Source: Salinisphaera shabanensis E1L3A (GTDB lineage: Bacteria > Pseudomonadota > Gammaproteobacteria > Nevskiales > Salinisphaeraceae). Taken from it: a stretch of DNA of 64,000 bases. The position numbers were made by a program, and so were the translations under genes. Location of the stretch: NCBI RefSeq assembly GCF_000215955.2, contig NZ_AFNV02000019.1:1-64000 (forward strand). The letters are read 5' to 3'. Below are positions 1-64,000 of the stretch, one piece after another. The notes under the pieces are model-generated. The model was not told the DNA's origin. It saw only the letters and a program-made list of their open reading frames with translations, and searched no databases. Each line of letters begins with the position of its first letter. The stretch's first letter is position 1.

Positions 1-77
1 AATCCGGCGGGTTTTTCAGCAGCCCCCTAAAATCACGCCTCGCAAAACGCCGACGCCAATTCCCAACACGCGCACAC

Positions 78-113
78 AAAAAAGCCGGCTTCCAAACAAG
101 CGGAAACCGGCTT
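78..113 (-). terminator. Rho-independent terminator downstream of the GST gene
   Basis: Read on the minus strand, a 12-bp stem with one mismatch (AAGCCGG/CCGGCTT outer part plus TTCC/GGAA inner part, loop at 95-102) is followed by a run of six T. It lies about 105 bases after the stop of the minus-strand glutathione transferase gene and no other gene is visible between them. Bases 1-77 show no gene. Confidence 0.7.
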
Positions 114-217
114 CGATTTGAAACTTCACTTACCCTGCCCGCTCAAGCGAACAGAGGATGGCTTCTGTCTAAGAGTCTAGAGCAAGACGGATCAAACCGC
201 CCTGCCAACACGAGGTA

Positions 218-913
218 TCAACGCTTCTCGTACTGCTTGCTACCAAACATATTCTCAAGCGCATCCTTATCCTGACTCAGATCAGTGTGATGATCCGCGA
301 GAACCTGCAAACCCTTCTTCACGTTCTCTCGATCGCCAATCATTTCGAACCAGCGGCGTACGTTGGGGTAGTCGTCGATGTTCACGCCCTGGGTTTCGGC
401 GCTGCGCAGCCACGGCCAGGTGGCGATATCGGCAATGGAGTAGTCGTTGCCGGCAAGGAACTTGAAGTCGGCCAGGCGGCGATCCATGACCCCGTAGATA
501 CGGTTGGCCTCGCTCTCATAGCGCTTGACCGCGTACTCGATCTTCTCGGGCGCGTACTTGTTGAAGTGGTGCGCCTGGCCGAGCATGGGGCCGACGCTGG
601 CCATCTGGAACATGAGCCACTGCATGACGTCGTTACGCTTGACCGTATCCGTCGGCAGCAGCCGGCCGGTTTTCTCGGCCAGATAGATCAGCATAGCGCC
701 GGACTCGAACAGGGCGTACGGCTTACCGTTGGGGCCGTCCTGATCGACCATCGCCGGAATCTTGTTGTTCGGGCTGATCTTGAGAAATTCTTCGCCGAAC
801 TGGTCGCCCTTGCCGATGTTGATCGGGTGGGCAGTGTATTCGAGCCCCATTTCCTCGAGGGCGATATGAATCTTGTGACCGTTGGGGGTGGTCCAGGTAT
901 AGAGATCGATCAT
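218..913 (-). CDS. Glutathione S-transferase, YfcG/YghU-like disulfide-bond oxidoreductase
   Basis: A 231-residue cytosolic glutathione transferase of the Nu-like YfcG/YghU type. Members of this family reduce small disulfides with glutathione rather than conjugate it. The thioredoxin-fold N-domain spans about residues 1-88: TPNGHK at 9-14 sits where other classes carry the catalytic Tyr/Ser (Thr9 and Asn11 are the usual glutathione contacts), SPNNKIPA at 47-54 holds the cis-proline, and ESGAM is at 70-74. The rest is the all-helical C-domain. The start is preceded by GAAGGA at suitable spacing. It is divergent from the SDR gene at 1043. The physiological substrate cannot be read from the sequence. 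Confidence 0.9.
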   Translation of the reverse strand: MIDLYTWTTPNGHKIHIALEEMGLEYTAHPINIGKGDQFGEEFLKISPNNKIPAMVDQDGPNGKPYALFESGAMLIYLAEKTGRLLPTDTVKRNDVMQWLMFQMASVGPMLGQAHHFNKYAPEKIEYAVKRYESEANRIYGVMDRRLADFKFLAGNDYSIADIATWPWLRSAETQGVNIDDYPNVRRWFEMIGDRENVKKGLQVLADHHTDLSQDKDALENMFGSKQYEKR

Positions 914-1042
914 GAACGGTCCTTCGTCTTTCGACGTATGCTTGTATTCACTTTATAAACCCTGAAGTTGCAGGGCATAGGCCATTATTCAAGACGCGCG
1001 CCACCAATCGGTCGGGCCGCGCGTTACAGCAAGGAGCATCGC

Positions 1043-1690
1043 ATGAAGATACTTGTCGCAGGTTCACACGGGCAGATCGGCCAACGGCTGATCAAGGCGA
1101 TTGCCGAGAGTGAACATACCTCGGTGGCCATGATTCGCAGCGCCGGCCAAGCGCCGGAGATGACGGCCCTGGGCGCACACGAAACCGTCATTGCCGATCT
1201 GGAGGACGATTGCAGCGAGGCGCTGGCGAACGTCGACACCGTGGTCTTCACCGCCGGCTCCGGCGGCCATACGCCGCCCGAGAAAACCGAGGACGTGGAT
1301 CGCCACGGTGCGATTTCGTTGATCGACCAGGCCGTGGCCAACGGCGTACAGCGTTTCATCATGGTGTCGGCCATGAATGCCGACACACCCGAGAAAGGCC
1401 CCGAATCGATGCGGCACTATTTCGAGGCCAAGAAAGCCGCGGATGACCGTCTGCGGGCAGCCGGGCTGGATTACACGATCGTACGGCCGGGCAAGCTGAC
1501 CAACGACGCCGGCACCGGCAACATTGAGCTGGCCGAATCTCTGGGCCGTACCGGCGAGATTACCCGCGACGACGTAGCCACCCTGCTGCTCGCGTTGGTG
1601 GATGAACCGGCCTCCTATAACCGCACGCTTGAAGTGCTCGCGGGCGATACGCCGATTGCCGAGGCGATCGAATCCCTGCAAGGGCTATGA
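1043..1690 (+). CDS. NAD(P)-binding atypical short-chain dehydrogenase/reductase
   Basis: A 215-residue Rossmann-fold protein of the atypical (NmrA/SDR_a5-like) short-chain dehydrogenase type. The dinucleotide motif GSHGQIG is at residues 7-13 directly after the first strand (KILVAG), and VRPGKLT near residue 152 is the conserved end of strand 6. Related proteins are annotated as NAD(P)H-binding oxidoreductases or regulators of unknown substrate. The frame is open from 968, but the ATG at 1043 has AAGGAG at 1031-1036 and starts exactly at the first strand, so I place the start there. Its stop overlaps the start of the glycosylase gene (ATGA), so the two are co-translated. Confidence 0.85.
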   Translation: MKILVAGSHGQIGQRLIKAIAESEHTSVAMIRSAGQAPEMTALGAHETVIADLEDDCSEALANVDTVVFTAGSGGHTPPEKTEDVDRHGAISLIDQAVANGVQRFIMVSAMNADTPEKGPESMRHYFEAKKAADDRLRAAGLDYTIVRPGKLTNDAGTGNIELAESLGRTGEITRDDVATLLLALVDEPASYNRTLEVLAGDTPIAEAIESLQGL

Positions 1691-2337
1691 GCGAGGCGTC
1701 GAACGAACGCCCCACCCGGCTGATGTTCGATGCGGACACGGCCGTAGCGCATCTGCGCGCGGTCGATCCCACGCTCGGCGCATTGATGGACCGCTGCGAG
1801 CCGTTTGCCCCATCGACCACGGCCGCGCCGGATGTCTTTCATTCGCTGGTGCGGGCGATCGTCTACCAGCAGTTATCCGGCAAGGCGGCCGGGACCATCC
1901 ATCGCCGCCTGCTCGATGCGCTCGGCGGCGGCGATACGCCGGGAGCCCAGCGCATTGCAGACGCCGACGACGCCGCCCTGCGCGGCGCCGGCCTGTCGCA
2001 GAACAAGATGCTCAGCCTGCAGGCGCTCGCTGCGGCCCAGCTGGCCGGCGAACTGCCGGATGAGTCGCGCCTTGAAGATTACGACGACGCCGAGCTGATC
2101 GAACGTTATTCCGCCATCCGTGGCATCGGCCGCTGGACGGTGGAAATGCTGTTGCTGTTCCACCTCGGCCGGCCGGACGTGATGCCCATTCACGACCTGG
2201 GCGTACGCAAGGGCTACGCAATCACCTACGGGCGCGAAGAGCTGCCCAAGCCCAAACAGCTGGAGCGCGAGTGCGAAATCTGGCGGCCTTATCGGTCGGT
2301 GGGGAGTTGGTTCATGTGGCGAGCGCTTGAGTTGTAG
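1687..2337 (+). CDS. DNA-3-methyladenine glycosylase, AlkA-like (HhH-GPD family)
   Basis: A 216-residue helix-hairpin-helix DNA glycosylase that excises alkylated purines in base-excision repair. The hairpin is IRGIGRWTVE at 144-153 and the catalytic aspartate of the HhH-GPD signature is Asp170 in PIHDLGVRKG. YQQLSGKAA at 60-68 is the typical first conserved block. It lacks the N-terminal TBP-like domain of E. coli AlkA, so it belongs to the shorter yeast-MAG-like group. It overlaps the upstream SDR gene by 4 bases and probably shares its transcript. No Fe-S cysteine loop is present, which argues against an EndoIII/MutY identity. Confidence 0.9.
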   Translation: MSEASNERPTRLMFDADTAVAHLRAVDPTLGALMDRCEPFAPSTTAAPDVFHSLVRAIVYQQLSGKAAGTIHRRLLDALGGGDTPGAQRIADADDAALRGAGLSQNKMLSLQALAAAQLAGELPDESRLEDYDDAELIERYSAIRGIGRWTVEMLLLFHLGRPDVMPIHDLGVRKGYAITYGREELPKPKQLERECEIWRPYRSVGSWFMWRALEL

Positions 2338-2468
2338 GTTTGGGGTGATCGGGCTCTTGCGGGCCGGTGTCGAACAAAACCTTGAACTGCGAATTATTTA
2401 CGCCGCTCATTCGAAACCGGTGGGTTCGAGCAGCCGGCGTACGGCATTCACGAGTTTATCGGACCTTT

Positions 2469-2492
2469 GGTTTCGCACTGCTATGCGAAACC
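2469..2492. terminator. Hairpin between convergent genes, possible bidirectional terminator
   Basis: A perfect 9-bp inverted repeat (GGTTTCGCA/TGCGAAACC, 6-base loop) lies in the 223-bp gap between the convergent glycosylase and eda genes. There is no long T-run on either side, so terminator function is only inferred from position and symmetry. Confidence 0.35.
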
Positions 2493-2560
2493 CCACGCCC
2501 AAATTTACCTGCCCAGCTGATCCAGAACTCTAGAGATGTCGGTCATCGTCCCCTCAAAGC

Positions 2561-3192
2561 TCAAGAGTCCGACAATGCCACCGCCCGCTCGGCAGCCAAA
2601 CGAACAGCTTCCCAATCGCCGCCAGCCACGGCGTCAGCAGACACCAGCCAACTACCCCCCACACAGGGCACACAATCCAGTGCCAGATAATCCCTTGCGG
2701 TGTCTTCCTTGATACCGCCCGTCGGACAAAACACGAGATCGGGAAATACGCTGGCGAACGCCTTGATCGCAGCGGGCCCGCCGACGACCGAAGCCGGGAA
2801 CAGTTTGGTGGCGGTCACGCCCTGGCGTTTGAGATGGGCAATCTCGCTGACCGTCTGTGCACCGGGCAGATAGGCGATATCGCGGGCCTGCGCAACCGCG
2901 TTCACGTCGTCGGCGATGCCGGGCGAAACCATGAACTCGGCCCCCGCATCGATCGCCTGTTCGGCCTGGGCCTCGGTCCATACCGTGCCGGCGCCGACAC
3001 AAATATCGTCGACCTGTTGGGCAATCGCTTCAATCGCGGCAAGGCCGGCTTCGGTGCGCAGCGTGACCTCGATCACGCGGATACCGCCGGCCACCAGCGC
3101 ACGAGCAATTTCGACCGCCGATGCGGCATCGGACACCACCACGACCGGAATCACCGGCGCGATCGCCATGACCTGCCGGGTCTGAGCGTATT

Positions 3193-3196
<4 letters not shown>
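2561..3196 (-). CDS. eda: 2-dehydro-3-deoxy-6-phosphogluconate (KDPG) aldolase
   Basis: A class I aldolase of 211 residues that cleaves KDPG to pyruvate and glyceraldehyde-3-phosphate, the last step of the Entner-Doudoroff pathway. The Schiff-base lysine is Lys131 in TKLFPAS and the general base is Glu43 in VIEVTLRT; the phosphate-binding GGIK motif is at 160-163. Length is normal for the family (E. coli Eda 213). Its ATG overlaps the edd stop by 4 bases, so translation is coupled to edd, and it is the last gene of the zwf-pgl-edd-eda operon. Confidence 0.97.
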
Positions 3197-5070
<1,874 letters not shown>

Positions 5071-5103
5071 GGCTTGTCGCTCCAGCGGGCACGCGGCCCG
5101 CGT

Positions 5104-5793
5104 CTAGTCGGACCAGTACACGTCAACGGGCACGTGGCTTTGATGGATGACGCCCCGTACGGGATATTCGATAGCCGGCCCGGGCTCGCCTGCCATGTTG
5201 TAGACACGGCGCTTGGCATCGCCAAAGAACAGCAGATGGAGTGCGCGCGTGGCCAGCAGCCGGTTCAGACTCAGACTGATACGCGCCGGGCCGTCGCCCT
5301 CGCGTTCCGGCACCACGCATTCGGCGTTGCTGGTCATACAGGCTTCGATATTCGCGGCGTCCGGAAACAGGGAGGCGGTATGGCCGTCTTCACCCATGCC
5401 AAGCACCACGGCATCGAACAGACGCGGCAGTTGCGCCAGCTCGGCGTCGAGTTCGGCCTGCGCATCGATCGGGGTCGGCTTGTCGCGATACAGACCAAAC
5501 AACCGGGCCGCGTTGCCCGGACCATAAAGCAGATGTTCGCGCAGCGCGGCTTCGTTGCTTTCAGGCTGATCGGGCGCGACCCAGCGTTCGTCGCTGGGCA
5601 GCACGGTGACCCGCGACCAATCCAGCTCGATCAGCGCCAGCCGTTCGAACAGACCGATCGGCGACGAGCCGCCGCTGAGTACCAGCGTGGCACGCCCGTT
5701 CTCGGCGATGCCCGCCCGTAGCTGCTCGGCCAATGTGGCCGCAAGCGCGTCGGCGCAGGCGTCGCGGTCCTTGAATTCGTGCAATGTCGGCAT
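5104..5793 (-). CDS. pgl: 6-phosphogluconolactonase
   Basis: A 229-residue SOL/DevB-type lactonase that hydrolyses 6-phosphogluconolactone, linking Zwf to Edd. LVLSGGSSP near residue 45 is the phosphate-binding loop and LGMGEDGHTASLFP near 140 is the family signature with the active-site His. The frame remains open upstream to 5931, but that part lies inside zwf; the ATG at 5793, two bases beyond the zwf stop, fits the family start. It is the second gene of the ED operon and is probably translated by re-initiation after zwf. Confidence 0.95.
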   Translation of the reverse strand: MPTLHEFKDRDACADALAATLAEQLRAGIAENGRATLVLSGGSSPIGLFERLALIELDWSRVTVLPSDERWVAPDQPESNEAALREHLLYGPGNAARLFGLYRDKPTPIDAQAELDAELAQLPRLFDAVVLGMGEDGHTASLFPDAANIEACMTSNAECVVPEREGDGPARISLSLNRLLATRALHLLFFGDAKRRVYNMAGEPGPAIEYPVRGVIHQSHVPVDVYWSD

Positions 5794-5795
5794 GG

Positions 5796-7277
5796 CTATT
5801 CCGGTTGGGCCCAACGGCGGTCGTCGCGATCGAGCAGCACGAATGAATCGGTCGGCCCCCAGCTGCCGGCCATGTATTCGTGGGTGCGCACGCCGCGCGT
5901 ATGCCAGCTGTCGATAATACGGTCGATCCACGACCAGGCGGTTTCGATTTCGTCGCGGCGCATGAACAGCGCCGGGTTGCCGCGCAACACTTCCATGAGC
6001 AGGCGCTCGTAGGCGTCGGGATAGGTCACCGAAAACGCATCCGGAAAATTCAGGTTCAGCGGCAACGAGCGCATCCGGAAACCGCCCGGCCCCGGTTCCT
6101 TGGTCATCAGCGTGAGCTGGACGCCTTCTTCCGGTTGCAGGCTGAGCACGAGCCGGTTGGGCGTGAGCGGCTGGTCACCAAAAATGGAATGCGGCACCGG
6201 TTTGAACTGGAACACGATCTCGGAGAGCTTGCGTGCCATGCGCTTGCCGGTCCGCAGATAAAACGGCGTGCCGTTCCAGCGCCAGTTGTCGATTTCTGCC
6301 TTGATGGCAACGAAGGTTTCGGTGTCCTGCTCGGCGGTATTGATTTCGGGGTCGTCACCCTCTTCTCGATAGCCCGGCACGGGCTCGCCATCCACGATGC
6401 CCGCGGTATAGCGCCCGCGTACGGTCACGCGATCCACGACATCGAGGGTGATCGGCTTGAGCGCCCGCAGCACCTTGATCTTTTCGTTGCGGATATCGTC
6501 GTGGTGCATGCTCGCCGGCGGCTCCATCGCCACCATGCACAACAGCTGCAACATATGGTTCTGCACCATGTCGCGCAGCGCGCCGGTGCGGTTGTAGAAA
6601 TCGAAGCGTTGGCCCACGCCCAGATTCTCGGCCACCGTGATCTGTACGTGATCGACTGCCCCGCGCGCCCAGAGCGGCTCGAAAAGGGAATTGCCGAAGC
6701 GCAGGGCCAGCACGTTCTGAACGGTTTCCTTGCCCAGATAATGATCGATGCGATAGATCTGCGATTCCGCGAATACGGCACCCACGGCGTCGTTGATATC
6801 GCGGGCCGAGTCGAAATCGTGGCCGACCGGTTTTTCCAGCACGATACGCGAGCGGGCGTCGGTCAGACTGGCATCCTGGAGCTGTTGGGCGACGGTGCCG
6901 AACAGCGACGGTGCCGTGGCCAGATAGAACACGCGGGCACGTTTCTTGTCTTCATCCAGCGCGGCGCCAAGATCGCCCCAGCCGGTATCGGCCTGCATAT
7001 CCAGACCGACATGATGCAGCCGGGCCGCGAACCGCTGCCACACCTCGTCCTTGAGTTCCCTGGCGGACAGCTGTGATTCCAGCGTTTCGCGTACCCAGTT
7101 GCGATAGGCCTCGCTATCGATATCGCCGCGCGATACCGCGACGATCCGGCTGTCGTCGCTGAACTGGCCGTCGCCGTCGCGATGAAACAGCGCCGGTAAT
7201 AGTTTGCGCTGCGCCAGATCACCGGTGCCGCCAAAGATTACGAGGTCGAAGGGATCGACCGGGACGAATTCAGCCAT
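5796..7277 (-). CDS. zwf: Glucose-6-phosphate 1-dehydrogenase
   Basis: A 493-residue enzyme that oxidises glucose-6-phosphate to the lactone with NADP or NAD. The nucleotide-binding motif GGTGDLAQRK is at 16-25, EKPVGHD at 148-154 and the active-site signature DHYLGKE at 178-184. It is the first gene of the zwf-pgl-edd-eda operon, so its promoter controls the pathway. A perfect inverted repeat 52 bases upstream of the start (7329-7351) is a candidate operator. No HexR-like TGTAATTAAATTACA palindrome is visible. Confidence 0.97.
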   Translation of the reverse strand: MAEFVPVDPFDLVIFGGTGDLAQRKLLPALFHRDGDGQFSDDSRIVAVSRGDIDSEAYRNWVRETLESQLSARELKDEVWQRFAARLHHVGLDMQADTGWGDLGAALDEDKKRARVFYLATAPSLFGTVAQQLQDASLTDARSRIVLEKPVGHDFDSARDINDAVGAVFAESQIYRIDHYLGKETVQNVLALRFGNSLFEPLWARGAVDHVQITVAENLGVGQRFDFYNRTGALRDMVQNHMLQLLCMVAMEPPASMHHDDIRNEKIKVLRALKPITLDVVDRVTVRGRYTAGIVDGEPVPGYREEGDDPEINTAEQDTETFVAIKAEIDNWRWNGTPFYLRTGKRMARKLSEIVFQFKPVPHSIFGDQPLTPNRLVLSLQPEEGVQLTLMTKEPGPGGFRMRSLPLNLNFPDAFSVTYPDAYERLLMEVLRGNPALFMRRDEIETAWSWIDRIIDSWHTRGVRTHEYMAGSWGPTDSFVLLDRDDRRWAQPE

Positions 7278-7328
7278 CGAAGCACACCGCCTGCCATGAG
7301 CACTGGGTCATCATGACATTTAACGTAT

Positions 7329-7351
7329 GCAACGATTGATCCAATCGTTGC
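7329..7351. promoter_or_regulatory. Perfect 10-3-10 inverted repeat upstream of zwf, candidate operator
   Basis: Arms GCAACGATTG (7329-7338) and CAATCGTTGC (7342-7351) are exact reverse complements around a 3-base centre. The repeat lies 52 bases before the zwf ATG and is not followed by a T-run, so an operator is more likely than a terminator. On the minus strand TTAAATG lies just downstream, so a bound protein would cover a probable promoter. The regulator is not encoded nearby and is unknown. Confidence 0.55.
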
Positions 7352-7400
7352 GCGTTCGTTGTTTGCGCCCGGTCCGTGGCTGCGCGAGCGCGTGGCGGCA

Positions 7401-7430
7401 AGTTTTAAAGCGCGGGCCAGGCGGCCCGCG
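7401..7430 (-). terminator. Probable terminator of the quinone oxidoreductase gene
   Basis: CGCGGGCC (7411-7418) and GGCCCGCG (7423-7430) form an 8-bp GC stem with a 4-base loop; on the minus strand it is followed by CTTTAAAACTT, an interrupted T-tract. It lies about 50 bases after the stop of the gene at 7481-8482. Confidence 0.5.
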
Positions 7431-7480
7431 CCAGTCGTCGGCGGCGAGGCCGGACAGCCCAGCCGCTCGCAGTGGTGCGT

Positions 7481-8482
7481 CTAGCCGCGTACAAGCACCA
7501 GCTTGCCGGCATGGTCGCCGGATTCCATCAGCCGATGCGCCTCCACCGCTTCTTCGAAGGCAAAGGCGCGATCAACAATCGGCTTGAGCTTGCCGGCTTC
7601 GAACAGCGGCAGCAGGCGGTCGTCGAACATCTGGGCGAGCATGATCTTGCGCTCCAGCGGCAGGCTGCGCATGGTCATGGCCACGAGGCTCAGGCGACGC
7701 ATGAGCAGCTTGCCCATGTCGATCTCGCTCTTGCGCCCACCGATCAGCCCGATCTGGACCTGACGGCCTTCCGGACGCAGGGCATCGAAGTTGTCGGCCA
7801 GCGCCGGGCCACCCACGAAATCCAGCACGACGTGTGCGCCGCCGGTCTGTTCCTGTACGGCCTTGGCCACGCCGTCGTCGCCGTCTTCCAGGCCAAGGTC
7901 ATAGGCCTTGTCGAACCCGATCGATTTGAAGCGCTGCTCCATTTCGTCGAGGCGCGCCTGCTTGCGGCTGGTGGCGATACCGCGTGCGCCCATGGCCTGA
8001 ATGAGCTGCAGGCCGGCCTGGCCCACGCCCGAGGTCGCACCGCGTACCAGCGCCCACTGACCCGGCGCCAGTTCGCCCACGAGGAAAAGCCCGCGGTAAG
8101 CGGTAAGAAACGCTTCCGGCATGGCCGCGGCCTGCTCGAAGTCGTAGTGCGGCGGAATCGTAAGCGCTTCGCGTTCGTGCACCACCAGCTGCTCGGCATA
8201 GGAGCCGCCGCCGATCAGGCCCATCACGCGTTCGCCCACCTTGCGCGTGGTCACGCGATCGCCTACCGCGGCAACCTCACCGGCATATTCCAGACCGGGA
8301 CGACGCACATCGAAACCGTTTGGCGGCGGGTAGCCGCCCTTGCGCTGCAATACGTCGGCCTGATTGATGCCGACCGCGCGCACGTCGACCAGAATCTCGT
8401 CCGGCCCCGGCTCGGGGGCGTCTATCGTCTTGAGTTCGAGCGCTTCCGGCGCGCCGGGTTCTTCTACCAGCCATGCCCGCAT
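7481..8482 (-). CDS. NADPH:quinone oxidoreductase, zinc-independent MDR family
   Basis: A 333-residue medium-chain dehydrogenase/reductase of the quinone oxidoreductase (QOR/TP53I3-like) branch, which reduces quinones or activated alkenes with NADPH. The GroES-like domain fills residues 1-115 and lacks the zinc ligands of alcohol dehydrogenases; GVNQAD-type sequence GINQADVLQRKGGYPP at 38-53 is diagnostic. The cofactor motif GATSGVGQAG is at 148-157. The gene stands alone between a terminator-like hairpin and a 220-bp upstream gap with an AT-rich stretch (about 8520-8550) that probably holds its promoter. Confidence 0.9.
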   Translation of the reverse strand: MRAWLVEEPGAPEALELKTIDAPEPGPDEILVDVRAVGINQADVLQRKGGYPPPNGFDVRRPGLEYAGEVAAVGDRVTTRKVGERVMGLIGGGSYAEQLVVHEREALTIPPHYDFEQAAAMPEAFLTAYRGLFLVGELAPGQWALVRGATSGVGQAGLQLIQAMGARGIATSRKQARLDEMEQRFKSIGFDKAYDLGLEDGDDGVAKAVQEQTGGAHVVLDFVGGPALADNFDALRPEGRQVQIGLIGGRKSEIDMGKLLMRRLSLVAMTMRSLPLERKIMLAQMFDDRLLPLFEAGKLKPIVDRAFAFEEAVEAHRLMESGDHAGKLVLVRG

Positions 8483-8705
8483 GGGGATCTCCTGAAATCG
8501 GGTTTTCTCAACCCGGCACAGGATATAGATAATCTTATTGGGTTAATAATGCGCGTATGCGAGCGCTTGTTCGCCGACGCCAAAGCTTGCGAAGCGATGG
8601 GCGCGCTCGATGGCGCATGGCCTTGAACACAGTGGATCATTCGCTGTTTGCACGTGCGATTAACGGAGCGTAGGCCGCACCGCCCTGCACGTCGTCAACG
8701 GCAAG

Positions 8706-9029
8706 TCAGGCATGCGACAGATTCAAACCGACCACGCCGATCAGCACCAGCGCAATACAGCCGGTGCGCCACCAGGTCATCGGTTCGTGAAATAGCGCCA
8801 CGCCAATGAGCGTGATCAGCACGATGCCCAACCCGGCCCATACCGCATATGCCACACTGATTTCGAGGTGGCGTAGCGCAAGCGTCAGGCAAGCGAACGA
8901 GGCCGCATAGAACACCGCGATGCCCAGCGATGGCCACAAGCGCGTGAACCCCTCGGAGAACTTCATGCATGTGGTGCCGATCACCTCGAACACGATCGCG
9001 AATGCCAGCAGTACCGGTCCTTGGCTCAT
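8706..9029 (-). CDS. Small multidrug resistance (SMR) efflux protein, EmrE-like
   Basis: A four-helix inner-membrane proton/drug antiporter of 107 residues. Glu15 in FEVIGTT matches the essential membrane glutamate (EmrE Glu14), and MKFSEGFTRLWPS at 22-34 is almost the EmrE sequence, so a Qac/EmrE drug exporter is favoured over a guanidinium exporter. The frame extends to 9161, but the first 44 residues are not hydrophobic and not family-like; the ATG at 9029 gives the correct length. It is divergent from the lipoprotein gene at 9272. A 223-bp gap separates it from the downstream gene. Confidence 0.9.
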   Translation of the reverse strand: MSQGPVLLAFAIVFEVIGTTCMKFSEGFTRLWPSLGIAVFYAASFACLTLALRHLEISVAYAVWAGLGIVLITLIGVALFHEPMTWWRTGCIALVLIGVVGLNLSHA

Positions 9030-9271
9030 ATCGAATCGCACTTTGCTAGAGAAAAGAAGAACATAAAGTGTGGCTTGCCGGAGACCGAATCGTAGCCACG
9101 GCTTCAGCGGGTATTCGTGCCAATCGCGCCGCACAATCCGCAACCACGATATGCCGACCACCGTCGCTCACTACGGCGATGACGACCCGCGCCCCTGTTT
9201 TGGTTACACTCAAGCGTGACAATTTCAGCGATACCGGTCTGTACGGCACAGGCCATAGCGGAGAACGACTT

Positions 9272-9727
9272 ATGACCAAGATCCTGAGTTTTGCTAGCGC
9301 CCTGGCACTTACCGTCGCCATGAGCGGCTGCGCGAACTGGAGTTCCGGCGATACCGGCACCGTGCTCGGCGGCATCGCTGGCGGTGCGGCCGGTTCGCAG
9401 ATCGGCAGCGGCAGCGGCACCACCATCGCAACCGTCGTGGGCACACTAGCAGGCGCCGCACTCGGCCGCCGTATCGGCAATAACTTCGGCCAGCGCGACC
9501 GCCAGCAGTTCGGCAGCGCGCTGGAGACCAATCAGACCGGCAATACGTCGAGCTGGAGCAATCCAGACACGAACTCGAATTATTCCGTCACGCCGACGCG
9601 CACCTACAATAGCGGCAGCCAGCCGTGTCGCGAGTTCACGATGAACGCTAACGTCGAGGGCAAGCCGGAGAAGGTCAACGGTACCGCCTGTCGTCAAAGC
9701 GACGGCAGCTGGAAAGTCCAGTCCTGA
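9272..9727 (+). CDS. Glycine-zipper lipoprotein (17 kDa surface antigen/SlyB-like)
   Basis: A 151-residue lipoprotein. A hydrophobic signal ends in lipobox AMSGC with Cys20 as the acylation site. Residues 30-75 are a glycine-zipper region (GGIAGGAAGSQIGSGSG and GTLAGAALGRRIG), the two-helix motif of SlyB/17-kDa-antigen-type envelope proteins. The C-terminal part carries two cysteines (in QPCREF and GTACRQ) and resembles the surface-antigen tail. Role in envelope integrity is inferred from the family. The ATG at 9272 has GGAGA upstream and starts the signal peptide; the longer frame from 9068 does not. A strong terminator follows. Confidence 0.85.
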   Translation: MTKILSFASALALTVAMSGCANWSSGDTGTVLGGIAGGAAGSQIGSGSGTTIATVVGTLAGAALGRRIGNNFGQRDRQQFGSALETNQTGNTSSWSNPDTNSNYSVTPTRTYNSGSQPCREFTMNANVEGKPEKVNGTACRQSDGSWKVQS

Positions 9728-9746
9728 ACCCAGCCGTAATCGTATC

Positions 9747-9777
9747 GAAGCCGGGCATCGCCCGGCTTCTTTTTTTT
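9747..9777 (+). terminator. Strong Rho-independent terminator after the lipoprotein gene
   Basis: A perfect 10-bp stem (GAAGCCGGGC/GCCCGGCTTC, loop ATC) is followed by eight T, 20 bases after the stop of the plus-strand lipoprotein gene. Confidence 0.95.
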
Positions 9778-9811
9778 GAAACCCCACCCTTGAATCGAGA
9801 GCTGCCCGCCG

Positions 9812-10261
9812 ATGTCGAAAGAGCGCCCGAATCGCAGTGATTACCCCTGGTTCTGCGACATGCCGACCCGCTGGATGGATAACGACGTTTACGGCCACGT
9901 AAACAACGTGACCTATTACTCGTATTTCGACACCGCGGCCAATCGCTATCTGATTGAAGTGGGCGGCCTGGATATTCACAACGCGCCGGTCGTGGGTTTC
10001 GTGGTCGAATCGCGCTGCCAGTACCACGCGCCGGTCGCTTTTCCCGAAAAGCTGGAGGCCGGGCTGATGGTCAAGCATCTGGGCAACCGTTCGACAACCT
10101 ACGGTATCGGTATTTTCCAGGTCGGCGCCGATACACCGAGCGCTCATGGCGATTTCGTGCACGTATTCGTCAATCGCGAAACCAATCGCGCCGAGACGAT
10201 TCCCAGCGCACTACGTGAAGCACTGGCGGCGATCCATGTGGCCGACGAGAACGTGGAGTAA
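9812..10261 (+). CDS. Acyl-CoA thioesterase, 4HBT hotdog family
   Basis: A single-domain hotdog thioesterase of 149 residues that hydrolyses acyl-CoA thioesters. The signature RWMDNDVYGHVNN at 20-32 holds the catalytic aspartate (Asp23 or Asp25) and the GHVNN turn of the 4-hydroxybenzoyl-CoA thioesterase/FatA-like group. The substrate cannot be read. It is followed after 6 bases by a CocE/NonD-type hydrolase and the two are probably co-transcribed from a promoter just downstream of the 9747 terminator. Confidence 0.88.
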   Translation: MSKERPNRSDYPWFCDMPTRWMDNDVYGHVNNVTYYSYFDTAANRYLIEVGGLDIHNAPVVGFVVESRCQYHAPVAFPEKLEAGLMVKHLGNRSTTYGIGIFQVGADTPSAHGDFVHVFVNRETNRAETIPSALREALAAIHVADENVE

Positions 10262-10267
10262 CCCGCC

Positions 10268-11998
10268 ATGAGCACCGCGCCGCTCGAAGCCCGCGACTAC
10301 AGCGCGACCGTCATCAACCCCAACGATGGCGTCGAGATCGCGATCACAGTCATGCAGCCGGCCCTCGCCGCCGGCGAAACGGCGCCGCTGATTCTGCACG
10401 GGCACGGATTCGGCGGCGCCCGGCTGGCCAATCGCCATGAGCGCTCGGTCTACGAGGTACTTTCGGGCGGTATTCTGCCGTCGACCGAGGCTGCCCGTCG
10501 TGCCGCCGACGACGGCTACTTCGTCATCAGTTTCGACCAGCGTGGTTTCGGCGACTCCGGCGGGCGCGTGGAAATCATGAACCCCGAGATCGAGGGCGTG
10601 GATATCAGCGCCATTCTCGACTGGGCCGAAAACGACATGCCCGAGCGCGACCGACTGGCTTATCGCGACGGCGATCCGGTGGTCGGTGGCCTGGGGCTAT
10701 CCTATGGTGGTGGTTTCCAGCTCATCGGTGCCTGCATCGACCCTCGTTTCGACGCGCTCGTGCCGACCGCGACCTGGTACGACCTAAGCTATAGCCTGGC
10801 GCCGGATAACGTCGTCAAAACCGCCTGGGGAGCGGCACTGGTCGCCCTTGGCGTACCCACCTCCGGCGTACGGCTTGACCCGCTGCTCTATCGCGCGCTG
10901 GCAGAGGGGCTGGCGTCGACACTGACCGGCCGCGGGCTCTCGCAGACGGTGATCGACCGGCTCTACAACAGCAGCCCCGCGTCGTTCTATGCCGGCGAAA
11001 TCGCACGCAATGGCCAGCGGGAGCCCTGCGATACACGGCGTACGCCCCGGGTCGACGTACTGCTCGTACAAGGCGTGGGCGATACGCTGTTCAATCTCAA
11101 CGAAGCCGCCGCCAACGCGGATGCATTGCGCGCAGCCGGCAACGACGTCCACCTGATCGCCATGCAGTACGGGCACAGCCTGCCGTTTCTGCAGGATATC
11201 GACCGCATCGCCTACCAGACCGACGCGAGTCTGCGTATCGCGGGCGAGCACATCGAAACCAGTGTGCTCGAACTCGCCTATCTGGACTGGAAGCTCAAGG
11301 GCAAGACCCCGGCACAAGAGGTGCCGCGCAACATGATCGTGCTCGACGACGAAACGAGCCTGTTTTTCGATACGCTGCCCGTTGGCACCGGCGAACACGG
11401 GCCGACCGTGGAATTTGCCGGCGAGGCCACCACCGGCGGGCTTGACCTGCTGCTGGGCATCGTTCGGCGTCAGAGCGTGTCGCGAATCTGGTCGCTAGCA
11501 ACCGGCACGGCTGGCAATGCCTGGGCTGCGCTCAAGCGCGTATTCAACCGCGACAAACCCGCCAGTGGCGACGAAACAGCGCTGGTTGCACGTCTGGTCA
11601 ACGCCCTGCCCTCGGATCATCTCGACGAGCTGGCCAGCGGCGGCACTTTCATCGAACTCACCGCGATCGAGGCCGAAAATCAGGCGATCGCCGGTATCCC
11701 GCACATCGAGATCGAGATCAGCGGCAGCGACCGCAATCCGATCGCGTTCGTGGGCATCGGCGTTCAGCGCGCCGGCTACGGCGCAACGATTCTGCTCAAC
11801 AAGCAGGTGCGCCCGATTCGCGGTGGTGGCCGGCGCAGTCTCGACCTGAATGGTGTGAGCCATCGCCTGCATGCCGGCGATCGACTGGGCCTGCTGGTGT
11901 ACGGCTATCATCCCCAGTATCTGGCCAGTTTTTCTGCGATCCCCGGGCGGATTCGAGTGAGTGGGCGCATCGCCCTGCCTATCGTCGACGTAACTTGA
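10268..11998 (+). CDS. CocE/NonD-type alpha/beta hydrolase (X-Pro dipeptidyl-peptidase S15-like)
   Basis: A 576-residue hydrolase of the S15/CocE superfamily. The nucleophile elbow GLSYGG places Ser145; the oxyanion-side HGHGFGG is at 44-50, the acid is probably Asp in VGDTLF (about 273) and the His is in YGHS (about 300). The region after about 390 should be the jelly-roll domain of this family. There is no signal peptide, so it acts in the cytoplasm. Family members cleave X-Pro peptides, esters or acyl amides; the substrate here is not predictable. It follows the thioesterase by 6 bases and precedes the DUF1295 gene by 64. Confidence 0.8.
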   Translation: MSTAPLEARDYSATVINPNDGVEIAITVMQPALAAGETAPLILHGHGFGGARLANRHERSVYEVLSGGILPSTEAARRAADDGYFVISFDQRGFGDSGGRVEIMNPEIEGVDISAILDWAENDMPERDRLAYRDGDPVVGGLGLSYGGGFQLIGACIDPRFDALVPTATWYDLSYSLAPDNVVKTAWGAALVALGVPTSGVRLDPLLYRALAEGLASTLTGRGLSQTVIDRLYNSSPASFYAGEIARNGQREPCDTRRTPRVDVLLVQGVGDTLFNLNEAAANADALRAAGNDVHLIAMQYGHSLPFLQDIDRIAYQTDASLRIAGEHIETSVLELAYLDWKLKGKTPAQEVPRNMIVLDDETSLFFDTLPVGTGEHGPTVEFAGEATTGGLDLLLGIVRRQSVSRIWSLATGTAGNAWAALKRVFNRDKPASGDETALVARLVNALPSDHLDELASGGTFIELTAIEAENQAIAGIPHIEIEISGSDRNPIAFVGIGVQRAGYGATILLNKQVRPIRGGGRRSLDLNGVSHRLHAGDRLGLLVYGYHPQYLASFSAIPGRIRVSGRIALPIVDVT

Positions 11999-12062
11999 TC
12001 GATTCGTCGTACTTACCGCAGGCGAGTTCGTTCGTGCCTGTCACCAATGAAAAGGAGTCCGC

Positions 12063-12842
12063 ATGAGTGCGCTTGCGGCGTTTGGCGTGGGCCTGGCGAC
12101 GGCCGCGATATTGCTCACGCTGGTGTGGGTCATCCAGCTGTTCACCCGCAATGCCGGGCTGGTCGATGTCGTATGGTCGGCTGCGGTCGGCGTGATCGCG
12201 GCCGAATATGCGCTACTGGGCGATGCACCGGCTGCAGCGCGCATTCTGCTCGCCGCGCTGGCGCTGACCTGGGCGCTACGACTGGCAGGATATCTGGCCA
12301 AACGCATGCGCGGCGCGCCGGAGGACTCGCGCTATGCCGCGGCGCGCGAAGCCTGGGGCGCCAAAGCCGACCTTTACATGCTGGGCTTCTTCCTGTTTCA
12401 GGCAGTGGCGGCGTCGATACTCTCGATTCCATTTCTGGTGATTGCCTATATGCCGGAAGCACCGTCGCTGGCCGTTGCGCTGACGGCCATCGCGGTATGG
12501 TTCGTATCGGTGGTGGGCGAAGGTATGGCCGATGCCCAGCTGCATCGCTTCAAGCAAAACCCGGAGAACCGCGGCAAGGTATGCGCACAGGGGCTTTGGC
12601 GCTACTCTCGGCATCCGAACTATTTTTTCGAATCGCTGCATTGGATAACCTATGTTGTTCTTGCAATCGGCGCGCCATATTGGTGGGCGACACTGGCTAG
12701 CCCGGTGATCATGGCGTGGCTATTGCTACGGGTTTCGGGTATTCCCACGATCGAAAACAAGAAAGCGTCGGAAAAACGCGAAGGTCACGATGAATACGTA
12801 CGCCGTACGAGCGCGTTCATTCCCTGGCCGCCAAAACAATAA
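12063..12842 (+). CDS. DUF1295 membrane protein (steroid 5-alpha-reductase-like fold)
   Basis: A 259-residue integral membrane protein with about six or seven hydrophobic segments. The C-terminal half matches the DUF1295/steroid 5-alpha-reductase signature: GKVCAQGLWRYSRHPNYFFE near 180-199 and a tail rich in charged residues with EYVRRTSAFIPWPP. Proteins of this fold are NADPH-dependent double-bond reductases or methyltransferases (ICMT-like). AAGGAG precedes the ATG. It is followed after 22 bases by the coclaurine N-methyltransferase-like gene, so a joint lipid- or isoprenoid-modifying reaction is plausible but unproven. Confidence 0.88.
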   Translation: MSALAAFGVGLATAAILLTLVWVIQLFTRNAGLVDVVWSAAVGVIAAEYALLGDAPAAARILLAALALTWALRLAGYLAKRMRGAPEDSRYAAAREAWGAKADLYMLGFFLFQAVAASILSIPFLVIAYMPEAPSLAVALTAIAVWFVSVVGEGMADAQLHRFKQNPENRGKVCAQGLWRYSRHPNYFFESLHWITYVVLAIGAPYWWATLASPVIMAWLLLRVSGIPTIENKKASEKREGHDEYVRRTSAFIPWPPKQ

Positions 12843-12864
12843 ACAATGATCAAGGAGAACGTTC

Positions 12865-13917
12865 TTGAGTAGCCTGGCGATAGATTGGTGCGAGCGGGGC
12901 ATCGTGCCCGATCCGATTGCGCGCACCGGGATGCGGCGGCTGATCGCCAGCCGGCTGTCCAGCCGCGAGGCGCGCGACCCGGAATGGCGCAGCAACCATA
13001 TGCGGCGCTTCATCGATCGCGCCTCGACCGGGCCGATCGCTCAACATACTGAAGACGCCAATGCGCAGCACTATGAACTGCCGCCGGCATTCTTCGAGCA
13101 TGTACTGGGTGCGCACCGCAAATACAGCGGCTGCCTGTTCGAGCCAGGTATAAAAACGCTCGACCAGGCCGAGCACGCCATGCTCGCGCTCTACGCGGAG
13201 CGCGCGCGCCTGCACGACGGCCAGCGGATCCTGGATCTGGGCTGTGGCTGGGGTTCGTTTGCGCTATGGGCCGCCAAACGCTTTCCCAGCGCCGAGATCC
13301 TTGCAGTGTCGAATTCCAACGCGCAACGCGAAGCCATCGAAGCGATCGCGCAGGAGCGCGGGCTAAATAACCTGCGCGTCGAAACCTGCGATATCAACGA
13401 CTTCGATCCGGGAGCACAACGCTTCGATCGCGTCGTGTCGGTCGAAATGTTCGAACACATGCGCAACTATCGCGAGTTGTTCGCCCGCATCAGCCGCTGG
13501 CTGGTCGACGACGGCCGTCTGTTCGTGCACGTATTCGCACACAAGTTGCTCGCCTACGCGTTCGAAAACGACGGCGACTACGACTGGATGGCACGTTATT
13601 TCTTCACCGGCGGCATCATGCCCAGTGAGCATCTGTTCGCACATTTTCAGGAAGACATGCGTCTGCGCAAACACTGGTGGCTGTCAGGCAACCACTATTG
13701 CGACACCGCGAACAGCTGGCTGCAACGCATGGATGCGGCCGAAAAGCCGATCATGAAAATCTTTCGCGAAACCTATGGCGACGCTGAAGCCGAGCGCTGG
13801 TTTCAACGCTGGCGCATGTTCTTCATGGCCGTAGCCGAATTGTTCGGCTATAGCGACGGCAACGAATGGGGCATTGCCCATTATCTGTTCGTGCCGCAAC
13901 GCCACCGCGCCGACTGA
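12865..13917 (+). CDS. SAM-dependent methyltransferase, coclaurine N-methyltransferase-like branch of the CFA-synthase family
   Basis: A 350-residue class I methyltransferase. Motif I LDLGCGWG is at 123-130, and motif IV VSVEMFEHMRNY with the later YFFTGG, HWWLSGNHY and AELFGYSDG blocks fit the plant coclaurine N-methyltransferase/bacterial homologue branch better than true cyclopropane synthases, which have VGMFEHVG and a bicarbonate site. Start is TTG with AAGGAG 8 bases upstream. Bacterial members commonly sit beside DUF1295 genes, as here. Likely substrates are unsaturated lipids or amines; the sequence does not decide. Ends 10 bases before the exported-protein gene. Confidence 0.85.
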   Translation: MSSLAIDWCERGIVPDPIARTGMRRLIASRLSSREARDPEWRSNHMRRFIDRASTGPIAQHTEDANAQHYELPPAFFEHVLGAHRKYSGCLFEPGIKTLDQAEHAMLALYAERARLHDGQRILDLGCGWGSFALWAAKRFPSAEILAVSNSNAQREAIEAIAQERGLNNLRVETCDINDFDPGAQRFDRVVSVEMFEHMRNYRELFARISRWLVDDGRLFVHVFAHKLLAYAFENDGDYDWMARYFFTGGIMPSEHLFAHFQEDMRLRKHWWLSGNHYCDTANSWLQRMDAAEKPIMKIFRETYGDAEAERWFQRWRMFFMAVAELFGYSDGNEWGIAHYLFVPQRHRAD

Positions 13918-13927
13918 GCAATACGTC

Positions 13928-14728
13928 ATGCATAACAATAAAGCGCTACGCCCTCTTGCCTTCGTGCTCGCAAGCAGCGTGCTCGTATTTACAGCGACCG
14001 GTGTATTGGCCCAAAACAGCGACCAGAGCAACGACACGCGCTGCTTCAATGGTTACGGCTATACGCTCGACGGCGGCGAATACCGTTATACAGAACATCA
14101 CGAGCAACACTTCGCGGGCGACACCCTGCGTAGCTGGGACGTGACCTACGTCGGCACGAACGGCGATACCATCGCCACCAAGCATCTGGAGTTCGCCGAC
14201 AGCGAAACCGTGCCGACATACAAGCTCGAAATACCGGCGGACGGCTATGTCGAAGGTATTCGACACGATAACGGCCGCTGGACGATGTTCCGGCGTGAAT
14301 CGGCCAATGCCGACGAACAAACCAAGGATTTCACGATCGAGCCGCCGATGGCCGCCGACTCCGGCTTCGACCGGCTCGTGCGCCAGCATTTCGACGAACT
14401 CACAGCAGGCCAGACCGTCCCCTTCAAATTCGCGGCCGCCGGCCGTCAGGCGGTGATCAAACTACGTGCGAAACAAACCGGTACGACCACGTTCGAGGGC
14501 AAGCAGGCGCTGGTCTTCGATGCCGAACTCGACATGTTCCTGGTCAATTTCTTTGTCGACTCGCTCAAGCTCACCTACGATCCCGACACCAAGCGCCTGC
14601 TCGAATATGAGGGCATCGGCAATATGCATAACGATGCGGGCGAGGTGTATCCCGTACGCGTGACCTACGCCAGCGAGATGCCACAGATCGCCAGACAACA
14701 GGGCGCACCCGCCGCCGAGTGCAACTAA
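13928..14728 (+). CDS. Exported protein of unknown function, DUF3108/DUF6134-like
   Basis: A 266-residue protein with a cleavable signal peptide (about residues 1-28, ending GVLAQ). The mature part is rich in beta-type sequence with several YxYT/GDTL-like strands; the closing block TYDPDTKRLLEYEGIGN resembles periplasmic DUF3108-like lipid-binding barrels, but I do not recognise it firmly. It is 10 bases downstream of the methyltransferase and the third gene of that run, so it may carry or sense the modified lipid. The ATG at 13928 begins the signal peptide; an in-frame ATG at 13874 lies inside the previous gene and is rejected. Confidence 0.75.
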   Translation: MHNNKALRPLAFVLASSVLVFTATGVLAQNSDQSNDTRCFNGYGYTLDGGEYRYTEHHEQHFAGDTLRSWDVTYVGTNGDTIATKHLEFADSETVPTYKLEIPADGYVEGIRHDNGRWTMFRRESANADEQTKDFTIEPPMAADSGFDRLVRQHFDELTAGQTVPFKFAAAGRQAVIKLRAKQTGTTTFEGKQALVFDAELDMFLVNFFVDSLKLTYDPDTKRLLEYEGIGNMHNDAGEVYPVRVTYASEMPQIARQQGAPAAECN

Positions 14729-14738
14729 TACGAGATCG

Positions 14739-15652
14739 CTAGGCCGGCGCGAGTGTGACGCGCAGCCCGTCCAGCGGTTCGCTGAACGCGATCTGACAGG
14801 TCAGTCGCGAATGGTTTTCGCCCACGTCGAAGGCCATGTCGAGCATGTCTACTTCGTCGGCGTCGGCCGGTTCGAGACACGTCATCCAGGCGTCGTCGAT
14901 ATAGCAGTGACAGGTAGCACAGGCACAACAACCGCCACAGGACGTCTCAATCGGCAGCGCGGCGTCCCAGATGATCTCCATGATTTTGGGTCCGGGCTGT
15001 GCTTCCAGCGCCAGATGGCGCCAGAAGCCGGTGTTCTTGCTCAAAACCCGAGTGGAATCGCCCAGCCCGATACGCAGGGCAATGCCAAGCAGCTTGTGCC
15101 GCTCGATGACGCCGGGAAGACCGATATACACCGGCAGCGCCACGCCGCGGTCGCGCGTACGCACGAGCCAGCACTCGATCGTATCGGCATCGAAACAGAT
15201 TTGGCTGACCATATGCCCAGCGAAGAAGCAGTTCGCATCGAGTGCTTCGTTGAGCAGCTGGGGGCCATCGCGGCATGGCCCTCCCGATAGCAGGGAATGC
15301 CCATGCTCTGCAGGTGCGGGGCGATTTCGGCGAGGGCCGCGATCAGGTCAGCGCCGCCGGCAAACGGGCCGGCGCTGCTGTCGCCGTCACCGCCGATCAC
15401 GAACACATCGCCGATGCCCGCCGTATCGAGACACGCCACGGTGTCTTGCAGATGGGCGTGGCTTTCGAACCGGCGCGCGGCCAGATGGGTCTCGACGCGG
15501 TACCCGCAAGCGCGCAACTGTTCGGCCAGGTCTATCGTCGCGGCGACGCCGCGGCTCGGCGAGCAGGTCACCGTGACCACCGAGCCCTGCGGCAACCCGA
15601 GCGCCGCATCGAGCGCGCCGGGCATGAGAATAAGCTCGTAGCGCGGCGTACA
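14739..15652 (-). pseudogene. Decayed methylenetetrahydrofolate reductase family gene fused to a [2Fe-2S] ferredoxin
   Basis: Two minus-strand frames together make one reading. The first (from about 15652, first ATG at 15625) carries an MTHFR-type barrel: YELILMPGALDAAL, VTCSPSRG and FVIGGDGD. It breaks at the five-G run 15260-15264; one extra base there restores PQLLNEAL and the MVSQICFDADT continuation. That second frame runs through GLGDSTRVLSKN and then in frame into an adrenodoxin-type ferredoxin (LEAQPG..., CGGCCACATC, later RLTCQI), keeping all four cluster cysteines but lacking the first two beta strands. No good start codon precedes YELIL. Either a real pseudogene or one sequencing error plus a natural fusion. 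Confidence 0.7.
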
Positions 15653-16084
15653 AAGTCTGGCGGTGGGCGTGGTTCACGATGCTCACGCCTTAGGCAAGAA
15701 TCTGCGACGCTGCGCGTCGCAGCCGATGAAGGCGTGGTTGCGGCCGATCTGGAAAGCCGGCTTAGACACCGAACGCGCGCGCCTACATGGCGTGACGCCG
15801 GTCCCGGCGAACCAGTCGAGTTGAACGGCAACATGGCCCAAGGCATCGCTCCTACGGGTGAATGAACCCGGCTGCCCAGACCTCGTCGCAAAACGACCAA
15901 GGCCTGGGCGGCACTTAGGAGATACGCTATCGGGCACGAATGCCCGGCAAAGGCGTCAATGCGACCGTGGCTGTCGTAAATGCGCCATCGAGGCGAGCCG
16001 GGTGCGGCCGCGCGGGCAAGTCAGTCGATGACCGAATGGCCACCGACTGACTCACGACGCATCGGCCGCTGTGCCGCCGTTGAT
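15653..16084. other. Gene-free patch with hairpins, REP-like
   Basis: No credible gene in 430 bases. A perfect 9-bp hairpin (CTGCGACGC/GCGTCGCAG, loop TGC) lies at 15702-15722. On the minus strand GTAGGAGCG (15847-15855) matches the head of REP elements known from other gammaproteobacteria. A further 9-bp inverted repeat (AGTCAGTCG/CGACTGACT) spans 16019-16052, just past the aminotransferase stop, and may end that transcript. The patch abuts the broken gene at 14739-15652 and may be the scar of a deletion. Confidence 0.4.
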
Positions 16085-17329
16085 TTAGCTATGGCCGCGG
16101 ATTTCCGGCTGGCGTGCCATCCAGGGCTGGAGCCGCTCGAAGGCTTCCTCGATCTTCTCCATCGAGGTCGAGTAGCTGATGCGCATCAGGCTGTTCGAAT
16201 CCTCGCCGAAGGCATCGCCCGGAATCACGCATACGCCGGTTTCCTCGAGCATGCGCATGCACAGGTTGCCGCCATCCACGCCATGCGGCAACGAGGGTGC
16301 GATATAGAACGCCCCCTGCGGCCAGTAACCGGTCAGGCCCGGCGTATCGGCCACCAGATCCACCACCCGGTCACGACGGCGCGAGTATTCGCGCACCATT
16401 TCATCGACACAGCTCTGATCGCCCACCAGAGCCGCGACACCGGCCCACTGTGCTGGTGTACTGGCCACCGTGGTCGTGAACATGTGATAGCGGCGCAGGG
16501 TACGAATCGTGTTCTGGTCGGCCACGATCCAGCCCACGCGCAGCCCGGGCATGGCATAAGTCTTGGAAAAGCTCGAAACCACCGACACGCCGTCGAGATC
16601 GGTGGCGCAGGACAGAACACTCGGGTAGTCGATATCGTCCAGAATGAGGTTGTCGTAGACCTCATCCGACAGAATCTCGACGCCTCGATAAGCCGCCTCC
16701 TGACACAGCCATTCCACGGTTTCGCGCGGATACACCGTGCCGGTGGGATTGCTCGGCGAATTGAGGATGATGGCGTGCGTGTTCGGCCCGATCATGTTGA
16801 TGATGCGCTCGGGGTCGATCTGATGCCCTTCGCTGGCCTTGGTTGGCACCGTGCGCACCTGGCCGCCATTCATGCGAATCAAAGGCGCATAAAGCAGGAA
16901 AGTCGGGTCCGCGATAATGAATTCACGCCCGGGTGCCGCCATGGCCGTAATCAGCAGATAGATACCTTCCGTGGCACCCGTGGTGATCAGAAAATTGTCT
17001 TCGGTCAGCGTGCTGCGATAGCGCGCATTGTAGTACTCCTTGAGCGCGGTCAGCAGCTCAGGCAGCCCGGCGTCCATGGTGTAACCGGTCTGGCCCGCTT
17101 CGAGCGCATGGATATGGGCATCGATAATGTGGCGCGGCGTCGCAAAATCCGGCTGACCGATCGACAGATGTACGACGTCATCGAGTTCAGCGGCTCGATT
17201 GACCATACGTCGAATGCCCGAAATCGGGATTGCGTGCATAGCCGGATTCCAGACCAGACGGTCGCGCACGTAACGCTCATCCGGGTCCGCGGATAGGATC
17301 TCATTGCTCTTCTTCAAATTCGCGACCAT
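16085..17329 (-). CDS. PLP-dependent class I/II aminotransferase
   Basis: A fold-type I aminotransferase of 414 residues, aspartate aminotransferase superfamily. The PLP lysine is Lys256 in SSFSKTYAMPG; SPSNPTG (191-197) and DEVY (222-225) are the conserved cofactor contacts. The first 30 residues are a family-typical N-arm. The frame extends to 17548, but the ATG at 17329 has AGAGG upstream and the earlier part overlaps the divergent gene. Related enzymes act on aspartate, aromatic amino acids or glutamate; the partner cannot be read. It is divergent from the 2-hydroxyacid dehydrogenase, which could reduce a 2-oxo acid made by this enzyme. Confidence 0.92.
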   Translation of the reverse strand: MVANLKKSNEILSADPDERYVRDRLVWNPAMHAIPISGIRRMVNRAAELDDVVHLSIGQPDFATPRHIIDAHIHALEAGQTGYTMDAGLPELLTALKEYYNARYRSTLTEDNFLITTGATEGIYLLITAMAAPGREFIIADPTFLLYAPLIRMNGGQVRTVPTKASEGHQIDPERIINMIGPNTHAIILNSPSNPTGTVYPRETVEWLCQEAAYRGVEILSDEVYDNLILDDIDYPSVLSCATDLDGVSVVSSFSKTYAMPGLRVGWIVADQNTIRTLRRYHMFTTTVASTPAQWAGVAALVGDQSCVDEMVREYSRRRDRVVDLVADTPGLTGYWPQGAFYIAPSLPHGVDGGNLCMRMLEETGVCVIPGDAFGEDSNSLMRISYSTSMEKIEEAFERLQPWMARQPEIRGHS

Positions 17330-17523
17330 GGGTGCCTCTTGACGCAGGATAGGAATGGCTAAGGCGGCCATAGCGCGAGCGTAGGCAGGTCTTGCAAGCC
17401 CGGTCAAGACGAGTGGACACAGGGATTTGAAGCGGCTATTGACGCTTGACTCGGGCTCTGGGTACCGTGCGGCATGATTAATGAAACTGCGCGGTTCGTG
17501 AACACGGTAACGCCCACCCCTGC

Positions 17524-18549
17524 ATGAGCCACAACCCTGACCATACACGCCCCGAGCACGCCGTCGAAGCCGACGAACCGCGACCTCGGATAACCGTTTT
17601 AAGCGACACCGCCGAAGGCCCGGCCTCGATAGAGCGCCTGCGTGACTACGGCGATATCCGTGTGGCCCATGACGAAACCAGCCTGCGCGAAGCCCTGCCC
17701 GGTAGCGAGATCCTGCTCGTCACCGATTTTCGTACCGAAGCGCTCGAGGCGGCCTGGCCGGCCGCGGACAGCTTGCGCTGGGTACATGCAGCAAGCGCCG
17801 GTGTCGACCAGCTCATGTTCGACGCGCTGGTCGACTCCGATATCCCGGTAACCAATGCGCAGGGCATTTTCGACCGTAGCATTGCTGAATACGTGTTGGG
17901 CGCAATTCTCATGTTCGCCAAGGACACCCGCGCCAATATTGCCTACCAACAGCAACGCCGCTGGGTACATCGCGATACCGAAAGCATTTTCGGCAAACGC
18001 GTGCTGGTGGCCGGCGCGGGATCGATCGGACGTGAAATCGGACGGCTATGCAAGGCCGTCGGCATGGATGTCACCGGTATCGCCCGGCGCGCGCGTGACG
18101 GCGACGAGGTCTTTTCGGCCGTGCATGCCGCCGACGATATCGATGCCCATCTGCCTGACGCCGATTACGTCGTCGTAGCGGCGCCGCTGACCGAGGCCAC
18201 CGAACACTGGTTCGATGCGCGACGCTTCGCAGCCATGGCGAAGCATGCGCGCTTTATCAACATCGGACGCGGGCCGATCGTGGTTACCGACGATCTGGTC
18301 GATGCGCTCGTCAACCAACAGATCGCGGGTGCCGCGCTCGACGTGTTCGAACAGGAACCGCTGCCGGCCGAGCATGCGCTGTGGGGCATGGGCAACGTTC
18401 TGATGTCTGCACACATGGCCGGCGATTTCATCGGCTGGCGTGACGCATTGATCGACCAGTTTCTCGACAACCTCGAACGCTGGCAACGCGGCGACACGCT
18501 GTTCAACGAAGTCAGCAAGCACCATGGCTACGCGCCAGGTTCCGCGTGA
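17524..18549 (+). CDS. D-2-hydroxyacid dehydrogenase (NAD-dependent)
   Basis: A 341-residue member of the formate/glycerate dehydrogenase-like family that interconverts 2-oxo acids and D-2-hydroxy acids. The cofactor motif GAGSIG is at 164-169, and the catalytic triad is Arg249 (NIGRG), Glu278 (EQEPLP) and His297 (SAHMAGD). The N-terminal 20 residues are polar and not conserved, so the true start might be slightly later. Shares its upstream region with the divergent aminotransferase. Substrate specificity (GhrA-like glyoxylate/hydroxypyruvate or other) is not determinable. Confidence 0.92.
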   Translation: MSHNPDHTRPEHAVEADEPRPRITVLSDTAEGPASIERLRDYGDIRVAHDETSLREALPGSEILLVTDFRTEALEAAWPAADSLRWVHAASAGVDQLMFDALVDSDIPVTNAQGIFDRSIAEYVLGAILMFAKDTRANIAYQQQRRWVHRDTESIFGKRVLVAGAGSIGREIGRLCKAVGMDVTGIARRARDGDEVFSAVHAADDIDAHLPDADYVVVAAPLTEATEHWFDARRFAAMAKHARFINIGRGPIVVTDDLVDALVNQQIAGAALDVFEQEPLPAEHALWGMGNVLMSAHMAGDFIGWRDALIDQFLDNLERWQRGDTLFNEVSKHHGYAPGSA

Positions 18550-18697
18550 GCGTTCGCCACACCTTCGAGGCTTTAAAAAGGTCGGTTACGCCCCGATCAC
18601 TGATAGAGCGTCGACACATGCATTGCTATCGGGCCACCGTAAGCGCCCGTCACCTTATTCATAGACTCAAGTCGTCAAGACAGGACCGAGGACACTC

Positions 18698-20146
18698 ATG
18701 ATCGAATCGTATCTGCTCAAGCATATTTCCGGTTATATCGACGGCCAGTGGGTCGAGGCTGACTCCGGCGAGAAGGTCGAGGTCCTCAACCCGGCGAACG
18801 GCAAGGTGCTGGCGGAAATGCCCAAGATGGGCCAGGCCGAAACGCAGCGCGCCATCGAAGCCGCAAAAGCGGCCTTGAAACCCAACGATATCGAGACCCG
18901 TCGCGAATGGCTCGAAGATATCCGCGATGCCCTGATCGATGAAAAGGAAGAGATCGGTCGTATCCTATGTCTCGAACACGGCAAGCCGTGGAAGGAAGCC
19001 CAGGGCGAGGTGGAATACGCCGCCGGCTTCTTTGACTACTGCGCGAAGAATATCGACGTTCTCAAACCCGAGGAACTCGAAGAGAAAGCCAAGGACTGCA
19101 GCTGGACGGTTCACCACCGCCCGGTCGGCGTGGTTGGCCTGATCACGCCCTGGAACTTCCCGATCGGCATGATCGCCAAGAAAATCGCCCCCGCGATCGC
19201 CGCCGATTGCCCGAGCGTGATCAAGCCGGCCAGCGAAACACCGCTGACCATGATTGCCATGTTCCAGCTCTTCCACGAGCGCCTCGAGCTGCCCAAGGGC
19301 TATGTGAACCTGGTGATGGGTTCGTCCAGCCAGATCGGCGGCGAGCTGATGTCCTCGCCGGACGTGACCATGATCTCGTTCACCGGCTCCACCGAAGTCG
19401 GCAAACTGCTCATCGAGCAGAGCAAGGATCACGTCAAGAAGCTCGGTCTCGAGCTGGGCGGCAACGCGCCGTTCATCGTCTTCGACGATGCCGATATCGA
19501 CCATGCCACCACGCAGCTGGTCGGGAACAAGTTCCGTGGCGGCGGCCAGACCTGTGTCTGTGCCAACCGGATCTATGTCCAGTCCGGTGTGTATGAAGAG
19601 TTCACCGACAAGCTGGTCGAGAAGGTCAAGGCGCTCAAGGTCGGCGACGGCATGGACGAAGACATCGATGTCGGCCCACTGATCAACAAGGCCGGCTTCG
19701 AGAAGGTCCAGAACCACGTGGCCGACGCGCTTTCGAAAGGTGCCAAGCTGGTTGCCGGCAAGCATCCGGACGAACTCGACGCCGAAAAGAACCTGTTCTA
19801 CACGCCCACCGTCGTGACCGGCGTGACCCACGACATGGCCTGCTGCAAGGAAGAAACCTTCGGCCCGCTGGTGCCGATGATCGAATTCGACGATGAAGAC
19901 GAAGTCATCGAGCTGGGCAACACCACGGAATTCGGCCTGGCGTCGTATGTATTCACTTCCGACGAAAAACGCGCCGAGAAGACGATCCGTGGCTTGCACT
20001 TCGGTCATTGCGGCTGGAACACCGGCACCGGCCCGGCGCCGCATGCCCCGTTCGGCGGCATGAAGCAGTCGGGCATCGGCCGTGAAGGCGGCGACGAAGG
20101 CATCATGGAATTCGTCGAAGTCCAGACCGTGCCGCGCGGCAAGTAA
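18698..20146 (+). CDS. gabD: NAD(P)-dependent succinate-semialdehyde dehydrogenase
   Basis: A 482-residue aldehyde dehydrogenase. The catalytic cysteine is Cys286 in GQTCVCANR, a sequence typical of the GabD group including the second, redox-sensitive cysteine two residues on, and the general base is Glu252 in LELGG. ITPWNFP at 149-155 and FTGSTEVG at 228-235 bind the cofactor. It oxidises succinic semialdehyde to succinate, the last step of GABA and putrescine breakdown. The next gene downstream is an acetylpolyamine-amidohydrolase family member and a class III aminotransferase is at 49 kb, which fits that route. A strong terminator follows. Confidence 0.88.
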   Translation: MIESYLLKHISGYIDGQWVEADSGEKVEVLNPANGKVLAEMPKMGQAETQRAIEAAKAALKPNDIETRREWLEDIRDALIDEKEEIGRILCLEHGKPWKEAQGEVEYAAGFFDYCAKNIDVLKPEELEEKAKDCSWTVHHRPVGVVGLITPWNFPIGMIAKKIAPAIAADCPSVIKPASETPLTMIAMFQLFHERLELPKGYVNLVMGSSSQIGGELMSSPDVTMISFTGSTEVGKLLIEQSKDHVKKLGLELGGNAPFIVFDDADIDHATTQLVGNKFRGGGQTCVCANRIYVQSGVYEEFTDKLVEKVKALKVGDGMDEDIDVGPLINKAGFEKVQNHVADALSKGAKLVAGKHPDELDAEKNLFYTPTVVTGVTHDMACCKEETFGPLVPMIEFDDEDEVIELGNTTEFGLASYVFTSDEKRAEKTIRGLHFGHCGWNTGTGPAPHAPFGGMKQSGIGREGGDEGIMEFVEVQTVPRGK

Positions 20147-20166
20147 CGCGGCGCGCAAGCGTCTAC

Positions 20167-20198
20167 AAGCCGGCGGGTGCTCCCGCCGGCTTTTTTTT
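20167..20198 (+). terminator. Rho-independent terminator after gabD
   Basis: An 11-bp perfect stem (AAGCCGGCGGG/CCCGCCGGCTT, loop TGCT) runs into eight or more T, 20 bases after the gabD stop. The following histone-deacetylase-family gene therefore has its own promoter. Confidence 0.95.
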
Positions 20199-20322
20199 GC
20201 CCAGCCTTCATGTTGCGCGATTATGCATTGCAGGCGCCGGCGTCGTCGGCGTATGTTGCAAGCCTTAGTCGCGTGCCGAGCGCTGGCCGCTATTCATTTT
20301 CGACCAAACGGAAACTGTTGCC

Positions 20323-21342
20323 GTGAAAGCCTATTTCGACCCGATCCAGAACGAGCACATCCCGAAAAGCTATCTGACCCGCGGGCAGATGCGCGAACCA
20401 CAGGAAGTCCCGGCCCGCACGCCACCGCTGGTTGCCGCGCTCGAAGGTTTGGATGTGGAAGTCGGCAAACCGGTCGATCACGGTATGACCGTGATTTCGC
20501 AGGTTCACGATCTAGGCTATCTGCGCTTTCTGGAATCCGCGCACCGCCGCTGGATGGAAATCCCGGACGATTGGGGCAACGAGGTGATGTCGAACATCTT
20601 CGTGCGCTCGCCCAATCCGCTCAAGGGCATACTGGCCGAATCGGCCCGCTATCAGGCCGACGGCAGCTGCCCGATCGGCGAAGGCACCTGGAAGGCGGCC
20701 TATGCCTCGGCCCAGACCGCGCTCACCGCGGCGGACGATATCCTCGCCGGCGAGCGCTTTGCCTACGGTTTGTGCCGGCCGCCGGGCCATCATGCGCGTC
20801 GCGACGGTGCCGGCGGATTCTGCTATCTGAACAACGCCGCGATCGCTGCCGAAGCCCTGCGCACCAAGTTCCAGCGCGTGGCGATTCTCGACCCCGACAT
20901 GCACCACGGCCAGGGTATCCAGGAGATCTTCTGGGAGCGCGACGACGTGCTCTATATCTCCATCCACGGCGATCCGACCAACTTCTATCCGGTGGTCACC
21001 GGCCATGCCGACGAACGCGGTGCAGGCGCGGGCTATGGTTACAACATCAATCTGCCGATGCCGCACGGCTCGCCGGAAGAGACCTTCTTCGAAAAACTCG
21101 ATGAAGCCGTTGCCGCGATCAAGCTCTTCGGCGCGGACGTGCTGGTGTTGCCGCTGGGCTTTGACATCTACGAAAACGATCCGCAGGCCAAGGTTTCGGT
21201 CACCACCGAAGGGTTTGCCCGTATTGGCAAGGCCATGGCTGAACTGGACATGCCGGTGTGCGTGATTCAAGAAGGCGGCTACGATGTCGATCATCTGCAG
21301 GACAACGCACACCAGTTCTTTTCTGGCCTGCTCGGCCGATAA
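20323..21342 (+). CDS. Histone deacetylase family amidohydrolase, acetylpolyamine amidohydrolase-like
   Basis: A 339-residue zinc deacetylase of the HDAC superfamily, cytosolic. The tandem active-site histidines are His156-His157 in RPPGHHAR; zinc ligands are Asp192 and His194 in DPDMHHGQG, and a later Asp in LGFDIYENDP; EGGYD supplies the active-site Tyr. The length and the extended loop after position 75 fit bacterial acetylpolyamine amidohydrolases (AphA type), which release acetate from acetylputrescine or acetylcadaverine. Start is GTG. It follows gabD, separated by a terminator; together they could serve polyamine breakdown. Acetoin-utilisation AcuC-type function is the alternative. Confidence 0.88.
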   Translation: MKAYFDPIQNEHIPKSYLTRGQMREPQEVPARTPPLVAALEGLDVEVGKPVDHGMTVISQVHDLGYLRFLESAHRRWMEIPDDWGNEVMSNIFVRSPNPLKGILAESARYQADGSCPIGEGTWKAAYASAQTALTAADDILAGERFAYGLCRPPGHHARRDGAGGFCYLNNAAIAAEALRTKFQRVAILDPDMHHGQGIQEIFWERDDVLYISIHGDPTNFYPVVTGHADERGAGAGYGYNINLPMPHGSPEETFFEKLDEAVAAIKLFGADVLVLPLGFDIYENDPQAKVSVTTEGFARIGKAMAELDMPVCVIQEGGYDVDHLQDNAHQFFSGLLGR

Positions 21343-21354
21343 AGACGGGTAGAT

Positions 21355-21373
21355 GCCGGGCCCTCGGCCCGGC
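21355..21373 (+). terminator. GC hairpin after the amidohydrolase gene, possible terminator
   Basis: GCCGGGCC (21355-21362) and GGCCCGGC (21366-21373) form a perfect 8-bp stem with loop CTC, 12 bases after the stop, followed by the T-rich GTCGTTGTTC. The T-tract is weak. Confidence 0.5.
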
Positions 21374-21454
21374 GTCGTTGTTCACGCAGGCTGCTGACAC
21401 GCCGGAACGCTCAGCGCCCTAACCCATCGCCTCCGGCATGATAGGTCCTCAACG

Positions 21455-22480
21455 ATGGTGATGCTTCTAACCGGCGGCGCCGGCTATATCGGATCGCATA
21501 CCGCGCTCGTTCTGCTCGAAGCCGGGTACGAGGTCGTGGTGTACGACAATCTCTCGAACGCCTCGCGCGAGTCGCTGCGACGGGTCGAGAAGCTGACCGG
21601 GCGCTCGCTGACCTTCATCGAGGCCGATATCCGCGATACGCCGCGCCTCCAGCAGGCGTTGACCGAGCATCAGGTGGATGCAGTCATCCATTTCGCCGGC
21701 CTCAAGGCGGTGGGCGAAAGCACACAGAAACCGCTGGCCTACTACGAGAACAACGTCGGCGGCACCCTGTCGCTATGCGAAGCCATGCGCGCTGCCGAGG
21801 TTCGTACGCTGGTATTCAGTTCGTCGGCGACGGTCTATGCCGAATCCGACGATATGCCGCTCACCGAGGCCGCCCCCACCGGCCGGCCAACCAACCCCTA
21901 CGGCAGCTCCAAGCTGATGATCGAATGGATGCTGCAGGATCTGTATGCCGCGAATCCGGACTGGTCGATCGCGATTCTTCGCTATTTCAATCCGGCCGGC
22001 GCGCATGAAAGCGGTGAGATCGGCGAAGACCCGAACGGCATTCCCAATAACCTGCTGCCCTATGTCTCACAGGTCGCGATCGGTCGGCTGCCGCAGCTGT
22101 CGATCTATGGCGACGACTACCCCACCCCCGACGGCACCGGTGTGCGCGACTATATCCATGTGATGGACCTGGCCGAAGGCCATCTCAAGGCGGCCCATGC
22201 CATCACCGACAAGGCCGGCTTGCATACCTGGAATCTCGGGGCTGGCAAGGGTCATTCGGTTCTCGAAGCGGTGCGTGCATTCGAACGTGTAAGCGGGCGT
22301 GAAGTGCCCTATCAAATTGTCGGCCGCCGCCCGGGCGATATTGCTCAATGCTGGGCCAATCCGCACAAGGCGGAAACCGAGCTGGACTGGCAGTGTCGTC
22401 GCACTATCGACGACATCATGGCCGATGCCTGGCGCTGGCAGTCGCAAAACCCGCAGGGCTACGACGACAGCCCAGCCTGA
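21455..22480 (+). CDS. galE: UDP-glucose 4-epimerase
   Basis: A 341-residue extended SDR that interconverts UDP-glucose and UDP-galactose for polysaccharide or LPS synthesis. The NAD motif TGGAGYIGSH lies at 6-15, the catalytic Ser is in SSSATVY (about 123-129) and Tyr-x3-Lys in YGSSK (about 149-153); YFNPAGAH near 177 is the GalE signature. Length is standard. No galactose-operon neighbours are present, so a housekeeping cell-envelope role is likely. It is convergent with the sigma-54 activator remnant. Confidence 0.95.
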   Translation: MVMLLTGGAGYIGSHTALVLLEAGYEVVVYDNLSNASRESLRRVEKLTGRSLTFIEADIRDTPRLQQALTEHQVDAVIHFAGLKAVGESTQKPLAYYENNVGGTLSLCEAMRAAEVRTLVFSSSATVYAESDDMPLTEAAPTGRPTNPYGSSKLMIEWMLQDLYAANPDWSIAILRYFNPAGAHESGEIGEDPNGIPNNLLPYVSQVAIGRLPQLSIYGDDYPTPDGTGVRDYIHVMDLAEGHLKAAHAITDKAGLHTWNLGAGKGHSVLEAVRAFERVSGREVPYQIVGRRPGDIAQCWANPHKAETELDWQCRRTIDDIMADAWRWQSQNPQGYDDSPA

Positions 22481-22539
22481 ACCACGCCAAGGCATCGAGC
22501 CCTGGCGCGTCCTCTTAACCCGCGTTCTATCGCCTCTAG

Positions 22540-23340
22540 CTAGCTGGTGGTGGCCGTGTCGGTCCGATCCGCCCAACGCTCGCGCTTTCGATACAGCGTG
22601 GACGGGCTGGTGTCGAGCACCCGGGCTGCCGCCGGAATACTCCCGCCGCAACGCTCGATCGCACGTTCGATCGCCCAGCGCTCGATTTCTTCGAGTGTCA
22701 TGCCATCGAAGCCCGAAGGCGGTAACGGCGTATCCGAGTCTGCCGCGGTCTGAGCGAGGTCATGCGTTTGCGCGGACACGGGCGCCGCACGGGCATTTTC
22801 GCCGCCCAGCGTAGCGGGCAAAGATAACTTCGGCCCCGCGCTCATGACCACCGCACGCCGCATCGCGTTTTGCAGTTCGCGTACGTTGCCCGGCCATGGA
22901 TGGCGTTTCATCTGCGCGATGAGGTCATCGCTCAGCGCATCGAAATGCTTGTTTTCCTCCGCCGCGAAACGATCCAGAAAACTCTGCGCGAGCAGGCCAA
23001 TATCGTCGCCGCGCTGGCGCAGCGGCGGCAGTTCGATCGGCAGTACGGACAGGCGATAGAACAGATCTTCGCGAAAACGCCCTGCGGCGACCTCGGCGGC
23101 CGGATCGCGATTGGTGGCACAGATCACGCGTACATTCACTGCCTCGGGACGACTGCTGCCAACCCGCTGAATCATGCCCGTCTGCAGAAAGCGCAACAGC
23201 TTGACCTGAAGCTTTAGCTCCATTTCGCATATTTCGTCGAGAAAGAGCGTGCCGCCGCCGGCTTACTTGGCGGCGCCGATCCGGTTTTCGAGCGCGCCGG
23301 TAAACGCGCCCTTCACATGGCCGAACAGCTCGCGCGGCGC
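22540..23340 (-). pseudogene. Sigma-54-dependent transcriptional activator, N-terminally deleted and interrupted
   Basis: The minus-strand frame carries the second half of a sigma-54 AAA+ domain: ELFGHVKGAFTGA (GAFTGA is the sigma-54 contact loop) starting near 23331, TLFLDEI (Walker B), ATNRDP, FREDLFYRL, LPPLRQRGDDI and PWPGNVREL, then a Fis-type helix-turn-helix at the end (SIPAAARVLDTSPSTLYRKR). The Walker A part and any receiver domain are absent. An in-frame TAA at 23263-23265 sits between the GAFTGA and Walker B motifs. The upstream edge abuts the kinase gene without a start. The product cannot be a working ATPase activator. Confidence 0.8.
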
Positions 23341-25297
23341 CCACGCCTGCACTCTTGCGCCACTGCCAGTCGCCAAGCAACGGCGCGAGCGTGGCCGCCA
23401 GCGATTCCTGACGCAACGGTTTTTCAAGCATGGCGTTCATACGCACGGCACTCGACGTTTGCTGCGTATGCTCGCCACTCGAATCGGCTGATACACCAAC
23501 GATCGGGACGCTGCAGCGGGGAAAGGGCATCAGCCGGATCAGATCGCTGGCCACCGTACCGCGCAGCACGGGCATGGCGTTGTCCATGAGCACCGCATCG
23601 AACTCGTGCGTACACATACGTTGCAGCGCTTCCAGGCCGTTGCTGGCGGTTTCCACGTGCGCGCCAAGTGCGCGCAGATGGCTTTCGGCAATCAGGCAAT
23701 TGGTCTGGGTATCGTCCACGATCAGCACGTGGGGCATCGTGCCGCTTACCGTTGGCAATCCGGCCGGTTCGTCGAAGCCCTGAGCAGCCCGCTGCGGTGT
23801 TTCGCGCTCGACCTTTTGCATCGGCAACTGCAGCCAGAATCGGCTGCCGCCGCCCACGACGCTCTCCGCGCCAACGAAGCCACCCATTGCTTCGGCTAAA
23901 CGCTGGCAGATCGAAAGCCCCAACCCGGAGCCGCCGAAATGCCGCGTGGTCGAGGCGCCGGCCTGACGAAACGGCTTGAATATCTGTGCGAGCGTAGCCT
24001 GGTCGATGCCAATGCCACTATCGATGACTTCGATACGGCACCCCGTGGCCGCGTCGAAGCCCAGCGCCGGGCGCACGCTTCCAACCGCCGTGAACTTGAT
24101 CGCATTGCTTAGGAAATTGGACATGATCTGCTGGATGCCGGTCGGGTCACCTAACACCTCCAGCGGCCCTTCGACCTCACGAACCAATGTCAACTCTTTT
24201 TCGGCGGCGCTGGCTTCAAACAGATCGAGCGTGCCATGGGCCACCTCGGCCAGATCGAACGCCACGTTTTCGATCTGTAGTTCGCCGCTTTCGATCTTGG
24301 CGTGATCGAGCACGTCGTTGAGCACGGTCATGAGCGTTCGCGACGCCGACTCCACTGTCTTGAGCACATGTTCCGGTGTCTGCAACGCGCTGCCACTATG
24401 CAGCGACTCCAGCATGCCCACGATGCCACTCAAGGGCGTGCGTATTTCGTGGCTCATCGTGGGCAGCAGCATCATGTTGGCCTGCGCAGCCGAGGCGGCT
24501 TCATCGCGGGCCACAACCAGTTCGCGAGTGGCAGCGCTTTCTGCGGTTATATCTCGAATGACACCAAACAGTGCGATCGCTTCTTCTGCCGCGTCGAGTT
24601 CGGCATGGCCCTTAACCTGTACAACGCGGCGATCGCCCTGGGGCCGTTGCAACGTCGCGCGAAACTCGAAATCCTGCCGGGTGGCGATGGCGTGTTCGAG
24701 CACGGCGGCCACGCGCTCACGATCCTCAGGCACATAGGCGTTGAGGGCTTCATCCAGTCCTGCGCTGCTGTTTTCATCGAAGCCGTGGATCAAATAGACG
24801 CCTTTGGACCACTGCGTTTTCTGCGTCGCCAGATCCAGTCGCCAATGGCCTAGCCCGGCCGTCTCCTCGGCCACATGGAGCATGCGCAGACTCTCGCGCA
24901 GATGGGCTTCAACGTGCTGACGCTCGCTGACGTCCATCAAGCTCATGCCGTAGGTAATACCGGTCACCTGCGCGCCATCGAGGCGTTCGATCGTTACCTC
25001 GAGCCACATGGAGCGACCGCTCTGGCTGTACCGACGTCGCAGGTCCGTGAACTTTTGTCCGGGGTTGAACAGCCCCTCGAGAACCATCGTATCGAGGCTT
25101 TCCTGCCCGTCGGCGACACGCGGGAGCATGTGCGTGAACAACCGCCCGTGCGCCTCGGTGGCCGTCAGTCCTGCAATGTCCTGCGCCATACGGGTCGAAC
25201 TGACCACCCGGCCCGCCTTATCGAGACAGATATACGCGTGGTGGCCGATCCCATTGAGAAACCGGCTGATTTGTTCCAACTCACCATCAACGCTCAT
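23341..25297 (-). pseudogene. Hybrid sensor histidine kinase (PAS-PAS-HisKA-HATPase-REC), 3' end lost by deletion
   Basis: From the ATG at 25297 (GGAG upstream) the frame encodes two PAS domains (about 5-120 and 130-250), a HisKA domain with phospho-acceptor His283 in MSHEIRTPLSG, an HATPase with NAIKFT, DSGIGI and GGSGLGL, and a receiver with Asp572 in VLMDNAMP and EKPL. Recognisable sequence ends near 23363. The same frame then stays open to 22925 but reads the neighbouring sigma-54 gene out of frame, adding about 145 arginine-rich residues with no family resemblance. The kinase and receiver may still fold, so some activity is possible, but the stop and natural C-terminus are gone. Confidence 0.75.
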
Positions 25298-25621
25298 GCA
25301 AGACCACTCCAAGGTTGCATCGAAGAGCAGCAGCACGGCGTCCGCACCGGACAAGAAGCGCATGCATGCTTTGAGCGGGCCGGTGCTTCGTGCGCACCGG
25401 AAACGATCAATCGGGAGCACGATCCTGGCGCCTGAAAATGACACGGGTTTAAAACCGGTCTTATTTCATACTTTGTCGGCTGCCTGCAGACAATGTAAAG
25501 AGCCAAACGACACAATTCGCTGGCTTTGACCATCGCATGCACGAGATGACGTTCGACGCCGTTGCATCGAAATCGCCTCGAGTTTGGTACAAAGAGACAC
25601 CGGTCTAAACAAAGAACGCTC

Positions 25622-27961
25622 ATGTCCCACCGCACCGATGCGCTTGTCGAAAATGCCGAACTCCAGCCGCTTTTGCCGGTGATCTATATCGCGTGGGCCG
25701 ACGGGACGCTGGCCCAAGCGGAATCCACCCATATCAAGTCGATCGCCGAACAGCTACCCGCATTCGATGACGAGGCCCAGCAAACGCTGGATACCTGGCT
25801 CGACCCGGACGCGCCACCCACGGCGACCGAACTGGCGCGTCTGCGGCGACGTATCCGTGAACAGGTGGGCCGGCGCCAGCCCTCGCTGACCGCGATGAGC
25901 GATGCCATGAGCGACGCCTCCGACGGATCGGTCAATGAAGCCGTGGCCGACTATGCGCGCGAATACGGCGTGAGCGGCATGGGCGTTTCGGCCGAAATAT
26001 TTCAGGATACCGGCGAGCCGGTCGACCAGAGCGTGAACGAGCCCGAGCCCAGCTTCGAAGCCGCCAAGCTGCAAACGATTCTGGAAGGGGACTACGCCAA
26101 GAAATGGCAGCAGGTTCGTGATGCATTGGCCGAGGATATCTTCACCTACAGCACCGGCGAATCCGAAGAAAGCCAGCGCGCGACGGTACTGCGCTGGCTG
26201 AAATATCTGGCCACCGAAAAACAGGACATCGCCATCGGCGCCATGCCGGAAAGTGTGGGCGGCCAAGGCGATATGGCGGGTTTCATCCATGTGTTCCAGG
26301 CGCTGGCGATGTTCGACCTGAGCCTGGTGGTGAAATTCGGTGTGCAGTTCGGTCTGTTCGGCGGCAGCATCATCTTTCTGGGCAACGACGACCACCACCA
26401 GAAATACCTGCCCGATATCGCCTCGGGCAAGCTGCTTGGCGGCTTTGCAATGACCGAATCCGGCCATGGCTCGAACGTGCAGGAAGTCGAAACCACGGCA
26501 ACGTTCGATGCCGATACCGACGAGTTTGTGATCAACACGCCCACGATGTCGGCGCGCAAGGAATGGATCGGCAACGCCGCGCGCGATGGCCATGCGGTGA
26601 CGCTGTTCGCCCAGCTGGCCACCGGCGGGGAAAACTACGGCGTGCACGCGTTCATCGTGCCCATTCGAACCGACGACGGCGAGCCGGCGCCCGGCGTACG
26701 CATCGAAGACTGCGGCTCCAAGATGGGCCTGGACGGCGTGGACAACGGCCGGCTGTATTTCGACAACGTCCGTATTCCGCGCGAAAACCTGCTCGATCGC
26801 TATGCCAGCGTCGCCGAGAACGGCGACTACGACAGCCCGATCTCCGGCAGCAACAAGCGCTTTTTCACCATGCTGGGCACGCTGGTGGGCGGGCGTATCA
26901 GCGTCGGTGCGGCCTCGGTCACGGCGGCCAAGAAATCGCTGGCGATCGCGACCCGCTATGCCACGGTCCGACGTCAGTTCGGTGGGGCGGATGGCAGCGA
27001 GCTACGCATCATCGACTACAAGACGCATCAGATGCGCCTGTTTCCGGCCATCGCGCATACCTATGCGATGCATTTCGCTGCCTTCGACCTGATCGCGCGT
27101 TTTCGCGATCGCACCGATGAAACCGCGCGCGAGGTGGAAACGCTCGCCGCGGGCATCAAGTCGATGGCCTCCTGGCATGCCATCGATGCCACCCAAACCG
27201 CACGCGAGTGCTGTGGCGGACTGGGCTTTCTGGCCGAAAACCAGATCGCGACCATTCGCCGCGATATCGACGTTTTCGCCACCTTCGAGGGCGACAACAC
27301 CGTACTGCTCAACCTGGTCTCGAAGAATCGGCTGGCCAGCTTCGCCAAGGGCTTCGAACAGAACCTGGCGCTGACCCTGGTACGCGAACTCACCAGCATG
27401 GCCCGCACCGAGCTGATCGATATCAACCCGCTCACAGCCCGCAAGACCGACGAGGATCATCTGCGCAGCGCGGATTTCCATCTCGAATTGCTCAAATTGC
27501 GCAAGCACAACCTGCTGGTGGCCGCGTCGCGCCGGCTCTACAAGCGGGTACAGCAGGAGGATATGGAACCGTTCATGGCGTTCAGCGATATCCAGGATCA
27601 CATGATGGCGTTCGCCCATGCCGACATGCATCACCATATCGCCCAGACCTTTGCCGATGCCGTCGAGCCGCTTGCCGACGGGCCGGAAAAGGATGCACTT
27701 GAACGCATGCGCCAGCTGTCGGCGATCGATACGCTACTCGAACATGCCGAGTGGTATCTGACCTACGGCTATATCTCTTCGGGCAAGTACAAGGCACTGC
27801 GTAACCTGCGCGGCGCCCTGCTCGGCGAGATTCGCCCCGACGCACTCGCGTATGTCGAGGCTTTTGGTATTCCCGACGAACTGCTCTCGGCACCCATCGC
27901 GTTCGAGAATTATGTCGGTCGTGAACCACTCAAACAGGCCCCGCGCGGCGAGCGGCCCTAA
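25622..27961 (+). CDS. Acyl-CoA dehydrogenase/oxidase-like flavoprotein with N-terminal helical extension
   Basis: A 779-residue acyl-CoA dehydrogenase superfamily enzyme whose layout resembles acyl-CoA oxidases. Residues 10-75 (LLPVIYIAWADGTLAQAE...) resemble a TerB/acidic helical domain; the dehydrogenase core begins near 155, with FAMTESGHGSNVQ (about 274-286) lining FAD, DNGRLYFDNVRIPRENLL and GGRISVGAAS later, and GGLGFLAENQIATIRRDIDVFATFEGDNTVLL as the C-terminal core, here cut to key words. It should oxidise acyl-CoA to enoyl-CoA with FAD. ATG at 25622 is preceded by AAGAACGCTC; the frame is open 60 bases further. Confidence 0.88.
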   Translation: MSHRTDALVENAELQPLLPVIYIAWADGTLAQAESTHIKSIAEQLPAFDDEAQQTLDTWLDPDAPPTATELARLRRRIREQVGRRQPSLTAMSDAMSDASDGSVNEAVADYAREYGVSGMGVSAEIFQDTGEPVDQSVNEPEPSFEAAKLQTILEGDYAKKWQQVRDALAEDIFTYSTGESEESQRATVLRWLKYLATEKQDIAIGAMPESVGGQGDMAGFIHVFQALAMFDLSLVVKFGVQFGLFGGSIIFLGNDDHHQKYLPDIASGKLLGGFAMTESGHGSNVQEVETTATFDADTDEFVINTPTMSARKEWIGNAARDGHAVTLFAQLATGGENYGVHAFIVPIRTDDGEPAPGVRIEDCGSKMGLDGVDNGRLYFDNVRIPRENLLDRYASVAENGDYDSPISGSNKRFFTMLGTLVGGRISVGAASVTAAKKSLAIATRYATVRRQFGGADGSELRIIDYKTHQMRLFPAIAHTYAMHFAAFDLIARFRDRTDETAREVETLAAGIKSMASWHAIDATQTARECCGGLGFLAENQIATIRRDIDVFATFEGDNTVLLNLVSKNRLASFAKGFEQNLALTLVRELTSMARTELIDINPLTARKTDEDHLRSADFHLELLKLRKHNLLVAASRRLYKRVQQEDMEPFMAFSDIQDHMMAFAHADMHHHIAQTFADAVEPLADGPEKDALERMRQLSAIDTLLEHAEWYLTYGYISSGKYKALRNLRGALLGEIRPDALAYVEAFGIPDELLSAPIAFENYVGREPLKQAPRGERP

Positions 27962-27988
27962 CCGCCAACCCGCACGGACTGCGTACGG

Positions 27989-28846
27989 TCATAGAACGAC
28001 CGTGCGCCGGCCGCTGATGAGCACGCGATCTTCCAGGTGGTGGCGCAGCCCGCGTGCGAGCACGGCTTTTTCGATGTCCTTGCCATAACGGACCAGGTCG
28101 CGAACCGTGTCGCCATGATCCACGCGGGTCACGTCCTGATCGATGATCGGCCCCTGGTCGAGTTCGGGCGTGACGTAATGACAGGTTGCGCCGACCTGCT
28201 TCACACCGCGCTGGTAGGCCTGCAGATAGGGCTGTGCGCCCACGAAGCTCGGCAGAAAGCTGTGATGGATATTGAGAATACGACCGGGGAAACGATCACA
28301 CAATTCGGCGGGCAGAATCTGCATGAAGCGCGCCAGCACCATGGTTTCGCCGCCGGCTTCGACAAACAGCCGCTCGATTTCGGCCCAGGCTTCGGGCTTG
28401 TTGTCCTTGTCGATCGGCACATGGTGATATCGCAGCCCGTGCCACTCGACCAGCCCGCGGGCGTCGTCGTGGTTTGAAATCACGCAGGGAATCTCGATAT
28501 CCAGCTCACGCGACTGCCAGCGCTCGAGGAGGTCGTAGAGACAGTGCATCTGTTTGGAAACGAGAATGACGACCCGTTTTTTCACCGCGCTGTCGCTGAT
28601 CTGCCAGTCCATATCGAAATCACGGCCGATCGGCTCGAACTGTTCGCACAGCCCGGCCTCATCGAGATCAAGCGAATCCGCACGCACTTCTACGCGCATG
28701 AAAAATCGCTGGCTGTCTTCATCGGAATGCTGGCTCGAACGCAGAATCCAGCCGCCGTGGCCGGCGAAGAAGCTCGCCACCCGGGCGACGATACCGACCC
28801 GATCCGGACAGGAAAAACGCAGGGTAAAATGACGGGGACGATCCAT
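27989..28846 (-). CDS. purU: Formyltetrahydrofolate deformylase
   Basis: A 285-residue enzyme that hydrolyses 10-formyl-THF to formate and THF, balancing one-carbon pools and feeding formate to purine synthesis. An N-terminal ACT domain (about 1-85, starting RHFTLRFSCPDRVGIV) is followed by the formyltransferase-fold domain with NIHHSFLPSF holding the catalytic His and DQGPIIDQDV holding the catalytic Asp. The family start is at the ATG at 28846; the longer frame to 29053 overlaps dinB. It is convergent with the acyl-CoA enzyme gene (27 bases apart) and divergent from dinB. Confidence 0.95.
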   Translation of the reverse strand: MDRPRHFTLRFSCPDRVGIVARVASFFAGHGGWILRSSQHSDEDSQRFFMRVEVRADSLDLDEAGLCEQFEPIGRDFDMDWQISDSAVKKRVVILVSKQMHCLYDLLERWQSRELDIEIPCVISNHDDARGLVEWHGLRYHHVPIDKDNKPEAWAEIERLFVEAGGETMVLARFMQILPAELCDRFPGRILNIHHSFLPSFVGAQPYLQAYQRGVKQVGATCHYVTPELDQGPIIDQDVTRVDHGDTVRDLVRYGKDIEKAVLARGLRHHLEDRVLISGRRTVVL

Positions 28847-28942
28847 GATTGATGCCGTTGACCAAATGAGCGAACAGGCCGACGTACGGCCCGCGACAAA
28901 GCCCGCTATGGTAGCGCGCAACGCGCACGCGGGCCTGATGCC

Positions 28943-30040
28943 ATGAATGCGCAGACCGAGACGTCCGCGTCTGCCCCGCTGCGCAAGATCGTGCATGTCG
29001 ATATGGACGCCTTCTATGCGTCGGTCGAACAGCGCGATGACCCGAGTCTGCAAGGCAAACCGGTCGTGGTGGCAAAGCGCGGTTTACGCTCGGTGGTGAC
29101 GGCGGCCAGCTACGAAGCGCGCGTGTTCGGTGTGCGTTCCGCCATGCCGGCCATGCGCGCCGAACGGTTGTGCCCGCAGGCCATTTTCGTGGATCCGCAT
29201 TTCGATCGTTATCGTGCGATCTCGCGCCAGATTCGCGAGATCTTCCTGCGCCATACCGATCTGGTCGAACCGCTGTCACTCGACGAGGCCTATCTCGACG
29301 TGACCGTTACCCATACCAACATGCCTTCGGCCACCGAAGCCGCACGTGTGATTCGAGCCGAGATACTCGAAGTCACCGGGTTGACCGCATCCGCCGGGAT
29401 CGCGCCGAACAAGTTTCTGGCCAAGATCGCCTCGGACTGGCGCAAGCCCAACGGCCAGTTCGTGGTTACACCCAAGCGCGTGGATGCCTTTCTGTTGCCG
29501 CTGCCGATCGGCAAGGTGCCCGGCGTGGGCCCGAAGATGAAAGAAAAACTGGCCGCGCTGGACGTGCATACCGTGGGCGATCTACGCGCCTTCGAGCAGG
29601 CCGAGCTGGTCAAGCGCTACGGCCGCTGGGGCCGCCGACTATACGAACTCGCGCGCGGTATCGACGAACGCCCCGTGCAACCAAAACGCGATGCCGCACA
29701 GGTTTCCAGCGAAGATACGCTGCGTGAGGATCTACGCCTCGACGAACTCGCCGAGCATATTCAGCGCCTGGCCGAAAAGACGTGGGCGAACCACGAACGC
29801 AAGCTCCCGCGCGTCGCCCGTACCGTGGTACTCAAACTCAAGACCACCGATTTCCAGATCCTGACGCGTAGCTTCACACCGCCCAGCCGGCCGACCTCGG
29901 CCACAGAACTGGCCGATATCGCCTGCGCACTGCGCGACCGGGTCGACGCCGATCCGAACACCCGCTATCGCCTGGTCGGCGTCGGCTTGTCCGGTTTCGT
30001 GGATAGTCGCGAAGAAGCGGTTCAACCCAGCCTGCTCTGA
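28943..30040 (+). CDS. dinB: DNA polymerase IV (Y-family translesion polymerase)
   Basis: A 365-residue error-prone polymerase. The palm carries VDMDAFYASVEQ (about 16-27) and the SLDEAYLDV block with the second catalytic acidic pair; KIASDWRKPNGQ and the VGPKMKEKL hairpin follow, and the little-finger domain ends the protein. There is no canonical beta-clamp motif at the very C-terminus (it ends PSLL), though an internal one cannot be excluded. No LexA box is evident in the short gap to the divergent purU gene, so SOS control is unproven. Confidence 0.95.
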   Translation: MNAQTETSASAPLRKIVHVDMDAFYASVEQRDDPSLQGKPVVVAKRGLRSVVTAASYEARVFGVRSAMPAMRAERLCPQAIFVDPHFDRYRAISRQIREIFLRHTDLVEPLSLDEAYLDVTVTHTNMPSATEAARVIRAEILEVTGLTASAGIAPNKFLAKIASDWRKPNGQFVVTPKRVDAFLLPLPIGKVPGVGPKMKEKLAALDVHTVGDLRAFEQAELVKRYGRWGRRLYELARGIDERPVQPKRDAAQVSSEDTLREDLRLDELAEHIQRLAEKTWANHERKLPRVARTVVLKLKTTDFQILTRSFTPPSRPTSATELADIACALRDRVDADPNTRYRLVGVGLSGFVDSREEAVQPSLL

Positions 30041-30136
30041 TCGCGATCCAACCGCATGCGTCGAACGCTTCGCGTTTGACCGCACCGGCGCGCTCTGCTG
30101 CGATGCCCGATTGAACCCTCGAACGGTGGTGACCGT

Positions 30137-30862
30137 ATGCGCTACGAACTTTATTACTGGCCGGGTATTCCCGGCCGCGGCGAATTCGTGCGTCTAGCAC
30201 TCGAAGATGCCGACGCAGACTATATCGATATAGCCTACGACACCGAGAACGGCCTCGATCGCGTCAACCGGGGGCTGGACTTCGACCATAACTCGGCGGC
30301 CCCGTTCGCCCCGCCCTATCTACGCGCGGGCGATATCGAAGTCTCGCACGTGGCCAACATTCTGCAGTTTCTCGGCCCGCGGCTGAGGCTTGCGCCGACG
30401 GATGAGGCGCCGCAACTGTGGTGGCACGGCCTGCAGCTCACCCTCACCGATTTCGTGGCCGAAATCCACGATACCCATCATCCGCTTGGCCCCGGTCTGT
30501 ATTACGAGGATCAGAAACGGGAAGCCACACGACGCAGCGCCGTCTTTCTCGAACAGCGGTTGCCTAAATTTCTGAACTACTTCGAGCAGGTACTGGCCCA
30601 CAACCCGACCGGCGACGAGTGGCTCGTGGGCGATGCCTGCACGACAGCCGATTTGAGCTTATTCCATGTGGTACGCGGCCTGCGCTATGCCTTCCCCGCG
30701 GCGATGACGCAACACAAACACGCCATGGCGCGTATTGCAGCATTGACTGAACGCGTCGCCGCCCGACCCGGGATCGCCCGCTATCTCGACTCGGCGCGGC
30801 GTATAGCGTTCAATGAGGATGGCATCTTTCGCCATTACCCCGAACTCGATGTAGCGCGTTGA
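30137..30862 (+). CDS. Glutathione S-transferase (alpha/mu/pi/sigma-like)
   Basis: A 241-residue glutathione transferase different in class from the one at 218-913. MRYELYYWPGIPGRGEFVRL at the N-terminus is typical of the tyrosine-type group, with the catalytic Tyr probably at position 6 or 7; the SNAIL-like ILQFLG segment is near 75 and the helical C-domain follows. The N-domain is atypical between 40 and 65, so activity needs care. It lies between dinB and tpm on the same strand (96 and 32 base gaps), and with tpm suggests detoxification of electrophiles or metalloids. Confidence 0.82.
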   Translation: MRYELYYWPGIPGRGEFVRLALEDADADYIDIAYDTENGLDRVNRGLDFDHNSAAPFAPPYLRAGDIEVSHVANILQFLGPRLRLAPTDEAPQLWWHGLQLTLTDFVAEIHDTHHPLGPGLYYEDQKREATRRSAVFLEQRLPKFLNYFEQVLAHNPTGDEWLVGDACTTADLSLFHVVRGLRYAFPAAMTQHKHAMARIAALTERVAARPGIARYLDSARRIAFNEDGIFRHYPELDVAR

Positions 30863-30894
30863 GGGGGGTGGCACACTGATTCGAGGGAGAATCC

Positions 30895-31566
30895 ATGGAG
30901 CCCGAGTTCTGGCACGAACGCTGGTCACAGCAACAGACCCATTTCCATCAGCCGGATGGGCACCCGATGCTCAACAAGTGGTGGCCCACGCTGGAACTCG
31001 GCACCGATGCCCACGTGCTCGTACCCTTGTGCGGCAAAACACCCGACATGCGCACACTCGCCGAGCGCGGCCATCGCGTGACCGGCATCGAACTCAGCCC
31101 GATCGCAGCCCAGGATTTTTTCATCGAACAGCATCTGGCCGTCGACAGCGACGAGATAGGTGGCTTCGATCGTTATCGCGCCGAGTGCGGTGCAGGCACC
31201 ATCGAAATCCTGGTGGGTGATTTCTTCACGGCCGATACCGAAACGCTCGGCGCGTTCCAGGCTTTTTACGACCGCGCTGCCCTGATCGCATTGCCGCAGA
31301 CGATGCGCGCGCGTTACGTCGAGCATTTATGTACGTTGCTCACCAAAGACGCGCCCGGTCTGCTCATAACGCTCGACTACGATCAGAGTCAGATGAACGG
31401 GCCGCCCTTCGCCGTCGATACGGCCGAAGTCAATACGCTGTTCGAGCACCGCGGCGAGGTGGCGTCCCTCGAAAGCGGATCTCGACTTGGCGGCCAGGAC
31501 ATGCTTGCCCAGCGTGGCGTCAAAAGCGCCGACGAATACGTGTTTCGTATCACTGCGACAGACTGA
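30895..31566 (+). CDS. tpm: Thiopurine S-methyltransferase family protein
   Basis: A 223-residue SAM-dependent methyltransferase. In bacteria Tpm methylates selenite, tellurite and thiol compounds, giving resistance. The start MEPEFWHERWSQQQTHFHQ and the VPLCGKTPDM motif (about 44-53), followed by VTGIELSPIA, are diagnostic for the family. GAGGGAGAAT precedes the ATG. It follows the GST by 32 bases and is probably co-transcribed with it. Confidence 0.93.
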   Translation: MEPEFWHERWSQQQTHFHQPDGHPMLNKWWPTLELGTDAHVLVPLCGKTPDMRTLAERGHRVTGIELSPIAAQDFFIEQHLAVDSDEIGGFDRYRAECGAGTIEILVGDFFTADTETLGAFQAFYDRAALIALPQTMRARYVEHLCTLLTKDAPGLLITLDYDQSQMNGPPFAVDTAEVNTLFEHRGEVASLESGSRLGGQDMLAQRGVKSADEYVFRITATD

Positions 31567-31683
31567 CAAAGGCCTGGCCCCGCAGCGCCTCCCCCATTAT
31601 CCGGCGAACGCAGTGACCGTGCGTTCGTGGTCAATCGAGGCGTTCGCGGCCGAGGTTAGTCTGAAATGCCGGTCCGCGAACAG

Positions 31684-32001
31684 CTAGCGGTTGTCCGCAC
31701 GATACAGTCGCCGCATCAGCCCGCGCGCAGCCAGCCATAGACCGCCGATGATCAATAGCGCGACCATGCCATACACCCAGAGCGGAAGATCACGGCCGAC
31801 GGCGAGCACGTACAGATAAGGCGCGGTGTAGCACAGCGCCCAGATGAAGGTGAGCAGCGCGAGCGGCCGCTGCTTGCGGATATGGTGAAAAAGCCAACCG
31901 CTGACCAGCAGGAATGGCCCGGTGCTCACCAGATAGATCAGCACGAACAACAGCGGATCCACTTCATGGGCTTCGGCGATACCGCTGAGATAATCGATCA
32001 T
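31684..32001 (-). CDS. Small membrane protein of unknown function
   Basis: A 105-residue protein with three predicted membrane helices: about 13-35 (DPLLFVLIYLVSTGPFLLVS), 48-66 (ALLTFIWALCYTAPYLYVLA) and 72-92 (LWVYGMVALLIIGGLWLA). It ends with a positively charged tail (RGLMRRLYRADNR). I recognise no family. The start at 32001 gives a compact membrane protein; an open frame to 32283 adds 94 residues without hydrophobic or conserved character. Divergent from cbpA. Confidence 0.6.
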   Translation of the reverse strand: MIDYLSGIAEAHEVDPLLFVLIYLVSTGPFLLVSGWLFHHIRKQRPLALLTFIWALCYTAPYLYVLAVGRDLPLWVYGMVALLIIGGLWLAARGLMRRLYRADNR

Positions 32002-32339
32002 TGAAGACGCGGGTGATGACGATGAAAGGACGCGGCCTGCGCCATGCACGAGCGCGGCGGTTGCCCACCACGATACGGCTTTTTCATCGGGTATGACAGA
32101 CGAGCCGTGATATGCCCATACAAGCCGGTTCCGCAACACGGCTTGATTCTGTCCTGCCGTCATGACGACGATAAGACCGAACGATGCCTCGCGCACACAT
32201 GTCGACAACCGCGACCGCCAGCGCATTGAAGTAGCGCCTCGCAACGGCCGATGTTTTATAGCGGTCGATTGAAGCCGAGCCACGCGCCCATATGTTCAAT
32301 CCGTGGGTCATGCAGGACGAGACTCACCGGAGATAAATA
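32002..32339. other. Intergenic region upstream of cbpA
   Basis: A 338-base divergent gap between the small membrane protein and cbpA. The only structure I can support is the sigma-32-like promoter at 32268-32294. The remaining sequence is open in one minus frame but shows no recognisable protein. Confidence 0.4.
32268..32294 (+). promoter_or_regulatory. Candidate heat-shock (sigma-32) promoter of cbpA
   Basis: ATTGAAG (32268-32274) and CCCATATG (32287-32294) match the -35 CTTGAA and -10 CCCCATnT elements of sigma-32 promoters, with 13 bases between TTGAA and CCCAT, within the accepted range. It lies 46 bases ahead of the TTG start of the J-domain gene, a family often under heat-shock control. 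Confidence 0.45.
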
Positions 32340-33329
32340 TTGGAATACAAGGACTACTACAAGATTCTGGGTCTGGAGCGCAGCGCCTCGGAAGACGAGA
32401 TCAAGCAGGCGTATCGACGCATGGCGCGCAAGTACCATCCGGATGTCAGCAAGGAAGCCGACGCCGACGATCGCTTTAAAGAAGCAAACGAAGCGTACGA
32501 AGTACTCAAGGATCCGGAAAAGCGCGCGGCCTACGATCGTATCGACCCGGAGCGCGCCCGTGCTCAGACCGGTTTTCGACCGCCGCCCGGCTGGGATCAT
32601 GGTTTCGATTTCAGCAGTGGCGCGCACGCTGAACCGCCGCCCGGCGCCGACGGATCAACCTTCAGCGACTTTTTCGAGTCGTTGTTCGGGCGCGGCTTTG
32701 CCGGTACGCGAGCGGGCGGCAACTCACGTCGTACTCACGGTTTCGGGCCGGGCTTCGGCCAGCGCCGTGGTCAGGACCATATCGCCCGCGTGGAACTCGA
32801 TCTGGAGGATGCGTTTACCGGCGGGCGCCGGCGTGTGACGTTGCGCTCGCCCGAGATCAACGAACTCGGCCAGACCGTCGAGCGTTCGCGCGCGCTCAAC
32901 GTCACCATTCCGAAAGGCGTTCGTGAAGGCCAGCAGCTGCGCTTGTCCGGCCAGGCCAAATCGGGCAATACAGCGGATGTGCCGGGTGATCTGCTACTCG
33001 AAATCGGCTTCAAGCCGCATCCGTTATATACCCTCGATGGCGCCGATCTGATTCTGGAGCTGCCGGTCGCTCCCTGGGAGGCCGCGCTTGGCGCGACCGT
33101 AAAAGCGCCGACGCCGGCAGGGGCCGTGGATTTGCGTATCCCGCCGAATTCGCGCGATGGCAAACGCCTGCGCCTGCGTGGGCGCGGCATGCCGGGCAAG
33201 ACGCCAGGCGATCTGTATGCGGTATTGCGTATCGCCCTGCCGCCGGCCAACAGCGACAAGTCGCGCGCGGTTTACGAACGCATGGCCGAGGAGCTGGATT
33301 TCAACCCGCGCGAGCGTTTGGGGGTCTGA
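32340..33329 (+). CDS. cbpA: Curved-DNA-binding protein CbpA-like, J-domain co-chaperone
   Basis: A 329-residue type B DnaJ protein. The J domain spans about 1-68 with HPDV at 33-36, the loop that stimulates DnaK; a glycine/phenylalanine-rich linker (about 70-140) follows, then two beta-barrel C-terminal domains. The cysteine-rich zinc finger of DnaJ is absent, which identifies CbpA. Start is TTG, with GGAGATAAATA just upstream. A sigma-32-like promoter precedes it. It is alone in its transcription unit. Confidence 0.92.
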   Translation: MEYKDYYKILGLERSASEDEIKQAYRRMARKYHPDVSKEADADDRFKEANEAYEVLKDPEKRAAYDRIDPERARAQTGFRPPPGWDHGFDFSSGAHAEPPPGADGSTFSDFFESLFGRGFAGTRAGGNSRRTHGFGPGFGQRRGQDHIARVELDLEDAFTGGRRRVTLRSPEINELGQTVERSRALNVTIPKGVREGQQLRLSGQAKSGNTADVPGDLLLEIGFKPHPLYTLDGADLILELPVAPWEAALGATVKAPTPAGAVDLRIPPNSRDGKRLRLRGRGMPGKTPGDLYAVLRIALPPANSDKSRAVYERMAEELDFNPRERLGV

Positions 33330-33345
33330 TTCGAACGCGTCGTCG

Positions 33346-35046
33346 TCAGGCCTCGATGCCCGCTGCCGACGCCAGCCCCAGCTCACTGATCATCTGTTCG
33401 CGCATCCGGTATTTCTGCACCTTGCCGGTGACGGTCAATGGGAAGCCCTCGACGAAGCGGATATAACGGGGAATCTTGTAGTGGGCGATCTCACCGTCGC
33501 AGAACGCGCGCAGGGCCGCTTCATCGAGTGTTTCGCCCGCGGCCAACTGGACCCAGGCGCATAGTTCTTCGCCGTAACGCGCGTCCGGCACACCCACGAC
33601 CTGCACATCGGCCACCGCGGGATGGCGATAGAGATATTCCTCGATTTCGCGCGGATAGATATTCTCGCCGCCTCGAATCACCATATCCTTGAGCCGGCCG
33701 ACAATCCGGCAATAACCCGCCTCGTCCATCACGGCCAGATCGCCGGTATGCATCCAGCGCGCGCTATCGATGGCCTCGGCGCTGCGTTCGGCATCGTCCC
33801 AGTAGCCGAGCATCACGCTATAGCCGCGGGTACAGTATTCGCCCGGCTCGCCGCGCGGCACCACCCGCCCGTCGATATCCACGATCTTGATTTCCAGGTG
33901 CGGCAGGACGCGTCCGACGGTGGCCACCCGTGCCTGCATTTCGTCGTCCATCTCGGTCTGACAACTCACCGGCGAGGTCTCGGTCATGCCATAGCAGATG
34001 ATCACATCCTGCATATGCATTTCGTCGATCACTCGCTGCATCACCGCTTGCGGGCACGGTGAGCCGGCCATGATGCCGGTGCGAAGGCTGGACAGGTCGT
34101 AGTCGGCGAAATCGGGAACGCCCATTTCGGCTATGAACATGGTGGGTACGCCATAAAGCGCCGTACAACGCTCGGCCGCGGCTGCCTCGAGGGTGGCCGT
34201 CGGCTCAAACGAAGGCGCTGGATAGACTACCGCCGCGCCGTGGGTGAGCGCGCCGAGATTGCCCATCACCATGCCAAAGCAGTGATACAACGGGACCGGC
34301 ACGGCAATACGGTCGTCGGCGGTCAATCCCATGCCCTCGCCGACAAACAGGCCGTTGTTGAGAATATTATGGTGCGACAGTGTCGCGCCTTTCGGGCGTC
34401 CCGTAGTGCCGCTGGTGAACTGTATATTGATCGGGTCGTCGGCCTGTAGCAGACCGGCCAGTTCTTCGACTCGAGCCGCGTCTGCCGGACCAGCACGAGC
34501 CGGCAAGTCATCGAAATTGAGCATACCGGGCGTGCGTTCATCGCCCAGACGGATGATCATCTCGAGATCCGGCAAGGCCTTGCAGGCCAGCTCGCCGGGC
34601 GCGCAATCGGCCAGCTCCGGCGCGAGCGACTCGAGTATCTCGATGTAGTCACTGCTGGAATGACGCGGCATGACCACCAGCGCCCGACAGCCCACCTTTT
34701 TCAAGGCATAGTCGACCTCGGCGCGCCGATAGGCCGGATTGATATTCACGAGTATGAGCCCGGCCTTGGCACTGGCGTATTGCGTGATCAGCCATTCGGC
34801 GCAGTTGTGCGACCAGATGCCGATCCGCTCGCCGGGTTCGAGCCCGAGCGCGACAAACGCGGCCGCATAGCGATCCACTTGTTGCCTGAGTTCGGCATAG
34901 GTCAAGCGAATCGACTGGTGGCGGCTGACCACCGCCAGTTGGTCCGGCCAGCGGGCTGCCGCGAAATCGAACGCCTGACCGATGGTTTGACCAGACAACG
35001 CTTTGGCGTGCGCACCGTGCGCATAACTGGGCTGGGCGCTGCTCAT
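33346..35046 (-). CDS. AMP-dependent acyl-CoA synthetase (ACSF2/FadD-like)
   Basis: A 566-residue adenylate-forming enzyme that activates a carboxylic acid with ATP and CoA. The P-loop [12 protein letters not shown] is near 215-226, the YGMTETSP motif near 348-355, the [12 protein letters not shown] hinge region near 433, and the C-terminal catalytic Lys is in TVTGKVQKY. The family is that of medium/long-chain fatty acid ligases often called fatty-acyl-CoA synthase. AGCGAAGACATG leads the start. It ends 17 bases from the convergent cbpA. The acyl-CoA oxidase-like enzyme at 25.6 kb could be a partner, but they are not linked. Confidence 0.92.
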
Positions 35047-35303
35047 GTCTTCGCTCCTCGCAGCATCCGCCGACGCTGCTTTGATCGCACGCGCTGCGTG
35101 CTTGTTGTTATCGCTCGATTAAGCGACGAACTACAGACGAAGACAAGACGGCCGCCAGCGACCGTGGCGGCAACAGCCAGACGACGGCGCCAAACGCCCG
35201 TGTCGTGCCCATTGACAGCGGCGCGCTCGACGGCCCCGACTTTGGTCGAAGCCGCCGAAAAGGCGATCGAACCGCGCTTATTTGCAGGCGACTCAGCCCA
35301 GTG

Positions 35304-36998
35304 CTAGAACGCGGCGCGCCGATAGCGACGGTAGCGCGGATACCAGAAATGACGTTCGACACGCTCGGTGATCGTGTCGTCGCTGGACTTCAGGGCAACG
35401 CCATCGGCCTGGGCCTGTTTGGCCACGGCAAACGCGATCGACTGGCTGAGTTCACGCACCTCGGAGAGCGGCGGCAACAGCGCGCCCTCGCCGGTCGTGC
35501 CCAAGGGCGAACTCTCGGCGAGCGCCTGCGAGGCCGCCATAAGCATGGCGTCGGTAACACGACCGGCACCGGTGGCAATGACCCCCAGCCCGATGCCGGG
35601 AAAGATATAGGCGTTGTTGCATTGTGCGATCGGGCGCTTCTCGTCGCCGACCGTCGCCGGATCGAACGGACTGCCGGTGGCGACCAGCGCTTCGCCATCG
35701 GTCCAGTCGAGAATCTCCTGCGGCGTCGCCTCGACTTTCCAGGTCGGGTTCGACAACGGCATGACCAGCGGATGCGCACAGTGTCGATGCATGGTTTCGA
35801 TGACCTGTTGCGAGAACAACCCGCGCTGGCCGGAGACACCGATCAATACGGTGGGCTTGGCATTATCGATCACCGTCAACAACGGATCGGTTTCGGTGGA
35901 ATCGTTCCAGCCATCCACCTTGGATTGACGCTGAGCCAAACGATTCTGGAAATCGTAGAGACCGCTCATGGCATCGGTGATCAAGCCATCGCGGTCGATC
36001 ATATAGATACGGGCCCGTGCTTCGCTTTCTTCGAGCCCGGCGGCGGTCATCGCCACCACGATCTGCTCGGCAATACCGCAACCGGCCGACCCGGCCCCCA
36101 CGAACGCGATGGTCTGATCGGCAATCGACTCCTTCTTGGCCTTACAGGCCGCCAGCAGCGAGCCGACGACCACGGCCGCCGTGCCCTGGATATCGTCGTT
36201 AAAACAGCACAGCTGGTCGCGATAGCGCTTGAGCAGCGGCATGGCGTTGGCCTGGGCGAAATCCTCGAACTGCAGCAATACCCCCGGCCAGCGGCGCTTG
36301 ATCGCCTGTACGAACAGATCGACGAACTCGGCGTACTCGGCATCGGAAATACGCTCATGGCGCCAGCCCATATACATGGGATCGTCGAGCAGATCCTGGT
36401 TGTTGGTGCCCACGTCCAGCACCACCGGCAGCGTATAGGCCGGGCTGATGCCGCCACAGGCGGTATACAGCGACAGCTTGCCAATCGGGATGCCCATACC
36501 GCCAATGCCCTGATCGCCCAGGCCGAGAATACGCTCGCCGTCGGTGACCACGATGACCTTGACGTTGTCCTTGGTCGCGCTACGCACGATATCGTCGATA
36601 CGGTGGCGGTCCGGATAGCTCACGAAGATGCCGCGGTGATTGCGGTAGATTTCGGAGAACTTCTCGCAGGCGCGACCGACGGTCGGCGTATAGATGATGG
36701 GCATCATCTCTTCGAGATGTTCTTCGAGCAGGCGAAAGAACATGGTCTCGTTATCGTCCTGAATCCCGCGCAGGTAGATATGCTTGTCGAGATCGTTGGT
36801 ACAGCTCTGATACTGACGATAGGCGCGCTCGACCTGTTCTTCGATGGTTTCGACGTTCTGCGGGAGCAACCCGATCAGGTTGAAGGCCACGCGCTCGTCT
36901 GCATCGAATGCATTGCCCTTGTTGAGCAACGGCATTTCCAGCAGCGTCGGGCCGGCGTAGGGGATATAGAGCGAACGTTTCTCGCTGTGTTTGGTCAT
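35304..36998 (-). CDS. maeA: NAD-dependent malic enzyme
   Basis: A 564-residue oxidative decarboxylase converting malate to pyruvate and CO2 with NAD. The N-terminus [21 protein letters not shown] and the blocks PVIYTPTVG-like [38 protein letters not shown] and [14 protein letters not shown] follow E. coli MaeA closely over its whole length; the catalytic Tyr is in IYTPTVG and the Lys in IGKLSLY. The ATG at 36998 has AGGA 8 bases upstream; a further in-frame ATG at 37037 would add 13 residues not found in E. coli. Monocistronic by position. Confidence 0.96.
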
Positions 36999-37327
36999 CA
37001 AGCCATCCTGGAGTTTTTCGATTCGAGGTTTTCGCACCAGAGTGCGGCTGCCGTTTATCCACGATACGCGTTACGCGCTCGCGTTCGTGCCCGTCAGCCG
37101 AAATCCAATTGCCGCATATAATAAAGCGGGTTGGCCGCGGGTACATGACGACGCATTACCCTGGCGTGTTGCTTGTAGCGCGCGCCGGAGTGCAAACGGC
37201 CAGGCGTATCGGTTTTTCGTTTCGGCCACGGCCAATACAGCAACGGTGCCGGCTCACCTGTCAACGTGCCATTCGCTGTATGGCGCGCATGATATAACCG
37301 GTGCCGGAATATCAAAGAGAGCGAAAC
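36999..37327. other. Divergent intergenic region, maeA and rhodanese gene
   Basis: A 329-base gap that must hold both promoters. A plus-strand TATAAT occurs at 37117-37122 without a clear -35 partner. No hairpin, operator or small gene stands out. Confidence 0.35.
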
Positions 37328-37720
37328 ATGCCGATCGAAACCAGCGCTCAGACGCTTGTCGCACGGGCCCAGGAACGGGTAACCACGCTTTCACCCGCCG
37401 ACGTGGCCGCTCGCCGCGGCGACGCCAATGTGCTGCTTGTCGATCTGCGCGACATACGCGAGCGCAAACGCGAGGGTTATATCCCCGGTTCAATGCACGT
37501 GCCGCGGGGCATGCTCGAGTTCTGGATCGACCCCGACAGCCCGTATCACAAGCCGGCGCTGCTCGATGCCGATTCGCTGATCCTGTATTGCAACAAAGGC
37601 TGGCGATCGGCCCTCGCTACGGCGACGCTGCTCGATATGGGGCTCACCGAAGTCGCGCATATGGAAGGCGGCTTCACTTACTGGGCCGAGCAGAGGCGTG
37701 AAGTTGCGCATGACGACTGA
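37328..37720 (+). CDS. Rhodanese-like sulfurtransferase domain protein
   Basis: A 130-residue single rhodanese domain, cytosolic. The active-site loop CNKGWRS (about 83-89) has the persulfide cysteine and the basic residues seen in GlpE-like proteins, and VDLRDIRERKREGYIPGS near 38-55 is the CH2A-type signature with a conserved Arg/Asp. It can carry sulfane sulfur; the acceptor is unknown. The ATG at 37328 starts the domain; the frame is open 27 bases further. It lies 116 bases before the SLC13 carrier. Confidence 0.85.
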   Translation: MPIETSAQTLVARAQERVTTLSPADVAARRGDANVLLVDLRDIRERKREGYIPGSMHVPRGMLEFWIDPDSPYHKPALLDADSLILYCNKGWRSALATATLLDMGLTEVAHMEGGFTYWAEQRREVAHDD

Positions 37721-37836
37721 TCGTATGCCGCCACCGCCAGGTACCCGAGTCGAATGAGACGAGACAACCGTCGCGTGTCTTCGCTTACCCCGTCCAAGGC
37801 CAGACTCGGGCATAGCCCAGCCCCGACCCGCTCTCC

Positions 37837-39612
37837 ATGTCACTAGCCGCCTTGTTCACGCTGGCCGTGCTTGTCGCGGCTTTTGCGGCGCTGGCGCTGA
37901 CCTCGGTCGCGGTCGATGCCGTGCTCGTGGGGGCGCTGATCGCGCTGCTGCTCACCGGCGTCATCGACGCAGAATCGGCTTTCGCGGGTTTTGCCAACCC
38001 GGGCGTGATCACTATCGCAGCCCTTTATGTGGTGGTCGCAGGCCTGCGCGACACGGGCGCAACCCAGATGCTGGCCGCACGCGTGCTCAGAAAGCCGCGT
38101 TCGATCGCCCATGCGCAGACCCAGCTGGTGGTGCCAACCGCCATACTCAGCGCATTTTTGAACAATACGCCGGTGGTGGCAGCCCTCATCCCGGCCGTCT
38201 CCGACTGGTGTCGGAAACACGGCATGTCTGCGTCTCAGCTGATGATGCCGTTAAGCTTTGCCGCGATCCTGGGCGGCACCTGCACGCTGATCGGCACCAG
38301 CACCAATCTGCTCGTTAACAGTCTGCTCGTGCAACAGGGTCTGGACGACGGCCTGGGGATGTTCGAGCTCGCCTGGATCGGCTTGCCCATCACCGTGCTG
38401 GGCACAGCGCTGATGATCGGCGCCGGGCACTGGCTGCTACCCGACCGGACACCCGCGCTCGATCGTATGGACAATCCGCGCGAATATAGCGTCGAAATGA
38501 TGGTCGCCGCCGGCGGCCCGCTCGAAGGCCAGACCATCGAAGAAGCCGGACTGCGCCAGCTCCCGGGCATGTATCTGGCCGAAATCGAACGCGACGGCCA
38601 TATTCTGCCCGCCGTGTCACCGCGCGAACCGCTACAGGGGGAAGACCGGCTGGTGTTCGTGGGCATCGTGGATTCGGTCGTGCATCTGCACAAGACGCGC
38701 GGTCTGGTGCCGGCCACCGAGCAGATCTTCAAGCTCGATACACCGCGCCGGGCGCGGGTACTCATCGAAGCGGTGGTATCGCATAGCTGTCCGCTGGTCG
38801 GTCAGACCATTCGCGAAGGCGGCTTTCGCGGCTTGTACCACGCGGTTGTACTCGCCGTCGCGCGCGACGGCGCACGCATTCGACGCAAGATCGGCGATAT
38901 CGTGCTCCAGCCGGGCGATACGCTACTGCTCGAGGCACGTCCATCGTTCGCCGCCCAGCAGCGGCATTCGCGCGACTTCTTTCTGGTCAGCACGATCGAG
39001 GGTTCGCATCCACCTCAGCACCAGCGTGCCTATGCCGCAATCGGGATTATCGCCTTGCTCGTGATCTCGGTTGCGGTCGGTCTGATCGACATTCTCCACG
39101 GTGCGCTGGCGAGTGCCGTACTCATGGTACTCACCGGCTGTTGCTCGCTGGGGTCTGTGCGCAAGACTCTCGACTGGTCTTTGCTGGTCGCCATCGGTGC
39201 AGCGATCGGCATTGGCGCAGCCGTCCAGCAAACCGGGTTGGCCGAAACGATCGCCCAGGCATTCGTCGGTTTGGCCGGCAGCTCGAGCTATGCCGCGTTG
39301 ACTGGCCTGTTTGTAAGCACGGTGTTGATCTCGTCGATCGTGACCAATAACGCGGCAGCCGTGATCATGTTCCCGATTGCCGTCACACTCGCCCACGGCG
39401 CGTCGCAATCGGCCATGCCGTATGCAATCGTGGTGGTGATCGCAGCGTCGGCGAGCTTTCTTACCCCGATCGGCTATCAAACGAATCTCATGGTCTATGG
39501 CCCGGGCGGTTATCGATTCACCGATTTTCTACGCCTGGGCGCGCCGCTGACATTGCTCGTGGGCGTGATCACCATCGGCCTCGTGCCCTGGGTCTGGCCG
39601 CTGACCGGTTGA
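37837..39612 (+). CDS. SLC13-family anion permease with two TrkA-C domains
   Basis: A 591-residue inner-membrane carrier of the divalent-anion:sodium symporter type. N-terminal membrane helices fill about 1-200, with the first re-entrant signature LNNTPVVAALIP and the GTSTNLLVN motif; residues about 210-385 form two soluble TrkA-C (RCK_C) domains, and the second membrane half holds the inverted-repeat counterpart TNNAAAVIMFP and PIGYQTNLMVYGPGGY. This domain order is that of the SLC13 group with RCK domains; substrates of relatives include sulfate and C4-dicarboxylates. No clear ribosome site is visible, so the start is tentative. Confidence 0.88.
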   Translation: MSLAALFTLAVLVAAFAALALTSVAVDAVLVGALIALLLTGVIDAESAFAGFANPGVITIAALYVVVAGLRDTGATQMLAARVLRKPRSIAHAQTQLVVPTAILSAFLNNTPVVAALIPAVSDWCRKHGMSASQLMMPLSFAAILGGTCTLIGTSTNLLVNSLLVQQGLDDGLGMFELAWIGLPITVLGTALMIGAGHWLLPDRTPALDRMDNPREYSVEMMVAAGGPLEGQTIEEAGLRQLPGMYLAEIERDGHILPAVSPREPLQGEDRLVFVGIVDSVVHLHKTRGLVPATEQIFKLDTPRRARVLIEAVVSHSCPLVGQTIREGGFRGLYHAVVLAVARDGARIRRKIGDIVLQPGDTLLLEARPSFAAQQRHSRDFFLVSTIEGSHPPQHQRAYAAIGIIALLVISVAVGLIDILHGALASAVLMVLTGCCSLGSVRKTLDWSLLVAIGAAIGIGAAVQQTGLAETIAQAFVGLAGSSSYAALTGLFVSTVLISSIVTNNAAAVIMFPIAVTLAHGASQSAMPYAIVVVIAASASFLTPIGYQTNLMVYGPGGYRFTDFLRLGAPLTLLVGVITIGLVPWVWPLTG

Positions 39613-39685
39613 AGCCACCAATCGCGCCGTGGCGTCGCCCGACCGGATACCGTCCTGCTGACCCTCGACAAAGTACGCCGCCGCA

Positions 39686-39720
39686 TTGTGCACACAGGCT
39701 TTTGACAACGCTGTGGACAA
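39686..39720. repeat. DnaA-box-like unit 1
   Basis: Three 9-mers in fixed order: TTGTGCACA (39686-39694, forward), TTTTGACAA (39700-39708, reverse, two mismatches) and TGTGGACAA (39712-39720, reverse; its complement TTGTCCACA is the DnaA box favoured in GC-rich bacteria). Start-to-start spacing is 14 and 12 bases, the same as in units 3 and 4. The unit lies in the 500-base gap between the SLC13 and tautomerase genes, which has no gene. Confidence 0.6.
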
Positions 39721-39770
39721 CCCGTTGGTACCGTCGCGAAACGCTTGCGGCACAGGGTGTGCGGGCTTAT

Positions 39771-39787
39771 TGCGCAATTATTGATCA
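39771..39787. repeat. 17-bp AT-rich element, copy 1
   Basis: TGCGCAATTATTGATCA, containing a GATC site, is identical to 40632-40648. It begins 59 bases after the start of the reverse box of unit 1, exactly as copy 2 does after unit 3. Confidence 0.65.
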
Positions 39788-39916
39788 GCCTCGAATACCA
39801 AAGATATAGCGGCGCTGGCGACGAGTTGCGTCGCCTAAAAGCCAGTTCGTCACAAACGCTCGCGGTTCTGCTGTGGGTATTGTTCAGCGCGGTGGGCGGA
39901 CACATCCCGAATGCGG

Positions 39917-39953
39917 TGTTACACACAGGAGGACGGGATAAGCCTGTGGAAAA
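39917..39953. repeat. DnaA-box-like unit 2
   Basis: TGTTACACA (39917-39925), ACGGGATAA (39933-39941) and TGTGGAAAA (39945-39953). It is the most degenerate of the four units (spacing 16 and 12) but keeps the order and the final reverse box. A further TGTGGATCG follows at about 39990. Confidence 0.45.
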
Positions 39954-40112
39954 AATGCGCACAGAGCGCGGAATCGCCCACGCGAGGCCGTGTGGATCGG
40001 TATCGATCAATTTTCATCCAGGCGCGTTACGGCGCCCCATGAACATCACGCATTGCATGCGCTGGCTGCGATGTGCATTCATGGGCGTTCATCAAACGAA
40101 CGGAAAGCCTTC

Positions 40113-40511
40113 ATGCCTTATCTGCAACTCGACGTGCCCATCGAATATCCCCAGGAAACCAAACGGACGCTGGCACGGCGGCTGGGTGAAACCTACGCCG
40201 AGCGCATGCACACCACACCGCGTCGCGTAAGCGTGGGTTTTCGCGAACTCACCGGTGGCAGTCTCTGGCGTTGCGGCGAGGGGGAGCCTGAACCGGGCGT
40301 GGTAATGATGTGCGATATCCGCCGCGGACGCCCAACCGAATGGCGCGAAGAGCTGGCGATCGCCCTGCTCGACCTGTGTGTAGAACATCTGGAAGTGCCA
40401 CGCGAACGCATTGCTATCGAATTCACCCAGCATGCCGGCGATGAAATGTTTCGCGACGACGAAGGCTGGGCACGCGACTGGAGCGAATCCGAGGCCGAGT
40501 CGGACGCCTAG
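40113..40511 (+). CDS. Tautomerase superfamily protein
   Basis: A 132-residue protein of the tautomerase fold: two beta-alpha-beta halves, with Pro2 (the catalytic Pro1 after methionine removal) in MPYLQLDVPIEYP. The size and paired halves resemble the malonate semialdehyde decarboxylase/cis-CaaD-like or MIF-like members rather than the 62-residue 4-oxalocrotonate tautomerase. The chemistry and substrate are open. The ATG at 40113 is required for an N-terminal proline; the open frame before it (from 39990) is therefore not coding. The gene is enclosed by DnaA-box-like repeat units on both sides. Confidence 0.8.
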   Translation: MPYLQLDVPIEYPQETKRTLARRLGETYAERMHTTPRRVSVGFRELTGGSLWRCGEGEPEPGVVMMCDIRRGRPTEWREELAIALLDLCVEHLEVPRERIAIEFTQHAGDEMFRDDEGWARDWSESEAESDA

Positions 40512-40546
40512 AACGGTCTTTGCGGGCTGCTCGGCGGTACAAAATA

Positions 40547-40581
40547 GTTTTCACAATCGCACTGGACAAGCCTGTGGACAA
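40547..40581. repeat. DnaA-box-like unit 3
   Basis: GTTTTCACA (40547-40555), ACTGGACAA (40561-40569) and TGTGGACAA (40573-40581), spacing 14 and 12 bases. It begins 36 bases after the tautomerase stop. Confidence 0.6.
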
Positions 40582-40631
40582 GCCGTAGTCAAACCTCGCA
40601 AAGCATTGGCGGACCTGCATTCAGGCCACGC

Positions 40632-40648
40632 TGCGCAATTATTGATCA
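40632..40648. repeat. 17-bp AT-rich element, copy 2
   Basis: Exact copy of 39771-39787, again 59 bases from the start of the preceding TGTGGACAA. The sequence between box and element is also alignable (about 12 of 17 bases in TCGCAAAGCATTGGCGG versus TCGCGAAACGCTTGCGG), so the two segments are diverged copies of one module. Confidence 0.65.
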
Positions 40649-40714
40649 CGCGCCGCAGGCCTTGACGTACGGGGTTTTTGCCGATCCACACTAGGGTCGA
40701 ATATCCGCCCAGGT

Positions 40715-40749
40715 TTGTACACACAGCCTTGGGATAACGCTGTGGACAA
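40715..40749. repeat. DnaA-box-like unit 4
   Basis: TTGTACACA (40715-40723), TTGGGATAA (40729-40737) and TGTGGACAA (40741-40749), spacing 14 and 12. The rest of the 490-base gap (40512-41002) has no gene; CGATCCACA near 40682 is one more weak match, and the distal end carries the channel-gene terminator. Confidence 0.6.
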
Positions 40750-40945
40750 ATCGAGCACAGACGCCGCAAACGCCGGTCGTCACTGGACTGTCACATCGGC
40801 GGCTAATTTATGCGCAACAACGCCGCACCGTCGCCCGGCTTGCGCAATCCGGCGCGCCCCGCAATCTATCCGATAACCGACTAAACGGCGCCGAGCACAT
40901 ACATAATTCGCGATGCGGTTGATGTCGCAATCACGTATGGCGAGC

Positions 40946-40978
40946 AAAAAAAACCCGCGGCCTGGCATGGCCGCGGGT
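40946..40978 (-). terminator. Rho-independent terminator of the MscS-family gene
   Basis: On the minus strand ACCCGCGGCC/GGCCGCGGGT (10-bp perfect stem, 6-base loop) is followed by eight T, 25 bases after the stop of the gene at 41003-43426. Confidence 0.95.
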
Positions 40979-41002
40979 CACCGCTCCTAAAGCAGCAGTA
41001 CG

Positions 41003-43426
41003 CTAGGTATCTGCCGGCGCATCACCGGTTTCCTCCGGTGCGGCATCGTCGCCTTTACGCCGTGCCTTACGCGGCTCGGCATGTTCGCCACTGTCCACCG
41101 GCGCTTCGAGAATACGCAAGTTCGCCGGCGGCGCCTTGCCGTCCCGGTCCTCGCCGAAGTAGACCGTCTGATGCGGGAACGGAATCTCGATCCCGGCCCG
41201 ATCGAAATGCATCTTGACCAACCGGTTGAAGGCACGGCCCACGCCCCACTGCGTGCCCGGCTTGGTCTTGATCATGATCCGGATATTGACCGAGCTGTCG
41301 GCCAGCGCCGTCACACCCGGCACGGTCATGTCCTCGAGGATATTGCCGCGTACGTTCTCGTCGGCCTTGAGTTCCTCGAAAGCCTGACGCAGGTGATAGA
41401 CGGCGTTGTCGATATCCTCGCGGTAGCCGATGCCGTACTCGGTACGGAAGTAAGCGAAGTCGCGCTGATAGTTGGTTACAGTGCTTGCCGACGAGAACGG
41501 CACGATATGGTATGAGCCGTCCAGATCGCGAATACCGACGGAACGAATAGTGAGTCGTTCCGCGGTACCGGTCACACCACCTACCGTGACTACGTCGCCG
41601 GTGTTCATCGCATTCTCGAGCTGGATGAACACGCCGGTGATGATGTCCTGCACCAGCTTCTGGGCGCCGAAGCCGATGGCCAGACCCAGCACACCGGCAC
41701 CGGCGATCAACGGGCCGATATCCACACCAATCTGAGATAGCGAAATCATCAGCGTCATGGTGATGATCACGATCGCCAATGCGTTACGGAACAGCTCCAG
41801 AAGCGTTTCCTGACGCGGTGTAGGCTTGCCCGCACCGGTATTCGGGTTCAGACGGTGCTCGATAATGCTGGCTGCAATCAGCCAAAGCAGTGCCGCGGCC
41901 AGCAACACGATCGCCACGCGGGTCAGCGTGGAAACGGTCTGCAGACCGACATCCGAGGCAAGCCATGCGCCCAGATCGAACAGGTCCCAGGCATTGGCCA
42001 CCACCAGCGCGAATACCACCAGGATCACCACCCGAATAACCTTGAGCGCATTGGGCACGTAGGAATTCACCCGCGCCTCGAGCATGGGCAGCTTGGCGCG
42101 GACGTTGTCCGAGAACGTCACACGCTTACCGATCGCCTTCGATAGCAAGCCGGAAAGGCCAAGGGCAACCGCCGCCGCGATGAGTGTTTCCAGGGTCGCC
42201 GACAACATGAACGGCAGCGCATTCGTCGGATCGACCTGGCTGGAAACGAACAGCGTGGTGAAATAAGCCACGGCCAGAATCACCCACAGCTTCGACATCA
42301 GCTTGAACAGCACACCGAAGAAGCCGATCGACGCCGTCTCCGACATCCGATGCAGGCGTTCATTGAACAGCTGACGGTTTTTGAAAATAACCACCAGCGC
42401 GTAGATATAGGCGCCACCCATGAGCAGAAAGCTCACAACCGCGCCCAGAAAGAACGACAGCTGTACGTTGATGATCGGCACCAGCACCAGCAGGCCGTAG
42501 CCGATGATGCCGACGAACCAGCGCAGACGCACGCTCCACCAACCGGCGATGGAACTGGGTATGTTGATCAACCGCAGGCTGTCGTAACGCGCTGCAAACA
42601 CGGCACGAATCGCGACTTTGGTGAGCTCGATAAGCGCGAAAGCGTTGATGAACAACGACTCGCGCGTGCCGATGCTGCCGGCCTCGCCGAACGCGTAGAG
42701 GCCGGCCAGATAGCCCGCGCCGCAGGCCAGAAGAACGACCGCAACATCGACGATTGCCGCCAGTACGATGGCTGTACCTCGTCGAATCAGCACGCCGGCG
42801 CCGGTTTCGGCGCGCTGTGAAAACCGGCCGATTGCCGAAAACACCGTGCCCGCGAGCAAACGCAGAACCAGAAAGGAAGCCACCGTCGCGACGCCCACCA
42901 ACGCAAATGTAGTAATCGCGGCGACGAACGCGGACATATCGAATTCCGGCCCCGGGCCGCGATCTTCATCAAGCGACGTGAGCATCGTCCACGTAGCCGA
43001 TACACGCTCGCCGATTACCTCGGCCCACCCGGCCGTGGTCTGGGCGAAACGCCGGGCAAAGGACACCCGCTCTTCGCTGGCGGCGGCCTGTTCGGCTGTC
43101 GCGCTATCGCCGTCGGGGGCTTTTTCCAGCGCCGGATCCTGGCCGGCCTCGGGCGGCGGCGGCAATGCGCTCTCGGCGTTCTCGTCATTACCCGCCTGTG
43201 CCGCCTGCCGCAGCTGATCGACGATCTGCGCGCGCGATTCGTCGTTTTCCAGTAAATCGGCGAGTTGCGTGAGTGGCAACACTTCGCTGGCGGTATCGCC
43301 GTTGGGCGTTTCACCCGACTGCTGGGCCATCGCCTGGGGAGCAATGACCGTTACTACAAGGGCAAAAAACAGAACGAATATCCGCAGGGCGTCAAACGCC
43401 GGTCGCGAAGCGCAGGCTCGATTCAT
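41003..43426 (-). CDS. Large MscS-family mechanosensitive ion channel
   Basis: An 807-residue channel. A signal peptide (about 1-35, ending PQAMAQ) and an acidic periplasmic region lead to about ten hydrophobic segments and then the MscS core: GVLGLAIGFGAQKLVQD is the pore helix, followed by the beta domain NTGDVVTVGGVTGTAERLTI and the alpha/beta cytoplasmic domain. It releases solutes on hypo-osmotic shock. The added N-terminal helices resemble MscK/YbdG/YnaI-type channels. ATG at 43426 with AGGAAAGA upstream starts the signal peptide; the open frame to 43552 crosses the 16-bp inverted repeat and is unlikely to be translated. Confidence 0.9.
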   Translation of the reverse strand: MNRACASRPAFDALRIFVLFFALVVTVIAPQAMAQQSGETPNGDTASEVLPLTQLADLLENDESRAQIVDQLRQAAQAGNDENAESALPPPPEAGQDPALEKAPDGDSATAEQAAASEERVSFARRFAQTTAGWAEVIGERVSATWTMLTSLDEDRGPGPEFDMSAFVAAITTFALVGVATVASFLVLRLLAGTVFSAIGRFSQRAETGAGVLIRRGTAIVLAAIVDVAVVLLACGAGYLAGLYAFGEAGSIGTRESLFINAFALIELTKVAIRAVFAARYDSLRLINIPSSIAGWWSVRLRWFVGIIGYGLLVLVPIINVQLSFFLGAVVSFLLMGGAYIYALVVIFKNRQLFNERLHRMSETASIGFFGVLFKLMSKLWVILAVAYFTTLFVSSQVDPTNALPFMLSATLETLIAAAVALGLSGLLSKAIGKRVTFSDNVRAKLPMLEARVNSYVPNALKVIRVVILVVFALVVANAWDLFDLGAWLASDVGLQTVSTLTRVAIVLLAAALLWLIAASIIEHRLNPNTGAGKPTPRQETLLELFRNALAIVIITMTLMISLSQIGVDIGPLIAGAGVLGLAIGFGAQKLVQDIITGVFIQLENAMNTGDVVTVGGVTGTAERLTIRSVGIRDLDGSYHIVPFSSASTVTNYQRDFAYFRTEYGIGYREDIDNAVYHLRQAFEELKADENVRGNILEDMTVPGVTALADSSVNIRIMIKTKPGTQWGVGRAFNRLVKMHFDRAGIEIPFPHQTVYFGEDRDGKAPPANLRILEAPVDSGEHAEPRKARRKGDDAAPEETGDAPADT

Positions 43427-43518
43427 ATCGCGTCTTTCCTCGATAGATACGGAGAGCGTAATAGTCGTTACCGCACCGCAGCACGCCAACCGACCGTGAT
43501 TTGGCGCATATAATGACC

Positions 43519-43558
43519 GCAGCAGTGCACAGTGACAAATTGCACTGTGCACTGCTGC
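43519..43558. promoter_or_regulatory. Perfect 16-bp inverted repeat upstream of the MscS-family gene
   Basis: Arms GCAGCAGTGCACAGTG (43519-43534) and CACTGTGCACTGCTGC (43543-43558) are exact reverse complements with an 8-base spacer (ACAAATTG). No T-run follows on either strand. It lies 93 bases before the channel ATG and 156 from the nuclease remnant. It could be a regulator-binding palindrome, a stable mRNA hairpin in the channel leader, or the relic of a mobile element end. Confidence 0.6.
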
Positions 43559-43714
43559 ATGGGTTGGCTATGTCCGAAGGCAACGATTTGGCCGCCAGAC
43601 CACCGTTGCGTTCGCCAATTCACGTTCCGCGTTGCCGTACTGGCGATAACCCCGTCGGTCATGCGTGGCTAACCACGACGTACCAAGCGAACCTTTCACG
43701 CGGGTTAGGCATGA

Positions 43715-44295
43715 TTACCGAGGTTCGTTCAAAGGCTTGGCCATAATCAGGCATGTACTGCCGTCGCTGCCGATCACGATTTCGGTGGTCGGCAGATTGG
43801 TCTCGTCGCCGCCGGGCTCAAACTCGGTGACCGTACCCGCCACTTCGACCACATCGCCGACGGCGACCGGAGCGCCGTCGCGACGGATCGGCTCACCGCC
43901 GGTAAACACCAGAACGGCGTCGCTGATGGCGCTGTTCGCATCGCCGACCGGATCCTGAAAATAGAAGCTGTTACTGGTGATTGCCGTCGCTACACCCGGC
44001 ACGCCTGCCACCGCATTGTCGCGCTGGGGTGAAAGGTGCACCGCGCCCTGAATATCGTAAATACGCAAGCCGATGACGGCGTTATCCGGAATGCCTTCGT
44101 CATCCGGCGTACCGGTGTCTGGCCTACTGCTGTGGCCATATTCAGTGTAGCGAGCGCGGCGACAAACGTGCGCGTATCGGAATCGGCCTCGTTAATGAGA
44201 ATCGACGCCTGCGCATAGGCACCGGTCGCAATAGAACAACAGAGCGCGGCCGCGGTCAGACGAAGCGCGTGCAGCGTGGATAAGGCGCATGCCAA
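43715..44295 (-). pseudogene. Remnant of a secreted nuclease (ExeM/NucH-like)
   Basis: The first frame (44295 to about 44110) gives a signal peptide ending TGAYAQ and ASILINEADSDT, the start of a lamin-tail domain. The reading then has to shift frame near 44110 to continue as DTGTPDDEGIPDNAV and IYDIQGAVHLSP, SNSFYFQDPVGD, VAVGDVVEVAGTVTEF, which are the OB-fold blocks of extracellular endonuclease/exonuclease proteins. It stops at 43715, so the catalytic phosphatase-like domain is missing. Most of the lamin-tail domain is gone as well. Not functional as a nuclease. Confidence 0.75.
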
Positions 44296-44410
44296 CCGAT
44301 TACGCGTTCAATACGAACCACTCCAGCCTGGCGACGATACGTGACAGCTTGCGGTCGCGGGCATCACCGGATGCTGACAGCGCCCGCATGCTGCGCGGCC
44401 GCACGGTGCT

Positions 44411-45061
44411 TCAGCCGGAAACGGTTCCGTGAGACGCTGGGGAAGCTGCCGCGCGGTCGTACAAAGCAGCCAGACACTTGCGGTGGAAGTAGTCTTTTTG
44501 TTCACGCAGTGAGAACAATCGAGGTGCGAACAGCCAGGTTTGGGTTACGCCCATGAGATAGGTGTAGGTCTGGAGCGCCAGCGCTGGCGCAGGGTCGCCC
44601 TCGGGCAACAGGCCGTGTTGCCGCGCTTGGCCGATCAGCGTTTCGAACAGCTCGATAATCGCTCGAGTCAGTTCACGCTCGCGACGTACGGTTCGAGCCA
44701 TACGCTGGGTAAGTTCGGTCTTGTTCATGAGAATTTCGAACGACTGGCGATGACGCTTGTCATCCACCAGCAGATCGAACCAGCCCATGATAAAAGAGCT
44801 CAGGCGGTCGACCGGATCAGGCGTATCGGCACGCGCAGTGTCGACCAGCGCCTGTAGCGGCGTCTGCGAATAGGCGATCACCGCCTCGAACAGTTCGTCC
44901 TTGTTCTTGAAATGCCAATAGATCGGGCCGCGACTCATGCCGGCGTCCTTTGCGATCATCGCCAGAGTGGTGCCGGAATAGCCGTGCCGGCTGAATAGCC
45001 GCAGGCCAGCATCGATGACCTTGAGCCGGGTCTGCTCGGCCTGTTCTGGAGTACGTCTCAT
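44411..45061 (-). CDS. TetR/AcrR-family transcriptional regulator
   Basis: A 216-residue repressor. The DNA-binding helix-turn-helix is at about 27-50 (TTLAMIAKDAGMSRGPIYWHF), and the remaining helices form a ligand domain close to the AcrR/TtgR type (FSRHGYSGTT, TYLMGVTQTWLF). No efflux genes are nearby; it lies downstream of the substrate-binding protein and glnT on the same strand. The TATACA-N8-TGTATA palindrome at 47719-47742 is a plausible target, because AcrR operators have similar spacing and composition. Ligand unknown. Confidence 0.9.
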   Translation of the reverse strand: MRRTPEQAEQTRLKVIDAGLRLFSRHGYSGTTLAMIAKDAGMSRGPIYWHFKNKDELFEAVIAYSQTPLQALVDTARADTPDPVDRLSSFIMGWFDLLVDDKRHRQSFEILMNKTELTQRMARTVRRERELTRAIIELFETLIGQARQHGLLPEGDPAPALALQTYTYLMGVTQTWLFAPRLFSLREQKDYFHRKCLAALYDRAAASPASHGTVSG

Positions 45062-45097
45062 GGCGTCATGATCGGTAGCGTGGCCCCTGCACGCAAG

Positions 45098-45129
45098 ACG
45101 GGCGGCCGACTTCGCCGCCGACCGCCCGT
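45098..45129 (-). terminator. GC-rich hairpin between substrate-binding protein and tetR genes
   Basis: ACGGGCGG (45098-45105) and CCGCCCGT (45122-45129) pair, with further inner complementarity. It lies 26 bases after the substrate-binding protein stop on the minus strand. Only a short T-rich stretch follows, so it may be an attenuator or an mRNA-stabilising hairpin. Confidence 0.45.
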
Positions 45130-45154
45130 TTGTAGTGCCGGGGTGAGCTACGCT

Positions 45155-46225
45155 CTAGAGCGCGTCGTCAGCCGCCATCTGCATATAGGTGGTATCGAAG
45201 CGCAGGTTGAGATTGCTCTCATCGCCCAGGATCCGATCGCCGGGAAACTCGATACCGACAAAATCGGCGCTGGCTGCGCCCTCGCCCAGCAAGCCCTTTT
45301 CGAACGAGAACTGACGCACGCTATCCATGGCCTCATAGGCCTGGTCGCTGGAGATGAACTCGATCGCGGCACCCGGCGTATAGAACATCTTCATACCGTC
45401 GAGCTGGGCTTCGTAGCCTTCACGATCGGTACCCGAGGCTTCGCCCAGATAGGCTCGCACTTCTCTGCCCTTGGCGGTATCCGCGCCGAGATCGGCCATC
45501 ATTTCGTACCAGGCGCCGACCAGTGCCTTGCCGAGCGCCGGGTTCACTTTCAGCGTTTCGGTATTCACCAGCGTGAGGTCCTTGATGTGACCCGGGATCT
45601 GGCTGGAATCGAAGATTTCGTGAGAACCGGGCGTTTCAGCGACCGTGCTCAGCAAAGGGTTCCAGGTGACGACCGTACGGACGGTGTTGCCCTGAAACGC
45701 GGCAACGATATCCGCATCCGAGGTATTGACCAGATTCACGTCGGGTTCGGCCAGGCCATTTTGTTCCAATGCGCGGGCCAGCAAATAGTGTGAGACGGAC
45801 AGCTGCACGAGATTGATCGTCTCGCCTTCGAGTTCGGCAACCGACTTGGCATCCTTGGAAACGATACCGTCGTTGCCGTTGGAATAATCGCCCACGATCA
45901 ACGCCGTGGTGTCGACGCCGGAGGCCGCGGGAATGGATAGCGCATCCATGCTGGTTGCCACCACACCATCGAACTGGCCGGTCGTGTACTGGTTGATGGA
46001 CTCGATGTAATCATTGATTTGAACGATTTCTACATCGATATCGTATTTATCGGCCCATTTGTCCATGATTCCGGAGGTTTTTACATAGTCCCAGGGGATC
46101 CAGCCGGCATAGATGGTCCAGGCGATTCGAAACGAATCACGTTTGCCGGCGGCCTGGGCTGTGCCCAGGCTGGCGGTCAGTGCAATCGCTGCGACAGCCA
46201 GCGTTAAAGATTTCTTGAAGTTCAT
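45155..46225 (-). CDS. NMT1/SsuA-type ABC transporter substrate-binding protein
   Basis: A 356-residue periplasmic binding protein with a signal peptide (about 1-25, ending GTAQA). The mature part starts FRIAWTIYAGWIPWDYV, which resembles the putative urea/amide binding proteins of the NMT1-THI5 family, with two lobes and a VVTWNPLLS hinge. No permease or ATPase gene is adjacent, which is unusual; they must lie elsewhere or be lost. It sits 43 bases downstream of glnT on the same strand and probably delivers a nitrogen compound for GlnT. Confidence 0.85.
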   Translation of the reverse strand: MNFKKSLTLAVAAIALTASLGTAQAAGKRDSFRIAWTIYAGWIPWDYVKTSGIMDKWADKYDIDVEIVQINDYIESINQYTTGQFDGVVATSMDALSIPAASGVDTTALIVGDYSNGNDGIVSKDAKSVAELEGETINLVQLSVSHYLLARALEQNGLAEPDVNLVNTSDADIVAAFQGNTVRTVVTWNPLLSTVAETPGSHEIFDSSQIPGHIKDLTLVNTETLKVNPALGKALVGAWYEMMADLGADTAKGREVRAYLGEASGTDREGYEAQLDGMKMFYTPGAAIEFISSDQAYEAMDSVRQFSFEKGLLGEGAASADFVGIEFPGDRILGDESNLNLRFDTTYMQMAADDAL

Positions 46226-46268
46226 CGGTCAGGTCTCCCGGTTCGTGGTCCAGTCACTCGAAAATGGC

Positions 46269-47627
46269 TTAAAACAATTTCAGATAACGCTCGATTTCCC
46301 AGTTCGAAACCGCGGTGTGGTAGCTCTCCCACTCGCTGCGCTTGAAATCGACGTACGCATCGAACATGCGATCGCCAAACACATCCCGTGCCAACGGATC
46401 GGCGGCGAAGTCGGTAATCGCCTCGCCGAGCGTGCGTGGCAGCATGGTCACGCCCATCTCGTCGATCTCGGCGTCGCTGTAGCGATACATGTTCTCGCGG
46501 TGCGGCTCGCCGGCATCCATGGCGTTTTCGATGCCTTCCAGGCCTGCGGCCAAGACCAGCGCCGCCCCCAGATAGGGGTTGCAGGCAATATCCGCTGCAC
46601 GGCATTCCACGCGTGAGCCCACGCCGGGAATACGGATCATGTTGGTGCGGTTGTTGTTGCCGTAGCAGGCGAACACCGGCGCCCATGTAGAACCTGACAT
46701 GCTGCCCTGACGCACCAGGCGCTTGTAGCTGTTCACGGTCGGGGCGATCACCGCACTGATAGCACGGGCATGCTTGAGCACGCCGGCAATGAACTGATAA
46801 CCCAGTTCGGATACGCCACAGCCATACGGATCGCCTTTCTCTGGCGAAAACAGGTTCTCGCCGGTTTCGGCGTCGGCCAGCGACATGTTGTAGTGCGCCC
46901 CGCTGCCGGTCTTGTCCGAATATGGCTTGGGCATGAAGCTCGCGAACGCGCCGTGCTTGCGGGCGATCTCGTTGGCCATCATGCGAAAGAACACGAAGCG
47001 ATCAGACATGGTCAGCGCATCGGCGAATTTGAAGTCGGTTTCGAACTGGCCGTTGGCGTCTTCATGGTCGAAGGAATACACGTCCCAGCCGAGGCCGTTC
47101 ATGGCATCGACCAGTTCGTCGATGATCGGCAGGTTGTCGATCAGACCGCGCGGGTCGTAGCACGGCTTGGCCAGCGAATCGCGTTCGCTCAGCGGCGCGA
47201 AGCCGCCGTCGTGGGTATCGCGAAAGAGGAAGAACTCGGTCTCGATACCTAGATTGAAGGTAAAGCCCATGGCCTTGGCACGTTCGAGCTGGCGCTTGAG
47301 AATGGTGCGCGAACAGGCCTCGAATGGCGCGCCGTCCAAATACAGATCGCCGGCAAACCAGGCCAGGCGTGTATCCCAGGGGCATACGGTCGCCGAGGCC
47401 GCATCCGGCATGGCGGCGACTTCGTTATCCGAAATATCCTGGGGTACACCATCGAGGGCAGCGCCCGTATACAGCTCGCTGCCTTGGAACATGTTGTCCA
47501 GATGGTCGAGCGGCACGAACTTGCCTTTGACACAGCCATGGATATCCACATAGCTGGCCATCGCGTATTTCACGCCCTGTTCTGCAAGACTCGCCTGCAG
47601 CGAGGCGGTATCCACGATATTTCCCAT
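46269..47627 (-). CDS. glnT: Type III glutamine synthetase-like ligase
   Basis: A 452-residue glutamine-synthetase family enzyme of the GlnT/gamma-glutamylmethylamide synthetase-like group. Catalytic-barrel motifs are clear: GIETEFFLF (metal-binding Glu residues), DANGQFETDF, GSGAHYNMSL and NRTNMIRIPG; the N-terminal beta-grasp domain is in front. It couples an amine or ammonia to glutamate with ATP. Members of this branch act on ammonia or on methylamine and other amines, so the exact acceptor is open. Its promoter probably overlaps the palindrome at 47719-47742. Confidence 0.88.
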   Translation of the reverse strand: MGNIVDTASLQASLAEQGVKYAMASYVDIHGCVKGKFVPLDHLDNMFQGSELYTGAALDGVPQDISDNEVAAMPDAASATVCPWDTRLAWFAGDLYLDGAPFEACSRTILKRQLERAKAMGFTFNLGIETEFFLFRDTHDGGFAPLSERDSLAKPCYDPRGLIDNLPIIDELVDAMNGLGWDVYSFDHEDANGQFETDFKFADALTMSDRFVFFRMMANEIARKHGAFASFMPKPYSDKTGSGAHYNMSLADAETGENLFSPEKGDPYGCGVSELGYQFIAGVLKHARAISAVIAPTVNSYKRLVRQGSMSGSTWAPVFACYGNNNRTNMIRIPGVGSRVECRAADIACNPYLGAALVLAAGLEGIENAMDAGEPHRENMYRYSDAEIDEMGVTMLPRTLGEAITDFAADPLARDVFGDRMFDAYVDFKRSEWESYHTAVSNWEIERYLKLF

Positions 47628-47718
47628 CGAATCGGTCCTTGGTTTTTCCGTATGAAACGTCAGCGCGAGATCGCCCTGTCATCCGACGCAGCCCTGCCGC
47701 GCTTAACCAAGCCCTTAC

Positions 47719-47742
47719 AATATACATGCCAGCCTGTATATT
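47719..47742. promoter_or_regulatory. AATATACA-N8-TGTATATT palindrome, candidate TetR-type operator
   Basis: The arms AATATACA (47719-47726) and TGTATATT (47735-47742) are perfect inverted repeats around TGCCAGCC, 24 bases in all. It lies in the 160-base divergent gap, 92 bases before the glnT start and 46 before the hydrolase start, in the only strongly AT-rich stretch of the locus, which probably contains both promoters. Length and layout match operators of AcrR-like regulators. Confidence 0.6.
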
Positions 47743-47787
47743 TAATTAAAAATAGTTACTTAAAAGCAATAGACCAGGCCCGATAAA

Positions 47788-48810
47788 ATGCATACAGAAC
47801 AATGGCATGATGAGACTTTACCGCTCGGCGATTTCGTCCTCGATAGTGGCACAACGCTGCGCAATGCTCATCTCGCCTATAGCGTTAGCGGCACCCTGAA
47901 CAGCGCAGGCAACAACCTTGTGGTGCTGCCAACGCACTACGGCGGTGCGATGAAAGCCAACCGCGCCTGGGCCGAGGGCAAACGCAGCCCGCTCAGCAGC
48001 GGCGACTACTGCCTGCTAATTCCGGCCTTGTTTGGTAACGGCGAATCGTCGTCGCCAAGTAACGCCTGTGCTGAACAGGCCGGCACGGCGTTTCCGCGTA
48101 CCACGCTGGCGGATAACGTACGGGCACAGCGGCAACTCATCGCGGCCCGATTCAACGACGCCGGCCCGCGTCTGGTCGCTGGCTGGTCGATGGGCGGCAT
48201 GCAAGCCCTGCAATGGGGCGCGCTCTATCCCGAGCGCGTCAGGGCCCTGCTCGCCGTTTGTGCGACCGCACAATGCTATCCACACAACGCATTATTTCTT
48301 GATGGGGTGAAAGCTGCGCTGCAAGCCGATCCGGCACTGGCAAGCGGCGGTTTTCCGCAACACGGGCTACGCGCCTTCGCGCGTGTGTATGCCGGGTGGG
48401 CCTATTCGCAACGCTTCTTTCGCGATGGCGGCTATCGCGCGCTTGGGTTCGAGAGCATGGAAGCGCTCGTCGCGCATTGGGAAACCGATCATCTACGGGC
48501 CAACCCGCACAATCTCCTGGCGATGCTCGATACCTGGCAGCAGGGCGATATCGCCGCTATGCCGGGGTTTGGCGAAGATACGGGCGCAGCACTTGCGAGC
48601 ATCAATGCGCCGACCATCGCCATGCCGTGTCGTAGCGATCTTTACTTCACCGCCGAAGATGCCGCCCGTGATATCGCGCAAATCGCGCAGGGCGAATGTC
48701 GCATAATCGAATCGGACTTCGGCCATTGTTCCGGCGGCCCCGGTTACGAGCCCGCATCGACGCGCCTTGTTCTTCAGGCCATGCAGGACCTGCTCGGCGG
48801 CGCGGCGTAA
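47788..48810 (+). CDS. Alpha/beta hydrolase, homoserine acetyltransferase-like
   Basis: A 340-residue cytosolic alpha/beta hydrolase with the MetX-type layout. The nucleophile elbow GWSMGGMQ gives Ser at about 134, the acid is the Asp in CRSDLYF (about 287) and the His in FGHCSG (about 313). The N-terminal LAYSVSGTLN and PTHYGG are typical of MetX relatives, but it is shorter and lacks the homoserine-binding features I would expect, so a carboxylic ester or amide substrate is possible. It is divergent from glnT and shares its operator-like site, so the two may act on the same nitrogen compound. Confidence 0.82.
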   Translation: MHTEQWHDETLPLGDFVLDSGTTLRNAHLAYSVSGTLNSAGNNLVVLPTHYGGAMKANRAWAEGKRSPLSSGDYCLLIPALFGNGESSSPSNACAEQAGTAFPRTTLADNVRAQRQLIAARFNDAGPRLVAGWSMGGMQALQWGALYPERVRALLAVCATAQCYPHNALFLDGVKAALQADPALASGGFPQHGLRAFARVYAGWAYSQRFFRDGGYRALGFESMEALVAHWETDHLRANPHNLLAMLDTWQQGDIAAMPGFGEDTGAALASINAPTIAMPCRSDLYFTAEDAARDIAQIAQGECRIIESDFGHCSGGPGYEPASTRLVLQAMQDLLGGAA

Positions 48811-48829
48811 GCCTGGTTCAGGCGGCACG

Positions 48830-49018
48830 CTACAGCGCTTCAGGGGTGCCTTCGAACTGACACTCGAGAAAGTCGATATCGTTTTCCTCGAGTGCGCTGT
48901 GAGCCGCATCGAGGGGCACCGCGGCGCCCGTTCCGCCGAGCATGCGCACGCTCTTTAAACCAGACGCCGGCGCGTACCAGCGCCGTGAATTCAGCGACAC
49001 GAATAGGCATGGATCAGC
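48830..49018 (-). pseudogene. Possible C-terminal gene relic
   Basis: A minus-strand frame with good codon bias ends at 48830 (…HSALEENDIDFLECQFEG…). Upstream in the same frame RRWYAPASGLKSV resembles the closing strand of periplasmic WYxPGVGxVKS-type proteins. There is no proper start: the frame runs back into the terminator of the aminotransferase gene at 49021. I read it as a leftover of a deleted gene, but chance is not excluded. Confidence 0.3.
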
Positions 49019-49020
49019 GC

Positions 49021-49053
49021 AAAAAAAAAGCCGCCGTGCGAACACGGCGGCTT
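49021..49053 (-). terminator. Rho-independent terminator of the class III aminotransferase gene
   Basis: On the minus strand GCCGCCGTG/CACGGCGGC (9-bp perfect stem, 4-base loop) is followed by nine T, 24 bases after the stop of the gene at 49077-50339. Confidence 0.95.
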
Positions 49054-49076
49054 GATCTTACGCCCGGCCTATGCGA

Positions 49077-50339
49077 TTAGCTGCTTGAGTCGACAGCCTT
49101 GGCAAAGATATCCACGCCTTCGTCGATCTGCTCGCGGGTAACGACCAGCGGCGGCAAAAAGCGCACAACCTGCTTGCCAGGGCCGCAGCGCAGCAGGAGC
49201 AGACCATGCTTTTCGCATTCCTTGGCGACCTTCTCGGCGCGTGCGCCATCCGGCTTGCCGTCCTTCTGGAACTCGACGCCGACCATCAGGCCCTTACCGC
49301 GGACATCGCCGATGCCATCATCCTTGTCGGCCAGCAGTTCAAGGCGCTCCTTGAGGTGCGCACCCTGGGTGCCGGCGTTATCCACCAGACCTTCTTCCTC
49401 GATGACATCAAGCGTGGCGAGCGCCGCGGCACAGGCCACGACGTTGCCGCCGTAGGTACCGCCCTGCGAACCGGGCAGACCTTTTTCCATGATCTTGCGC
49501 GGCGCGGCACAGGCCGATAGCGGGAAACCGCTGGCCAGGCCTTTGGCCGTGACCACGATATCCGGCTCTACATCGAAATGACTGTGCGACCAGAACTTGC
49601 CCGTGCGGCCATAGCCGGCCTGCACTTCATCGGCGCCCAGCAACATGCCGTGCTTGTCGCAGCGCTCACGCAGGCCCTGCATGAATTTGGTGTTGGCCGG
49701 AATGAAGCCACCCTCACCCTGAATCGGCTCGATCAGCATGCCGGCGGTGTCACTCGGTGCGCTGATCGTCTGCAGGATGTAATCCAGTTCCTGCAAGCAG
49801 AATTCGGTCGCCTGATCTTCGGACCAGCCATAACGGAACGCGCTCGGGAACGGCGCGACGATCACGCCGCCCATCAGCGGCTGCAGGCCGGCGGTATACG
49901 CGGTACCAGACGTCGTCATCGACGCCGAACCCATGGTGCGGCCATGAAAGCCGCCGTGGAAGACCACGATATTGGGCCGACCCGTTGCGTGACGCATCAA
50001 CCGCATGGCGGATTCGGCGGCTTCCGTGCCGGCACTGGCATAGAAGATGGAATCGATATCGCCCGGCATCTTGTCGGCCAGACGCGCCGACAGATCCTGA
50101 ATCGGCTTGTGCAGAATCGTGGTGTACTGACCGTGGATCAGCTTACCGATCTGCTCCTGGGCGGCCGCGACCACTTTCGGATGGCAATGGCCGGTGCTGG
50201 TCACGCCGATACCGGCTGTAAAATCCAGGTATCGCTTGCCGTCGGTATCGAACAGGTAGCAGCCTTCGCCGCGATCGACATGGACGTCGGTAGCCTGCTT
50301 GAGCAGGGGCGATAGATTGCTCTTGTTGCTTCCTATCAT
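49077..50339 (-). CDS. Class III aminotransferase (4-aminobutyrate/ornithine type)
   Basis: A 420-residue omega-aminotransferase, fold type I. The PLP lysine is Lys266 in TAKGLASGFP; the Asp-Glu pair contacting the ring is Asp237-Glu238 in GADEVQAGYGRTG; SAGTEAAE at 102-109 binds phosphate. LIEPIQGEGG is typical of GABA and acetylornithine aminotransferases. With gabD at 18.7 kb it could complete GABA degradation, but the two are not linked, so I leave the symbol open. Terminator follows. It lies 117 bases downstream of the malate/tartrate-type dehydrogenase. Confidence 0.9.
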   Translation of the reverse strand: MIGSNKSNLSPLLKQATDVHVDRGEGCYLFDTDGKRYLDFTAGIGVTSTGHCHPKVVAAAQEQIGKLIHGQYTTILHKPIQDLSARLADKMPGDIDSIFYASAGTEAAESAMRLMRHATGRPNIVVFHGGFHGRTMGSASMTTSGTAYTAGLQPLMGGVIVAPFPSAFRYGWSEDQATEFCLQELDYILQTISAPSDTAGMLIEPIQGEGGFIPANTKFMQGLRERCDKHGMLLGADEVQAGYGRTGKFWSHSHFDVEPDIVVTAKGLASGFPLSACAAPRKIMEKGLPGSQGGTYGGNVVACAAALATLDVIEEEGLVDNAGTQGAHLKERLELLADKDDGIGDVRGKGLMVGVEFQKDGKPDGARAEKVAKECEKHGLLLLRCGPGKQVVRFLPPLVVTREQIDEGVDIFAKAVDSSS

Positions 50340-50455
50340 GACGGCACTCCTGGATGGCCTTGTTACAGATTGCGCGCGAGCCTAGACGGGATGAATACGA
50401 GTTTCAACGCCTGGACAGACCCCGCCGCGGTATCGTTAGCGAAAAACGTGAAAAA

Positions 50456-51604
50456 TCAAAGAGCGTTGACGATGGCGTCGCCGATTTCGTCGGTGGCGCG
50501 TCGTTCGCGCCCGTGTTCAGCCAGATCCGCTGCGACAACTTCACGCAGGCGTTTGCCCGCACGGTCCGCGGCGGGATCCTCGACGCCCATCCATTCCAGC
50601 ATCATCGCCGTGGTCAGCAGCATCGCGGTCGGCCCGGCCACGTTCTTGCCGGCGATATCCGGCGCACTACCGTGCGTCGGCTCGAACATCGGCGGGCGCG
50701 TGCGATCCGATGGATTGATATTCGACGACGGCGACACGCCCATGCCGCCGTTCAACACGGCCGCAAGGTCGGTGAGGATATCGCCGAACAGATTCGATGC
50801 CACCACGACGTCGAACGCCCACGGATGGCTGACGAACTTCATGCACGCGGCGTCCACCAGTTCGTGGTGCGTGGCCACGTCGGGGTACTCCTTGGCGATC
50901 TCGGCGAACATGTCGGTCCACATGTCCCCCCAGAAACGCTGGGCGTTGCGCTTGGTGACCACACAGACCTGGCTGGCTTTTGCGTCGCGCCCGAAGGTGC
51001 GGTCGCGCCCTTCGGCGGCGCGCTCGGCAGCCCGTACGCGTGCCTGTTCGAAGGCATGACGGATAATGCGATCGGTCGCCCGATGCGTGAACAGAGCCAC
51101 CTGGGTCGCGATTTCGTTTTCGGTGCCCACCGCCAGTCGGCCACCCTGATTGACGTACTCGCCTTCGCTATTTTCGCGGATAACGAGCATGTCGATATCG
51201 TTGGCACGCGGATCGGCCAGATACTGCGGGGCGCCCGCCATCGGCCGGCACGGGCGCTCACAACACCACTGATCAAAGCCTTTACGGATTTCCAGCAACG
51301 GCGATAGCGATACCGCATCCGAGAGCAGGTAGCGGTTCGGATCGTCGATCGGGCCCGGGTCGCCGAGCGCGCCGAGCAGAATCGCATCGAATTGTTCGAG
51401 GCGCTCCAGGTAATCGGCCGGCGCACTCTCGCCATGCTTTTCATGCCAGGCATGAGACGGCCACTCGAACGTCTCGTAGTCGATCGTCAGATCCGGATCG
51501 CTCGCCACAAGGGCATCAATCGCGCGGGTGGACTGCGCGATCACTTCCGGGCCAATACCGTCGCCGGGCAGAACCGCGACGCGCCATGTCTTTTTCGTAG
51601 TCAT
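50456..51604 (-). CDS. Isocitrate/isopropylmalate dehydrogenase family enzyme, D-malate/tartrate dehydrogenase-like
   Basis: A 382-residue beta-decarboxylating dehydrogenase. LPGDGIGPEV at the N-terminus, RENSEGEY (substrate-binding loop), VTKRNAQRFWGDMW (catalytic Lys), SNLFGDILTDLAA (metal aspartates) and HGSAPDIAGK (NAD loop) are all in place. Layout fits the DmlA/TtuC group, oxidising D-malate or tartrate, more than LeuB. An insertion around 215-235 is unusual. The frame extends to 51823 but the family start is the ATG at 51604, although its ribosome site is weak. Confidence 0.9.
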   Translation of the reverse strand: MTTKKTWRVAVLPGDGIGPEVIAQSTRAIDALVASDPDLTIDYETFEWPSHAWHEKHGESAPADYLERLEQFDAILLGALGDPGPIDDPNRYLLSDAVSLSPLLEIRKGFDQWCCERPCRPMAGAPQYLADPRANDIDMLVIRENSEGEYVNQGGRLAVGTENEIATQVALFTHRATDRIIRHAFEQARVRAAERAAEGRDRTFGRDAKASQVCVVTKRNAQRFWGDMWTDMFAEIAKEYPDVATHHELVDAACMKFVSHPWAFDVVVASNLFGDILTDLAAVLNGGMGVSPSSNINPSDRTRPPMFEPTHGSAPDIAGKNVAGPTAMLLTTAMMLEWMGVEDPAADRAGKRLREVVAADLAEHGRERRATDEIGDAIVNAL

Positions 51605-51737
51605 GCGCCGCAGGCTATCACTGACTTGTACCCATACGCATGGGTTTGGTCGACAAAGCGGCGTTTTTCTGTTTCCACCGCCACACCATCCGCGCCGGAA
51701 CGGGGGCCATACGTTCTGAAAAAACGCGACCGAGCTG

Positions 51738-52650
<913 letters not shown>

Positions 52651-53817
52651 ATGAAGACCTTGCACTCACGCTATCTGATGCCGTCGGCACTGTCGGCAGT
52701 CACCGTATTTGCGTTCGCCGCGCCGGCCCACGCTTTCGAATTCAAGGTATCCGGTCAGGTCGACCGTGCCGCGATCGCCGCCGACAACGGTGAAGACCGG
52801 GATATCGGCTTCGTCGACAACGTCGGCTCCAACAGCCGTTTCCGTTTCACCGGCGCCCAGGATCTCGACAACGGCTACAACATCGGTTTCGCCTATGAAA
52901 TCGGCCTGAACGAAAACCCATCCACCTCTTTCGACGTCAACAACGGCGGCGGCAGCGAAGACGACTTCCTCGACAACCGTCTTGCCAATGTCTATGTCGA
53001 AGGCGATTTCGGTCGCTTCACGTTCGGCAAGCTCGATGGCGCGGCCAACGGCTCGTCCGAGCTCAACTATAGCGGCACCATGTATCTCGGCGGTGGCCAG
53101 GGTATTTCCATGTATGCCGGCGGCGTGAGCTTCCTCGACGATGAAGGCCGCGTGATCACCAATCTGTCGGCAGCCTCCAACCACTTCGACGGTATTTCGC
53201 GCCAGAACGGTGTGCGCTACGACACGCCCAGCCTGGGCGGCGCCGTGCTGTCTGCTTCGCTGGACAACGGCCATGCCTATGAACTGGCCGCCCGCTACGA
53301 AACCCCGTTCGCCGATGGCGGCAAGGCCGGTTTCGTGCTCTCGCATCTCGATACCCAAGACCAGGATTTCGATATCGAGCCCGACGGTACCGTCAACGAC
53401 AACAGCCCGCGTTTCCAGGAAACCGGTGGCACCGGTTCTTTGCTGCTGCCCTCCGGCATTACCCTGACGGCCTCCTACAAGCAGCGCGACTACATGGCTG
53501 AAGACCGGGCCACCGCAGAAAACTATTTCGGTGGCGTGGGTTACGTGCTCGACAAGCACCACTTCGAAGCCAGCTACATGCAGACCAACGACCTGGCCGG
53601 CGATGGCAGCAAGGGCCGCAGCTACGGTCTGGCCTATGTCTATGACGTGATCGACAGCGTCGAGCTGTTCGCCTCCTATCATCACCTGACGCTGGACGAT
53701 GCGAGCTACAGCTATACCGAAACCGACGCAGCCGGGGATGACATCAACATCACCGCCACCGGCGACGCCCAGGATCTTGATATCCTGTACGTTGGCACCC
53801 GCCTGAAATTCCTCTAA
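52651..53817 (+). CDS. Outer-membrane porin (Gram-negative porin family)
   Basis: A 388-residue beta-barrel porin. The signal peptide is about 1-29, ending AHAFEF, and the mature protein starts with FKVSGQVDRAAI, the typical first strand. Alternating polar/apolar strands with short turns continue to a C-terminal ...LYVGTRLKFL, whose terminal Leu replaces the usual Phe (Phe is two residues before). Loop 3 should be the acidic part near 90-110. It is a general diffusion channel of the outer membrane. GGGGAGAG precedes the ATG. The lipoprotein gene follows after 18 bases. Confidence 0.9.
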   Translation: MKTLHSRYLMPSALSAVTVFAFAAPAHAFEFKVSGQVDRAAIAADNGEDRDIGFVDNVGSNSRFRFTGAQDLDNGYNIGFAYEIGLNENPSTSFDVNNGGGSEDDFLDNRLANVYVEGDFGRFTFGKLDGAANGSSELNYSGTMYLGGGQGISMYAGGVSFLDDEGRVITNLSAASNHFDGISRQNGVRYDTPSLGGAVLSASLDNGHAYELAARYETPFADGGKAGFVLSHLDTQDQDFDIEPDGTVNDNSPRFQETGGTGSLLLPSGITLTASYKQRDYMAEDRATAENYFGGVGYVLDKHHFEASYMQTNDLAGDGSKGRSYGLAYVYDVIDSVELFASYHHLTLDDASYSYTETDAAGDDINITATGDAQDLDILYVGTRLKFL

Positions 53818-53835
53818 AGCCGAGTCGAAGACCGT

Positions 53836-54294
53836 ATGCAGCACTCTATGAAAACCGCGGCCTCCGGTCTTTGTGTCGCCCTGTGCAGCCTGCTTATTGC
53901 AGGCTGCGCTGGCACCGGCACGCGCGAGCCCGTCAACTACAATCGGTTACCGGGGTCGGGCGACCAGATGGCCGAAGGGCCGGGGTTGATGAGTCCCGCT
54001 CGGGGCGACGATTACGATGACGGCGTTCGTGTCTACTCGGACGATGCATCGAAGCCGGCGTTGATCAATCGGGATGACCGGGCGCGGCAAACGGCCGGAC
54101 AGCCCCGCGCGGCCGACGACGTTGGGACAACCGCCGTATCGGCGCCGAGTGCCGCGCAGGAGCAGGAATTTTCCGATTACGAGGCCTATCAGCGTTTCCG
54201 GAACATGCCGAAAGACTCGCCTGAATACCAGCGTTTCAAGGACTGGCAGGAATGGAAGCAGTACCAGCAATGGAAAAACAGCCAGCAACGCTAG
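53836..54294 (+). CDS. Lipoprotein with aromatic-triplet C-terminus
   Basis: A 152-residue lipoprotein with lipobox LIAGC and Cys24. The middle (about 35-108) is low-complexity and acidic, without a recognised domain. The C-terminus has aromatic residues at every third position: Phe112, Tyr115, Tyr118, Phe121, then Tyr131, Phe134, Trp137, Trp140, Tyr143, Trp146. I recognise no family. It is 18 bases after the porin stop and before one terminator, so the two are made together and the lipoprotein may associate with the porin or peptidoglycan. A second ATG at 53848 is an alternative start. Confidence 0.75.
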   Translation: MQHSMKTAASGLCVALCSLLIAGCAGTGTREPVNYNRLPGSGDQMAEGPGLMSPARGDDYDDGVRVYSDDASKPALINRDDRARQTAGQPRAADDVGTTAVSAPSAAQEQEFSDYEAYQRFRNMPKDSPEYQRFKDWQEWKQYQQWKNSQQR

Positions 54295-54322
54295 TACTCG
54301 CTGATTTTGAATAGCGAAGCAT

Positions 54323-54376
54323 AGGTCGATCGATCGCGCGGGGATTGTCTGAACCGTCGGTCGATCGACCTTTTTT
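54323..54376 (+). terminator. Rho-independent terminator of the porin-lipoprotein operon
   Basis: AGGTCGATCGA (54323-54333) and TCGATCGACCT (54361-54371) form an 11-bp stem with a longer loop, followed by six T. It ends 82 bases after the lipoprotein stop. The remaining sequence to the TRAP permease stop at 54610 shows no gene. Confidence 0.85.
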
Positions 54377-54609
54377 ATGCGCTTCGGGCTACGTTGCGAC
54401 TCGGCTTGCAGCGACACACCGGCTCTGCCAAAACCCATCCCAATGCCACAAGCGCGCACAGACGTTCTTCAGGTAACCGCCGCAGCATCCCGCCCTGCTC
54501 AACGACCGACGCTCTCTCTCGGCACCAGACCTCGCCCTGGCTAGCACCTTAACGACCTTATTCGGTCTTTCGTCGGCCCAGTTGCACGCCGACCCGCGGG
54601 CCGCATGCG

Positions 54610-56622
54610 TCAAAGCGCCTGCGCGGGCTGTCGCGCTGCCCGCATGTGGTGAAACAAGCCAACGGCCATCAACAGTCCGATGCCGGCAATATCAGTCCAG
54701 GACCCCGGCTTGAGCATCAACAGCGCACCGGCGAGCATCACCAGTCGCTCATACCAGGTCATACGAATCTTGAAGTAACCCTGAGTGGCGGCCACGAATG
54801 CGAGCATGCCGACCAGTGCCGTGACGATCACCCACGCAGCGTAGTACCAGTTGCTGACGTTATACAGCAGCAACTCGGGGTTGAAGAAGAACATGAACGG
54901 CAGGATCGCCGTGCGCAGATCGTAGATAAACCCCTGTACGCCGGTGGCGATCGGATCGGCCCGCGAGATGGCCGCAGCCGCATAGGCAGCCAGACCGACC
55001 GGGGGCGTATCGTCGGCAAGAATGCCGAAATAAAACACGAACAGATGCACGGCCACCAACGGCACATCCATACCCGCGGCCGCGGCGAGGCTGGAGATCA
55101 CCGGCGCGACCAGCGCGGCCATGACAATATAGTTCGCCGTCGTGGGCAGGCCGATACCCAGAATCAGCGACGTGATCGCCGACAGAATCAGCACGATCCA
55201 GATATTGCCGCCCGAAAGCACATCGAGCACCTGGGTCAGGCCGTAGCCAAGATTGGTCATCGTGACCATGCCGACGATGATGCCGGCGGCGGCGGTGGCC
55301 ACGGCGATCGTGGTCATGTTGCGCGCGCCCAGTTCCAGGCCGGCGACGATGGCGCGCAGGCCCTGCCACAGGCCGCCCACCAAGCCGCCGTCGCTCTTCA
55401 CGCCCTTGACCGTTTCCTGTACCAGAATCAGACCCGCGAGTACGACGGTGGCATTGAGCGCACTGCGCTCGGGGGTGAGATTGGCCCACATCAGCTCGTA
55501 GAGCAGAAATGCCACCGGAATCAGGTAGTGGATGCCCTTGATGAAGGTGGGCCAGAACGGCGGCAGTTCGGAACGTGGTAGCCCCTCGAGCCCGAGCTTG
55601 AGTGCTTCCAGATGCACCACGTAGAGCAGGCCGAGATACGTCAGTACCGCCGGCACGAGCGCATAGACGATGAGCTGCGAATACGGCACATCGATAAAGG
55701 TGGCCATGATGAACGCGGCCGCGCCCATGATGGGCGGCATGAGTTGGCCGTTCACCGACGCAGCCACTTCGGTCGCACCCGCCTTGACTGCCGGATAGCC
55801 CACCTTTGTCATCAACGGAATGGTGAACGTGCCGGTCGTGACGGTATTCGCCGTCGACGAACCCGAGATCACGCCGGTCAACAGGCTGGCCACCACCGAT
55901 GCCTTGGCCGGTCCACCACGGAACGTGCCCAGGCCGCTGTACGCCAGGTCGACGAAATACTGACCTGCCCCGGCCTTGTCGAGCAGCGCGCCAAAGAGTA
56001 CGAACAGAAACACGAAGGTCGCAGAGACCTGGATCGGCGTGCCCCAGATCCCCTCAGTGGTGATATAGAGCTGCTGGATGATCTCCGACCATTGATAGCC
56101 GTTGTGCAGATAGATCACGTCAGGCGGCGTCAGCGGAATGATGCCGGCCGGACCGGTCACGCCGTACAGGACAACGATCGCGGCGATGATGGGCAGCGCG
56201 AAACCCAGCAAGCGTACCGAAGCAACGGCCAGAAACAGCATCAGCGCCGAGCCGACCCAGACATCGCGCGTTTCGGGCAGCCCGCCCTGAATCATCACGA
56301 TGTTGTAGTAGTTGAACAGAATATAGAGCGCGCTGGCGACGCTGGCGGCGGCCAGAATCCAGTCGTACCAAGGGATACGATCAAGCGGCCCGCCCTTGCG
56401 CGGATAGGCCAGAAACGCCAGCGCAAAGCCGAATGCGAGATGGATCGAGCCTATTTTCTGCGGGTTGAGCGTGCCGAAATAACTCGCATAGAGCTGAAAC
56501 AGACTCCACGCCACCGCGATCGCCACCAGCAACCAGCGTTGCCAATTCAAGGCCGGCTCACGCCCACCGTATTCGGTGGCCTTGACGATGTCTTCAGCTT
56601 CTCGCGATACGTGTTCGCTCAT
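54610..56622 (-). CDS. TRAP transporter fused permease (TAXI type)
   Basis: A 670-residue inner-membrane protein with about 16-18 helices, made of the small (DctQ-like, first about 160 residues) and large (DctM-like) TRAP permease subunits in one chain, the arrangement usual for TAXI systems. GSSTANTVTTGTFTIPLMTKVGYP and GLPTTANYIVMAAL-like GIGLPTTANYIVM are the DctM signatures. It uses a sodium gradient to import an organic acid or amino acid captured by the TAXI binding protein upstream. The gene follows that binding protein by 109 bases with a hairpin in between. Confidence 0.93.
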   Translation of the reverse strand: MSEHVSREAEDIVKATEYGGREPALNWQRWLLVAIAVAWSLFQLYASYFGTLNPQKIGSIHLAFGFALAFLAYPRKGGPLDRIPWYDWILAAASVASALYILFNYYNIVMIQGGLPETRDVWVGSALMLFLAVASVRLLGFALPIIAAIVVLYGVTGPAGIIPLTPPDVIYLHNGYQWSEIIQQLYITTEGIWGTPIQVSATFVFLFVLFGALLDKAGAGQYFVDLAYSGLGTFRGGPAKASVVASLLTGVISGSSTANTVTTGTFTIPLMTKVGYPAVKAGATEVAASVNGQLMPPIMGAAAFIMATFIDVPYSQLIVYALVPAVLTYLGLLYVVHLEALKLGLEGLPRSELPPFWPTFIKGIHYLIPVAFLLYELMWANLTPERSALNATVVLAGLILVQETVKGVKSDGGLVGGLWQGLRAIVAGLELGARNMTTIAVATAAAGIIVGMVTMTNLGYGLTQVLDVLSGGNIWIVLILSAITSLILGIGLPTTANYIVMAALVAPVISSLAAAAGMDVPLVAVHLFVFYFGILADDTPPVGLAAYAAAAISRADPIATGVQGFIYDLRTAILPFMFFFNPELLLYNVSNWYYAAWVIVTALVGMLAFVAATQGYFKIRMTWYERLVMLAGALLMLKPGSWTDIAGIGLLMAVGLFHHMRAARQPAQAL

Positions 56623-56676
56623 CGCTCGTTCCTGCCATTCAAAGGCGGCGCCGGTTGCACGCGGCCCAAACGTGAA

Positions 56677-56701
56677 AACCCCGACCGCAGGGGCCGGGGT
56701 T
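56677..56701 (-). terminator. Intercistronic hairpin between TAXI binding protein and permease genes
   Basis: AACCCCG (56677-56683) and CGGGGTT (56695-56701) pair across a GC-rich loop; on the minus strand it is followed by TTCACG, not a full T-tract. In transporter operons such hairpins keep the binding-protein mRNA more abundant than the permease mRNA. That role is inferred. Confidence 0.45.
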
Positions 56702-56731
56702 CAATCATCCTGTTGCGCTAAGGCCGGTCGA

Positions 56732-57727
56732 TCACGACGACGGCAGCAGGCTATCCTTGACGTCGATGTTCTGTTCCTTGAAGAACTTCACCGCGCCCGA
56801 GTGCAACGGAATGGACATGCCTTCCAGAGCGCTGTCGAGCGTGAAGTACTTCTTCAGGTTCGGATTGGCGATATCGTTATAGAACGCGTCCTTCTTTTCG
56901 TTGAAGACGGTGTTCATGAACTGGTAGACGGCATCTTCCGACAAATCCGACGAAGTCACGAGCATCGCCTTGAGCGTGACCGCGCTCGCCGAGCCCATAT
57001 TCGGATAGGTCCCTTCGGGAATATCGATACGGGTATAGAACGGATACTTGGCGTTCAATTCCTCGATCTTTTCCGGTGCGACCGAAACCAGTTCGATCGG
57101 CGCGGTCTGGGCGGCCTCCGTGATCGCCGAGGCGCCCAACCCCACGGTATAGAACATGGCATCGATCTGGCCGTCGCGCAGCAGACCGACGGCACTGCCC
57201 GCGCTGCCGCGTACCGGCGCTTTCAGGTCGTCGATGCTCATATCGAAAGCGCCGAACAGGTTCTTGACGTCCTGTTCCGTGCCGGAGCCGATATCGCCGA
57301 CATAGACGCGCTTGCCTTTCATATCGGCCAGCGTCTTGATGTCCGCGTCCTTGCGCGCGAGCACCTGGATGGTTTCCGGATAGAGCACGGCGACGCCGCG
57401 CAGGTTGTCGACCGGCTTGCCCTCGAATGCTTCCACGCCACTGCCGTTGTAGGCGTAGTAGGCGACGTTGTTCTGGCTTACACCCATCTGCAGCTGACCA
57501 GCGCCCACGGCACGGTCGTTGAACACCGAACCGCCGGTTGAACGTGCGTTGGCCCGGATGTCGATACCGGCTTCGTTGACGATCTTGGCCATGCCGACCG
57601 CGGTCGGATAGTACAAACCGGTGGTCGAGCCCGAACCGATGGTGATGAACGTACGCGCACTTGCAGCCTGGGCAACGCCCAGCACCAGCGTGGCGACGGC
57701 AAGCGTCTTGAGAATTCGCGTGAACAT
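56732..57727 (-). CDS. TAXI-family TRAP transporter substrate-binding protein
   Basis: A 331-residue periplasmic binding protein. The signal peptide is about 1-24, ending ASARTF, and the mature start FITIGSGSTTGLYYPTAVG is the TAXI signature loop that contacts ligand. ARSTGGSVFNDRAV and LRDGQIDAMFYTVG are further conserved blocks. TAXI proteins bind glutamate, 2-oxoglutarate or similar acids. The ATG at 57727 has AGGGGG upstream; the frame is open 93 bases further. It is the first gene of the pair with the fused permease. Confidence 0.93.
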   Translation of the reverse strand: MFTRILKTLAVATLVLGVAQAASARTFITIGSGSTTGLYYPTAVGMAKIVNEAGIDIRANARSTGGSVFNDRAVGAGQLQMGVSQNNVAYYAYNGSGVEAFEGKPVDNLRGVAVLYPETIQVLARKDADIKTLADMKGKRVYVGDIGSGTEQDVKNLFGAFDMSIDDLKAPVRGSAGSAVGLLRDGQIDAMFYTVGLGASAITEAAQTAPIELVSVAPEKIEELNAKYPFYTRIDIPEGTYPNMGSASAVTLKAMLVTSSDLSEDAVYQFMNTVFNEKKDAFYNDIANPNLKKYFTLDSALEGMSIPLHSGAVKFFKEQNIDVKDSLLPSS

Positions 57728-57863
57728 GGCGATGAAAGCCCCCTGAGAAATAACGTGGTACCGGTCGCAGGTCGCGACGCGGCGGTCAATCGAGTCTAGC
57801 CAAGGCCACGATAAACGCAAGGAGCGGGCCAGGATGAGAGCACCCCGAGCCTGTGCCGGAATA

Positions 57864-58775
57864 TCACGCTGAAATCGCTTTTAATCCAACCATTTCAACG
57901 GCCTGATCCGCCAACCGCTCACGTAGAAAATCGACACAGAGACGCACCTTGGGTGCGACGAATCGACGATGCGGATACATGGCATGAATATGTGCACAGG
58001 CCAGCGGATGCGCATCCAGCACCACCTCGAGACGCCCGGCGGCGAGGTCCGCCTGTACGTCCCAGATCGATTTCAGCACCAATCCGGCGCCCTGCACTGC
58101 CCATAAATGCGCAATCTCGCCATCGTTGCTCGCGAATGCACCATTCACGCGCACGCTGGTGCCATCGGCAAACTGCCAGACCGCCAGCGCCGGCTCGCCC
58201 ATGAGTACACAATCGTGGTGCACGAGCTCCTGTGGATCAGCCGGCCGTCCACGCCGGTCCAGATAGTCGGGCGAGGCGCAGATCACGCGCCGATTTGGGG
58301 CCAGCTCGCGAGCGATGAGGCTCGAATCGGCCAGCGTGCCGAAGCGCACCGCCAGATCGAAACCGCCGTCGACAATGTTCACGACGGCATCGCTGGCGTG
58401 CAGACGCACACGCACACCCTCGTGCAAGCGCTGAAACTCATAGAGCAACGGCGACAGCCGCCGTGCGAATGCCACGGTCGATGTGACGCGCAATTCGCCG
58501 CTGGCCGCACGCGCGCCAACCGCCGCCTGCGTTTCGGCATCGTCGATATCGGCAAGAATGCGCAGGCAGCGCGCATGAAACGCCGCCCCTTCGTCAGTCA
58601 AAGCCAGGCTACGCGTCGTACGGTTGATCAACCGTACGCCCAGACGCTGCTCGAGCGCCGCCAGGCGCCGGCTCACTACCGCCGGCGAGAGTCCCAGCTC
58701 ACGCGCTGCCGCAGACAGGCTGCCTGCTTCCACAACATGCACGAAAACGCGCATCTGTATGAGTTCATCGGCCAT
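57864..58775 (-). CDS. LysR-family transcriptional regulator
   Basis: A 303-residue LysR-type regulator. The N-terminal winged helix-turn-helix is at about 1-60 (ADELIQMRVFVHVVEAGSLS, AARELGLSPAVVSRRLAALE), and the rest is the periplasmic-binding-like effector domain. The DsdC/CrgA-like sequence GVRLINRTTRSLALTDEG is typical of the CrgA subgroup. It is divergent from the SDR gene at 59039 and probably controls it. No clear T-N11-A box can be singled out. Confidence 0.93.
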   Translation of the reverse strand: MADELIQMRVFVHVVEAGSLSAAARELGLSPAVVSRRLAALEQRLGVRLINRTTRSLALTDEGAAFHARCLRILADIDDAETQAAVGARAASGELRVTSTVAFARRLSPLLYEFQRLHEGVRVRLHASDAVVNIVDGGFDLAVRFGTLADSSLIARELAPNRRVICASPDYLDRRGRPADPQELVHHDCVLMGEPALAVWQFADGTSVRVNGAFASNDGEIAHLWAVQGAGLVLKSIWDVQADLAAGRLEVVLDAHPLACAHIHAMYPHRRFVAPKVRLCVDFLRERLADQAVEMVGLKAISA

Positions 58776-59038
58776 AGCCGCCCCGCCACCTCGTTATCGA
58801 AAGCGATGGATTATTGCACGGCGCACAACAAACCATTCTCTTTTACGCGGGTTGGCCGCAAACCAAACAAAACCCAGTATTGAGGAGATGACGGCGCAGA
58901 CGCGCTGCACCGTCGCAAGCCGGCATGCGGTTCGCGCACGCCGGCCACTGACGGCGCAATTCGAAAAGGCAGTCGAGCTTGATCACCGCCACGGCACACA
59001 CAACATTCAAACCAACGACGACACCACGCAGGTTTCTT

Positions 59039-59833
59039 ATGCATATCGATCTCAGTAACAAGACCGCCCTGGTCACCGGCTCGACCCATGGCATCGGCTT
59101 CGCCATCGCTACCGGGCTGGCCCGCGCCGGTGCCACGGTCATCGTCAACGGCCGCAAACCCGATCGTGTCGATACCGCCCTGGCTAAACTGCGCGATATC
59201 GTTCCCGGCACGGACGCGCGCGGCGTTGCCGCTGATCTGGGCACCGCCGAAGGCTGCAAGACGCTCGTCGACGCCGAGCCGCGCGTCGATATTCTCGTCA
59301 ACAACCTCGGCATCTTCGGGCCCAAGGATTTCTACGAGATCCCGGATGAGGAATGGCAACAGTTCTTTGACGTCAACATCATGTCCGGCGTACGCCTGTC
59401 ACGTGCCTATACGCCGGCTATGGTCGAGGCCGGCTGGGGACGTGTGGTTTTCATGTCCTCCGAGTCCGGGCTCAACATCTCGGACGAGATGCTGCATTAC
59501 GGTATGACCAAAACCGCCAACCTGTCGGTTTCGCGCGGTCTGGCCAAGCGCCTTGCCGGCACGGGCGTCACCGTTAACGCCGTGCTGCCTGGCCCCACGC
59601 TTTCCGAAGGCGTCCAGGCCATGCTCGCTGATAAACAAGCCGAAAGCGGCAAGTCGATGGAAGAAGTGGCTGCCGAATTCGTGCAACAAGCACGCCCGAG
59701 CTCCATCATCCAACGCGCCGCCAAAGTAGAAGAAGTCGCCAACATGGTCATCTATGCAGTGTCCGAACAGGCCTCTGCCACCACGGGCGCGGCCCTGCGC
59801 GTTGACGGCGGCGTGGTCGACAGCATCGCTTGA
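59039..59833 (+). CDS. Short-chain dehydrogenase/reductase
   Basis: A classical SDR of 264 residues. The cofactor motif TGSTHGIG is at 13-20, NNLG at about 87-90, and the catalytic Ser-Tyr-Lys triad is Ser139-140 region (MSSESG), Tyr and Lys in YGMTK (about 155-159). It oxidises or reduces an alcohol/carbonyl with NAD(P). It lies opposite the LysR gene with a 263-base shared gap, so it may be that regulator's target. The ATG at 59039 starts HIDLSNKTAL, typical of the family; upstream residues are not conserved. Confidence 0.92.
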   Translation: MHIDLSNKTALVTGSTHGIGFAIATGLARAGATVIVNGRKPDRVDTALAKLRDIVPGTDARGVAADLGTAEGCKTLVDAEPRVDILVNNLGIFGPKDFYEIPDEEWQQFFDVNIMSGVRLSRAYTPAMVEAGWGRVVFMSSESGLNISDEMLHYGMTKTANLSVSRGLAKRLAGTGVTVNAVLPGPTLSEGVQAMLADKQAESGKSMEEVAAEFVQQARPSSIIQRAAKVEEVANMVIYAVSEQASATTGAALRVDGGVVDSIA

Positions 59834-60180
59834 TGCCTGGTCGCGGGCCCCGCCCGGGCAAGAGCCCGTGCCGGCCTCCGGCACGGGCTAATAAATCGCG
59901 TCGATTCACGACACGCGATTCAGCGAACGGCTTGTTGCCGCCTCTTCAGGAGCGTCCGATATGACGGCGGGCCAATAAGCCGGCAAGTCAACGTATCCGC
60001 GTCCGAAGGCGCGCATTCGAACGAGCGGCCAGACCGCGCCGTAGTATCCGATACCGACACACCAGATACGCTTTGAGCTAGCACCGACGTCGCCGTTACG
60101 CCGGTTGCTGCACCGATCGCCGCATTTAGCGTACTCGCCTCAACAAGTCCGGTATTCACCTCGAACGCCCTCACGCCATA
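59834..60180. other. Intergenic region with a strong hairpin
   Basis: A 12-bp perfect hairpin (AGCCCGTGCCGG/CCGGCACGGGCT, loop CCT) at 59863-59889 lies 29 bases after the SDR stop without T-run; it probably ends the SDR transcript. A minus-strand frame at 59920-60174 (84 codons) has no recognisable protein and weak coding character, so I do not call a gene. The DUF427 gene ends at 60181. Confidence 0.4.
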
Positions 60181-60726
60181 TCACCAACCCTGTGTACCGG
60201 GCTCGCCCTTGAACGGGCCGACGATATCGGGTGTCACCCAGCCGCCGTAGAAACCGCCGGGCTGGGCAAAGGCGCGCTGGCCGTCGACGCGGCAATCCAG
60301 GCGATCACAGTAGAAAGCGATACAGCCTGCAATCGCGGCGAATCGATCGCGTGCATCAGGGTAACTCCAGGCAGCGCGGGCCACGCGACGCTGGCCGTCG
60401 GTAACGTGCCAGTAGCGCGCCGTGCCCTTCCATTCGCAGAAGCTTTGGGCATCGACGGCGACCAGGGCATCGAAATCCACCGTGTCGGGCGGCAGATAGT
60501 AGGTGGGCGCGCCCGCGGTTTCGAGCACGCGAAACGCAGCCCTTGTGCTGGCGATCACCCGTGCACCGAGCCGTACTTCAATGCGCTTGTCGCAGGTCAG
60601 TATTGCAGGTGGGCGCGGATAATCCCAGACCGATTCCTGGCCCGGCCCGGGTTGGATGGCAAACGGCGGGCGTTCGCCGCCGCGATAGTGCCAACCGACG
60701 GTTTTGTCGTTGTTCGTTAGCGTCAC
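60181..60726 (-). CDS. DUF427 domain-containing protein
   Basis: A 181-residue protein with the DUF427 double-psi-like fold; the first part WHYRGGERPPFA and RPPAILTCDKRIEVRLGARV, and the later CEWKGTARYW, are the family signatures (WKG with conserved Cys). The function of DUF427 is unknown. The start is GTG at 60726, overlapping the mgtE stop (GTGA), so translation is coupled to mgtE. Without this start there would be no ATG before the domain. The second half beyond residue 130 includes FYCDRLDCRVDG, also typical. Confidence 0.85.
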   Translation of the reverse strand: MTLTNNDKTVGWHYRGGERPPFAIQPGPGQESVWDYPRPPAILTCDKRIEVRLGARVIASTRAAFRVLETAGAPTYYLPPDTVDFDALVAVDAQSFCEWKGTARYWHVTDGQRRVARAAWSYPDARDRFAAIAGCIAFYCDRLDCRVDGQRAFAQPGGFYGGWVTPDIVGPFKGEPGTQGW

Positions 60727-61907
60727 AAAAGAATCGCGCTGGCCAGAAACAGCATCAAACCCATGCCGAGGATATCGGTGAAGGTGGTCAGAAAGATACT
60801 GCTGGCCATGGCCGGGTCGGCCCCGAAGCGCTTGAGCGTAAGCGGCACAATCACGCCAAAAATACCGCTGCCGGTACAGGCGCCGACCATGGCGACAAGG
60901 ATGACAAGCCCCAGCATGAACGCATTGGGCTCGCCCGAGTACGAGGCATAGAGCCACATCGCAAGCCCTGCGACCACGCCGACCACTACCCCGTTCAGAG
61001 CGCCGAGCAATATCTCCTTACGCAACAGTTTGCGGACCGGATACTCATCGAGTTGGCCCAGTGTGAGGCCGCGCAAGGTGATAGCGAGCGCCTGGCAGCC
61101 GGTGTTACCACTCTGCCCGGCCAGTACCGGCAGGAATGCGGCCAGGGCAACGATCTGGGTGATCGTGTCTTCGAACATGCTGACCACGAACGCCGCCGCG
61201 AATGCAGTCAGCAGATTCACCTGCAACCAGGGGTGGCGCATGCGAAACGCGCCCAGAATGGGCGTCGTGACCTGCTCTTCGCGCGAAACACCCACCTGGG
61301 CGCCGGCTTGGCCAGTGACTTCCACCACAACGCGCTGGAATAACTGCCATCCGCGCACGCAGCCCAGCAAGCGCCCCGCGTCGTCGACTGCCGGATAAAC
61401 TGGATAATGCCGGGCAAGCGCGGCGCGCACCGCCGCATCCACGCCGGTACCGCTTTTAAAAGCAAACGGCTCACGCACCATGATGTCGGCCAACGGCTGG
61501 CCGGGTTTTGCGAGCACGATATCGCGCATACCGACCACGCCGACCAGTTTTTCGCCATCGACGATGAAGATATAGGTGATCTCGGCGACCGCTTCGCTCT
61601 GCACCAGAAAAGCGACGGCCTCGGCGGCCGTCTTGGTGGAATCAAGCACCGCGGGCGCCGGCTGTAACAGTTCGTCGATCGCCGCATCGATGTCGGACGC
61701 GGCGGCCTCGGTCGCGTCGTCTTTGGACTGGGCATTAGCGGCCCCCGGTAGCTGAGCAGCCACCGCAAGGGCCTCATCGTGCGGCATCTGACCAAGCAAA
61801 GTTTTGATCTGTTCGGGAGGCAACCGGCCAAGCGTACGGGCGGCCTCATCGGGGCTCTGACCATCGACCGCATCGCGGGCAGATTCTGAAGATTGGGGCG
61901 CGGCCAT
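60723..61907 (-). CDS. mgtE: Magnesium transporter MgtE family
   Basis: A 394-residue Mg2+ channel/transporter. A short N-domain (about 20-60, RLPPEQIKTLLGQMPHDEAL) is followed by two CBS domains (about 105-225) and five membrane helices. The membrane part has QSGNTGCQALAITLRGL, and GADPAMASSIFLTTFTDILG carries the selectivity aspartate. The N-domain is shorter than in the T. thermophilus protein, as in many MgtE homologues, so gating may differ. ATG at 61907 fits the family; the frame is open 111 bases more. Translationally coupled to the DUF427 gene. No M-box-sized leader is visible. Confidence 0.9.
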   Translation of the reverse strand: MAAPQSSESARDAVDGQSPDEAARTLGRLPPEQIKTLLGQMPHDEALAVAAQLPGAANAQSKDDATEAAASDIDAAIDELLQPAPAVLDSTKTAAEAVAFLVQSEAVAEITYIFIVDGEKLVGVVGMRDIVLAKPGQPLADIMVREPFAFKSGTGVDAAVRAALARHYPVYPAVDDAGRLLGCVRGWQLFQRVVVEVTGQAGAQVGVSREEQVTTPILGAFRMRHPWLQVNLLTAFAAAFVVSMFEDTITQIVALAAFLPVLAGQSGNTGCQALAITLRGLTLGQLDEYPVRKLLRKEILLGALNGVVVGVVAGLAMWLYASYSGEPNAFMLGLVILVAMVGACTGSGIFGVIVPLTLKRFGADPAMASSIFLTTFTDILGMGLMLFLASAILL

Positions 61908-62087
61908 GAACACCTCGGTACAGCGGGCGCTGCTGTTAACAATCGGTTGCTCATTATTAGGTCGCGCACCAGTTTTAATACAAGCACTTTGCGCTGCATC
62001 TTGGACGACGTTTCGCACAGGCGATGTATTTTCCTTGGTGCACGAGCGTTAGGCACTATGGCGCTGTCTACCGCCGACGAGTGATCC

Positions 62088-63035
62088 ATGCAGCTACCCG
62101 ACTACGACGATGTTTGCCGCGCGCATGAGCGCATTGCCCCTTGGATTCATCGCACGCCGATACTCACTAGCGCGACCTTCGATGCCATGACCGGCGCGCG
62201 GCTGTTCTTCAAGTGCGAGAACTTTCAGAAGACCGGCGCCTTCAAGTCACGCGGCGCGGTCAATGCCGTGTTCGGCCTTGAAGAGGCCGATGCCCAACGT
62301 GGCGTCGCCACCCATTCGAGCGGCAATCACGGCATGGCGCTGGCACGCGCGGCCGCCTGTCGCGGTATCGAGTGCACGGTGGTCATGCCGGAAACCGCGC
62401 CGCGCGCCAAAGTGGATGCCGTACGCGGCTACGGTGGCCAAGTCGTGTTCTGCGCACCGCGCAATACCGCACGGCAACAAACTCTGGACGAGATCGTTGC
62501 CGCGAGCGGCGCCAACGTCGTACCACCTTACGACGACGCCCGCGTCATCGCCGGCCAGGGCACCTGCGCCAAGGAACTGCTCGAGGACGTTGAAGATCTG
62601 GATATCGTCATCGCCCCCATCGGCGGCGGCGGGCTGATCAGCGGCACCGCGCTGAGCTGTCGCGCTCTGTCGCCACACACGCAGGTGCTGGCCGGCGAGC
62701 CGGCCAATGCGGATGATGCGTACCGTTCGGTCAAGGCTGGCGAACGTCTCGTCGAAGACGCCCCCGATACGATTGCAGACGGCCTGAAAGCGTCGCTGGG
62801 GGAATTGAACTGGGGCATCGTCATACGCGATGTCGACGACATTCTGCTGGCTAGCGAAGAGGCGATCATCGAAACCATGCGCCTGATCTGGCAGCGCATG
62901 AAGATTATCGTGGAACCGTCCTGCGCGGTGCCGCTGGCCGCGATCTTGCATCATCCCGAACGCTTTGCAGATCAACGCGTCGGCGTGATTCTGACCGGAG
63001 GCAACGTCGATCTGGAGCGCCTGCCCTGGCTATAG
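62088..63035 (+). CDS. PLP-dependent threonine/serine dehydratase family (serine racemase-like)
   Basis: A 315-residue fold-type II enzyme without an ACT regulatory domain. The PLP lysine is Lys53 in TGAFKSRGA, the phosphate-contact SSGNHG is at 77-82 and the glycine loop GGGG near 179-182; ILTGGNVD closes the site. Close relatives are serine racemase, catabolic threonine dehydratase and threo-3-hydroxyaspartate dehydratase, and I cannot choose among them. It lies 31 bases before a dicarboxylate/amino-acid symporter and is probably co-transcribed, consistent with a hydroxy-amino-acid or aspartate-like substrate. Confidence 0.9.
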   Translation: MQLPDYDDVCRAHERIAPWIHRTPILTSATFDAMTGARLFFKCENFQKTGAFKSRGAVNAVFGLEEADAQRGVATHSSGNHGMALARAAACRGIECTVVMPETAPRAKVDAVRGYGGQVVFCAPRNTARQQTLDEIVAASGANVVPPYDDARVIAGQGTCAKELLEDVEDLDIVIAPIGGGGLISGTALSCRALSPHTQVLAGEPANADDAYRSVKAGERLVEDAPDTIADGLKASLGELNWGIVIRDVDDILLASEEAIIETMRLIWQRMKIIVEPSCAVPLAAILHHPERFADQRVGVILTGGNVDLERLPWL

Positions 63036-63066
63036 GCGATCCATGAAAATCAGGGGGAGATAAAAA

Positions 63067-64000
63067 ATGAATGACTCCACGCAAGACAAAGACAACGCCC
63101 GGCCGATGACTTTCATTCCGGGGATCCCGCTCTGGGCCCAGATTCTGGCGGGCTTGGTGCTGGGCGCGATCGCCGGTGCGCTGCTCGGCGATAACGCGAG
63201 CCTGCTCAAGCCACTGGGCGATATCTTCATCAGCGCCATCAAGATGCTGATCGTGCCGCTGGTGTTTTCGACCCTGGTCGTCGGTATTACCGGCATGGGC
63301 GACCCGCAGAAGATGGGCCGAATCGGCCTGCGTACCATCGCGCTCTATCTTTTCACGACCGCGTTCGCGATCGCGATAGGCCTGCTGGCCTCGACGATCT
63401 TTCAGCCCGGTGTGGGAGTCGATCTGCCGTTCGAGTCGTCGGTGGATGCAAAAGAAGCCCCTTCGATGGTCGACATTCTGGTGGGCCTGGTACCACAGAA
63501 TCCGATCGATGCGCTGGCCGAAGGTAATATCCTGCAAATCATCGTCTTTGCGATCGGCCTGGCGATTTCGCTCACGCTGATCGGCGAACGCGGCGCGCCG
63601 CTCACGCGCATCTTCGAAAGCTTTGCCGAGGCGATGTACAAGCTTACCGAAATCGTGATGGCCTTCGCGCCGTTCGGCGTGTTCGGGCTGATCGCCAATG
63701 TCGCGGGCCAGTACGGCTTGGATGTGCTCATCCCGCTGGCCAAGGTAATCGGCGTGGCGTATCTGGCCTGCGTGGTACACGTGCTCGTGGTGTATACCGG
63801 GCTGATCGCCCTGCTTGGCCGCCTCAATCCGGTTCGTTATTTTCGCGGCAGTATCGATGCCCTGGTCGTGGCCTACTCATCGGCTTCGTCCTCGGGCACC
63901 CTGCCGGTATCGCTACGCTGCGCCCAGGACAACTTCGGCGTATCGCGCGGCGTGGCCGGTTTCGTGCTACCGGTGGGCGCGACCATCAACATGGACGGCA
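63067..64000 (+). CDS. Dicarboxylate/amino acid:cation symporter (DAACS), 3' end outside the window
   Basis: An open plus-strand frame starts at the ATG at 63067 with GGGGGAG 10 bases upstream and runs off the window (about 311 codons). It encodes the trimeric GltPh-like transporter: hydrophobic helices from PGIPLWAQILAGLVLG onward, KMLIVPLVFSTLVVGITGMGD, the YSSASSSGTLPVS hairpin (HP1) and the start of the GATINMDG motif. It should import dicarboxylates, glutamate or aspartate with sodium or protons. It follows the dehydratase gene by 31 bases. The missing end contains the HP2 and TM8 substrate-binding residues. Confidence 0.9.
   Translation, partial: MNDSTQDKDNARPMTFIPGIPLWAQILAGLVLGAIAGALLGDNASLLKPLGDIFISAIKMLIVPLVFSTLVVGITGMGDPQKMGRIGLRTIALYLFTTAFAIAIGLLASTIFQPGVGVDLPFESSVDAKEAPSMVDILVGLVPQNPIDALAEGNILQIIVFAIGLAISLTLIGERGAPLTRIFESFAEAMYKLTEIVMAFAPFGVFGLIANVAGQYGLDVLIPLAKVIGVAYLACVVHVLVVYTGLIALLGRLNPVRYFRGSIDALVVAYSSASSSGTLPVSLRCAQDNFGVSRGVAGFVLPVGATINMDG

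Follow-up and report, generated by a model that had tools for sequence, protein, structure and literature searches.

The datA locus of E. coli, which promotes ATP hydrolysis, is, like the locus described here, a cluster of DnaA boxes outside the origin, a likeness that concerns the clustering and not the datA box geometry. The closest described systems are the DnaA-reactivating loci DARS1 and DARS2, which share their box spacing and have a three-box core with box I oriented opposite to boxes II and III (PMC5742627). The head-to-head arrangement of boxes I and II is essential for DARS (PMC10380432). DARS2 depends on Fis (PMC4245941, PMC8682772), and what the regulatory region of DARS1 does in vivo is described as undetermined (PMC5742627). 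Homologues of DARS2 have been found in E. coli-related species, including Vibrio and Shewanella (PMC8682772), and a review reports that many species of proteobacteria have conserved counterparts of DARS1 and DARS2 (PMC10380432). Since DARS-like sequences are already on record in other proteobacteria, the Salinisphaera locus is not a new kind of element.

Three-box units and the modules they begin

A box scan of the window, that is the whole stretch of 64,000 nucleotides analysed, found four three-box units, all on the + strand, starting at 39686, 39919, 40547 and 40715. In every unit a forward box I is followed by a 5-bp gap, a reverse box II, a 3-bp gap and a reverse box III, and the start spacings are exactly 14 and 12 bases in all four. 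The first-pass annotation had described four units, each with one forward and two reverse 9-mers; they are indeed there, with this composition in 4/4, and the start of unit 2 is corrected from 39917 to 39919. It had reported the 14/12 spacing for units 1, 3 and 4, which is right for these three, but the restriction to them is not, as unit 2 is identical and had been missed. The exact ending that it ascribed to units 1, 3 and 4 is found in all three as TGTGGACAA, and unit 2 ends in TGTGGAAAA.

The units comprise twelve DnaA-box-like sites within 1.06 kb of the window. With G permitted at position 3, as in the relaxed motif TTDTNCACA, box I has 0-1 mismatches in the four units and box III has 0, and box II is degenerate in all of them, with 2-3; measured against the published TT[A/T]TNCACA, a G at position 3 adds one mismatch to a box. 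When up to 7 total mismatches are allowed, the window contains just three further candidates, a pair on the opposite strand that overlaps units 3 and 4 (6 mismatches) and one at 62011 (7 mismatches); the earlier remark was that no such unit lies elsewhere in it. At a limit of 4 mismatches, 60 trials with sequences from a first-order Markov model of the window yielded 0 units, as compared to the four observed.

Each unit is the start of a module of about 103 bp, composed of the three-box core, a semi-conserved spacer of about 50 bp and a Fis-type palindrome. This extension, about 67 bp past the three-box part and up to the Fis-type site, had gone unremarked in the first-pass annotation. The core of module 1 (39686..39720, + strand, 14/12 spacing) has box I at 39686-39694 (+), box II at 39700-39708 (-) and box III at 39712-39720 (-); its spacer, shown to be semi-conserved by position-wise conservation, covers 39721..39771 (+), and its Fis-type site, GCGCAATTATTGATC, covers 39772..39786. 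Module 2 has its core at 39919..39953 (+), with the boxes at 39919-39927 (+), 39933-39941 (-) and 39945-39953 (-), and its site, GATCAATTTTCATCC, at 40005..40019. In module 3 the core is at 40547..40581 (+), the boxes are at 40547-40555 (+), 40561-40569 (-) and 40573-40581 (-), and GCGCAATTATTGATC is found again at 40633..40647. The core of module 4 is at 40715..40749 (+), with boxes at 40715-40723 (+), 40729-40737 (-) and 40741-40749 (-), followed by GGCTAATTTATGCGC at 40801..40815. The Fis-type sites are given no strand. A profile built from 25 modules, R1, matches the four at 39686-39789 (+, 71.0 bits, module 1 being part of the building set), 39918-40021 (55.6 bits), 40547-40649 (66.9 bits) and 40714-40817 (67.9 bits).

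The Fis-type site lies at +86 from the start of box I in all four modules, and agrees with the published consensus GnnYAnnnnnTRnnC (PMC4245941) exactly in units 1, 3 and 4 and with one mismatch in unit 2. Counted over 25 modules from eight genus genomes, and with the best offset within 84-88 chosen, the full consensus is present at +85 to +87 in 21, and the remaining four are off at one specified position. By arithmetic, the centre of the site is 63 bp from the centre of box III, about six helical turns. The spacer often contains an inverted repeat, AACGCC...GGGCGTT, as seen by eye. Six genomes (G000, G003, G005, G006, G007 and G008) have a pair of neighbouring units at a distance of 167-169 bp, which is close to sixteen helical turns; the pairs are 40547/40715 in the window and those at L077, L078, L075, L072 and L092.

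An alignment of the modules shows a conserved core, a semi-conserved spacer and a conserved Fis-type site, with little conservation past that site. Counting gaps as differences, the identity to two sister genomes is 87-91% for the core, 84-90% for the Fis-type site and 68-69% over the four spacers, as compared to 87% for CDS and only 42-47% for the remaining intergenic DNA. The first-pass annotation had named a lack of conservation in sister strains as part of a refuting outcome; between sister species the core and the Fis-type site, at 84-91% together, show about the same conservation as coding sequence.

Comparison with DARS1, DARS2 and datA

The core of DARS1 in E. coli K-12 (L079:2108) is TTATCCACT-N5-TGTGGATAA-N3-TGTGTATTA. 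DARS1 is located between bioD and uvrB, and its box orientation and 14/12 spacing are identical to those of the array units. Its reported length is 101 bp (PMC5742627), as compared to about 103 bp for the Salinisphaera module, and its spacer of about 50 bp is similar to that of the module. It differs in having no Fis-type site at +86, in being a single unit and in having other neighbour genes. DARS1 aligns ungapped to positions 3-90 of R1 (12.2 bits, E 0.0013 in 7.5 kb, filters off) and to positions 1-88 of a second profile, R2 (17.4 bits, E 4e-4 in 93 kb); run on 30 sources with default settings, R1 gave no E. coli DARS match at E<=1. Among windows drawn from three stretches of E. coli DNA, which contain the tested loci themselves, the DARS1 spacer has a rank of 0.0003 under the module spacer matrix. 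Scaled to the whole E. coli genome the E value of the match becomes about 0.8 for R1 and 0.02 for R2, and the likeness of the DARS1 spacer is therefore suggestive, not proven. Judged from the sequence, the region of about 50 bp beside the core that is a trait of DARS1 appears to be present in the module.

Upstream of mutH, at L080:1636, the DARS2 core has the arrangement, orientation and 14/12 spacing of the array units with one mismatch per box. Its position between the two deletion primers given in PMC4585315 identifies it as the published DARS2 core. A second, weaker cluster is found at L080:1952, 316 bp downstream of the core, also forward-reverse-reverse with 14/12 spacing and with 3/0/2 mismatches. 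Counted from the start of its core, DARS2 has an exact-consensus Fis match at +145, as compared to +86 in the module; the IHF-type sites that it carries between core and Fis site, at +93 and +109, are without counterpart in the module. No Fis-type site is present at 84-88 in either E. coli DARS1 or DARS2, and the DARS2 spacers gave no match to the module spacer matrix. The DARS2 homologues of PMC8682772 are described as DARS2-like, with clustered low-affinity boxes and Fis sites; in contrast to the locus described here, neither a 103-bp module with a +86 site nor a fourfold array is mentioned in the accessible text of that paper.

We scanned the surroundings of the 25 modules for IHF-type sites. 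The site TAAN4TTGATW, exact or with one mismatch, was not found round any of them, and the pattern WATCARN4TTR with one mismatch gave six scattered matches with no recurrent place. When two mismatches were allowed, a weak cluster of 4-5 appeared at +32. As a control, the one-mismatch scan recovers both sites of E. coli DARS2 (+93 and +109), which an exact-consensus scan misses. With no recurrent IHF-type site round the modules, the array is therefore not classed as DARS2. Fis-type sites, which are a DARS2 trait, appear to be present in the modules by their consensus, at another distance than in E. coli. Taking the ungapped likeness to DARS1 together with the Fis-type site, the module therefore resembles a DARS1 to which a regulator of the DARS2 type has been added.

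With its twelve box-like sites the locus would bind DnaA whether it reactivates this protein or not, and it is conceivable that the locus is instead a datA-like sink or ATP-hydrolysis site, lowering the amount of free or ATP-bound initiator. The head-to-head geometry is fixed as in DARS1 and DARS2, however, and the spacer is DARS1-like, both of which are superfluous for titration; in addition, the activity of datA depends on an IHF site (PMC4585315), whereas the array has no fixed IHF-type site. We therefore find a sink unlikely. The architecture suggests that the locus is quite probably an array of four DARS-type DnaA-reactivating modules, and that this array is probably Fis-gated. A DnaA-reactivating site had been one of the options in the first-pass annotation, and that option is well supported as regards architecture, through the geometry of DARS1 and DARS2, the ungapped DARS1 alignment, the fixed Fis-type site and the conservation. 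Several observations speak against the DARS reading: the weak box II in the four array units, the lack of a fixed IHF-type site, the DARS2 spacers that do not match, and the Fis-type site, which is not at 84-88 in E. coli DARS1 and DARS2 and has its best place outside that range in 17 of 28 class loci chosen by the core.

Distribution and neighbouring genes

In its own genome (G000, 3.76 Mb in 41 contigs) the pattern CACAN9GNNAANNCTGTGGA has five exact matches, four of them in the array and the fifth between thiD and a calcineurin-like phosphoesterase gene (Pfam). The reversed pattern, used as a control, has no match in this genome and one, in G008, across the 14 genus genomes together. At E<=0.1, R1 finds eight matches, the four of the array and those at C23:68839, C31:99574, C12:41944 and C35:9013; a genome-wide scan for the three-box unit had been proposed in the first-pass annotation, with dozens of similar units as a refuting outcome, and the number of modules is about eight. 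R1 matches occur in all 14 genus genomes, 4-12 each at this loose threshold, at which the weakest may be due to chance. At C23:68839-68939, about 28 kb past the array on the same contig and outside the window, the match is to a further module of full length, the fifth, which also has its Fis-type site. The one at C31:99574-99664 (L124:5575-5665) lacks the box I part and is situated about 140 bp before the open frame of nrdA, the gene of the ribonucleotide reductase large subunit.

The first-pass annotation had considered a dispersed repeat, and about eight related copies in one genome might also be expected of one without function. The copies are, however, found at conserved intergenic places across species, they are conserved like coding DNA while their flanks drift, and they are widely distributed with mostly few copies per genome. 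A functionless repeat is for these reasons very improbable.

The conserved neighbour of the array is the 3' end of a mechanosensitive channel gene of the NCBIfam PRK11465 type (41003..43552, - strand). This gene was found in 13/14 genus genomes, and units with <=5 mismatches follow its 3' end in all 13, with 1-4 modules each: four in G000, G003, G006 and G008, three in G004, G005, G007, G011 and G012, two in G001 and G002, and one in G009 and G013. The other flank of the array varies, with a transporter gene in most of the relatives examined and a malic-enzyme gene in G002.

The gene inside the array (40113..40511, + strand) encodes a tautomerase-family protein of 132 aa, with two units on each side as previously described. 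Its product matches Pfam Tautomerase (PF01361, E 2.7e-6), and the gene is not counted as part of a module. In the genus, it is found inside the array in four genomes only, which are those with four units. Because arrays exist without it, the tautomerase gene was ruled out as the partner gene of the array. A tautomerase homologue is also found about 136 bp from a different module in G009, G010 and G013 (L107, L119 and G009 C78:647-730), where box II is TGTGGATAA, which leaves some association between tautomerase and module.

A Fis orthologue is present in 14/14 genus genomes, and the host DnaA shares 60% identity with its E. coli counterpart. We compared 17 DnaA positions (box contacts, the arginine finger and others); 16 are the same as in E. 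coli, and the exception is V211, which is I. The open frame of an Hda-like gene (L043:1393-1953) matches family positions 1-142 of 226, under the curated cut-off, and its departure after about two thirds may be due to an assembly error or a broken gene.

The clusters of DnaA boxes could in principle mark a replication origin, either chromosomal or of an integrated replicon, another option of the first-pass annotation. The dnaA gene, with perfect DnaA boxes round it, is however on another contig, C39, and in G007, which has a 4.14-Mb chromosome in one contig, the array is 1.40 Mb from dnaA. The GC skew, a further check that had been suggested, shows no turn within the window. Taken together, this makes an origin at the locus extremely improbable. 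The G007 counterpart of the thiD-side module is 1.02 Mb from dnaA, thiD being recognised there by eye, and in the own genome the 19 kb preceding dnaA yielded no parB.

At E<=0.001, R1 has matches in 73/85 genomes of the order, which fall in 21 of 21 genera. The 16 best-scoring fetched loci outside the genus have parB beside them in eight cases and thiD in seven, and neither at one, which is on a short contig. In the class, R2 at E<=1e-4 finds the module in 185 of the 274 sampled genomes, mostly in one to three copies, and a core-only pattern finds 182/274, with zero reversed-control matches among the matches listed. Because the profiles contain the Fis site, we tested the Fis-type site on loci picked by the core alone, of which 28 out of 30 class loci were usable. 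Over the 631 offsets examined in these loci there are 23 matches to the Fis consensus, a mean of 0.036 per offset, with six at exactly +86 and eight at 84-88. With a matrix derived from the genus the best site is at 84-88 in 11/28 loci, as compared to about 0.24 by chance, and elsewhere in 17/28; the Fis-type site is therefore common, far from universal. Arrays of three modules are found in other families, at G039 C7:69917-70269 (L166), G038 C15:22701-23053 and G238 C4:287923-288713, and the modules there are spaced by about 127 bp or about 330-360 bp.

A tblastn search with 16 query proteins (including partial uvrB, bioD, mutH, thiD, parB and nrdA) gave no match round L172-L229, in flanks of <=1.5 kb, and Pfam showed no recurrent neighbour among 10 flanking ORFs of L172-L180. 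PriA was found in five of ten flanking ORFs of L200-L224, chosen from the 56 flanking ORFs listed for L200-L229. The three-box core adjoins priA, the gene of the replication-restart helicase, in five class genomes (L202, L203, L204, L217 and L218).

These neighbours raise the possibility that the modules are sites where DnaA and Fis control the transcription of adjacent genes. Modules adjoin thiD, parB, priA and nrdA in various genomes, and in E. coli nrdA is among the genes that have DnaA bound upstream of them (PMC11317965). On the other hand, modules 3 and 4 are placed between converging 3' ends, those of the tautomerase gene (+) and the channel gene (-), and the place of the array at the 3' end of the channel gene is constant in the genus even though the other flank differs. 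As an explanation of the array, transcriptional control is for this reason rather improbable. Modules before nrdA or beside priA could nevertheless have transcriptional roles, and the module before nrdA, being placed where transcriptional control is plausible, also speaks against the DARS reading.

Proposed mechanism and meaning

If the modules act as DARS, ADP-DnaA would bind head-to-head to box I and box II, and DnaA at box III would stabilise the complex. The AAA+ domains would then touch and ADP would be released, after which apo-DnaA would depart and take up ATP, so that active initiator is regenerated. The spacer of about 50 bp would be the counterpart of the stimulatory region of DARS1, and Fis at +86 would couple the reaction to the growth phase, as it does at E. 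coli DARS2. With four copies in place the local capacity would be higher. The binding of DnaA and Fis, the exchange of nucleotide and the additivity of the copies are steps that we infer from the architecture.

In the literature searched, chiefly papers in open access, there is no mention of a DARS1-type core followed by a Fis site at +86, of a class-wide extent or of a DARS array. The 103-bp module with its Fis-type site in a fixed place, the class-wide extent and the fourfold array are novel relative to that literature, and in view of the review's statement on conserved DARS-like sequences (PMC10380432) part of this may already be in print there. The dissection of DARS has so far, in the parts of the literature covered, been carried out in E. 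coli. A compact module with a Fis-type site in a fixed place, with matches in 185/274 sampled gammaproteobacterial genomes, or about two thirds, gives a sequence definition for searches and a simple substrate for biochemistry, and it offers a testable link between growth phase, through Fis, and the recharging of DnaA outside E. coli.

We tentatively suggest, as a possibility that we consider somewhat less likely than not, that the widespread and perhaps ancestral gammaproteobacterial DARS is a compact Fis-gated module of about 103 bp, with the core, a DARS1-type spacer and a Fis site at +86. E. coli DARS1, with no such Fis site, and DARS2, with a Fis site farther away and IHF sites, would then be derived forms, and Salinisphaera would have multiplied the module into arrays serving as high-capacity rechargers of DnaA. 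The fourfold array also raises the question whether the dosage of DARS tunes initiation.
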